Source of the DNA: Desulfuromonas sp. | Lineage (GTDB): Bacteria > Desulfobacterota > Desulfuromonadia > Desulfuromonadales > Desulfuromonadaceae | Length of the DNA: 39,646 bases | Direction of reading: 5' to 3' | NCBI GenBank assembly: GCA_002869685.1 | Contig: PKUE01000158.1 | Span: 1 to 39,646, forward strand | Part shown: piece by piece, positions 1 to 39,646 of the stretch | How positions within the stretch are numbered: the stretch's first letter is position 1 | How the letters are laid out: the number at the start of each line of letters is the position of its first letter | The notes under the pieces: generated by a model | The model's input: the letters and a program-made list of their open reading frames with translations, nothing else | The model's database searches: none | What the model was told of the DNA's origin: nothing | Position numbers and translations under genes: made by a program

Positions 1-1
1 C

Positions 2-46
2 TACGATCGTACCAGCCTGAGTGCGGCGCTGTTCTTGAACTTTTAA
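2..46 (+). CDS. C-terminal tail of an outer-membrane beta-barrel protein (partial)
   Basis: Only the last 14 codons are in the window. They read YDRTSLSAALFLNF and then TAA. Alternating polar and hydrophobic residues ending in a terminal phenylalanine are typical of the last strand of Gram-negative outer-membrane barrels, which the BAM complex recognises. A strong terminator follows within 30 bases, which supports this being a real gene end. The family cannot be named from so little sequence. Confidence 0.5.
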   Translation, partial: YDRTSLSAALFLNF

Positions 47-72
47 TCGCAGCGTCAACGCGTTGTAAAACC

Positions 73-113
73 AAAGAGCATGGCGGTAGAGGACTCCGCC
101 ATGCTCTTTTTAT
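73..113 (+). terminator. Rho-independent terminator
   Basis: There is a 14-bp perfect stem, AAAGAGCATGGCGG at 73-86 with CCGCCATGCTCTTT at 96-109, around a 9-nt loop and followed by a T run. It ends the partial gene at the left edge. A-rich sequence on the other side may let it also serve the minus-strand chemoreceptor gene. Confidence 0.9.
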
Positions 114-201
114 TTCAAAGCGACCCTCTGATGAAACCTGGGGGGCAAGCAGCCGTCTCTCCCAGATCGCCTATCTCTGTTGTTTGTTGTTTTCTTTCCG
201 T

Positions 202-2451
202 TTAATACGATCTTTTTTCGCTGATCCCCAAAGACGGTCGCTTCGCCGCTCTGGCAACCGGCAAGTGGGTCGCTTTCTCCGTGTGGAGTGTGGGCAGTGT
301 TTCTTGCCCGGCATAGAGTGAGAACTGTTCCAGGCGCTGGTGCATCCGTTCGGCCTGCCGGGATAATTGAGCCGAGGCGCTGGCGCTTTGTTCGGCCAGG
401 TGGGTGTTTTTCTGCGCCACGGTGTCGATCTCGGCCAGCCCGTTGGTGATGTGTTCAATGTCCTGCGCCTGCTCGGTGGAGGCGTCGGCAATCTTGCCGA
501 TCAGTTCAGAAACTTCGGCGGTTTCGCTGACGATTTCCGCTAACGCTGCGGCGGTCTGGTGGGCGATGGTGACGCCGCGCTGGGCTTTTTGCGTCGAGCC
601 CTGAATGAGTGCCGTGGTTTCCGAGGCGGCTTTGGCGCTGCGCGCCGCCAGGTTGCGCACCTCTTCGGCGACCACGGCAAAACCTTTGCCGTGTTGACCG
701 GCGCGGGCCGCTTCAACGGCGGCGTTGAGCGCCAGCAGGTTGGTTTGGAAGGCGATTTCATCGATCACCTTGATGATTTTTGAAACGTTGATACCCGACT
801 GGTTGATCTCCTCTATCGCGTCGAGCATCTGCTCGATGTGTTCATTGCCCTGCGCGGCAGAATGGCGGGTGCGTTCGGACAGGCGCCGCGCCTGCTGGGC
901 GTTGTCGGCATTGTCGCGGGTCTGCTGGCTGATGCTCGACATGGAGCGGCTGATCTCTTCAACGGAACTGGCCTGCGAGGTGGCCCCCATCGACAGCTGC
1001 TGACTGGAGTCGGCAATCTGTTTGGAGCCGCCCTGAATGTGGGTGCCCATGCTGCGGATTTCGCTGAGCAATTCATTGAGGGCGCGGTTGACGTTCTTCA
1101 GCGGTTCCTGAATCAGCCCCTGGGTCTCAAACGTGAAATTGCCGCTTGCCAGTTGGTTGAATGCCGTCATGATCTCCTGTTCGAGGTGGTCGGCAAAGGC
1201 GTTGAGGCTCGCCGCCATCTCGCCGATTTCGTCGCGTTGCCGGATGTCGAGTCGCTGGCTGAGGTGGCCTGCTTCAAGGGCGTGGATCATCAGCATGGTT
1301 TTTCGCAGCGGGCGAACAATCGAGCGGGTGATACTCCAGGTGGCCAGCACGCCGAGAGCCAGAATCGCCAGTGTGATGAGAATGGTTTTGCGGTGGGTGG
1401 TTGCAATCTGCTTACTGACGCTGTCACGGGCGGCGGCGACCAGGGCGCTGTTGCTGCTGTTTTGTTGGCGCGACAGGGTCATGGCATTGTGCAGGACCGT
1501 GCGCAGCTGGACAAACGTTGCCGACAGTTGTTCGGTTGTTGGTTTCAGCGTGGTGTTGAGCAGAGTGATGGCCTGTTCCTGCTGAGACAGGATGCGATTT
1601 TCCATCTGCAGGGCAAAGTCGATATCCACGGCCATCGATTTCACCCGCGCCGGAAACTGGTCGCGGTAAAATGTGCGGACCTGATCCCACTTGCCATCAA
1701 ACATCAGCGAATCGAGTTTGAAACTGGCTTTGCGCAGTTGCGCGTTTTCGTCGCTGGCATTGTCGATGGCCTGCTGCAAAGGGGGGAACTGTTCGGCATA
1801 GCGCTGGTAGAGCGCACCGTTGCGAAATTCCTCCAGGGGGGTGTCCTCCAACTCTTCAAAGAGAAGCTCTCCAATAGAACTTCGGATGAAAATCATGTTG
1901 GTCACCTTGAGTGTCCAGTAAAGTTGGGTACGCTTTAATTCATTGAGTGCTTGTGACAGCCCTTCGTGACGAGGTTGCCAGATCTGGGAGATCTGATCGG
2001 CTTCTGCCTGAATCTGCTGTTGGAGCGCTTCCATGCGGGTGAATAACGGCGCAGTTTCGGGAAACGCCGTTGCCATCCGGGTGCGGTTGGTGCTGGCCAG
2101 CAGGGTATCGAGCGGATCGTCACCGTTCGGGAACAGGCTGACCGTCGGGCTGTTGTGCAGAAAGGCCTCTTCGATGCCGAGCAGGTTACTGGTGATATCC
2201 GCTTCACAGCGCTCCAGTTGGGTGAGCCAGGTGGTGATCTGCGCTGCCTGCTCCTGACTGTGGGTGGCGGAATCCAACGCCTGATTGACGCGGTCATCGG
2301 CCAGGTCAATGTCGTCGATGGCCGCCAGATTGACAAAGCTCATGGTGACAACCAGCAGCAGTACTGCGGTGAAGCCACCGATCAATCGCCAGCCGATGGT
2401 GATTTGTGCCAGCAGGTGGGATGGCGTCTTGACTTGTGCGATGAAATTCAT
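202..2451 (-). CDS. Methyl-accepting chemotaxis protein
   Basis: A membrane chemoreceptor that would control the CheA kinase and flagellar rotation. A first membrane segment lies at about residues 22-42. A roughly 310-residue, mostly helical periplasmic sensor follows, then a second membrane segment at about 355-375, a HAMP domain at about 376-430, and a long cytoplasmic coiled coil. The signalling tip is highly conserved ([20 protein letters not shown], followed by [15 protein letters not shown]). The start has a good ribosome site, GGAAGGGC, about 7 bases upstream. The sensor is much longer than a simple four-helix bundle and could be a bimodular helical sensor; its ligand is unknown. There is no CheR/CheB-binding pentapeptide at the C-terminus, and no che genes are nearby. 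Confidence 0.93.
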
Positions 2452-2830
2452 AATTCAGCCCTTCCGGAATGGTTTCTAATGAAGGATTGTGCTTTTATAA
2501 AATCGAAATAGACACCATGGATATAAGGGGATCGCGTTAGGAATACGTTGTCCCATTGTGAGGATTTGATGATGGTGGAAAAGAGCAGATATGACAGGGG
2601 GACAGCTGAGACGCTGAAATGAAGTAAATTTTAATAAACGCCTGATTTTAATTGGCAAACGCCTTGCATGCTGTATGCCTTGCGAAGGCGCAAGGGCAAG
2701 AAAGTTGGCGCAGAGTGCACCGCAGTTGGCGGCTAACTCAGCGGATTTTTTAATCCTGTAGGCTTATGTTTTATTAAAAAGTATTGGCGGATTCCTGTTG
2801 TGCTGTCATATCGCGTAGTGATTAGACAGC
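2452..2830. other. Intergenic region with a structured stretch before the cyclase gene
   Basis: This gap separates the divergent chemoreceptor and diguanylate cyclase genes. I see no convincing gene in it. The stretch at about 2655-2757 is structured: a perfect 7-bp hairpin CCTTGCG-AAGG-CGCAAGG at 2678-2695, a nested hairpin at about 2713-2739 (GAGT/ACTC outside CCGC/GCGG), and GGATT-TTTT-AATCC at 2743-2756. It may be a leader RNA of the + strand gene, but it fits no riboswitch consensus that I can verify by eye. Confidence 0.35.
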
Positions 2831-3721
2831 ATGGAAACGGAACAAGGTCACGGTCTTATGACGGAGTTTGCAAATTTTCTGGTGGTTGGTGGGGCAATGG
2901 TACTGCTGTTGTCCCTGTTTCCCGTCAATCAGCTGCGCCGTCGCCTGCCGTACAGCCCCTGCCGGGTTGCCTGGATGTTCCTTTCGGTATTGATCTGCTG
3001 TTTTTTTGTCGGTTATCTGCTCTATGGCATGTTGTTCTGGAACGATGCCCGTCAGTGGCACGATCTGGTGGTGCCGGTCATTTTCTTCCTCGGGGCTATT
3101 TTTGTTCTGATCGTCTGCCTGTTGTCGGCGCGAACCGCCGATGATGTCACCCGGCTGTGTCATCTCGAATATGAAAACATCATGGATCCGTTGCTGGGGA
3201 TTTATAACCGCCGCTACATGGACCGTTGTTTGCGCAGTGAGGCGGAGAAGTCCCGCCGTTACGGTCTTGAACTGGCCGTATTGCTGATCGATGTCGACTT
3301 TTTCAAAAAGATCAACGACAGCTATGGTCATCTGGTGGGTGACCGGGTGTTGCAGGCACTGGCCCAGATGGTCAAGGGCAGTGTGCGTGATTTTGACATG
3401 GTCTTTCGCTACGGTGGTGAAGAGATCATGGTGCTGTTGCCTTACACCACTTTGTCGGGAGCGGAAAACCTGGCAGAGCGGCTTCGGCAGTGGGTCAGCG
3501 AACGCTGTATGGTGGAAGAGGTCTGTAACGGCGCACCGATTGATGTGCGAATTACCATCAGTATCGGCGTCAGCGCATTCAATCTCGACGTTGAGAACGA
3601 AGGTGAGATGGTGGCGCGGGCCGACATGGCTCTGTACCGGGCGAAACAGAACGGACGTAATCGGGTGGAAATTGCAGACAGCGCTCAGCTGAAACAGGCG
3701 GGCAAAGGCGTATCCGCATGA
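2831..3721 (+). CDS. Membrane-bound diguanylate cyclase (GGDEF)
   Basis: Makes c-di-GMP from two GTP. Three membrane segments lie at about residues 13-32, 48-68 and 80-98. The GGDEF domain at about 115-280 includes the metal-binding stretch LLIDVDFFKKINDSYGH, the active-site motif GGEEI at 195-199 and an RDFD inhibitory I-site (RxxD) exactly five residues before it. The protein should therefore be catalytically active and product-inhibited. The start is uncertain: 2831 has no clear ribosome site, and ATG 2858 (MTEFANFL) has a weak AGG 11 bases upstream. The next gene begins 16 bases downstream and is a GGDEF-EAL protein, so the two are probably co-transcribed. No recognisable sensory domain exists apart from the membrane part. 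Confidence 0.93.
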   Translation: METEQGHGLMTEFANFLVVGGAMVLLLSLFPVNQLRRRLPYSPCRVAWMFLSVLICCFFVGYLLYGMLFWNDARQWHDLVVPVIFFLGAIFVLIVCLLSARTADDVTRLCHLEYENIMDPLLGIYNRRYMDRCLRSEAEKSRRYGLELAVLLIDVDFFKKINDSYGHLVGDRVLQALAQMVKGSVRDFDMVFRYGGEEIMVLLPYTTLSGAENLAERLRQWVSERCMVEEVCNGAPIDVRITISIGVSAFNLDVENEGEMVARADMALYRAKQNGRNRVEIADSAQLKQAGKGVSA

Positions 3722-3737
3722 TGGTGACCGAAACAGG

Positions 3738-5624
3738 ATGGTGGTTGAGATGATGAAGCTGAGAATATTCGGTGGCGGGGTGCTGGTCCTGGCTCTGGCC
3801 CTGATCGTGCTGAGTTTCTATCATTATGCCGAGGCAAAAAAGTGCATCCTCGAGCAGGTTGATTCCCAGCTGTATTCAGGAACCACTGCATTACGCTATA
3901 CGGTGGGCGATGAATTTCATGATCGCTTTCTGCGTGACGATGATGCTGAGATGGCCGAGCGGAGTCATCAGGTCTCCCGTGTGCTGACCCGGCTGTGTCG
4001 AGACCTAAAGCTCAAATCCCTCTACACCATGGTGATGTATCGGGATGACATCTACCTGACGTCATCCAGCCTGAGCGACCAGGAATTGATTTCGGGCGAA
4101 TTCAATAATTATTTCAAACGCTACCGCAATCCCGATCCCGCTGAACTGGCCGCATTTCGCAGCCACGAATCCATCTACATGCCATCGCCGCCACAGTGGG
4201 ACAGCTATCGCACATTGTTGGTGCCGTGTCAGACGGCGCAGGGGTTTTCGTACCTGGCGGCAGCCAATATCGATGCCACTGAGGTTGAGCGGGCTCTGGC
4301 CGAAGCTCTTAATCGTGCGTTGCTGGAATGTCTGGTGATGTTGCTGGTCTGTGTGCCGGTGGCGCTGGTGTTCGTCTGGCCGCTGCGGCGCCAGTTGTTC
4401 ACCGATGATCTGACCGGTTTAGGCAATCGCCTATGTCTGAAGCGCGATCTGCTGCGGTGCCGCTTTCCCCAGTTGACCCTGGTGAACATCGATGGATTCA
4501 AGGATATCAACAATTTTTACGGGGGACCGATTGGCGATAAGCTGCTGATTCGGGTAGGCGATTATCTGCGCAAGCTGGTGCCGTCGCAAACGCGAATTTA
4601 CCGGATCTCCGGCGATGAATACGCCCTGCTGTGTGATTCTTCGCCACGCTGTGTGTCGGTCGAATATTTGATGGAGCGGATCAACGAACAGCGCTTTGTC
4701 ATTGGCGACAGCGAGTTTCGGCTGTCGCTGACCGCCGGTGTGGCCCAGGGACCACACAAACTGCTGGAACATGCCGATCTGGCGTTGAAAGAGGCCAAAC
4801 GGATTTTCCGCTCTTATGTCCATTATTCCCCCGATCTGCACAGCAGCCAGTCGAGTCACGCCAATCTGCTCTGGACGTCAAAAATCAAGGAAGGGGTGGA
4901 GAACAATCGGTTCTGCGCTTATTTTCAACCCATTTACGATAACCGGCTCAAAAAAATCAGCCATTACGAATCGCTGATCCGCCTGGTTGAACTGGATGGT
5001 ACGATTGTCGGGCCAGATTTTTTTATGGAAGCGGCGCGCAAGTCGCGGGTGTCGAGTTTTCTGACCACCTTCATGATCGATCAGGCGCTGCACTGCATCG
5101 AACAACACGATGTCAGCTGTACGGTGAATCTGTCGATTGACGATATCGTCGACAATGAAAGCCGTCAGACGATTATCGAACATATTCGCAAGAAAACCGC
5201 CCGTGAAAAGCTGGTGTTTGAAATCATCGAGTCTGAAGGGATTGAAAACTATCAGGTGATCAAGTCGTTTATCGATCAGGTGCGGATCTATGGGATCAAG
5301 GTGGCTGTGGATGATTTCGGCACCGGCTATTCCAATTTTGATCATGTCTCCCAGTTGGAGGTCGATTACATCAAGATCGACGGTGGTTTGATTGCTCAAC
5401 TCAATGATTCGGAACGCGCCAAGACTATCATTGAAGCGATTGTCCACTTTGCCCGCGAATTGGGCATCTACACCATTGCCGAATATGTTTCCACCCCGGA
5501 ATTACAGGAAACTGTTGTCGCTCTGGGAATCGATTATTCGCAGGGTTATCTGTGGGGCCGGCCCCAGTCGCAGATCCGATCGGAGCCGCCGGTATCGTCC
5601 GCTGGGGAGGGTTTGGAGGGCTAA
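3738..5624 (+). CDS. Membrane GGDEF-EAL protein, probable c-di-GMP phosphodiesterase
   Basis: One membrane segment lies at about residues 8-28, followed by an extracytoplasmic sensor at about 30-193 (Cache-like in size), a second membrane segment at about 196-216, GGDEF at about 218-360 and EAL at about 385-612. The GGDEF motif is SGDEY (291-295) and has no RxxD I-site, so cyclase activity is doubtful. The EAL domain keeps its catalytic set: E411 (motif ESL rather than EAL), N464, E495, D525-D526 in DDFGTGYSNF, K546, E582 and Q602. It should hydrolyse c-di-GMP to pGpG, and the GGDEF part may be regulatory. The start could also be ATG 3750 or 3753. The cyclase gene lies 16 bases upstream and a strong terminator follows, so this is a two-gene make/break operon. 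Confidence 0.92.
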   Translation: MVVEMMKLRIFGGGVLVLALALIVLSFYHYAEAKKCILEQVDSQLYSGTTALRYTVGDEFHDRFLRDDDAEMAERSHQVSRVLTRLCRDLKLKSLYTMVMYRDDIYLTSSSLSDQELISGEFNNYFKRYRNPDPAELAAFRSHESIYMPSPPQWDSYRTLLVPCQTAQGFSYLAAANIDATEVERALAEALNRALLECLVMLLVCVPVALVFVWPLRRQLFTDDLTGLGNRLCLKRDLLRCRFPQLTLVNIDGFKDINNFYGGPIGDKLLIRVGDYLRKLVPSQTRIYRISGDEYALLCDSSPRCVSVEYLMERINEQRFVIGDSEFRLSLTAGVAQGPHKLLEHADLALKEAKRIFRSYVHYSPDLHSSQSSHANLLWTSKIKEGVENNRFCAYFQPIYDNRLKKISHYESLIRLVELDGTIVGPDFFMEAARKSRVSSFLTTFMIDQALHCIEQHDVSCTVNLSIDDIVDNESRQTIIEHIRKKTAREKLVFEIIESEGIENYQVIKSFIDQVRIYGIKVAVDDFGTGYSNFDHVSQLEVDYIKIDGGLIAQLNDSERAKTIIEAIVHFARELGIYTIAEYVSTPELQETVVALGIDYSQGYLWGRPQSQIRSEPPVSSAGEGLEG

Positions 5625-5661
5625 CGCCAACGTTAACGCCAAAAAATATGCAGGAACCGAC

Positions 5662-5698
5662 CGGCCTGACAACCTCGATGTTGTCAGGCCGTTTTTGT
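5662..5698 (+). terminator. Rho-independent terminator
   Basis: A 12-bp perfect stem, CGGCCTGACAAC with GTTGTCAGGCCG, encloses a 6-nt loop and is followed by TTTTTGTT. It closes the cyclase and GGDEF-EAL operon. Confidence 0.93.
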
Positions 5699-5747
5699 TG
5701 AACAACGGCCGATGGATTTACAAAACTTTACACCAGATATAGAGCTC

Positions 5748-5762
5748 TTAACCGTTGGTTAA
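5748..5762. promoter_or_regulatory. Operator-like inverted repeat upstream of the Spy-like gene
   Basis: TTAACC-gtt-GGTTAA is a short perfect dyad about 70 bases before the start of the Spy/CpxP-like gene. It could bind a dimeric regulator. No factor can be assigned from the sequence, and it does not match the CpxR box. Confidence 0.25.
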
Positions 5763-5833
5763 CCTTGAAGCTGGTAGAGTTTATCCATCAGTCAAGACAG
5801 ATCGGCCGTCTGTTCAACTTCAAGGAGCGAACA

Positions 5834-6400
5834 ATGAAAAAAAATCTGATTCTGATGGTTATGGTAATGATGCTGGTTGCAGCAGCCCAGAGCGTCTGGG
5901 CACAGCCCAGTCGCATGGCCGCCGCTGACGGACGTCGTGGTGCAATGGCGGGGGGAGGAATGGAACGGGCAATGCCGTTTCCTCCCCACCTGCTGCCGAT
6001 GATGACCGTGGCTTTGGACCTGCAACAGGAACAAATCGAAAAAATTTCCGAATTACAGAAAAACTTGCGTAACACCCGGCAGGCACGCCACGATTTAAAG
6101 GCTGAGCAACGGAAAATTCTGGCGGCGAGCACAGCAGGCGAGTTCAACAGCAAGACGTTGCGCAAGGACCTGGAGCAGTTGATGGCCCGGCGGGTCGACC
6201 TGCTGGTAAAAAGTGCCGAGCTTCGCCAACAGCTCAGTACCGTGTTGACCGCAGAACAATTGAGCAAATGCCAGGCTCTGATGGAGAGTCTGACTCCTCC
6301 GGGGGCGTGTGGTGTCCAGCGGGGGATGGGGCCCGGACGTGGAATGGGGCGCCCGGGACAGGGTCCGATGATGCCTCAAGACGATCAGCCTGAAAACTGA
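5834..6400 (+). CDS. Spy/CpxP-family periplasmic protein
   Basis: Probably a periplasmic chaperone-like or stress-sensing protein of the LTXXQ family. It has a signal peptide (MKKNLILMVMVMMLVAAAQSV, cleavage probably after VWA). The helical core at about residues 60-160 starts LDLQQEQIEKI and ends with an LTAEQL motif, which matches the LTxxQ signature. Both flanks are low-complexity and rich in Gly, Met, Arg and Pro. The start at 5834 is supported by AAGGAG six bases upstream; an in-frame ATG at 5765 lacks this and would spoil the signal peptide. The gene is monocistronic, with terminators on both sides. In other bacteria such proteins respond to envelope stress or metals through two-component systems; whether the regulator at 6687 controls it is unknown. 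Confidence 0.8.
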   Translation: MKKNLILMVMVMMLVAAAQSVWAQPSRMAAADGRRGAMAGGGMERAMPFPPHLLPMMTVALDLQQEQIEKISELQKNLRNTRQARHDLKAEQRKILAASTAGEFNSKTLRKDLEQLMARRVDLLVKSAELRQQLSTVLTAEQLSKCQALMESLTPPGACGVQRGMGPGRGMGRPGQGPMMPQDDQPEN

Positions 6401-6409
6401 TGTCCAGCG

Positions 6410-6451
6410 GGGATGATCCGGGTTGTCTGGCCCGGATCATCCCTTTTTTTT
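6410..6451 (+). terminator. Rho-independent terminator
   Basis: A 13-bp stem, GGGATGATCCGGG with CCCGGATCATCCC, has an 8-nt loop and is followed by eight T residues. Confidence 0.95.
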
Positions 6452-6686
6452 ATCTGAATTGTTGTGTTATGTGCGCTGTGTGGTGAGGCGTGATACACGC
6501 CATCACACAGAATGAAGATAGCTCCATTGTTTGCGACAGTTCGAGGACAGAGCGGTCGCTAATGGTCGTTTTGATACAAAACAGTAACAAACTATGACGT
6601 TAGCTGTACCGATAAGAGTGATGCCACGTGTGCGCCAATGTGAATGAATCGACACCCATGGACGGGTTGAACAATAACCTTATGAT

Positions 6687-7406
6687 GTGAAGAATGGGAT
6701 GATTATGGGTTTTTCTATGGAAACGGAAAAAATGGTGTTGGTGTTGGCCGATGAACGACAGAGTCATGAAACCACAATCACTTGTCTACAGGATGACGGC
6801 TTTGCAACCATGGTGCATTACAGCGCGGACGATCTCGTCGCCGCCTGCAGTGCTCACTCTCCCGACCTGGTGGTGATAGATGTGGCGGAGTCGTCGCTTG
6901 ATGTTGCCAGCAGCTGCAGGGTTCTGCGGGAAAATTACTCCGGAGCTCTGGTGGTGCTGGCAGAACAGGCCGACGAGATGTTTCAAGTGCTCGGTCTGGA
7001 GATGGGTGCCGATGACTTTGTCGTGAAACCGATCAGTGCCACTTTGTTGCGGGCACGTATCCGGGCGGTGCTGCGGCGGCGTAAGCTGGCCGAGTGTGGT
7101 GCCGATGCGACGATTACTCTGGGCAGCCTTGAAGTGGATTCCGGTCGTCGCGAAGTCAGTTGCTCCGGACGCACCATCGATCTGACCTCCAAGGAGTTCG
7201 ATCTGCTGTGGTATCTGGCCCGTCACGCCCGTACCGTGCTCAGTCGTGATCAGATCTACGAGGCGCTGTTCGGGCTGGAATACAATGGTGTCGATCGTTC
7301 CGTCGATATTTACATCTCCCGCTTGCGCAGCAAATTGGGGGAGGACCCGTCCCGCCCCCAACTGCTTAAAACCGTCCGCGGCGTAGGTTATCTGCTTGGC
7401 GGGTAA
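6687..7406 (+). CDS. OmpR-type response regulator with an altered receiver site
   Basis: A DNA-binding response regulator. The receiver domain spans about residues 16-128 and the winged-helix Trans_reg_C domain about 138-238; the latter ends in the typical TVRGVGYLL. In the receiver the phospho-accepting Asp is D65 (VVIDVAE) and the conserved Lys is K114 (VVKP). The usual switch Thr/Ser is Ala (A92, VVLAEQ), and the acidic pair near the N-terminus reads ADE instead of DDE. Phospho-signalling may therefore be changed or weak. No histidine kinase gene is adjacent. The start is uncertain: GTG 6687, ATG 6699, 6705 or 6717 are all in frame, and none has a strong ribosome site. A terminator follows. 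Confidence 0.88.
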   Translation: MKNGMIMGFSMETEKMVLVLADERQSHETTITCLQDDGFATMVHYSADDLVAACSAHSPDLVVIDVAESSLDVASSCRVLRENYSGALVVLAEQADEMFQVLGLEMGADDFVVKPISATLLRARIRAVLRRRKLAECGADATITLGSLEVDSGRREVSCSGRTIDLTSKEFDLLWYLARHARTVLSRDQIYEALFGLEYNGVDRSVDIYISRLRSKLGEDPSRPQLLKTVRGVGYLLGG

Positions 7407-7461
7407 GGCGTAAATCTTCACGGCAGACGGTTTTAGCGTCCTGTGCCGATTCAGCAAAAAA

Positions 7462-7477
7462 CACCTGCCTGCAGGTG
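7462..7477. repeat. Short hairpin CACCTGC-CT-GCAGGTG
   Basis: A perfect 7-bp inverted repeat with a 2-nt centre, located between the regulator gene and its terminator. The role is unknown. It could be an extra transcript-stabilising hairpin. Confidence 0.3.
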
Positions 7478-7483
7478 AGATCT

Positions 7484-7515
7484 GCCGTTGCATGTTCATG
7501 CAGCGGCTTTTTTTT
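7484..7515 (+). terminator. Rho-independent terminator
   Basis: A 10-bp stem, GCCGTTGCAT with ATGCAGCGGC (one G-T pair), has a 4-nt loop followed by eight T residues. It ends the response-regulator transcript before the flagellar genes. Confidence 0.9.
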
Positions 7516-7684
7516 GTCCGCTATGTAGCATTGGGTAATGTCGGGTTACATGCCGGGACAAAACCTGTCTAAAAATAGAAAAAACTCAAACAAAACAACA
7601 ATATAAAGCGCATGCAGACCTTTCGAAGAGAAGAGGGCAGAACAGCCGTATGTCACGGTGCTCTTAACGGGAAAGGGAACGCAT

Positions 7685-8998
7685 ATGTCGACCATTACAT
7701 TCAGTGGCCTGGCCACGGGGCTGGATACGGATTCCATCATTGAATCTCTGATGGAAGTGGAACGGGCACCGATTGATGCCCTGGAAGAGGATATTGAATA
7801 TCTTGAGGCGCAGAACGAGACCTACGAGAATTTCGATACCATCCTGTCCGATCTCTACAGTGCCATCGGCGCCCTTGATTCCGTTTCCGAATTTAATTCT
7901 CTCAGTGCCTCCACCAGCAGTGACAGTTACGTCAAAGCCACGGCAGCGAGCTACACCAAAGCCGGAACCTATCAGGTTGAAGTTGTTTCACTGGCTCACC
8001 AGCAAAAAGATGTCAGTACTGAGGGGTTTGCCAGTTCTACCGATGAAACGCTGTCGGGTTCCTTCACCATTGGTGAGACCACCCTGTCTTACGAAAACGA
8101 ATCGCTGGCCTCGCTGGCCGACCTGGTCAACGACGCCGACCTCGGTGTCTCCGCCACCATTGTTGACGATGGCACCGAGAATGGGTTGCGGCTGGTGCTG
8201 ACTGTGGACGAGGCGGGCAGTGATGTCGAGATTCTTGCCGAAGGCAGTATCACCATCGACACCGCCAGCAATGGTCATACCCAGGAGAGTTCAAAGGCGC
8301 ATGTGATCGTCGATGGCCTGGATATTTATTCCTCCTCCAATACCGTCACCAACGCGATCTACGGCGTCACCCTTAACCTGATGAGTATCAATGACGCGGG
8401 TGAGACCACCACGGTTCAGGTTGCCGCCGATACCAGCAACATTGAAGAAAACATCAGCGCCTTTGTCACTTCCTACAACGAAATGATCAATTTCATCGAT
8501 GACGTCGGTGGTGCGGACAGTTCTCTGGCCGGTGAATTCCGCACCCTGGAGCGCAAGATGCAAAGTCTGGTTGGCACCATGGTCAGCACGGATGGTGACT
8601 ACAACAGCCTGGCCTCACTCGGCTTTGAGACCGACTACAAAACCGGCGAGCTTTCCTACAATTCCAGCACGTTAAGTGATGCCTTGACGACCAGCCTCGA
8701 AGATCTTCAAGCCCTGTTTGTCGGTGATGATGACAACCCCGGCGTGGCCGTGCAACTCAGCAGCTATCTGTTGGACATGGTCGACAGCAGCGACGGTTTT
8801 GTCGCCACCAAAGTGGGAAACAATGAAGACAAAATTGAAGATATGGAAGATCAGATTGAGACCTACGAAGCCCGTCTCGAAAAGCGTGAAGCAACGTTGA
8901 CCGCTCAATTTACCGCGTTGGAAACCCTGGTGGCAGAGATGAACAGCCAGGCGGATTACCTCGAATCGTTTTTTGCGGATTACAACGCCGACAGTTAA
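7685..8998 (+). CDS. fliD: Flagellar filament cap protein FliD (HAP2)
   Basis: Forms the cap at the filament tip under which flagellin subunits fold. The N-terminus (ITFSGLATGLDTDSIIESLM) is the classic FliD_N signature. The C-terminal region is a long helical segment rich in Glu, as in FliD_C. At 437 residues it is within the normal size range. The start at 7685 follows GGGAAAGGG about 7 bases upstream; an in-frame ATG at 7658 lacks a conserved extension. It is the first gene of the flagellar run, and no flagellin or fliS gene lies next to it here. I saw no clear sigma-28 or sigma-54 promoter in the 170 bases upstream. Confidence 0.95.
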   Translation: MSTITFSGLATGLDTDSIIESLMEVERAPIDALEEDIEYLEAQNETYENFDTILSDLYSAIGALDSVSEFNSLSASTSSDSYVKATAASYTKAGTYQVEVVSLAHQQKDVSTEGFASSTDETLSGSFTIGETTLSYENESLASLADLVNDADLGVSATIVDDGTENGLRLVLTVDEAGSDVEILAEGSITIDTASNGHTQESSKAHVIVDGLDIYSSSNTVTNAIYGVTLNLMSINDAGETTTVQVAADTSNIEENISAFVTSYNEMINFIDDVGGADSSLAGEFRTLERKMQSLVGTMVSTDGDYNSLASLGFETDYKTGELSYNSSTLSDALTTSLEDLQALFVGDDDNPGVAVQLSSYLLDMVDSSDGFVATKVGNNEDKIEDMEDQIETYEARLEKREATLTAQFTALETLVAEMNSQADYLESFFADYNADS

Positions 8999-9186
8999 TC
9001 GCTCATCGTCGGACGGCATCGGGAACCCAGGGAGGGGTGACCAAAGCTGCGCACGACCATTTTCGCAGTTTTGACGGCAACAGCCCGTTTGACGGCTGCT
9101 TGCACCGGTTGGACGACCCCGGATGGGTTGAACGACCACAGCTTATCCCTTTGAGGCGGGGAGTGTTCCCCGCAGGAGAGTGAACG

Positions 9187-9846
9187 ATGTCTGTATCCTC
9201 GGCAACGGCAACCGGTACCACGAGCCCCACCTATGCCACCAGCTCGAGTAACACCCTTGGTCAGGAAGATTTTCTTGAACTGCTGGTGGCCCAGCTGGAA
9301 AACCAGGACCCGCTTGATCCACAGAGTAATACCGAATTTGTTGCCCAACTGGCGACCTTCAGTGCGCTGGAACAGCAAACCATTACCAACGACAAACTTG
9401 ACGATGTGATCTCGGCTACTTCGGACATGCAGCAGCTGGCTGGGATTGACATGCTCGGCAAGAACGTGGTGGCGCAGAGTGACAACTTCTACATCAACGG
9501 CGAGCAGGTGGATATCGGCTTTTATCTGCCCGAGGACGCCACTTCAGTGACCGTCAGTGTTCTCGATGAGGACAATAACGTGGTTTCCACGTTGGAATAT
9601 TCCGACCTCAGCGCCGGTGACAATTTTCTCGACTGGGACGCGACCGACAAGGACGGCAATCCCCTGCCTGAAGGGGAATACAGCCTGTCTATCGAGGCCT
9701 ACAGCGCCGATTCCGAGATCGACAATGTGCTGCCGCTGATCAAGACCATCGTGGATGAAGTGGCCATGACCAGTTCTGGCAGTGTGCTCAGCACGGATGC
9801 CGGCGAAATCATGTTGTCCGACATCTATTCGGTGACGAACAACTGA
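9187..9846 (+). CDS. flgD: Flagellar hook assembly (hook cap) protein FlgD
   Basis: Caps the growing hook and guides FlgE polymerisation. The N-terminus contains the diagnostic FlgD stretch (LGQEDFLELLVAQLENQDPL, followed by FVAQLATFSALEQ). The rest has the FlgD Ig-like/Tudor-type beta region with a FLDWDATDKDGNPLPEGEY segment. The start follows AGGAGAG about 7 bases upstream. Its stop overlaps the next start by one base (TGATG), which implies translational coupling. The gap to fliD is 188 bases, with no fliK, although fliK often precedes flgD in related operons. Confidence 0.95.
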   Translation: MSVSSATATGTTSPTYATSSSNTLGQEDFLELLVAQLENQDPLDPQSNTEFVAQLATFSALEQQTITNDKLDDVISATSDMQQLAGIDMLGKNVVAQSDNFYINGEQVDIGFYLPEDATSVTVSVLDEDNNVVSTLEYSDLSAGDNFLDWDATDKDGNPLPEGEYSLSIEAYSADSEIDNVLPLIKTIVDEVAMTSSGSVLSTDAGEIMLSDIYSVTNN

Positions 9847-10145
9847 TGGCGGCGACAGCAGTGACATACCCGGCCACCGTCGCCGCCAGCGGCAGCCTGC
9901 GATTTTCCGCCCACTCCCGCCAGCGGATGGATAAGCGCGGTCTGTATTTTACCGCCGAGCAACTGGGGCGGATTGAAACGGCACTGGCTACCCTGCAGCA
10001 CAAGGGCAGTCGGACATCCGTGATCATGGTGGACAACGCGGCACTGGTGGTCAGCGTTTCCCAGGCGACAGTGGTCACCGTGGTGGATCAGGCCGGGCTG
10101 CGTGACCAGGTGTTTACCAACATTGACAGCGCGGTTTTCGCCTAA
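9846..10145 (+). CDS. Small flagellar hook-operon protein (TIGR02530-like)
   Basis: A 99-residue protein of the type usually found between flgD and flgE in deltaproteobacteria, Firmicutes and spirochaetes. It is recognisable by FSAHSRQRMDKRGLYFTAEQ near the start and by VTVVDQAGLRDQVFTNIDSAV at the end, a pattern I recall from the TIGR02530 family. Its biochemical role is not settled; position and conservation suggest hook assembly or hook-length control. Start and upstream stop share one base, so it is coupled to flgD. The flgE gene begins 43 bases later. Confidence 0.82.
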   Translation: MAATAVTYPATVAASGSLRFSAHSRQRMDKRGLYFTAEQLGRIETALATLQHKGSRTSVIMVDNAALVVSVSQATVVTVVDQAGLRDQVFTNIDSAVFA

Positions 10146-10188
10146 CTTATTTTAACACCGTGCCATCAAGCGGCACGAGGAGGATGTT

Positions 10189-11466
10189 ATGGGACTTACA
10201 AGTACTTTATATAGTGGGATCAGTGGTTTGCAGACCAATGCCGAGGCCATGAGTGTTACCGGTAACAATATTTCCAACAGCAACACCATCGGCTACAAAT
10301 CGAGTTCGACGGTATTTTCCGACATGCTGTCGGCCACCATCTCCAGCACCAGCACCAGTGTCAATCAGGTCGGTCGCGGTTCTGAATTGACCACAGTGCG
10401 CAGCAATTTCAGCCAGGGCTCGTTTCAGAGCACCTCCAGCGATACCGATCTGGCCATCGAAGGGGACGGCTTTTTCATGCTCAGTGCTCCGACAAGTGAC
10501 GAGATGGTCTATACCCGCAACGGTGCGTTTAACTTCGATGCCAACGGTTATCTGGTCAATGCTGATGGTTACCGGGTGCAGGGGCAGTTATTTGATGCCG
10601 ACGGCACGCCGGGTGGCGGCGATCCGGAGGATATTCAGATTGACCTGACCAGTCAGGTGCCGGCTCAGGAGACCACCAACATTGTCCTCACCACCAATCT
10701 CAACTCCGGTGAAGAGGTGATCAGCGGCGGGTTTGATCTCAGCGACCCGGCGGGCAGTTCCAACTATTCCACCTCGACCCAGATTTACGATGCTCTGGGC
10801 GAAACCCATCTGGCGACGACCTATTTTACCAAGACCGATGACCAGACCTGGGAATGGAATACCGTGGTTGACAGTGCCGACCTCGATCCGTCGGTGGCCA
10901 GCAGTGAAGAATTGACCGTGATCGGCAGTGGCACCCTGACCTTTGATGATGACGGCCAATTGATCGGCGACAATGCCTTTGATCTGGATACGACGACCTT
11001 GATGTGGGCCAACGGCGCCGATTCGACCCAGAATATTGCCATCGAGTTCGACACCACCCAGTTCAGCAGTTCTTCGGTGGTGTTCTCCCAAAACCAGAAT
11101 GGCTACGCGCCGGGCGAGGTGGTGGAAACGTCTATCAACAGTGACGGGGTGGTCAGTGTCAGTTATTCCAATGGCGAGACACTGGATATCGCCACAATCA
11201 CCCTGGCGACCTTTTCCAACCCCGGTGGCCTGGTGAAGGAAGGCAACAGCCTGTATTCCGCCTCCAGCTATTCCGGTGAGCCGCAGATCGGTACCCCCGG
11301 TGCTTCGCAGGGCATCATTTATACCAATTCCCTGGAGCTGTCCAATGTCGACCTGTCGCAGGAGTTTGTCGATATGATCACCATCCAAAACGGCTACTCG
11401 GCCAGTTCCAAGGTGATTACCACCACCGATGAGATGTTGCAAGAAGTGATCAATCTAATCCGCTAA
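10189..11466 (+). CDS. flgE: Flagellar hook protein FlgE
   Basis: The structural subunit of the hook. The N-terminal rod/hook motif (LYSGISGLQTNAEAMSVTGN, then NISNSNTIGYKSS) and the C-terminal motif (SNVDLSQEFVDMITIQNGYS, then ASSKVITTTDEMLQ) form the D0 coiled coil shared by the axial proteins. The middle is variable and Asp/Thr/Ser-rich. At 425 residues it is close to the enterobacterial length. A strong AGGAGG lies 6 bases before the start. Confidence 0.96.
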   Translation: MGLTSTLYSGISGLQTNAEAMSVTGNNISNSNTIGYKSSSTVFSDMLSATISSTSTSVNQVGRGSELTTVRSNFSQGSFQSTSSDTDLAIEGDGFFMLSAPTSDEMVYTRNGAFNFDANGYLVNADGYRVQGQLFDADGTPGGGDPEDIQIDLTSQVPAQETTNIVLTTNLNSGEEVISGGFDLSDPAGSSNYSTSTQIYDALGETHLATTYFTKTDDQTWEWNTVVDSADLDPSVASSEELTVIGSGTLTFDDDGQLIGDNAFDLDTTTLMWANGADSTQNIAIEFDTTQFSSSSVVFSQNQNGYAPGEVVETSINSDGVVSVSYSNGETLDIATITLATFSNPGGLVKEGNSLYSASSYSGEPQIGTPGASQGIIYTNSLELSNVDLSQEFVDMITIQNGYSASSKVITTTDEMLQEVINLIR

Positions 11467-11488
11467 ACAGCGGTAAAGGGTTAAGAGT

Positions 11489-11839
11489 ATGGGCTGTGAA
11501 CTGAACCATAATCTGGAAAAGTTGAAGGTGCTGTTGCAGCGTGAACGCGACTGTGCCATTCGCCTTGATATGGAGGGGTTGAAGCAGGTGTTGCAGGAGA
11601 AAACCTCACTGCTGACGCATATTGCCAAGCTGCCCGTTGAAGACAGTCCGCAACGCCACGAACTGCTCGCGCAGATCGCCCATGAAAACCGGCGCAATGC
11701 CCGGTTGTTCGAGGTGGCGGGAGCGCGGGTGCGGCGTTGCCTGTCCTTTTATTTCAAGCCGCGTTATCCGCAATACGGCAGTGATGGCCATGTCAGCCCG
11801 AAAGCCGGGTTGCGGCCACTGCTGTCGGGGAGGGTGTAG
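11489..11839 (+). CDS. flgN: FlgN-like export chaperone
   Basis: A 116-residue helical protein directly before flgK and flgL, the usual place for the chaperone of these two hook-associated proteins. The sequence has the FlgN-type pattern of a helix with KLKVLLQRERDCAIRLDMEG, then a loop, then KTSLLTHIAKL and a helix ending IAHENRRNARLFE. Similarity in this family is low, so the call rests on length, helical pattern and position. It is followed two bases later by flgK. The tail after residue 85 is basic and unlike a helix. Confidence 0.75.
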   Translation: MGCELNHNLEKLKVLLQRERDCAIRLDMEGLKQVLQEKTSLLTHIAKLPVEDSPQRHELLAQIAHENRRNARLFEVAGARVRRCLSFYFKPRYPQYGSDGHVSPKAGLRPLLSGRV

Positions 11840-11841
11840 TC

Positions 11842-13239
11842 ATGGCAGGACTGATCGGAGCGTTGAATACCGGTAAAACCGGTCTGATGGTCAATCAGAA
11901 GGGAATTGAAGTGACCGGCAATAACGTCACCAACGCCAGTACCGAAGGCTATTCGCGTCAGGTTCTGGAGGTGTCGAGTTCGCCGGTGTTGGAATACAAC
12001 GGCATCATTGTCGGTCAGGGGGCGATGGCGACGGGAATCTCCCGTGAAGAGTCGGTCTTTGTCATCAATCAGCTGATCGGCAAGTCGGCCGATTACGGGG
12101 AACAGGCCGCCATGGCCGAACCGCTCGAAGAGTTGGAACGGATTGTCAGTATTTCCGATGACAATCTGGCTGCGGATATAGATGCCTATTTCGAGGCATG
12201 GCAGGCGTTGAGTAATGAGCCGTCGGGCAGTGTTGAACGTCAGGAAGTGATTCAGATGGGGGAAAACATCGCCAATACGTTTGCCGCCATGGATGACGAT
12301 CTCAACGAGTTGACTGAAAACATCAATGTTTCGATTGAGTCCGAGGTGGACACCATCAACCAGATGGTCAGCCAGATCGCCGATCTCAACGTGCGCATTG
12401 TTTCCACCGAGGCGGGCGGAGCGTCGGCCAATGGCCTGCGCGATGACCGCGATCAGCTGTTGCAGGAACTGTCTGAACTGGTTGGCATTGATACCTATGA
12501 GAGTGAAAGCGGCATGGTCTCGGTGCAACTCAGTTCCGGGCTGTCGCTGGTGGAAGGCGGGACTGCCAGTAGCATGAGTGCGGACCGCGTCGATGGCCTG
12601 GTCACTCTGAGCCTGGACATGGGCGCAAGCACGGTTGCGTTGGGGCTTGACGATTTCGGCGGTGAGATCAAGGGGCTGATGACGGTGCGCGATGTCGAAA
12701 TTCCTGAAGCGAAGGACGGCCTCGACCAGCTCGCCTATACCTTTGCCAACGAGGTCAATGCCGTGCACGAAGCCGGAGTCGATCTTGACGGCAATACCGG
12801 CGTGAGTTTTTTCAGCTACAGCACCTCGACCGCTGCCGACGCCGAAGCCTGGACCGGAGCGGCGGCAACGCTGGCCGTTGCTGTCACCGACACCCGGCAG
12901 GTGGCGGCCGGGGCAACCTCCGCCTCCGGAGATAATAGCAATACCCTGAACATGGTGGCATTGCAGGATGCAGAAGCGGTTGATGGCAGCACCTTCAACG
13001 AATTTTACAGTCTGATTGCTTCGAAGGTCGGCCTGGCCGTTGATCAGAACGGATACGAACTGGAAGCGGCTCAAGATGCCCTGACGCAGGTGCAGAATAT
13101 GCGCGACAGTGCCGTCGGGGTTTCCACCGACGAAGAGTTGTTGCTGTTGACCCAATATCAGACCGGCTATGAGGCCGCGGCCCAATACATCAACGTTATC
13201 GACGAAATGCTCGATACCATGCTGACCATAGGAGCCTGA
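11842..13239 (+). CDS. flgK: Flagellar hook-associated protein FlgK (HAP1)
   Basis: Joins the hook to the filament. The N-terminus (LIGALNTGKTGLMVNQKGIE, then VTGNNVTNASTEGYSRQ) is the standard FlgK signature. The central coiled-coil region includes INQMVSQIADLNVRI and LRDDRDQLLQELSELVGI, also typical. The C-terminus ends LLTQYQTGYEAAAQYINVID, matching the axial-protein D0 helix. Length is 465 residues. The start follows GGAGGG, and flgL begins two bases after the stop. A long open frame on the opposite strand is a codon-bias shadow. Confidence 0.96.
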   Translation: MAGLIGALNTGKTGLMVNQKGIEVTGNNVTNASTEGYSRQVLEVSSSPVLEYNGIIVGQGAMATGISREESVFVINQLIGKSADYGEQAAMAEPLEELERIVSISDDNLAADIDAYFEAWQALSNEPSGSVERQEVIQMGENIANTFAAMDDDLNELTENINVSIESEVDTINQMVSQIADLNVRIVSTEAGGASANGLRDDRDQLLQELSELVGIDTYESESGMVSVQLSSGLSLVEGGTASSMSADRVDGLVTLSLDMGASTVALGLDDFGGEIKGLMTVRDVEIPEAKDGLDQLAYTFANEVNAVHEAGVDLDGNTGVSFFSYSTSTAADAEAWTGAAATLAVAVTDTRQVAAGATSASGDNSNTLNMVALQDAEAVDGSTFNEFYSLIASKVGLAVDQNGYELEAAQDALTQVQNMRDSAVGVSTDEELLLLTQYQTGYEAAAQYINVIDEMLDTMLTIGA

Positions 13240-13241
13240 TC

Positions 13242-14135
13242 ATGATCATGCGCACAACCACCACCAGTGTTTATCGTAGTATGCAGTTGAATATCGCCAA
13301 AACCGAGGATGACCTCAACCAGCTGTATCTGCAGTCTGCCACTGGCAAAAAAATCAGTGTTGCCTCCGATGACCCCTCTGCGGTTCGTGCGATTGAAAAT
13401 GCCCGCAGTCAGATCACCATGAGCGAGCGCTATAGTGAAAATATCGAGACGGTTCAGGACAGCATGGATACAGTTGACGGCTATCTCGGCACCGTTGAAG
13501 ATATCATGCAGCGGATCAAGGAGATCACCACCGCGTCGATCAGTTCATCGTTATCCGATGCCGATCTGGAAACCTACGCCGAAGAGGTGGTCACCCTCAA
13601 GGAGCAGCTGGTCACTATTGCCAATTCGAAGGTGAACGGCAAATACCTGTTCGCCGGTTTTACCGATGACACACCGCCGTTTAGTGTGGATAACGCAACC
13701 GGGGTTGTCAGTTATACCGGAACCAGTGATTTCAAGTATATCGAAGTAGGACCGGGCGAGACCGTGCGAAGCAATATTACCGGCGATGTGTTGTTCACCG
13801 ATCCTATTGATGTCTTTGCCGTGTTTGATGACCTTGAGGCCAACCTGCGCGCCGGAGATCTGAATGCCTTGCAGGTGTCGCTGGATGACATTGAACCGGC
13901 GACCGACCAGATTCGCACCCAGCGCAGTCTGATGGGTAATGACAATTCACGTCTGGAAGATAACAAGGCGATGCTTGAAAAGATCAAGTTGCAGATGCAA
14001 AGCACCTTGTCGCGTTATGAAGATGCCGATATTACCGAAGTGCTCAGTGAGGTGACCCAGACGGAGACGGCGCTGGAAGCCGCGTTGACTGTCAGTGCGC
14101 GACTGAATAATCTGAGTTTGCTGGACTATATGTAG
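13242..14135 (+). CDS. flgL: Flagellar hook-associated protein FlgL (HAP3)
   Basis: The second hook-filament junction protein, homologous to flagellin ends. The N-terminus (MRTTTTSVYRSMQLNIAKTE) and the LYLQSATGKKISVASDDPSA segment are characteristic, as is KVNGKYLFAGF in the middle. The C-terminus ends in a helix with TETALEAALTVSARLNNLSL. ATG 13242 is preceded by GGAG seven bases upstream; ATG 13248 is an alternative. It is the last gene of the flagellar run, and no csrA or fliW gene follows it here. Confidence 0.95.
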   Translation: MIMRTTTTSVYRSMQLNIAKTEDDLNQLYLQSATGKKISVASDDPSAVRAIENARSQITMSERYSENIETVQDSMDTVDGYLGTVEDIMQRIKEITTASISSSLSDADLETYAEEVVTLKEQLVTIANSKVNGKYLFAGFTDDTPPFSVDNATGVVSYTGTSDFKYIEVGPGETVRSNITGDVLFTDPIDVFAVFDDLEANLRAGDLNALQVSLDDIEPATDQIRTQRSLMGNDNSRLEDNKAMLEKIKLQMQSTLSRYEDADITEVLSEVTQTETALEAALTVSARLNNLSLLDYM

Positions 14136-14156
14136 CCCGTCGGCACGTGATGGCGT

Positions 14157-14197
14157 GATAAAAAGAAGGGCGGACCCGACAGAAAGCCGGTCCGCCC
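14157..14197 (-). terminator. Terminator between flgL and the lpd-type gene, best on the minus strand
   Basis: A 9-bp stem, GGGCGGACC at 14168-14176 with GGTCCGCCC at 14189-14197, separates the convergent genes. Read on the minus strand it is followed by CTTCTTTTTATC, a proper T-rich tail for the dehydrogenase gene. On the + strand the tail is poor, but the hairpin may still help end the flagellar transcript. Confidence 0.75.
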
Positions 14198-14212
14198 ATT
14201 ACAGTGCATATC

Positions 14213-15577
14213 CTAGCCCTGATGTCGGGCCAGATCCCAAATCGATTCCGCCAGGGTCGGGTGGGCGTGGACCACATCCTTAAGCACGCCCAGACTGATA
14301 TCCTGACTGATGGCCAGAGCCAATTCGTGAATCAGTTCCGTCGCATGATCGCCGATAATGGTCGCACCAAGGATCGCGTTGGTCGTGTTGTCCACCAGTA
14401 GTTTGATATGCCCTTCCAGACGTTGATCCACCAGCGCTTTGCCACTTTCAGTGAAGGGTTGAAACAGCGCCCGGTAACTGTCCTCGGCGAGTTCCTGTTC
14501 GGTGATCCCCACCGCAGCCACCTGGGGGAAAGAGTAGACCACCCGGGGGGTGGTATCCGCTGGCAACCTTTTTTCTGCGCCGAGCAGATTGGCCACCAGA
14601 AGGTCCCCCTCCTGCATAGCCGAGTGCGCCAGCATCATAGTGTTGATCACATCACCGGCGGCGTAGATATGGGGCTGGCTGGTTTGCAATCGATCGTTGA
14701 CGACAATAAATTCATCGCTGCAATCAATCTGAGCCGCCGCAAGATTCAGGCTGTCGGTGTTCGGCGTCCGTCCCACGGCCACCAGGATTCGGTCGCCCTC
14801 CAGAGGGGAGGACCTTCCGTCGAGAAACACCTCCGCCATGGTGTCGTTAGTCTGTACCGCAGCGACGCCTCTTCCGGTCATAACCCGGATGCCGCGCTGC
14901 TCCAGGCTGGTTTGCAGGGTTTCGCCGGTGTCGCGGTCCTCACGCGGCAGAAGGTGGTCGGCGCATTCAATCAGCGTGACCTCTGATCCGAATGCCTGGA
15001 ACATGCTGGCGAATTCGCAGCCGATGGCGCCGCCGCCGATAATCAGTAACCGTTTCGGCAGTTGAGTCTGTTGCAAAAGTTGTGTGCTGTTGAGAATCCG
15101 CTCCCCGTCGATGGCCACCCCGGCCAGTTCCCGCGGGCGGGAGCCCGTAGCAATGACAATGTTGTTCGCTTGCAGTTCTGTGCGTCCCGCCGGGCCGTCG
15201 ACGGCAATTCGAGTCGGCGACAGAAACGAACCGAAGCCCTGCTCGATGTGCAGGCCGGTTTTGACTGCCATCTGCTTCAGCCGAGAGTTCAGGGCTTTGA
15301 GGTGGTCGTTTTTGCGCATCACTGTGCAGTTTAGATCGAGTGGCGCGACGCTGGCTTCAATGCCGTATTCATGTGCTTGCCTGATACTCTGGTAGATCTC
15401 TGCCGTCTTCAACATCGATTTTGTGGCCATGCAGCCTTCATGGAGACAGGTACCGCCGAGACGGTGGGGGCCTTGTTCGACCAGGCAGACGTTTTTGCCA
15501 CGCATCGCCAGCTGCAGGGCGCTCATTACCCCTGCCGGGCCGCCGCCGAGAACAACAATATCCCAGATCTTTTCCAT
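14213..15577 (-). CDS. Dihydrolipoyl dehydrogenase-type flavoprotein disulfide reductase
   Basis: An FAD/NAD-dependent pyridine-nucleotide disulfide oxidoreductase that would reoxidise dihydrolipoamide with NAD+. The FAD-binding GGGPAG motif lies at residues 11-16, followed by the redox-active disulfide C44-LHEG-C49 (GGTCLHEGC). A second dinucleotide fold has IIGGGAIGCEFA, then the FAD motif near HIYAAGDV, and the C-terminal dimerisation domain carries the active-site His/Glu pair H439 and E444 (HPTLAE). At 454 residues it is full length. The start at 15577 follows GGAGA; a 42-codon upstream extension is not conserved-looking. No E1, E2 or lipoyl-domain genes are adjacent, so its partner complex is unknown. 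A related disulfide reductase is possible. Confidence 0.85.
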   Translation of the reverse strand: MEKIWDIVVLGGGPAGVMSALQLAMRGKNVCLVEQGPHRLGGTCLHEGCMATKSMLKTAEIYQSIRQAHEYGIEASVAPLDLNCTVMRKNDHLKALNSRLKQMAVKTGLHIEQGFGSFLSPTRIAVDGPAGRTELQANNIVIATGSRPRELAGVAIDGERILNSTQLLQQTQLPKRLLIIGGGAIGCEFASMFQAFGSEVTLIECADHLLPREDRDTGETLQTSLEQRGIRVMTGRGVAAVQTNDTMAEVFLDGRSSPLEGDRILVAVGRTPNTDSLNLAAAQIDCSDEFIVVNDRLQTSQPHIYAAGDVINTMMLAHSAMQEGDLLVANLLGAEKRLPADTTPRVVYSFPQVAAVGITEQELAEDSYRALFQPFTESGKALVDQRLEGHIKLLVDNTTNAILGATIIGDHATELIHELALAISQDISLGVLKDVVHAHPTLAESIWDLARHQG

Positions 15578-15703
15578 CTTGTATCTCCATATAAGAGGTG
15601 GACAGCAAAATGGTTCATTGCCGTGAACAGGAGTTTGCTGGTACAACTGAAGGGTGAAGCAGAAATGACGCCTTAACATAAAAAACATCAACAATTCTGG
15701 CAA

Positions 15704-15741
15704 GTAGGCACTTTTTGCTACCGACTTTCCTCGGGGAAAGT
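15704..15741. promoter_or_regulatory. Candidate operator elements between lpd-type gene and hxlR
   Basis: Two dyads sit between the divergent genes. The first is an imperfect one, GTAGGC-N6-TGCTAC, at about 15704-15721. The second is the perfect 7-bp dyad ACTTTCC-tcgg-GGAAAGT at 15724-15741. HxlR regulators usually bind dyads in their own divergent promoter regions, so either may be the autoregulatory site. This is inference from position. Confidence 0.35.
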
Positions 15742-15757
15742 GGAAAGGTCAATCCCG

Positions 15758-16084
15758 ATGGCGATTGAAAATGTTGCGACCACGCTCAGTGTGATGGGGG
15801 GCAAATGGAAGCCACTGATTCTGTGTCAGCTGTTTAAAAAGCCGCGCCGGTTTACCGAACTGATCGAGACTATTTCCGGAGTGACGCCCAAGGTGTTGAC
15901 GCAACAGCTGCGTGAACTGGAACAGGATGGTCTGGTGCAACGTACTGTTCTTCAGGTGATGCCCGCCCACGTGGAATATCGCATGACCGATTATGGCGAA
16001 ACCCTCTGCCCGGTATTGCGAACCATGGCTCAATGGGGCGAAGACCATGAACGACGTCTGGAAGCTACGGAGGTTCCCGAATAA
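15758..16084 (+). CDS. HxlR-family winged-helix regulator
   Basis: A small MarR-like DNA-binding protein with the HxlR core VMGGKWKPLILCQLFKKPRRF, then TPKVLTQQLRELEQDGLVQR and a wing followed by YGETLCPVLRTMAQWGE. Many HxlR members sense electrophiles or quinones through a cysteine just before the first helix. Here that position is not Cys (the stretch reads IPMAIENV in the extended form). Start ATG 15758 has GGAAAGG nine bases upstream. GTG 15740 would extend it by six residues but overlaps an inverted repeat and lacks a spaced ribosome site. It is divergent from the dehydrogenase-type gene, which is its likely target. Confidence 0.86.
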   Translation: MAIENVATTLSVMGGKWKPLILCQLFKKPRRFTELIETISGVTPKVLTQQLRELEQDGLVQRTVLQVMPAHVEYRMTDYGETLCPVLRTMAQWGEDHERRLEATEVPE

Positions 16085-16154
16085 CCCGGTTCGAGACGGG
16101 GCGTGAGTCTGTGCCGGTGCGGTGAACTTTTTCTTCAAGACGGTGAATTTGGGC

Positions 16155-16200
16155 TTGACGTATTTGACTATTTGGCTAGTATGCAAAATAGTCAAATACG
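16155..16200 (+). promoter_or_regulatory. arsR promoter with a long palindromic operator
   Basis: A perfect 15-bp inverted repeat lies at 16159-16173 (CGTATTTGACTATTT) and 16186-16200 (AAATAGTCAAATACG), with a 12-nt centre. A sigma-70 promoter is embedded in it: TTGACG at 16155-16160 and TAGTAT at 16177-16182, 16 bases apart. Repressor binding would cover the promoter. The arrangement is typical of autoregulated ArsR-family operons. Confidence 0.87.
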
Positions 16201-16216
16201 AAAAAGGAATGTGATT

Positions 16217-16549
16217 ATGGAGCAGAGAATCAAGGAACGTTTAGAAGCGCGGGCGAATATTCTCAAAGCGCTGGCGCATCCGACGCGGCTGTTTATCATT
16301 GAGCAGCTGGAACAAAATGAATGCAGTGTGAACGAGCTGACGGCGATGGTCAGCGTTGATGTGTCAACCGTTTCAAAGCACTTGTCGCAGCTGAAACAGG
16401 TCGGGTTGATTTGTGATGAGAAACGGGGCAATCAGGTGTTTTACCGTCTGGCGGTTCCGTGCGTGATGAACTTTTTTGACTGCGTTGAAGCGGTGATCGA
16501 CGAACAGCGGGCGCGTTATTTGCACTTGATGGATGGTGGTAGAAAATAG
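16217..16549 (+). CDS. ArsR-family metalloregulatory repressor
   Basis: A 110-residue winged-helix repressor. The core ILKALAHPTRLFIIEQLEQ and the recognition region DVSTVSKHLSQLKQVGLI are typical of ArsR/SmtB proteins. The classic ELCVCDL metal site is absent: the corresponding stretch is ECSVNEL with one Cys. Two further Cys (PCVMNFFDC, spaced C-x6-C) sit in the C-terminal helix, so the inducer site probably differs from that of E. coli ArsR. The start has AAGGA about 9 bases upstream, and the palindromic operator ends 17 bases before the start. It is followed by the permease and the disulfide protein, so it probably represses all three genes. Confidence 0.92.
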   Translation: MEQRIKERLEARANILKALAHPTRLFIIEQLEQNECSVNELTAMVSVDVSTVSKHLSQLKQVGLICDEKRGNQVFYRLAVPCVMNFFDCVEAVIDEQRARYLHLMDGGRK

Positions 16550-16591
16550 CTTTATCGTGTGCCGGGAGTGGCCCGGTGTTGAGAGGAATGT

Positions 16592-17908
16592 ATGCAGTGG
16601 AATCGTGAATGGAAATCACTGGCCCTGATCATCGGGGTCTTTGTCGCCTGTTATTATCTGCCGGTTGAAGCGATCAGTGCGTCGCTGTGGCCGACCAGCC
16701 CGTTGTGGGAGGCGTTATATCTGGTGCGCTGGTACGCTCAGGAACATGTGTTGTTGTGCCTGATGCCGGCATTTCTTATCGCCGGTGCGGTGGGGGTCTT
16801 TGTCAGCCAGGCTTCGGTCATGAAATACCTCGGTCCAAAGGCCAACAAGCTGATCGCCTATGGCGTGGCGTCGGTGTCGGGAACGGTCCTCGCCGTCTGC
16901 TCCTGCACGATTCTACCCCTGTTTGCCGGGATCTACCGCATGGGCGCCGGACTTGGTCCGGCCAGTGCTTTTCTCTATTCCGGCCCGGCGATTAATATCC
17001 TCGCCATTGTTCTCACCGCGTCGGTGTTGGGACCGGAAATGGGCATTGCCCGTGCCGTTGGGGCGGTGACGTTCAGTCTGGTGATCGGCTTATTGATGCA
17101 TCTGTTTTTCCGCCGTGAGGAGATGGAAAAGGTTGCCGCTGCCGCAGCAATGCCTGAGCCGGAAGTTGCCCGTCCTCTCTGGCAGGTGGGTATCTATTTT
17201 GCCAGTATGGTGGGCATTCTGGTGTTTGCCAACTGGGGTAAGCCGCAGCAGATGGAAGGGTTGTGGGCGGCAATCTGGATGGACAAGTGGCTGATTGTCG
17301 GCGGCTTTGCGCTGTTGCTCGGCCAATGTCTGGTGTGGTGGTTCCGTGTCAAAGGCAGTGCCATCATGGGAGTGGCCATTCCGGTGGTGTTTGTGGCACT
17401 GCTGATGCCCGAACAGCCGGTGGTGGCTTTTGTGATCGGCTTGATCGGTTTGTGTCTGATCCTCAATAGCCGTAAAGACAATGAGGAGCTGGAAGAGTGG
17501 TTTGAAACGTCGTGGGATTTTGCCAAAAAAATCCTGCCGCTGTTGTTTTATGGCGTACTGATTGCCGGGGCTTTGCTTGGCCGTCCCGATCACGAAGGGT
17601 TGATTCCGTCGACGTGGATTGCGTCACTGGTGGGCGGCAACGGTGTCATGGCTAATGTGATGGCCTCGGTACTGGGGGCGTTTATGTATTTTGCCACCCT
17701 GACGGAAGTGCCGATTCTGCAGGGTCTGATCGGTGCCGGTATGGGTAAGGGACCGGCGTTGGCCCTGTTGCTGGCGGGACCGGCGTTGTCTCTGCCCAAT
17801 ATGCTGGTGATTCGCAGTGTCATGGGAACGAAAAAGACTGTTGTGTTTGTCTGTCTGGTGATGGCCATGGCTACAGTCAGTGGCTTGATCTACGGGTCTT
17901 TGGCCTGA
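16592..17908 (+). CDS. ArsP-like permease (DUF318 family)
   Basis: A polytopic inner-membrane protein with about 10 membrane segments and 438 residues. The hallmark CSCTILPLFAGI (C103, C105) lies in a membrane segment, as in ArsP, which exports trivalent organoarsenicals. A second half repeats the pattern around FATLTEVPILQGL. Members of this family are also linked to other metalloids, so the substrate is not certain. The start follows GAGAGGAA. It lies 42 bases after arsR and 25 bases before the small disulfide protein, and this three-gene order is common in deltaproteobacteria and archaea. No arsenate reductase or arsM is nearby. Confidence 0.88.
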   Translation: MQWNREWKSLALIIGVFVACYYLPVEAISASLWPTSPLWEALYLVRWYAQEHVLLCLMPAFLIAGAVGVFVSQASVMKYLGPKANKLIAYGVASVSGTVLAVCSCTILPLFAGIYRMGAGLGPASAFLYSGPAINILAIVLTASVLGPEMGIARAVGAVTFSLVIGLLMHLFFRREEMEKVAAAAAMPEPEVARPLWQVGIYFASMVGILVFANWGKPQQMEGLWAAIWMDKWLIVGGFALLLGQCLVWWFRVKGSAIMGVAIPVVFVALLMPEQPVVAFVIGLIGLCLILNSRKDNEELEEWFETSWDFAKKILPLLFYGVLIAGALLGRPDHEGLIPSTWIASLVGGNGVMANVMASVLGAFMYFATLTEVPILQGLIGAGMGKGPALALLLAGPALSLPNMLVIRSVMGTKKTVVFVCLVMAMATVSGLIYGSLA

Positions 17909-17933
17909 TCGATAACGTTAAAGGAGAAAAGGT

Positions 17934-18170
17934 ATGGTAGCAATTCAGATTTTGGGAACGGGGTGCCAGAAGTGTAACGATCTGACAGAGAACGCCAAGC
18001 AGGCTGCAGAGCAATTGGGCGTGGAATACACCATTGAAAAAATCACCGATTTGAACCAGATTGTCACGTTTGGATGTATGACGACGCCGGGACTGGTGAT
18101 CAACGGCCAACTGGTCAGCCAGGGAAAATTGTTGAAGCCGGATCAGGTTGCCAAGTTTATGTCCGCATAA
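17934..18170 (+). CDS. Small redox-active disulfide protein (thioredoxin-like, MTH895 type)
   Basis: A 78-residue thioredoxin-fold protein with the active-site pair C11-QK-C14 (LGTGCQKCNDL) and a cis-proline segment TTPGLVINGQLVSQGK. It has no N-terminal extension or signal peptide, so it is cytoplasmic. This family (small redox-active disulfide protein 2) is regularly found beside DUF318 permeases; it may reduce or hand over the substrate before export, or reduce the cysteines of the permease. The start has AAAGGAG 8 bases upstream. The operon ends in a strong terminator. Confidence 0.9.
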   Translation: MVAIQILGTGCQKCNDLTENAKQAAEQLGVEYTIEKITDLNQIVTFGCMTTPGLVINGQLVSQGKLLKPDQVAKFMSA

Positions 18171-18190
18171 TTTCAAGACGATCAACCATC

Positions 18191-18225
18191 AAAAGGGCCA
18201 CGGAACTCTCCGTGGCCCTTTTTTT
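18191..18225 (+). terminator. Rho-independent terminator
   Basis: A 13-bp stem, AAAAGGGCCACGG with CCGTGGCCCTTTT, has a 6-nt loop and ends in a T run. It ends the arsR operon. The following 240 bases up to 18468 hold no gene that I can support. Confidence 0.95.
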
Positions 18226-18468
18226 ATGGCCGCTGCCCTTTTAGTCACTGGTACGCAATTTGCTCAATTCAGGTATAGACGGGCCGCAACGGGAATTTGC
18301 GAAAATGATGTCTTGGCTAACGGCCTGTTTTCACCCGAGGAATATTGACGTGGAAAAACGTCTCTTAGTTGTCTGGCGCAATTGGGGACGGTGTTGAGAG
18401 ATGGCTCGCTGTTACATTTCAACACAAGATGTTACAGAATTTGGCAGCCGTGTTATGGGGGATCGAAG

Positions 18469-19137
18469 ATGTCTCAGCCGATTAAGGAGATCGTTCAGGC
18501 CGTTATCGCTCGAGCAGAGCACTTTCTCGCGATGGAAGATTACCGGAATGCCCTGCCGTGTTATATCGAAGCGGCCCGCTTGTGTCAGGCACTGAGTGGC
18601 GATGCCTATGTGCGACAGATGACCATGGTGGCCAGCCTCCATTTTGAACTGGGGCAGATGGATGAGTGTCTGGAGGTGTATCGCACACTCTATGACGAAT
18701 TTTCCGCCGAGGAAAATATGGCGGCACAAGCACGTGTGCTGAATAACATGGGGCTGATTCACAGCCACTGTGGCCAGTACGATGAGGCATTGACCCGCTA
18801 TCAACAGGCCCGTGAGTTGTTTGAGACCCTTGACGATGTCTATCACATTGCCGAGCAGTTGGAAAATATCGGTTCCGTTTATCGCGAGAAGCAGGATTAT
18901 TTTCTCGGCCTGAAGAATTACCACGACGCGTTGAAATTATTCACCCTCATCGATCATCGCGGCAAAATTGCCGATCTGCACACCGATGTGGCTTATATTA
19001 CAGCGATTCAGGGGAATACCAACCAAGCCTTGAAATGGTATCAGGCCGCTCTGGAGTTATATGGTGAAGTGGGTGACGGCAGTAAGCGAATGTCTGTCGA
19101 GCGGAATCTTCAACAGTTGTGTGTTGCGGCCGGATAG
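18469..19137 (+). CDS. TPR-repeat protein
   Basis: A 222-residue, all-helical, cytoplasmic protein (no signal peptide) built of about five tetratricopeptide repeats. The repeats include EDYRNALPCYIEAARLCQ, the pair LNNMGLIHSHCGQYDEALTR and YQQARELFE, the pair NIGSVYREKQDYFLGLKNYH and DALKLF, and one ending NQALKWYQAALELYGE. It is probably a protein-binding scaffold. ATG 18469 is preceded by a GGGG stretch; a longer frame from 18382 has no ribosome site. A DUF4125 gene starts 8 bases after its stop, so the two are co-transcribed and may interact. Confidence 0.85.
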   Translation: MSQPIKEIVQAVIARAEHFLAMEDYRNALPCYIEAARLCQALSGDAYVRQMTMVASLHFELGQMDECLEVYRTLYDEFSAEENMAAQARVLNNMGLIHSHCGQYDEALTRYQQARELFETLDDVYHIAEQLENIGSVYREKQDYFLGLKNYHDALKLFTLIDHRGKIADLHTDVAYITAIQGNTNQALKWYQAALELYGEVGDGSKRMSVERNLQQLCVAAG

Positions 19138-19145
19138 GTGATCGA

Positions 19146-19796
19146 ATGACAACACCCGCCCAGTTGATCGATCAGATTATCGCGTTGGAACTGGCCATGC
19201 TCCGGTCTGTACCTGTTGGCCAGAGAAGTCTTTGCCAGGAGGAGCCGGAACGTTTCAGTCTTTACCGGCGGGCACAATTCGTTTCGTGGTCGTTACGGAC
19301 CCTGAGCAGTTATCTCGAAGACCTGATAGTGGCGCAGAAAGCCGACGTGAATCTGCTGACCCTTAAATATGCCCAGATGGAGAATCTGCTGCCGCGGCGC
19401 AATGACACACAACTGGTTGAACCGCTGGTAGACGCCATGTGTCAATGGCAGGGGGAGTTCATGGCGCGCTATCCCCATTTTATGGCGCAAGGTCGTCCTT
19501 TGCGCGAGGACGACGCCTGCAACGGAGAAACCTCTTTTGAAACCCATCTGCGCGGCGAGTTGGAAAGTTATTCCACTGCGACGCTGGAATTGCTGTGGCG
19601 TGATGTTCAGTGCCTGCAGCAGCAGGGCAAAAACATGTCCGAGCAAACCTACGCTTACCTGGTTCAACAGTGGGGGCTGGACAGTGTTGACCATCTCGAA
19701 GCGTTTATGGAACGCCATCCGAAAGTTCATCCGGTTCAAAAAAACGGAGAAAACCCCCCGTTATCTGATCCATTGTCGTGTGCTTTGATTCATTAG
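19146..19796 (+). CDS. DUF4125-family protein
   Basis: A 216-residue cytoplasmic protein of unknown function. It shows the pattern I recall for DUF4125: an N-terminal helix LIDQIIALELAMLRSV, then a CQEEPERFSLYRRAQF segment and WSLRTLSSYLEDL, then KADVNLLTLKYAQMENLLP. Conserved Cys and Trp residues in this block suggest a functional site, but no reaction is known. It follows the TPR gene by 8 bases. The C-terminal tail after the helix VDHLEAFMERHPK is polar and probably disordered. There is no signal peptide or membrane segment. Confidence 0.75.
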   Translation: MTTPAQLIDQIIALELAMLRSVPVGQRSLCQEEPERFSLYRRAQFVSWSLRTLSSYLEDLIVAQKADVNLLTLKYAQMENLLPRRNDTQLVEPLVDAMCQWQGEFMARYPHFMAQGRPLREDDACNGETSFETHLRGELESYSTATLELLWRDVQCLQQQGKNMSEQTYAYLVQQWGLDSVDHLEAFMERHPKVHPVQKNGENPPLSDPLSCALIH

Positions 19797-20185
19797 CTTT
19801 GCCTGTTATTTGACAAGGCATGGCTGATATGTTTGATTAGTGCCAGAGGTGTGTTCCAGAGCGCAGCCGTTTCGCGTGGCTGCTGGGAACCATACTTGGA
19901 ATGGTCAAACAACATGTCCCTGTCCGTTCTCAATCGATTTTTTAAATCGTCTCTTTTCGGTCCGGATGCCTATCCGACTGTCTGCGCAACCGCCTTTGCC
20001 CTCTGCGTGCAAGGTGTGAACAACGTAACAACAATCGTATCTGGTCGTCTCTGATCTTTATTCTTCTGAATGCACGGGAGTGTTCTCTCGTCTTTCTGTT
20101 GTTTTGCGGGTCGTTTTGACCGGGAGTGTTTTGATCATGAAAGCCGTTGGCTGCATGGTTCGAAATGAGCTTCAAGGGGGAAATC
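19797..20185. other. Intergenic region before the BCCT gene
   Basis: No gene can be supported here. It holds a TTGACA at 19811-19816 without a good -10 at the right distance, and a perfect hairpin CGATTT-ttt-AAATCG at 19935-19949. A sigma-54-like stretch GGGAAC-N5-TTGG at 19885-19899 lacks the key -12 C. The BCCT promoter must lie here, because the previous gene is unrelated. Confidence 0.4.
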
Positions 20186-21964
20186 ATGAGCCATTATGTA
20201 GATGAGCAGGAGGCCCACGAAAAACAGCAACTGGCTGAAAAACTCAAGAAGGCGGAGAAAGAAGCACGCCGCAAAGCCATATCCGAGCGCGAACGTTTTG
20301 TCGGTCTGCAAATCCGACCAACCGCATCTGTCTACGATGATGCCGAACGTAAAGAACCCGGCGAAGATAACTGGGTCGGTTTCGGTTTCGATCTGCATCC
20401 CCAGGTGACATTTCTTTCTACGGCGGTGCTGATTGCTTTTATCCTGCTTACGATTATGTTTCGTGAACAGGCGACAGAGTTTTCGAGCGCCACCATGGCT
20501 TTTGTCACCTCCACCTTCGGGTGGTTTCTGGTGCTGGCCGCCAACATTTTCATCCTTGCCGCACTGTTTTTTGCTTTTGGCCCGTTCGGCCATATTCGTA
20601 TCGGCGGCAACAAGGCCAAACCGGAGTTTTCAACCGGAGCATGGTTCGCCATGTTGCTCAGCGCCGGGATGGGTATTGGACTGATGTTCTGGAGTGTCGG
20701 TGAACCCATGTATCATTTCGGTTCACCCTCGCCGATGTTTTCAGGCGTCGAAGGGGGGACCCCGGAGGCCGCTCAGGCCGCCATGGGCATCACTTATTTC
20801 CACTGGGGGCTGCATCCCTGGGCGATTTATACCATCGTCGGACTGGGATTGGCGTTCTTTTCCTACAATCGCGGCCTGCCTCTGACGATCCGTTCCATTT
20901 TCTATCCGATTCTTGGCAATCGTATCCACGGTTTCTGGGGTAATTTTATTGATACCCTTTCTGTCCTCGCCACCCTAATAGGTTTGGCCACATCTCTTGG
21001 TCTTGGCGTTAAACAGGTCAACGCCGGGTTGAACTTTCTGTTTGGCGTTAACGTCAGTGTTACCAATCAGGTCATTCTCATCGCGGTGATTACCGGTATG
21101 GCGACCCTGTCGGTGGTGTCCGGGCTCGACGGCGGGGTGAAACGGCTCAGCGAGTGGAATATGGGGCTGGCTGCCCTGCTGATGTTGTTTGTGCTGATTG
21201 CCGGACCGACGGTGTTCATTCTTAGCGGATTTACCCAGAATCTGGGTTTTTATCTGCGCGAGCTTCCCGAACTTAGCCTGTGGACCGAGACATTCAGGCA
21301 GTCCAACTGGCAGGGATCGTGGACGGTGTTCTACTGGGCGTGGTGGATCTCGTGGTCGCCGTTTGTCGGTATGTTTATTGCGCGAATCTCCAAGGGGCGC
21401 ACCGTGCGCGAATTTGTCCTCGGTGTCATGCTGATCCCGACCCTGTTGTCGTTTGTATGGATGTCGGTGTTCGGTGGTGCTGCCATCGAACTGCAGAGCA
21501 GTGGTGCGGCAGATATCATGTCAGCGGTTAAGGCGGATGTGGCGACCGCCATGTTTGTCATGTTTGAGCAGTTTCCCATGACAAATGTTCTGTCGTTTGT
21601 CGGTATTGTCCTGGTGACGATTTTCTTTGTTACCTCGTCAGATTCCGGTTCTCTGGTGGTGGACCATTTAACGTCCGGCGGGAAACTCGATTCTCCGGTT
21701 CCTCAGCGGGTGTTCTGGGCCATGATGGAAGGAGTCGTGGCGGCTGTGCTGTTGATCGGTGGCGGACTGGGTACATTACAGACCGCTGCGGTGAGCACCG
21801 GTTTGCCGTTTGCGGTGATTCTACTGTTGATTATTTATGCCTTGTATATTGGGTTTTCCCAAGAGCTGTTTGTGGAGAATGCCGTTAAAAAAAGTTTGAA
21901 GCGGGTTGAAGAAGACCATCGCATGTCGGTGGCTATTGAACTGGCCGCTAATGATGATGAATGA
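20186..21964 (+). CDS. BCCT-family transporter (betaine/choline/carnitine type)
   Basis: A secondary transporter of 592 residues with 12 expected membrane segments. Signature features are GMGIGLMFWSVGEPMYHFG in segment 3 and the Trp-rich motif WTVFYWAWWISWSPFVGMF followed by IARISKGRTVREF in segment 8. Substrates in the family are quaternary amines such as glycine betaine, choline and carnitine; which one applies here cannot be read from the sequence. A highly charged cytoplasmic N-terminal extension of about 75 residues is unusual and may be osmosensory. ATG 20186 is preceded by AAGGGGG. The porin gene follows after 38 bases, and an AcoR-like activator lies further downstream. Confidence 0.93.
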   Translation: MSHYVDEQEAHEKQQLAEKLKKAEKEARRKAISERERFVGLQIRPTASVYDDAERKEPGEDNWVGFGFDLHPQVTFLSTAVLIAFILLTIMFREQATEFSSATMAFVTSTFGWFLVLAANIFILAALFFAFGPFGHIRIGGNKAKPEFSTGAWFAMLLSAGMGIGLMFWSVGEPMYHFGSPSPMFSGVEGGTPEAAQAAMGITYFHWGLHPWAIYTIVGLGLAFFSYNRGLPLTIRSIFYPILGNRIHGFWGNFIDTLSVLATLIGLATSLGLGVKQVNAGLNFLFGVNVSVTNQVILIAVITGMATLSVVSGLDGGVKRLSEWNMGLAALLMLFVLIAGPTVFILSGFTQNLGFYLRELPELSLWTETFRQSNWQGSWTVFYWAWWISWSPFVGMFIARISKGRTVREFVLGVMLIPTLLSFVWMSVFGGAAIELQSSGAADIMSAVKADVATAMFVMFEQFPMTNVLSFVGIVLVTIFFVTSSDSGSLVVDHLTSGGKLDSPVPQRVFWAMMEGVVAAVLLIGGGLGTLQTAAVSTGLPFAVILLLIIYALYIGFSQELFVENAVKKSLKRVEEDHRMSVAIELAANDDE

Positions 21965-22002
21965 ACATACCGGTAAAATGTAATGTCATAAGGAGAAAGC
22001 GG

Positions 22003-23358
22003 ATGATGGGGAAAATTCTCTCAGGTACAGGTCTCCAGCTGGTTATCTTAATTCTGCTGGCTGGACCGGTGTTTGCTGTTGATTCAGTCGATTACGATGC
22101 CTTGCTGCAGGAAGTTCAGCAATTACGCAGCCAGGTACAACAGATGGCCACGATGGAACAACGACTGCAACAATTGGAAACCCTGTTGATGGCACAACAC
22201 GCGACAACAACTGAATCGACTGGTGTTGTCAAAGAACAGAGCAAGGCTACGGTTAAGGAAGTGGTTGAAGAGGTGTTCTCCGAGCGTCAACCGATCCATT
22301 TCGGTGGTGCCATGCGGATGAACTACGGTTACAAAGACTGGGATGGGGCCGGCGACGAAAAATACGGCGATGCCGGATTTGACCTGTTTCGCATCAATGC
22401 CGACGGCGCCATCAACAACTGGATTTTGTCGGCCGAGTACCGCTTTTATTCCTATATGAACACCGTGCACCACGGCTATGTCGGTTACAACGTTAATGAC
22501 CAGTGGCAGATTCAGGCCGGTATCCATCAGGTGCCATTCGGCCTGCAGCCCTATGCGTCGCACAACTTCTGGTTCAGCGGTGCCTACTATGTCGGTCTTG
22601 AGGATGATTACGATATGGGGGTCAAGGCCCTCTACAACGACGGGCCTCTGAGCCTGGCCCTGGCCTTCTATAAGAACGATGAACTGGCCAGTGCCTCCAG
22701 TGCCGACCGTTACTCCATCGATGTCAACAGCAGCGCGACCGGGGGCTATGCCGGTGCTCAAGCCGACGGTAACGAGGAAACCAATCAGTTCAACGCCCGG
22801 CTGGCGTACAAACTTGACCACGGTGACGCCGGCGCGACCGAACTGGGTGTCTCTGGACAGTGGGGCCAACTCTACAACACGATTAGCGACGACACCGGCG
22901 ATCACTGGGCTGGTGCGGTTCACGTGAACGGCAACTACGGTCCGGTCAATATTCAGCTTGAGTATGCGCGCTACAAGTACGATCCGGAAAACCCCCTCGG
23001 CATGGATGACGATATCATCACCATGGGCGCGTTCACCTATTCGTGGGGCGCACCGGCGCAGGCGGATATCTATATCGCCAATGTTGCCTACACCATCCCC
23101 ACGGACAGTCTGAGGTGGCTCGACAGCATCACCCTGTATTCCGACAACACGCTGATTGAACCGGAGGCCGGTAAGCAGCCGAGCAGTTGGCAGAACGTCG
23201 TCGGGGCGCTGTTTGCCAGTGGCCCGGTGTATAGCTACCTCGATATTATTTCCGGCGAGAATATGATTTTTAGCGGCGGCAACATGGTCGATGAGACCGC
23301 CGGCAGCAACGATGAGCGCACCACACGGGTCAACCTCAATATCGGTTATTACTGGTAG
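22003..23358 (+). CDS. Outer-membrane porin with N-terminal coiled coil
   Basis: The signal peptide ends near LAGPVFA, followed by a coiled coil (about residues 33-62, with QQLRSQVQQMATMEQRLQQL) and a beta-barrel rich in Tyr, Gly and Asp. It ends in GYYW, whose terminal aromatic residue is the barrel-insertion signal. Length is 451 residues. The start is chosen at 22003 because AAGGAG lies 7 bases upstream; ATG 21961 overlaps the BCCT stop but has no such site. A trimeric porin with a periplasmic coiled coil is likely. Its place just after the BCCT gene suggests that it lets the same substrate cross the outer membrane. Confidence 0.82.
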   Translation: MMGKILSGTGLQLVILILLAGPVFAVDSVDYDALLQEVQQLRSQVQQMATMEQRLQQLETLLMAQHATTTESTGVVKEQSKATVKEVVEEVFSERQPIHFGGAMRMNYGYKDWDGAGDEKYGDAGFDLFRINADGAINNWILSAEYRFYSYMNTVHHGYVGYNVNDQWQIQAGIHQVPFGLQPYASHNFWFSGAYYVGLEDDYDMGVKALYNDGPLSLALAFYKNDELASASSADRYSIDVNSSATGGYAGAQADGNEETNQFNARLAYKLDHGDAGATELGVSGQWGQLYNTISDDTGDHWAGAVHVNGNYGPVNIQLEYARYKYDPENPLGMDDDIITMGAFTYSWGAPAQADIYIANVAYTIPTDSLRWLDSITLYSDNTLIEPEAGKQPSSWQNVVGALFASGPVYSYLDIISGENMIFSGGNMVDETAGSNDERTTRVNLNIGYYW

Positions 23359-23418
23359 CCGTTTTTTCAAGGTCTCTTTGCTGTGGTGAAGAGACCAGCC
23401 CGAATTCGTCCCACACTG

Positions 23419-23449
23419 AAATCCCCGCCAAAATGGTGGGGATTTTTTT
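23419..23449 (+). terminator. Rho-independent terminator
   Basis: A 12-bp stem, AAATCCCCGCCA with TGGTGGGGATTT (one G-T pair), has a 3-nt loop followed by seven T residues. It ends the BCCT-porin transcript. Confidence 0.93.
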
Positions 23450-23630
23450 GTTTTTTTTCGCAGAAAAGGGAATTTTTTTACCTGGAAAATGTATACGGCA
23501 TATGGTTCTTGTCAGTTGTTCAGCTTGTGTGCTCTTATGGAAAAAGGTCATAGAATAAGGCAGTTGTAGCTGTTGGTGAGCGTGGCAACGTCGTGCCGGG
23601 CTGACACAGCGGGTGGAAAGGAAAGAGATC

Positions 23631-25583
23631 ATGAGTGCCAATGGGATGATCAAAGAAGATCCGATGAGTTCCCGGGAAAAACTCAACAGGGAGTTGCAGA
23701 CAGGGCAATTAAGCCAGATCGCAGCAAACTCATGGCGGCGCTGCTTGCAGCTCAATGTTGATCCGTCACGTCATGTGCGTGCCGATATCGGTTCGCTGGA
23801 ATTGCAGAAACGGATTGAGGCGCATGATGATCTGGTCAAAGTCGCCACGCCGACCATGGAAAATATCTACAACTTTGTCAATAACGCCGGTTTTCAGGTG
23901 GTTCTGTCCGATAGCCATGGCTACCTGCTCAAAGTGTTAGGTGAGCGCACAGCGCCTTGCCCATCACGTCTGGCGCAACTTTATCCCGGCGCCAACTGGA
24001 ATGAATCGCTGCGTGGCACCAACGCCATCGGCACCTGTCTGGTCGAAAAGAAACCGCTGAAAATCCATGCAGCCGAGCATTTCTTTGAGGATAACCGTAC
24101 TTTGACCTGCAGTGCGGCACCGATTTTTTCCGCCGAAGGGGAATTGCTGGCGGTGCTCAATCTCAGTGGCGATCATCGCTATGCCAACGATCTGACCCTC
24201 GGCATGGTGGTCGCCGGAGCCAATGCCATTGAAAATCAGCTGCAATTGCACCGCGTCAATACCAAGCTGTATGCCTCTTACAAATATTCCGACACCATCA
24301 TTCAATCCATGTCAGAGGGGCTGGTGATTGTTGATCCCAATGGGCGGATCACAAAGATGAATCAGGTGGGGGCTCGTCTGCTTGGCGCCAGTGCCAGAGA
24401 CTCGATCGGCATCCACATCAGTGAATTGTTCGGTGAAGAGGCCCCGGTTCTTGATCTGCTGCGCACCGGTATCGGCTATGAGAATAAAGAGGTCTGTCTT
24501 GGTGGCGGTCAGCGCACGTTCTACTGCTCAGCCACATTGTTGCACGACGATTACGGCCAGATGATCGGTGCCGTGTCGGTGTTGCGTCCCAATAAGGGGG
24601 GCAAGCGGTTGCGTGGACTCATCCCCGTGCAGCAGGCGCGCTACAGTTTTGACGAGATGATTGGCAACAGCGAGGCGATGAAAAAAACCCGTAAAATCGC
24701 GGAAATGGCAGCGCGTAGTCTGTCCACGGTGCTGATTCAGGGGGAGAGTGGAACCGGCAAGGAACTGATTGCCCAAGGGATCCATAACGCCAGCAGTCGT
24801 CACAGTGGGCCGTTTGTGGCGGTCAATTGTGCCGCCATCACCGAAACCTTGCTGGAAAGTGAACTGTTCGGCTATGAAGAGGGCTCCTTTACCGGCGCCA
24901 AGAAAGGGGGGCAGCCGGGCAAGGTGGAAATTGCCAACGGTGGCACGCTGTTTCTCGATGAAATCGGTGATATGCCGTTGCAGATGCAAGTCAAACTGCT
25001 GCGAATGTTACAGGAGCGGTGTATCTGCCGGGTAGGATCCACCGAAGAGGTGGCCATCGATATTCGAATCATTGCGGCTACCCACCAGAATCTCAAGCAG
25101 GCGGTTCAGGAGGGAACTTTCCGCAAGGATCTCTATTATCGCCTGAATGTTCTGCCGATCAATATGCCGTCATTGCGTGAGCGGATGGAAGATTTGCCCG
25201 CGCTGAGTGAATTTATGGTCAAGAATCTCAGTGAGCGGTTCGGCAAGGGGCCGATCGGTATCAGTAGTCTGTTTTTGCGTGGTTGCCGTGCCTATGACTG
25301 GCCGGGGAATATCCGGGAGTTGGAAAATGTCATTGAACGGGCCATGAACATGGTTGAGCCTGGCGGGAAGCTGACGGCTGAGATGCTGGAACTCGATCCG
25401 GTGGCGTTGTCACCGTCAGGTGAGATGGTTGAGGGGGTGCGGCCACTCAAAGAGATGGAAATGGAGATGGTGACGCGGGCGCTGGATATTTCTCGTGGCA
25501 ATATCGTTCATGCTTCGTCATTGCTGGGGATCAGTCGCAATACCATCTATCGCAAGATCAAGGAATATGACATCGTGATTTGA
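23631..25583 (+). CDS. AcoR-like sigma-54-dependent transcriptional activator
   Basis: A 650-residue enhancer-binding protein. The N-terminus has the AcoR-type SWRRC helix and a GAF-like sensor (about residues 65-205). A PAS domain follows (about 215-320), then AAA+ at about 340-575 with Walker A GESGTGKE, Walker B LFLDEIGDM and the sigma-54 contact loop GSFTGA (a Ser variant of GAFTGA). The Fis-type HTH at the end reads HASSLLGISRNTIYRKIKEY. It has no receiver domain, so it is controlled by ligand binding. The start 23631 follows AAAGGAAAGAG. Its likely target is the BCCT-porin operon just upstream, but I found no convincing sigma-54 promoter there. Confidence 0.92.
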   Translation: MSANGMIKEDPMSSREKLNRELQTGQLSQIAANSWRRCLQLNVDPSRHVRADIGSLELQKRIEAHDDLVKVATPTMENIYNFVNNAGFQVVLSDSHGYLLKVLGERTAPCPSRLAQLYPGANWNESLRGTNAIGTCLVEKKPLKIHAAEHFFEDNRTLTCSAAPIFSAEGELLAVLNLSGDHRYANDLTLGMVVAGANAIENQLQLHRVNTKLYASYKYSDTIIQSMSEGLVIVDPNGRITKMNQVGARLLGASARDSIGIHISELFGEEAPVLDLLRTGIGYENKEVCLGGGQRTFYCSATLLHDDYGQMIGAVSVLRPNKGGKRLRGLIPVQQARYSFDEMIGNSEAMKKTRKIAEMAARSLSTVLIQGESGTGKELIAQGIHNASSRHSGPFVAVNCAAITETLLESELFGYEEGSFTGAKKGGQPGKVEIANGGTLFLDEIGDMPLQMQVKLLRMLQERCICRVGSTEEVAIDIRIIAATHQNLKQAVQEGTFRKDLYYRLNVLPINMPSLRERMEDLPALSEFMVKNLSERFGKGPIGISSLFLRGCRAYDWPGNIRELENVIERAMNMVEPGGKLTAEMLELDPVALSPSGEMVEGVRPLKEMEMEMVTRALDISRGNIVHASSLLGISRNTIYRKIKEYDIVI

Positions 25584-26264
25584 AGCGGTGATTCTTTCAT
25601 CGTTATGTCTTTTGTTGTTCTGTTCACTTAAGGTCAACGTCAAGGCCGCCGGGTTTCGGCCCGGCAGCCGACATCCTTTTGACTGGCCGCCCAAAAGGAT
25701 GCAAAAACCGGCTTAACTTCTCCTGAACCTAACCCAACCTACACTGAGTCTGTTTCCGATGTGCGTTACGGATTCGGCTTGCCTGATTAAAGATGAATAT
25801 TGGATAAACACGACCTGTGTTTCCCAATAACGCCAGCCGAAAATGCGATTTCCGTCTTGCTTACACCACCAGAAGTGGTGGTCGCCCGTCCATGGCCTCC
25901 GCAGACGGCTTTCAACCGTCTGTTAGCTCGGCAAATCGTGCGACTCATCATCGTTGGCGTAAAACGTTGATAACACGCTTTTACCTTCCTCTATCTCTGG
26001 TGTGGCACCGATCAAACGGGTGGGGCGGAGCCCACCCTACAGATGTGTGTTGTTTAGCACCCGGCCCTTCCGTTCAGCAGCACCGAACGGAAAGAGGGTC
26101 GCTGTGATGGTCGTCGGCAAACTGTTTGGTCACGTGGGTACCAAGATTCTTGAACGGATGATCCTGGCAGGAGCAATTAAGAAAAGGGGTAATTTGTCGT
26201 CGAGTCGCCAAGGGCAAGCGACTGCGCTATGATAAGGAAGATCATCCACCACAAGGAGGACATG
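25584..26264. repeat. Long intergenic region with a series of inverted repeats
   Basis: About 680 bases contain no firm gene but at least five hairpin-forming repeats: GCCGGG/CCCGGC at 25648-25665, CATCCTTTTG/CAAAAGGATG at 25672-25701, CACCAC/GTGGTG at 25864-25880, CAGACGG/CCGTCTG at 25902-25922, GGGTGGG/CCCACCC at 26018-26037 and TTCCGTTC/GAACGGAA at 26068-26092. Two of them resemble dispersed intergenic repeats that I recall from proteobacteria, namely the paired TCCTTTTG...CAAAAGGA and the GGTGGGGCGGAGCCCACCCTAC element. The region looks like a sink for REP-like or decayed mobile sequence. Confidence 0.6.
26107..26232 (+). CDS. Possible 41-residue small protein
   Basis: An open frame from ATG 26107 to TGA, with AAAGAGGG about 8 bases upstream. 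The product (MVVGKLFGHVGTKILERMIL and a basic Ser/Gln-rich tail) has a short amphipathic helix and no match that I recognise. It sits just after the repeat array and before the Nudix gene. It may be a chance frame or the tail of a decayed gene. Confidence 0.25.
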   Translation: MVVGKLFGHVGTKILERMILAGAIKKRGNLSSSRQGQATAL

Positions 26265-26687
26265 ATGGATACGGTTGATGTGGTGACTGCCTTTATCCGC
26301 AGTCACGGCAAAATTCTTTTATTGCAACGCAGTCAAAAAGTCGGCAGCTATCGCGGCTGTTGGGCTGGCGTCAGCGGTTATCTGGAACAGGAGACCGCTC
26401 TGGCGCAGGCCTTGACGGAGATCCGAGAAGAGACCGGCCTGCTGGCTGATCAGGTCGATTTGCGGGTTGAGGCGGCGGTGCTGGAAGTCACGGATGTCGA
26501 GCTTAATCGGTGCTGGCGAGTCCATCCGTTTTTGTTTGAGTTGCGCGATCCAGCAGGAGTTATTCAGATTGACTGGGAGCATGAGCAGTATCAGTGGTTG
26601 ACGCCGGACACGATGAAGACTCTTGAGACGGTGCCGTTGCTGGTCGACGCCTATCAGCGTTGCGTTGGGGGTAACGATGGCGTGTGA
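26265..26687 (+). CDS. Nudix hydrolase
   Basis: A 140-residue hydrolase of nucleoside diphosphate-linked compounds. The Nudix box is visible as SGYLEQETALAQALTEIREE followed by TGL. The Glu residues of the metal-binding REUxEE are present, but the Arg is replaced by Thr and the loop after Gly is one residue short. The substrate cannot be predicted. The start at ATG 26265 is set by AAGGAGG five bases upstream; ATG 26262 and 26229 are in frame but worse placed. The gene overlaps the start of the eIF2B-like gene by 11 bases, which implies coupled translation and a shared pathway. Confidence 0.88.
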   Translation: MDTVDVVTAFIRSHGKILLLQRSQKVGSYRGCWAGVSGYLEQETALAQALTEIREETGLLADQVDLRVEAAVLEVTDVELNRCWRVHPFLFELRDPAGVIQIDWEHEQYQWLTPDTMKTLETVPLLVDAYQRCVGGNDGV

Positions 26688-27531
26688 GCCGTTTGCCGAT
26701 TTTCTCCAACGTTTCAAGGCCGACCGGCAGCATGGTGCCAGTGAACTGGCGCGGCAGGCGTTGGTGTGGTTGGGACAATCTGTCACAGAATTGGCCTGCC
26801 TGGATGCCGCTGCCCGCCGGGCGTTGCGCGATCAGGTTGGGCAATTGACTGCCGCACGGCCGAGCATGAGTGTGGTTGCCCATCTGCTGCAACGCTGGCA
26901 GCAACAGCTCGACGCTGTGGATGACGCTGCGCAGCTTGCCGCCGCGGCGACACAGCTGGTGGCGCTTTCCCGACAGGCCGTGGACGACTGCGTCACCTAT
27001 GCACGGCAACTGATTTCACCGCAACAAACGCTGCTGACCCACAGTTGCAGTTCGACGCTGATGCGATTGTTTTCCTCCCTGAGAGGGATGGACTGCCATA
27101 TTGTCGTTTGTGAGTCGCGGCCGTTGTGCGAGGGGGTGAGCGTGGTCCGCCAACTCGACGACTGGGATCTTGCCACGACTTTGATCACCGATGCTCAGGC
27201 CGGTCTCTATACGGCGCAAGCTGATCTGGTGATGGTAGGTGCGGATAGCCTTCTCAGTGATGGGGCGCTGGTCAACAAGGTGGGAACACGCTTGTTGGCT
27301 CTGGCCGCGCAGCGTGACAATTGCCCGCTTTACGTCGTGGCCGAATCGTTTAAGCAGCGACCACCCGCAGCTGGTGAACCGGTGCTTGAACAGATGGCTG
27401 TCAGCGAACTCGGCCATGATTTGCCGTCGTCACGTCTGGCCAATACCTATTTTGATATTACGCCGGCAGATTTGATTTCGGCCTGGGTCGATGAGCGGGG
27501 CGTACATCGCCGCTTCAGCCCGATGTTGTGA
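26677..27531 (+). CDS. eIF2B/ribose-1,5-bisphosphate isomerase-like protein
   Basis: A 284-residue protein of the initiation-factor-2B-related fold, which includes MtnA and ribose-1,5-bisphosphate isomerase. The C-terminal half has the family motifs: LLTHSCSSTLMRLF, then VVCESRPLCEGV, TLITDAQAGLY, and MVGADSLLSDGALVNKVGT with the key Asp. The Cys is one position later than in MtnA, so isomerase chemistry is plausible but unproven. The N-terminal third is helical. The start ATG 26677 lies inside the Nudix gene and follows GGGGG. A bacterial role in sugar-phosphate or nucleotide salvage is more likely than translation. Confidence 0.8.
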   Translation: MACEPFADFLQRFKADRQHGASELARQALVWLGQSVTELACLDAAARRALRDQVGQLTAARPSMSVVAHLLQRWQQQLDAVDDAAQLAAAATQLVALSRQAVDDCVTYARQLISPQQTLLTHSCSSTLMRLFSSLRGMDCHIVVCESRPLCEGVSVVRQLDDWDLATTLITDAQAGLYTAQADLVMVGADSLLSDGALVNKVGTRLLALAAQRDNCPLYVVAESFKQRPPAAGEPVLEQMAVSELGHDLPSSRLANTYFDITPADLISAWVDERGVHRRFSPML

Positions 27532-27556
27532 GCCGTTGCCTGTTTCCTGTTCCCTG

Positions 27557-28018
27557 TTATTTCAGGCTGTCGAGATCGACGATCCAGTGTTTTGCAGTGG
27601 CACGTACCAGCTCCTGACCCTCGGGACCGGTGACGATTGCCTCAAAGGTTAGCTGTCGTTGCTGGCGTTCCACCAGTTGGGCCTTCACTGAGAAAAACGC
27701 CATGTGGGGGACAATGGGGCGCCGGTATTTCAGGGCTAGATGACGGGTGTAGTTTGGTGGTGCCACCAGCATGCTTAATGGCCCGATGGTGTTATCGATG
27801 GCCGTGGCGATCATTCCCCCCTGGACCGAACCGTAAGGGTTGAGATGCTCGCGCAGAATCGGAAAACGAATTTCCAGAGTGCCCGGTTCAGGGTGGTAGG
27901 CGATCACCTCGCCTCGGGTGACATCGAGTACCGGCGGTGGGATCTCCAGGGGGAAATTGAGATCTTTGAGGTGGTCGTCGAGTAATTGTGCCAGGTCGAT
28001 AGGGGGGATTTCCTTCAT
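27557..28018 (-). CDS. PaaI-type hotdog thioesterase
   Basis: A 153-residue single hotdog domain. The helix motif NPYGSVQGGMIATAIDNTIG is the active-site region of PaaI/YigI-type thioesterases, which hydrolyse acyl-CoA or acyl-ACP thioesters. The strands that follow (RHLALKYRRPIVPHMAFFSV) fit the fold. The start follows AGAGGC about 10 bases upstream. It is convergent with the eIF2B-like gene and divergent from the ferredoxin gene. The physiological substrate is unknown. Confidence 0.85.
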   Translation of the reverse strand: MKEIPPIDLAQLLDDHLKDLNFPLEIPPPVLDVTRGEVIAYHPEPGTLEIRFPILREHLNPYGSVQGGMIATAIDNTIGPLSMLVAPPNYTRHLALKYRRPIVPHMAFFSVKAQLVERQQRQLTFEAIVTGPEGQELVRATAKHWIVDLDSLK

Positions 28019-28142
28019 TGGTTCAGTTGCCTCTTTGTCTGGTGGTCATGACGAAGCCGTTGTCCTGAAGCAGGAAATCATGTAGAGTGCTCGCTGTCAT
28101 GTCGTTTATTGATTTTGTGTTGTGAAAGGAACTTCAAAGCCC

Positions 28143-28319
28143 ATGCAAATCATCATTGATCCGCAAAAATGTACCGCTTCTGGTGAATGTGTTGTGGTGT
28201 GCCCCCAAAATGCCATCTCTATTCAGGATGGCGTCGCGGTCGTTGACGACAACCTGTGCGATTACGACGGGATCTGCATTCCGGCATGCCCTCAAGGCGC
28301 CATCAGCTTTTCCGAATAG
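28143..28319 (+). CDS. Small ferredoxin with two non-standard cluster motifs
   Basis: A 58-residue two-motif ferredoxin. The motifs are C10-TA-S13-GE-C16-VVV-C20-P and C39-DY-D42-GI-C45-IPA-C49-P. In a normal 2[4Fe-4S] ferredoxin positions 13 and 42 are also Cys; here they are Ser and Asp, giving six Cys in total. Asp at this place is known from Pyrococcus furiosus ferredoxin, where it ligates a [4Fe-4S] cluster that converts easily to [3Fe-4S]. The protein may carry such labile clusters. The start ATG 28143 has AAAGGA about 12 bases upstream; GTG 28122 is an in-frame alternative. It is monocistronic, with a terminator behind. Confidence 0.9.
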   Translation: MQIIIDPQKCTASGECVVVCPQNAISIQDGVAVVDDNLCDYDGICIPACPQGAISFSE

Positions 28320-28345
28320 TTTGTTTCACCACGGCAACTGATTTT

Positions 28346-28385
28346 ACAGCGGGTTCCCTTTCGGGATACCCGCTGTTTGTGTTTT
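28346..28385. terminator. Terminator between convergent genes
   Basis: The stem ACAGCGGGT plus TCCC pairs with GGGA plus ACCCGCTGT (one bulged T), has a TTTC loop and is followed by TTTGTGTTTT. It separates the ferredoxin gene from the minus-strand thioesterase gene and reaches the last bases of the latter. Confidence 0.82.
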
Positions 28386-28800
28386 AGTCCTGCGCTGTTA
28401 CGGTAAACCGCTGCCGGACCTCATCGCTGACACTGGTGGGTTTTTTGTGCTCGGCATCTACCGGACACCAGAGGGTGAGCGCTTTGGCGATCAGTTTCCC
28501 ATCCTGGCTGCGGGTGATTTCCGTATGGCGCTCAAAGCTGCGCCGTCGTGCCTGACCGACCCAGGTTCGGGCTCGTAATGTGTCGCCGAGAAACGCCTGC
28601 CTTTTGTAGTCAATTTCGTGGCGGGTGACCATCCAGAGCAGGGTCGCCTGCTCTTGCGGTGTTGCCGCCTGATCCCAGTGGGCGGTGGCCACCTGCTGAA
28701 TCCATCTCACGTAGACAATATTATTGACGTGTCCCATCAGATCGATGTCTTCGGGGGCAATGGTCAATTCCATTTCAAACGGAGCGATACTTTGACTCAC
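28384..28800 (-). CDS. 4HBT-type acyl-CoA thioesterase (YbgC-like)
   Basis: A 138-residue hotdog protein of the 4-hydroxybenzoyl-CoA thioesterase type. The N-terminal strand and active-site helix read APEDIDLMGHVNNIVYVRWI, where the catalytic Asp (here in the IDLMGHVNN motif) is conserved. The start is GTG 28800, supported by AAGGAG seven bases upstream; no ATG upstream fits. It is convergent with the ferredoxin gene. The natural substrate, short-chain or aromatic acyl-CoA, cannot be deduced. Confidence 0.87.
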   Translation of the reverse strand: MSQSIAPFEMELTIAPEDIDLMGHVNNIVYVRWIQQVATAHWDQAATPQEQATLLWMVTRHEIDYKRQAFLGDTLRARTWVGQARRRSFERHTEITRSQDGKLIAKALTLWCPVDAEHKKPTSVSDEVRQRFTVTAQD

Positions 28801-29040
28801 GTCAATCTCCTTGTTTTTGTTGTCATGTCAGATTGTATTGATCGGGGTGATTTGCACTGCGATCGGGTGTGTGAAATGGCGACAGTATAGCTCGTTTGGC
28901 AGTGAACGGAAACATCCTAAGGTTAATTGTTGTTATTATTGAAGGTTGGTAATTTTAATCTTTGCCATTATGTGATAGCTTTGGGCGATCTATGGTCACG
29001 TATGGAGCGATCATAGCGGAGCACTATAATGGAGTGGAAC

Positions 29041-29820
29041 ATGCGTATTGTCGTGATTGCCTTGTTAGGTATGACGCTGGTACTTCTCGGCTGTGACCCG
29101 CGAGAGCATCCCGATCTGGGGCGCTCGCAAAAGGCCGAATTGTTAGTTTATTCTGGGATGACCATGGTCAAGCCGCTGCTGAAACTGGCTGAAATCATGG
29201 AGGAGGAGCATGATTGTTCGGTGCAGGTGACCTATGGTGGCAGTGGTCACATCACCAAATCCGTTCAGGTCAACCAGTGTGGAGATATCTTTTTTCCCGG
29301 CGACAGTTTTTATATTGAGCAGCTGCAGAAGCAGAATCTGGTCAGTGATATCGTGACGGTTGGTTATAACCAGGCGGCTTTGTTTGTTCAGCGGGGCAAC
29401 CCGTTGCACATTGCGCCTTCGCTTAATGAGTTGGTGGATAGCGGCTACAATGTGGTGATCGGCAACGAGTTTTCCGGTGCCATAGGCCGTGAAACCAAGG
29501 CGATACTTGGACGGGCCGGTATTTACGATGCGGTGATTGAGAATGTTTTGTATATGGCCACTGATTCCAAAGGACTGGCCCAGGCCCTCCGGCATCAGGA
29601 TGCTGATCTGGTTATCAACTGGAAAGCTGTGGCCTCATTACCGGAAAATAAATATGTTATGGAGATTCTGCCCCTGCCGGAAGAACTTGCGGCCAGACAT
29701 CTCCTGAAAATGGGGGTGCTCAGTTACAGCGCACATCCCGAACTGGCGCGTGAATTTTTGGCCCTGGCCAATTCCTCCCGGGGAAAGAAAATCTTTAGCC
29801 AGTATGGTTTTGTAGACTGA
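29041..29820 (+). CDS. Periplasmic binding lipoprotein (ModA/phosphate-type solute-binding)
   Basis: A lipoprotein with signal MRIVVIALLGMTLVLLG and lipobox Cys18, followed by a solute-binding domain of the molybdate/sulfate/phosphate class (LLVYSGMTMVKPLLKLAEIM, VTYGGSGHITKSV, DIFFPGDSFYIEQL, NPLHIAPSLNEL). The SGM and GGSGH segments are where oxyanion ligands are bound in this class. No ABC permease or ATPase gene follows; instead the stop overlaps the hybrid kinase start by one base. It therefore probably senses rather than imports. ATG 29041 has GGAG six bases upstream; ATG 29029 is also possible but puts an acidic residue in the signal n-region. Confidence 0.85.
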   Translation: MRIVVIALLGMTLVLLGCDPREHPDLGRSQKAELLVYSGMTMVKPLLKLAEIMEEEHDCSVQVTYGGSGHITKSVQVNQCGDIFFPGDSFYIEQLQKQNLVSDIVTVGYNQAALFVQRGNPLHIAPSLNELVDSGYNVVIGNEFSGAIGRETKAILGRAGIYDAVIENVLYMATDSKGLAQALRHQDADLVINWKAVASLPENKYVMEILPLPEELAARHLLKMGVLSYSAHPELAREFLALANSSRGKKIFSQYGFVD

Positions 29821-32800
29821 TGAAACGTTTTTTCGGCAATATCTGTGCGCAGATCCTCATGTTGTTGGGGGTCTGTGTGCTCAGCCTGATCGGTTTGCAT
29901 CTGGGCCACCGTTACCTGGAGGCGCGCCAGAGCTATCTCGATGAGCTGGTGGCCAATGAGCAGGTCAAGGTGGAGATCTCCCATCTGTTGCAGAAGAAGC
30001 TGCTGTCTATCAGTGGTGGTTTGCAGGATTTCACCCATGCGAACTCACAGACGGAAATTGTTCAGGTTGATAACCGGCTTAAAGAGTTGCAGGAACAGAT
30101 TTTTACCTATCTGCATGTCATTGAGGCAGGGGGGATCAGTGAAGAGGTCTACCCGGTCAATTTTGGCGACGAAGAGAGTGTGCGCCGTAAACTCCGCTAT
30201 ATCAATCATACGCCCAACCGCATCAACCTCGAATCCATTGAATTGCGCGCCAAAATGGTTGAACTGGCTGAAATGATACAATCGTTTCGCCAGTTGGCCG
30301 AGCATCGGGTCGTTGTTCTCGAGTTTCGTGATCCGATGATGACAGCAGACACGATTCGTCGGGGCAGCTTTCAGTATAAGGGGATTCGCCCCTTCATCAC
30401 CCGCATCCTCGAAAATGCCAATCGACTCCATTTTCGCAGCCAGAATGAGGCCAATCGACTTCAGGAATACAACCGCCATTTCAGTACCACTTATCGTCGT
30501 GCCGAGTTGCTTTCTGTTGTCATCGCCCTGAGTGCCTTGATGATGATGGGGGCGCTGATTCTTTATCGCAGCCGTCGGATTATTGTTGAACGGCAGCGTT
30601 ATCAGGATGAGTTGGCCGCGATCAATGAAACGCTGGAATCGCGGGTCAGTGATCGCACCTTGCAGCTTGAACAGGAAGTTCTTGAACGTAAGAAGACCGA
30701 ACAGCAGCTTTCCGATCAGGCCCGTTTTTTGACGACGACCATCGAGTCGCTGGGACACCCGTTTCTGGTTATCGATGCCAGGGACAGCCGGGTGGTGATG
30801 GCCAATTCCGCTGCACGCAAAGGCAGTAAGGACGGCAGTGCCCCGACCTGTTACGCACGCACCCATCTGCTCAAGGGGGTTTGCGATGTCAATGACCACC
30901 TGTGCACGTTGAAGCAGGTCGAATTAGTCGGTGATGCGGTGACCATTGAGCACGCTCATCAGGATAATGAGGGGAATCCCGTGTTTGTTGAGGTGCACGG
31001 TTATCCCATTTATGATGCTGATGGCGAGCTGGTGCAGATCATCGAATACGCCCTTGATATCACGGATCGAAAAATAGCCCAGCAGCAGTTGATTGCCGCC
31101 AAGGATCAATTGGAGATGCGTGTCGAAGAGCGCACTCGCGAATTGAAACGGGCCCAGAAGAGTCTGGCGACTCGTGAACGCCATTTCCGCCGGTTGATCG
31201 AAAATGTCACCGATATTATCACCATTGTTGATGCCGACGGGATTGTCAGCTATACCAGCCCGGCGGCTGAGATGTTGTTTGGCAAACCCCTTGAGGAGAT
31301 TGTCGGGCGGGATATCCGCGAATTCGTTGTTAATGAAGACCTTAAAGGCGTCGATCTTCCCACACTGCAGAAGTTGTATGGCACGACCACTCCGGTGGAA
31401 TACCGGGTGTATGATCGCAATCATAAGATTCAGGTGTTGGAATCGTTTATTCAGCAGTTTGACGATGAGCAGAGTGAGCGTCGATATATCCTGTGTTCGC
31501 GCAATATCACCCAGCGTAAAAAGGCCGAGGACGAGAACCGCAAACTGAGCATGGTTGTCGCCCAGAATCCCAGCAGTGTTGTGATTACCGATGTGCAAGG
31601 GCATATTGAATACGTCAATCCCTACTTTGAGCAGGCGACGGGGTACTCTTTTGATGAGGTGATCGGCAAAAATCCCCGGGTGCTTAATGCCGGTAAGACA
31701 CCGAAGCACATCTTTGAAGAGCTGTGGGCGACGATTCTCGCTGGTCAGGTCTGGCAGGGGGAGTTCATTAACCGTAAAAAGAACGGTGAACTCTATGACG
31801 AGAGTGTTCTGGTGTCACCAATCAAAAACGAGCGTGGTGAGATTACCCATTTTGTCGCGTTGAAAGAAAATGTCACCGAACTGAAGAAAGCCAGACAGCA
31901 GGCCGAAGAGGCCAACCGGGCCAAGTCGGAATTCTTGTCACGGATGAGCCACGAACTGCGCACGCCGCTTAATGCCATCAACGGATTTTCCCAGCTGATG
32001 CTGGCGAGCAGAAAGAACCCGCTGACGGACAAACATCGCGCCATGGTGACCCAGATCGATCAGGCGGGGAAACATCTGCTTGAATTGATCAACGAGGTTC
32101 TCGACTTGGCGCGCATTGAAGCCGGAAAATTATCGCTGTCGCTTGAAACGGTCGATCCCTGCCATATTGTCGCTGATTGCCTGCCGTTACTCCACGGTTT
32201 GGCAGACACCCATCAGGTCACGCTTCACAGCCGTTGCTGCGAAAAAACGTTCCCTATGGTGAGGGCTGATTACACTCGGGCCAAGCAGGTGCTGGTTAAT
32301 CTGCTGTCCAACGGCATCAAATACAACCGCGTTGGCGGTCAGGTAACCGTCGATGTGGTGGTTGATGAGCCGCCGGGGTTCCTGTGTTTTAAAGTGGAAG
32401 ACAATGGTCAGGGGATTGCCGAGGACAAGCAAAAAGAGCTCTTTGTTCCTTTCGCCCGCCTGTCCAACGACTCGGACAGCATCGAAGGCACCGGCATCGG
32501 CATGACCATCACCCGTCAGCTGGTCGAAGCGATGGGCGGGATCATCGATTTTACAAGTCGCTATGGCGAAGGCAGTACCTTCTGGTTTACACTGCCGCTG
32601 GCGAAGCCTTCAGCGGTGCATGGCCGTGGTGGTGCTGCGGAGCCTTTAGCGATGGGGGAAACAGTTTGTCCTCCAGGCAACTGCGCAACGGTCTTGTATA
32701 TTGAGGACAATCCGGGCAATATCGGTCTGATGGCCAGTTTTTTTGAAGAGTGGAGTTCGGCGACACTGTTAACCTGCAGTGAAGCGGAACAGGGACTGGA

Positions 32801-33011
32801 GATGGCCGAGACACAGCAGCCCGATGTCATTCTGATGGATTTGAATCTGCCGGGCATTGACGGCTTTGAAGCGATGCGCCGCTTGCGCAGCCAGGCAGCG
32901 ACTGCATCAATTCCGGTGATTGCCATCAGTGCAGATGCCATGAAAGAAACCATGCGGAAGGTGGGCCAGTTTGGCTTTGATGGCTTCGTGGCCAAGCCGG
33001 TCGATTTTTAA
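29820..33011 (+). CDS. Hybrid sensor histidine kinase with three PAS domains; receiver cut short by a stop
   Basis: 1063 residues. Membrane segments lie at about 10-29 and 230-249 around a periplasmic helical domain, followed by a coiled coil and three PAS domains (about 305-420, 455-570, 575-690). Next are HisKA with H711 (FLSRMSHELRTPLNA), HATPase (NLLSNGIKYN, VEDNGQGI, GTGIGM) and a receiver with D1007 (LMDLNLPG) and K1059. PAS1 carries C344, H349, C355, H360 and C362, a possible metal or cofactor site. The frame ends at TAA 33009-33011 right after AKPVDF; without this stop it continues as QLKFLLEEATQRSL up to TGA 33054-33056, which would complete the last helix. Coupled to the binding lipoprotein by TGATG. 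Confidence 0.93.
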   Translation: MKRFFGNICAQILMLLGVCVLSLIGLHLGHRYLEARQSYLDELVANEQVKVEISHLLQKKLLSISGGLQDFTHANSQTEIVQVDNRLKELQEQIFTYLHVIEAGGISEEVYPVNFGDEESVRRKLRYINHTPNRINLESIELRAKMVELAEMIQSFRQLAEHRVVVLEFRDPMMTADTIRRGSFQYKGIRPFITRILENANRLHFRSQNEANRLQEYNRHFSTTYRRAELLSVVIALSALMMMGALILYRSRRIIVERQRYQDELAAINETLESRVSDRTLQLEQEVLERKKTEQQLSDQARFLTTTIESLGHPFLVIDARDSRVVMANSAARKGSKDGSAPTCYARTHLLKGVCDVNDHLCTLKQVELVGDAVTIEHAHQDNEGNPVFVEVHGYPIYDADGELVQIIEYALDITDRKIAQQQLIAAKDQLEMRVEERTRELKRAQKSLATRERHFRRLIENVTDIITIVDADGIVSYTSPAAEMLFGKPLEEIVGRDIREFVVNEDLKGVDLPTLQKLYGTTTPVEYRVYDRNHKIQVLESFIQQFDDEQSERRYILCSRNITQRKKAEDENRKLSMVVAQNPSSVVITDVQGHIEYVNPYFEQATGYSFDEVIGKNPRVLNAGKTPKHIFEELWATILAGQVWQGEFINRKKNGELYDESVLVSPIKNERGEITHFVALKENVTELKKARQQAEEANRAKSEFLSRMSHELRTPLNAINGFSQLMLASRKNPLTDKHRAMVTQIDQAGKHLLELINEVLDLARIEAGKLSLSLETVDPCHIVADCLPLLHGLADTHQVTLHSRCCEKTFPMVRADYTRAKQVLVNLLSNGIKYNRVGGQVTVDVVVDEPPGFLCFKVEDNGQGIAEDKQKELFVPFARLSNDSDSIEGTGIGMTITRQLVEAMGGIIDFTSRYGEGSTFWFTLPLAKPSAVHGRGGAAEPLAMGETVCPPGNCATVLYIEDNPGNIGLMASFFEEWSSATLLTCSEAEQGLEMAETQQPDVILMDLNLPGIDGFEAMRRLRSQAATASIPVIAISADAMKETMRKVGQFGFDGFVAKPVDF

Positions 33012-33056
33012 CAGCTGAAGTTCCTGTTGGAAGAGGCTACCCAGAGGTCGTTATGA
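33012..33056 (+). pseudogene. Severed C-terminal codons of the kinase receiver domain
   Basis: In the kinase frame, directly after TAA, 14 codons read QLKFLLEEATQRSL and then TGA. This is what a receiver domain normally has after the KPVDF motif (helix 5). The TGA overlaps ATG 33053 of the next gene as ATGA, the usual coupling junction. This strongly suggests that the TAA arose by one base change from a sense codon such as GAA, CAA or AAA. Confidence 0.6.
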
Positions 33057-34129
33057 TGGCACTGCCCTCTATTACTGAGGCCAAGATCCTCATCGTCGAT
33101 GATAATCCGGCCAATATTGCTCTTCTTGAAGCGATTCTTGAAGAGGAGGATTACCAGCATCTCTATTCCACCACCGATCCGCGCGACGTGGTTGGGCTGT
33201 ACCGCCAACACGACTTCGATCTGATTTTGCTGGATATTCGCATGCCGTGGTTGTCCGGTTTTGATGTGCTGGAATTACTCGCCGAGGAGTTTGGCGAAGA
33301 CTATGTTCCGGTGATTGTGCTGACCGCACAGACGGACATGGAGACCCGCCACCAGGCGTTGGCGGGGGGCGCGAAAGATTTTCTCACCAAGCCGTTTGAT
33401 GCCTGGGAAGTGTTATTGCGCATCCGCAATTGTCTGGATACCCGCATGTATTTTACCCGTCAGGTGATGCGGGCCGAAGTGCTGGAGCAGGAGGTGCGCA
33501 AGCGTACAGAAGAGATCTGGCATACTCAGCTGGAGATTGTGCGCCGTCTCGGTGTCGCTGGCGAGTTTCGTGACAACGAAACTGGTGCCCATGTTGAACG
33601 GATGAGTCATTTCTGCAGTCTGCTGGCGCGTAAATGTGGGCAGGATGAGGATTACGCCACCATGCTGTTTTATGCCAGCACCATGCACGATGTGGGGAAG
33701 ATCGGCATCGGCGATCAAATTCTTCTCAAACCGGCCCGTCTGACGGATGATGAGCGCGAGGAGATCAATCGCCACCCGCTGATCGGCAGCCAGATCATTG
33801 GCGAACACCCCTCGGCTTTGATGTCCATGGCCCGGGAAACCGCGCTCTATCATCACGAAAAATGGGATGGCAGTGGCTATCCCCATGGTTGTAGCGGCGA
33901 AGAAATTCCGCTGTGTGCCCGTATTGCCGCTGTGTGTGATGTCTTTGATGCTTTGACCAGTACCCGTCCTTATAAAGACGCCTGGAGCATGGAACAGGCT
34001 GTCGCCTATCTTGAGGAAGAGGCGGGCCACCATTTTGATCCCCACCTTGTGCAGTTGTTTGTCACCCACCTTGATGAATTCGTCGCGATCAAGCGCCGTT
34101 TTTCCGATCAGGAAATTCCCTCCGCCTGA
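33053..34129 (+). CDS. Response regulator with HD-GYP domain (RpfG-like c-di-GMP phosphodiesterase)
   Basis: A receiver domain at about residues 10-125 has D61 (LILLDIRMP), T90 and K112, followed by a coiled linker and an HD-GYP domain at about 160-345 with H211-D212 (TMHDVGKIGIGD) and HHEKWDGSGYPHG at 266-278. All hallmark residues are present, so it should hydrolyse c-di-GMP, probably to GMP, when phosphorylated. It lies directly after the hybrid kinase gene, whose receiver or H711 is the likely phosphate source. ATG 33053 or 33056 are both possible, with AGAGG upstream. The last 20 residues are polar. Confidence 0.94.
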   Translation: MMALPSITEAKILIVDDNPANIALLEAILEEEDYQHLYSTTDPRDVVGLYRQHDFDLILLDIRMPWLSGFDVLELLAEEFGEDYVPVIVLTAQTDMETRHQALAGGAKDFLTKPFDAWEVLLRIRNCLDTRMYFTRQVMRAEVLEQEVRKRTEEIWHTQLEIVRRLGVAGEFRDNETGAHVERMSHFCSLLARKCGQDEDYATMLFYASTMHDVGKIGIGDQILLKPARLTDDEREEINRHPLIGSQIIGEHPSALMSMARETALYHHEKWDGSGYPHGCSGEEIPLCARIAAVCDVFDALTSTRPYKDAWSMEQAVAYLEEEAGHHFDPHLVQLFVTHLDEFVAIKRRFSDQEIPSA

Positions 34130-34222
34130 CTCGCCATTCAGCGCCCGACCCGGTGCCGGATCCCTTCAGCTTCACATTCATGCCAGCGTTGGTGTTTCGC
34201 CCACCGTGGCCAACGTTCCGTG

Positions 34223-35128
34223 TTATCCCACTGTTAACCGATTGCGACCATTTTTCTTGCTGGTATAAAGCAGCCGGTCGGCCCGTTTGATCAGACTGTC
34301 AAGGGAGTCATCTTTTTGTATCAGGGTGCCGCCAATTGAAACGGTCACACTCAGCCGTTCTTTGGACAACTCAAGATAGGATTGTTCAATCAAGGTTCTC
34401 AGCCGTTCTCCAAAGGAAAACAGGTGGTCTTCGTTGAGGTTGCGGATGACCGCAATGAATTCTTCGCCGCCCCAGCGTCCGTAGAGGTCAAAAGGGCGGG
34501 CGTTCTGGATCAGGGTTTTGGAGAGGAATTTGAGCACTTCGTCGCCGATATCGTGACCGTGATTGTCATTGATCTGTTTAAAGTGGTCGATGTCGAAAAA
34601 GTACAGGGCAAACGAGATATTGGTGCGCTGGAATTCCCGGACACTCTTTTCCAGTTGCTGTTCGAGATAGCGCCGGTTGGCCAGTTGGGTCAGTTTGTCG
34701 ATTAATGCCAGCTGCTCCAGTTCCTTGACGCGCAACTCATTGGCCTGATAATTGGTCAAATCCGAGAACAGTTCAACCGCGCCGATGATTTTCCCCTGAT
34801 CATCAACCAGCGGGGTGACCCGCACCGAAACCGGGACACGATGCCCCTGTTTGTGGTGCAGGTAAACATGCGCGCTGCGCGGTGTCCGGTCCTGAATGGT
34901 TGCCGACAGCGGACAGTGGTTGAGGCAGAGGTTGTTGCCCGCGTCATCGACATGAACGAGGATATTGTCGGCGCAGGATGATCCCAGCACCTCGTCGGCC
35001 CGATAGCCGGTAATCCGCTCGGCCGCTTTGTTCCAGAAGGTGATTTTCCGCTCGTGATCAACGAAATACAGCCCGTCGTAGAGCTCTTCAAGAATGGTGC
35101 GGTAATTGTTGTCGTCAAGGCGTGTCAT
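34223..35128 (-). CDS. PAS-GGDEF diguanylate cyclase
   Basis: A 301-residue soluble protein. The PAS domain spans about residues 8-125 and GGDEF about 140-300. The cyclase motif is GGEEF at 220-224, with an RPFD I-site at 211-214 exactly five residues before it, so it should be active and product-inhibited. The PAS domain has an unusual Cys/His set, C52, H59, C68, H71 and C72 (NLCLNHCPL), that I recall from deltaproteobacterial sensor proteins and that could bind a metal, Fe-S cluster or haem. Start 35128 follows AGGA; a 19-codon extension from 35185 is less likely. It is convergent with the HD-GYP gene, which opposes its activity. Confidence 0.92.
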   Translation of the reverse strand: MTRLDDNNYRTILEELYDGLYFVDHERKITFWNKAAERITGYRADEVLGSSCADNILVHVDDAGNNLCLNHCPLSATIQDRTPRSAHVYLHHKQGHRVPVSVRVTPLVDDQGKIIGAVELFSDLTNYQANELRVKELEQLALIDKLTQLANRRYLEQQLEKSVREFQRTNISFALYFFDIDHFKQINDNHGHDIGDEVLKFLSKTLIQNARPFDLYGRWGGEEFIAVIRNLNEDHLFSFGERLRTLIEQSYLELSKERLSVTVSIGGTLIQKDDSLDSLIKRADRLLYTSKKNGRNRLTVG

Positions 35129-35210
35129 GTTTCTGTCCTGAAAAGGGTCCCGCAACCATGGCGAAGAAATGTTAGAAACAGACAAGAATCTATCACTGTT
35201 TCTGTCAGAG

Positions 35211-35960
35211 TTAAAAGCGGTTTTTTCTCAACCGCAGATCGGTGAACACCTCGACGGCCGAAGAGTGCTCCATTTTTAACGCGCGACGCAGCGCCGTGTC
35301 GTCGCAGCGCAGGAAGGGATTACACACGAACTCCTCAGCCAGTGTGACCGGAATGGTCGCTTTGCCGTGGCTGCGCTGATAATGAACGCGGGACAGTTTG
35401 TCGTGGATCACCGCCGAGCCGGGTTCAATGCTGGCGGCAAAGCGGTAGTTGTCTTCGGTATATTCATGACCACAGAACAGACGGGTTTGTTCTGGCAGCG
35501 CCGCCAGTTTCTGCACACTGGTGTAGAGCTGCTCCATGGTGCCTTCAAACACCCGGCCACAGCCGCCACTGAACAGTGTATCACCGCTGAATAGAGCTTG
35601 GGCCTCGGGCAAATAAAAACAACAGTCGCTGTTGGTGTGGCCCGGAGTGAGCAGAATCTCAACCGGCCACGGAATACCGGGCAGACAGGTATTCTCATGC
35701 AGCAACAGGTCGAGACCGGGAATCCGGTCGTCGCTGCCGGCAATATGACAGGCGGTTTTTCGCTTCAGTGTCAGGTTGCCAGCGCAGTGGTCCTGATGCA
35801 TGTGGGTGTTGAGGATCAGCGTCAGAGAACGGTTCTGCTCGGCCAGATAGGCCAGCACCGGTTCGGCATCACCGGGGTCAATGGCAATGGTGAAGTTCGC
35901 GTCGGAGACCATGTAAATGTAATTATCATCATTGGCGGGCAGCGGAGTGATTTCAACCAT
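35211..35960 (-). CDS. gloB: Hydroxyacylglutathione hydrolase-like metallo-beta-lactamase protein
   Basis: A 249-residue glyoxalase II-type enzyme that would hydrolyse S-D-lactoylglutathione. The metal motif THMHQDH lies at 52-58, followed by the downstream ligands in TPGHTNSDCCFYL, LFSGDTLFSGGCGR and FCGHEYTEDNYRFA. All are standard for GloB. The C-terminal substrate-binding region (EFVCNPFLRCDD) is also typical. Start 35960 follows AAGGAG eight bases upstream. If the organism lacks glutathione the substrate could be another thiol ester. It lies upstream of the minus-strand cyclase gene, with an 82-base gap. Confidence 0.9.
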   Translation of the reverse strand: MVEITPLPANDDNYIYMVSDANFTIAIDPGDAEPVLAYLAEQNRSLTLILNTHMHQDHCAGNLTLKRKTACHIAGSDDRIPGLDLLLHENTCLPGIPWPVEILLTPGHTNSDCCFYLPEAQALFSGDTLFSGGCGRVFEGTMEQLYTSVQKLAALPEQTRLFCGHEYTEDNYRFAASIEPGSAVIHDKLSRVHYQRSHGKATIPVTLAEEFVCNPFLRCDDTALRRALKMEHSSAVEVFTDLRLRKNRF

Positions 35961-36334
35961 GGCGTTTCTCCTTTGAAAGAGCAAGACCCTTCCAAAGTAT
36001 AGCGCCTGTCAAAAAATCTCAAGGACTGTCCGTTAAAGGTTCCCGTTCCTGATCCGATTCGCCCCTGCGGCGCGACCATCGACGGGGGCACGGCGACGCT
36101 ATTACAGCGGTGCCAGTGACAATGTTTCCGGGGAAGAGCGGTGGTGGCCTGGCTGATGACGGTGCGGCCAGCTGAGCCAGATAACAAGGACAATCAAAGC
36201 GGAAATAAAAAGTAAGCGGAACATGGGCTCTCCTTTCGGTGTGAGGCGCTGACAGCACACCAGAAAAACTGTTTGCAAAACAGATACAGAAAAACTAAAA
36301 ATTAACCAGTACAGTTGTCCGTCGAAGGGGGATC
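35961..36334. other. Intergenic region between gloB and the MocR-like gene
   Basis: The gap holds a 40-codon minus-strand gene (36102-36224) and, at about 36225-36334, the region that must contain the promoter of the + strand regulator. I see no strong sigma-70 pair by eye. Confidence 0.4.
36102..36224 (-). CDS. Small single-pass membrane protein, 40 residues
   Basis: It starts MFRLLFISALIVLVIWLSWP, a clear membrane helix, followed by a His-rich tail HRHQPGHHRSSPETLSLAPL and two stop codons. The ribosome site AAAGGAG is five bases before ATG, one of the best in this window, which argues for translation. No family is recognised. It is too short for ordinary gene calling and lies upstream of gloB on the same strand, about 140 bases away. 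Confidence 0.6.
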   Translation of the reverse strand: MFRLLFISALIVLVIWLSWPHRHQPGHHRSSPETLSLAPL

Positions 36335-37783
36335 ATGACCGATACACGTTTTCGTTATCAGCTGGTTGAAGCCTATATCCGCGATATGGTGGCGCACGGA
36401 ACCTTGCGTCTGGGCGAGCGTCTGCCTTCGTTGCGGCAACTCAGTCGCACGCTTCATGTGTCGCTGGCCACTGTCGGTCAGGCCTATGTGGAGTTGGAGC
36501 GTCAGGGGATGATTGAAGCGCGGCAACGGTCGGGTTTTTTTCTTTGCCATGATCCGGATCTGTTGTCGCAGCCCAAGGGAGAGGGGGCGATTGATCCACA
36601 GCCACGTGGCGTGTCACGTCCCGAGTTGATTCGCGAGGTGGTTGATACCGTTGGCCGCCAGGATCTGCTGCCGCTCAGTGTGATCTGCCCCGACCTGTCA
36701 CTGCTGCCGACCAAAACATTGGCGCGTCTGCTTCAGCAGCAGATGCGTCATGACGGAGACGACATCCTCGGTTACAGCGAGATCAGTGGTGACCTTGGCC
36801 TGCGTCGCCAAATCGCCCGTTACGTCGCCACCATGGGAATTCAGGTGGATGAGGACGAGATTATCGTGACCTGTGGTGCCATGGAGGCACTCTATCTGGC
36901 GCTGCGTACGCTGACCCGACCGGGAGACAGTGTGGTGATTGCTTCTCCCACCTATCACTGTTTTTTACAGTTGATCGAGAACTGTGGTCTGCGCGCCATT
37001 GAACTGCCCTCCGATCCGCAGCGGGGGATCAGCCCTGATCAGCTGGAAAAAGTGTTGCAGCGCCAGCCGGTGCGTGCCTGTATTTTGTCAGCCAACTTCA
37101 ATAATCCCGATGGCAGTCAGCTGGGGGAGGCGGAGAAACAACGGGTGGTCGCCTTGCTGGAGCAGTATCAGGTGCCGCTGGTAGAAGACGATGTTTCCGG
37201 GGAACTGTACTTTGGCGAGCAGCGGCCCACCACGCTGAAAAGCTATGATCGCCACGGTCAGGTGTTGCACTGCAATTCTTTTTCAAAAACCATCGTCCCG
37301 GGATATCGGGTCGGCTGGTTGTTGCCGGGGCGCCATTACGATCGCGCTCTGGAGATCAAATACACCACCAATGTATCGTGCCCGACGCCAACTCAGCGGG
37401 CGGTGGCCGCGTTTTTCGAAGCAGGTTATCACCATCGTCACCTGAGGCGCTTGCGACGCAGTCTGGAAACGCACATGCGCCGCATGCAAAGTTGGCTGGG
37501 CAAAACGTTCCCTCCCGAGACGCGGGTCACTCGACCTGCCGGGGGAAGTGTGCTATGGCTGGAGCTGCCGAATCAGCTCAACGCCGTGGAGTTTTTTGTC
37601 CGGGCCAAGGCGCTGGGGATTGCTGTGGCACCGGGGCCTATTTTTACCACCCAGGATCTTTATGGCAGTTTTGTGCGGCTGAGTTGCAGCGGTGTGTGGA
37701 GCGAGCGTCTTGCCACCGGTCTGGAACAGCTTGGCCAACTCGCCTGGCAGATGCGGGAGGAGCAGAGAAACGATGGAAGATAA
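36335..37783 (+). CDS. MocR/GntR-type regulator with aminotransferase domain
   Basis: A 482-residue fusion: an N-terminal winged-helix GntR domain (about residues 1-75, with ERLPSLRQLSRTLHVSLATV) and a fold-type I aminotransferase domain (about 110-475). The PLP-binding Lys is K318 in NSFSKTIVPGYRVGW, and the NFNNPDGSQLG segment also fits. Such proteins use PLP or an amino-acid adduct to control transcription, often of PLP or amino-acid genes. The start follows AGGGGG. No divergent target gene other than the tiny membrane protein is obvious; the DUF748 gene overlaps its end. Confidence 0.92.
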   Translation: MTDTRFRYQLVEAYIRDMVAHGTLRLGERLPSLRQLSRTLHVSLATVGQAYVELERQGMIEARQRSGFFLCHDPDLLSQPKGEGAIDPQPRGVSRPELIREVVDTVGRQDLLPLSVICPDLSLLPTKTLARLLQQQMRHDGDDILGYSEISGDLGLRRQIARYVATMGIQVDEDEIIVTCGAMEALYLALRTLTRPGDSVVIASPTYHCFLQLIENCGLRAIELPSDPQRGISPDQLEKVLQRQPVRACILSANFNNPDGSQLGEAEKQRVVALLEQYQVPLVEDDVSGELYFGEQRPTTLKSYDRHGQVLHCNSFSKTIVPGYRVGWLLPGRHYDRALEIKYTTNVSCPTPTQRAVAAFFEAGYHHRHLRRLRRSLETHMRRMQSWLGKTFPPETRVTRPAGGSVLWLELPNQLNAVEFFVRAKALGIAVAPGPIFTTQDLYGSFVRLSCSGVWSERLATGLEQLGQLAWQMREEQRNDGR

Positions 37784-39646
37784 GACAAATCACCAACCGT
37801 CTGATTTACGCAGCACGAGCACAGGTCGCCACCGCCTGGTGTGGTGTATCGCCCTGCTGGTTGTGGCCGCAGTGATCCTGATTGCTCTGCCATACGGGCT
37901 GCGCTGGGGCGCACTGGCCTGGTACGCCCGTCAGCCCGGCCTTGAGGCTCAGTTGGACGATGTCGGTTTCAATCCGTTCAGCGGACGCTTATCCATAGAA
38001 GGGCTGCGGGTGCAGCGCGAAGGTGAACCCGTTCTGGTTGTTGAACAGGCCAGGGTGCAGCTGGACTGGTGGCCATTGTGGAAGCATCACGTTCAGCTGC
38101 AGCAGATTGAGGTCACCGGGGCAACACTTTTGATCGAGTCGTTGCCGGACCGGCCTCTGGTTGTCGCCGGGTTGCGCCTGGAACCTTCGGATACGCTGGC
38201 GGAGCAGGCGGCACCTCCGGGCAGCGTACCGGCGTGGGGAGTTGCCACGCACCGCCTCCATCTTGAAGGGGTGGCTGTAATTGTGCGCCACCGCTACCAG
38301 GAGACCACCGTCGCCATTGATCAGTTGAAAACGTCGATGCTGTCATCGTGGCAGCCTGAACAAAACACCTGCCTGGACGCGCAGGTGCAACTGGCCGGTG
38401 GCACGCTCCATGTCAGCGGAGAGGTGCAGCCGTTTGGGTCTGAGTCAGCGGTGACGGTGGCATTGGACCACCTGGATCTGGCGACACTGGAACCGGTCTG
38501 GCAGGCCCTGGGCTGGAGTGAAGTGAGCGGAACCTTGGCTGGCCGCCTGGATGTGGTCGCGACGACGGCGGCGGACCCGAGCCTGGCTCTGGCGGGGACG
38601 CTTGAGGCGGATCATCTTGCCGCCAGTCATGCCCGTCTGTGGCTGAAACAAATGACTGCGCACTGGCAGGGTGATGTGCAGCTGTCTTTGCGGTCGGAGG
38701 GGATTGAATCCGTCGCCGAAGGCCAGCTGGAGCTGAATTCCGTTGATGTCGATCTTCTCGCACCGGGGCTTGGTTTGACGGCCGGGAGCGTGCGCTGGAC
38801 GGGGCAGTGGCGCGGTGACGGTATGGTGCAGGGCGAGGGGGGCTGGCAGCAATTCGCTGTGACGGATCTGGCGCAAAAAAATCTGCTGCTGGCCGTGGCG
38901 CGTGGTGAAATCGGGGCCCTGCAGTTGGCGCAGCAGCATGTGACTGCCGAGCAGCTGTTGCTGGAAGGGGTGCGCCTGCTCGGGCGGGATCCCTTGACTG
39001 CGTTGCGTCCGCCGCAAGTTGCGACGCTGGGGCGGTTGCTGGTGACCCGGTTGGATGCCGGTGAAAACCTGTTGCGTGCCGAAACTGTTACCCTCAGCGA
39101 TCTGCAGGCCAATTTGATACGCCTTGCCAATGGCAGCTTTGAAGCACGGCAATGGCTGCCGGCACCGCACACGCCGACGCAACCGGAGCCGCACGATGTG
39201 GTCGAGCCAGCCTGGGGCGTTGTGCTGGATCAGTTGCGCATCGATGGTGCGAGTCACATCGTGCTACGTGATGAACAGGTGACGCCAACGGTCGAGGTGG
39301 TTGCCGCCCCGCTGGCCATGACGGTTAGCCATGTGGACAGTCGCGCAGCGCAGCAGCGCTCCACGGTGGTGTTACAGACTCGGCTCGATGACTATGCCGA
39401 ACTGGACCTCCGCGGAGACATCGCGTTGTTCATGACGCCCTTGTCGTTGTCCGCAGTTGCGGACGTGCGGGAATTTCAGTTGCCGGAGCTGTCGCCCTAT
39501 GTTGAACATGCCATCGGTTACCGTCTTGAACAGGGGCAACTCAATCTGCATATCAAGGCGCCGGTGGAACAGGGCCGGGCAGATATGGTAAGCCAACTAG
39601 AGTTGAAACGCTTGCAACTGCAACCTCTCGATACTGCCGCCGCCGA
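37773..39646 (+). CDS. DUF748/AsmA-like envelope protein (5' part only)
   Basis: The frame is open from ATG 37773 to the window end (624 codons seen). A cytoplasmic N-terminus is followed by one membrane segment (about residues 25-45) and a long periplasmic beta-rich region with repeats typical of AsmA-like proteins, such as VGFNPFSGRLSIEGLRV and VEQARVQLDWWPLW. These proteins form hydrophobic grooves that bridge the periplasm and carry lipids. It overlaps the regulator gene by 11 bases, with GGAGG upstream, so it is co-transcribed with it. The true C-terminus lies outside the window. Confidence 0.85.
   Translation, partial: MEDKTNHQPSDLRSTSTGRHRLVWCIALLVVAAVILIALPYGLRWGALAWYARQPGLEAQLDDVGFNPFSGRLSIEGLRVQREGEPVLVVEQARVQLDWWPLWKHHVQLQQIEVTGATLLIESLPDRPLVVAGLRLEPSDTLAEQAAPPGSVPAWGVATHRLHLEGVAVIVRHRYQETTVAIDQLKTSMLSSWQPEQNTCLDAQVQLAGGTLHVSGEVQPFGSESAVTVALDHLDLATLEPVWQALGWSEVSGTLAGRLDVVATTAADPSLALAGTLEADHLAASHARLWLKQMTAHWQGDVQLSLRSEGIESVAEGQLELNSVDVDLLAPGLGLTAGSVRWTGQWRGDGMVQGEGGWQQFAVTDLAQKNLLLAVARGEIGALQLAQQHVTAEQLLLEGVRLLGRDPLTALRPPQVATLGRLLVTRLDAGENLLRAETVTLSDLQANLIRLANGSFEARQWLPAPHTPTQPEPHDVVEPAWGVVLDQLRIDGASHIVLRDEQVTPTVEVVAAPLAMTVSHVDSRAAQQRSTVVLQTRLDDYAELDLRGDIALFMTPLSLSAVADVREFQLPELSPYVEHAIGYRLEQGQLNLHIKAPVEQGRADMVSQLELKRLQLQPLDTAAA

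Follow-up and report, generated by a model that had tools for sequence, protein, structure and literature searches.

A hybrid histidine kinase gene in a draft assembly of Desulfuromonas sp. carries an in-frame TAA close to its 3' end. In all probability, this stop reflects a recent and derived single-base change that turned a conserved acidic codon into a nonsense codon in an otherwise intact gene, a background event rather than a conserved or regulated feature. The acidic codon at this position is Glu in the nearest relatives. The kinase core, the active-site motifs of the receiver, and the downstream HD-GYP gene are all intact as sequence. As to the origin of the stop, the evidence leans slightly towards an error or a minority-strain base in the assembly over a real young truncation.

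The window analyzed here is the whole contig of 39,646 bases, and the genes described within it lie on the forward strand. The kinase gene occupies positions 29820..33011, an open reading frame (ORF) of 1063 aa in which Pfam recognizes a sensor region, PAS domains, HisKA, HATPase_c, and a shortened receiver. The core of a hybrid kinase is present, with PF00512 (HisKA) at residues 701-769 and PF02518 (HATPase_c) at 817-928, and the phospho-acceptor His motif SHELRTP begins at residue 710 (His711). The C-terminal receiver extends from 32691 to 33008, as far as AKPVDF, and matches positions 1-102 of the 111 in the Response_reg model. All of its active-site motifs are found (YIEDN at 960, LMDLNLPG at 1005, ISADAM at 1036, and AKPVDF at 1058). 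The attached receiver thus keeps the acidic pair, the Asp, the Ser/Thr, and the Lys expected of a hybrid kinase.

The kinase frame ends with DGFVAKPVDF followed by TAA at 33009..33011. Beyond this stop, the same frame offers 14 sense codons (QLKFLLEEATQRSL) and then a TGA at 33054-33056, so that the conserved tail with its stop spans 33012..33056. The TGA overlaps the ATG of the HD-GYP gene (33053) as ATGA (33053-33056). An earlier note on this DNA had described both the halt directly after AKPVDF and the same-frame tail with its ATGA overlap, and both descriptions are correct. The openness of the tail is by itself no proof of coding, since chance alone leaves 14 codons open in about half of all cases ((61/64)^14 = 0.51). 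Nor is the TAA an edge effect, as the closest contig end is 6.6 kb away.

Structural models define what the stop removes. AlphaFold2 predicts nine secondary-structure elements for the receiver as written, the last being strand 5, at a mean pLDDT of 91.5. When the stop is read as Glu, a helix at 116-130 is added and the mean pLDDT is 92.7; these confidence values come from an input alignment of 16 receivers with 20-30% identity to the query and do not measure stability. Apart from shifts of one or two residues at element boundaries, the two models are otherwise alike. The written protein therefore falls short of the complete five-helix receiver fold by helix 5 alone, which in the read-through model is formed by the conserved tail, and the proposal that the stop takes away the last receiver helix agrees with these models. 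A structure search with the read-through model ranked DivK (1m5t) first (TM-score 0.86, 30% identity) and the receiver of the hybrid kinase PA1611 (PDB 7c1j) fifteenth (TM-score 0.84, 29% identity). The fold of both includes the last helix, whereas the written protein of the window is without it.

Comparison with relatives indicates that the stop is derived. The genus search covered 10 genomes, including the source genome (G000), and recovered three full-length orthologues (in G007, G008, and G001) with 72-73% identity over residues 1-1063, together with two paralogues at 48-49% identity. The end of a related kinase was also found at a contig edge in G002. When the sensor region was searched against 136 genomes of the order, 16 of them had matches. 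The resulting comparison of C-termini comprised 15 proteins besides that of the window, namely the three orthologues, the two paralogues, the G009 and G002 receivers, and eight more distant kinases; five weak matches of 19 were left out. In all 15 receivers, 18-25 residues separate the KP lysine from the last residue, compared with 5 in the window. Hence, the orthologue comparison proposed in the earlier note has a clear outcome, with every relative continuing beyond KPVDF, and a stop as a family trait is ruled out. The residue at the stop position is Glu in five, Asp in eight, Ser in one, and Leu in one of these C-termini. The codon is GAA in all four nearest relatives (G007, G008, G001, and G009) and GAT in G002 and both paralogues, so the single base change invoked to explain the stop is the one that separates TAA from GAA.

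The distance from KPVDF to ILIVDDN of the next gene is 77 bases in the window and in each of these four nearest relatives, which places no insertion or deletion between them here; the corresponding distances are 80, 115, and 118 bases in G002 and the two paralogues. Together, the GAA codon and the unchanged spacing in the four nearest relatives mark the stop as derived. The three orthologous kinases share the downstream receiver-HD-GYP gene with the window. Unlike the window kinase, they run 15 residues beyond KPVDF, up to a stop that overlaps the next start or directly adjoins it. The first eight tail residues of the window (QLKFLLEE) match QMKFLLED of G008 and G001 at 6/8 positions, and QLQFLLED of G007 likewise. 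Over these eight codons, no second-position difference occurs, and each comparison shows four third-position differences. It is this conservation, and not its openness, that sets the tail beyond chance. The locus in G009 (L049 4740-6611, contig C1) has a different arrangement, with a remnant of a solute-binding protein gene, a stand-alone 163-aa receiver with a complete helix 5, and then the HD-GYP gene; the sensor and core of the kinase appear to have been lost there. Compared with the G001 receiver over 111 codons, that of G009 shows 15 silent and 9 residue-changing differences.

Sequence around the stop bears on its age. In the eight codons after it, the window differs from each of G001, G008, and G007 by 2-4 silent and 2 residue-changing codons. 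Changes specific to the window were counted where its residue differs while G007, G008, and G001 agree. Per site, such changes come to 0.15 for the receiver, 0.14 for PAS, 0.12 for the sensor, 0.08 for HATPase, and 0.01 for HisKA. Overall divergence of the window kinase is highest in the receiver, where the difference from each of the three relatives is 0.34 (sensor and PAS, 0.24-0.29), and the relatives also differ most from one another in this domain (0.22 between G007 and G008). Despite this overall divergence, the window-only changes reveal no relaxed selection on the receiver, its value being close to that of PAS. A decayed pseudogene was likewise rejected, as there is only one stop, the frame is open elsewhere, and window-only changes in the receiver are not above those in PAS. 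With no decay visible in the flanking sequence, the stop is either young or not real.

The kinase gene sits between two genes of an apparent signaling module. Upstream, a solute-binding protein gene (29029..29820; Pfam SBP_bac_11, PF13531, E 1.5e-52) ends on the base that begins the kinase ATG. Downstream, positions 33053..34129 encode a response regulator of 358 aa with a receiver and an HD-GYP domain (PF00072, PF13487). Its start now lies 41 bases beyond the kinase stop instead of overlapping it. AGAGG at 33043..33047 is the likely ribosome-binding site of this gene, with a duplex of -6.5 kcal/mol to the anti-Shine-Dalgarno sequence, compared with -3.9 to -6.4 kcal/mol in five relatives. Given this pairing, translation of the HD-GYP gene probably continues from this site of its own. 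It is possible that disruption of the start-stop overlap also abolishes the HD-GYP protein, though the ribosome-binding site weakens this case. Among the Pfam matches of the solute-binding protein, the kinase, and the HD-GYP regulator, no HPt domain was found. The pairing of a hybrid kinase gene with a receiver-HD-GYP gene, as at 29029-34129, recurs in several genera of the order (loci L094-L106). An ORF of about 260-350 aa mostly lies directly upstream of the pair, its SBP_bac_11 assignment having been covered in the window and G008.

Stops within conserved sequence elsewhere in the assembly, a draft of 186 contigs, provide the context for this one. A genome-wide Pfam scan gave 72 receiver matches, and only that of the window kinase (32691-33020, with one TAA within) contains a stop, compared with 0/71 of the others and 0/42 ABC ATPase domains. 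A survey of gene pairs compared 839,284 bases of G000 with 1.2 Mb of G008, with minima of 50% identity and 70% coverage of the G008 frame. This yielded 251 pairs, of which 249 passed a coding-like filter on third positions (93,205 aligned codons); 249 may slightly overstate the real genes, because the filter leaves some antisense frames. Inspection by eye discarded 22 of 24 rows with stops (18 lay ahead of the probable start codon, 3 fell within 6 codons of a natural end, and 1 was in an antisense frame). Two of the 249 pairs thus have a stop inside conserved sequence, namely the window kinase and a hypoxanthine phosphoribosyltransferase (HPRT) gene. The HPRT stop (locus L225) is a minus-strand TAG at G000:C172:43166-43168; the G008 counterpart reads GAA there, within VEDIIDTG, and identity to G008 is 77% before the stop and 85% after it. 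We take the Glu at this position to be catalytically important. The gene on C172 is the sole genome match above the family cut-off (a second, weak match lies on C88), and the other eight matches above the cut-off in the genus are all free of internal stops.

Single nonsense differences therefore occur in this assembly, and the second one, at a motif Glu in a housekeeping gene, speaks for base errors or young nonsense alleles as a general background rather than for biology specific to the kinase. About 3.5% of random single-base changes in the surveyed codons create a stop, so that two stops would imply about 58 random changes among 279,042 bases, or 2e-4 per base, assuming random errors. A rate of this size fits consensus errors in a draft and also an ordinary number of young nonsense alleles. 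The two stops both fall at Glu codons, to which about 20% of possible nonsense changes belong; the chance of this is 0.04, a weak hint of a common cause. Reassignment of TAA or TAG as sense was ruled out, as only 2/249 pairs are affected. Loss of mutY or fpg as a source of G-to-T mutations is unsupported, both genes being present and open in G000. The acetate kinase frame of G008 (counterpart of G000:C172:40352-41057) shifts near ORF residue 179, and the G000 copy is open for 427 codons; the shift is a frameshift or a base error in the G008 record.

An error in the record has about an even chance of being the origin of the TAA. Under this explanation, the base in the contig is erroneous, stems from library damage, or belongs to a minority strain, and the kinase of the organism is full length. 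The draft state of the assembly makes this credible, as does the HPRT gene, which is open in 8/8 other full-length genus copies but here has a TAG at a motif Glu, followed by well-conserved sequence. The implied error rate would be plausible for a draft, but it is high for a well-covered and polished assembly, and the stop-free ABC ATPase domains and remaining receivers also argue against frequent errors. A real young nonsense allele, which would disable the receiver and leave the kinase core and the HD-GYP regulator, is somewhat less probable, although a serious contender. The undecayed flanking sequence is what a young change would leave, and a nonsense codon in 2 of 249 genes is an unremarkable load of young pseudogenes; however, the companion stop at the HPRT motif Glu is easier to accept as an error.

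Two further explanations would give the stop a function. It is improbable that the truncation is real and selected, with the HD-GYP regulator driven directly by the kinase, or with a receiver that functions without helix 5 or in trans with a helix lent by another chain. The active-site residues are kept, and helix swapping has precedents: helix 5 is exchanged between chains in Spo0A and alpha4-beta5-alpha5 in CRE1 (PMC8498639). The swapped domains nonetheless still encode the helix, no relative (0/15) shares the short form, and no other C-terminal receiver in the surveyed 839 kb ends so early (the one in C37 has 23 residues counted from its KP). Among the literature matches listed, no receiver without helix 5 was recognized, and no match was found for stops in metagenome bins. 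Partial read-through of the TAA, producing long and short kinases, is more improbable still. The conserved tail and its end at the normal overlap with the next gene would suit it, yet a recent change accounts for the tail equally well. Programmed read-through would be expected to be shared, whereas 0/15 relatives have the stop, and none of the 38 tRNAs read among 43 genome matches carries a suppressor anticodon (UUA or CUA). Judged from sequence, read-through appears to be without positive support.

If the recent nonsense change is a real truncation, the kinase core with His711 would still be made, and the HD-GYP regulator would still be translated from its own ribosome-binding site. The attached receiver would lack helix 5, which covers one face of the sheet, and would probably be unstable or inactive. 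Direct phosphotransfer from His711 to the HD-GYP receiver is plausible given that no HPt domain is among the Pfam matches, and the attached receiver may then act as a brake or sink. The kinase may signal to the HD-GYP regulator with its own receiver no longer serving as brake or relay. Partial parallels exist in other systems. RsbK is a hybrid kinase with an inhibitory C-terminal receiver, the loss of which can leave the kinase constitutively active (PMC4574943). It resembles the window kinase in carrying a C-terminal receiver on a sensor kinase, but it belongs to another bacterium with another output, and there the whole receiver is deleted, whereas only helix 5 is missing here. In CRE1, a stop that removes alpha4-beta5-alpha5 leads to lower cytokinin sensitivity (PMC8498639), a larger truncation than that of the window. 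CuaDSR has a solute-binding protein gene beside kinase and regulator genes (PMC10384115); this likeness is one of gene order, and the output in the window is instead an HD-GYP regulator.

Together, the kinase and HPRT stops call for caution, in that any single in-frame stop of this assembly merits verification in the reads before a gene is taken as lost. If the truncation proves real, it would offer a natural single-codon test of the role of helix 5 in the attached receiver of a module composed of a solute-binding protein, a hybrid kinase, and an HD-GYP regulator.
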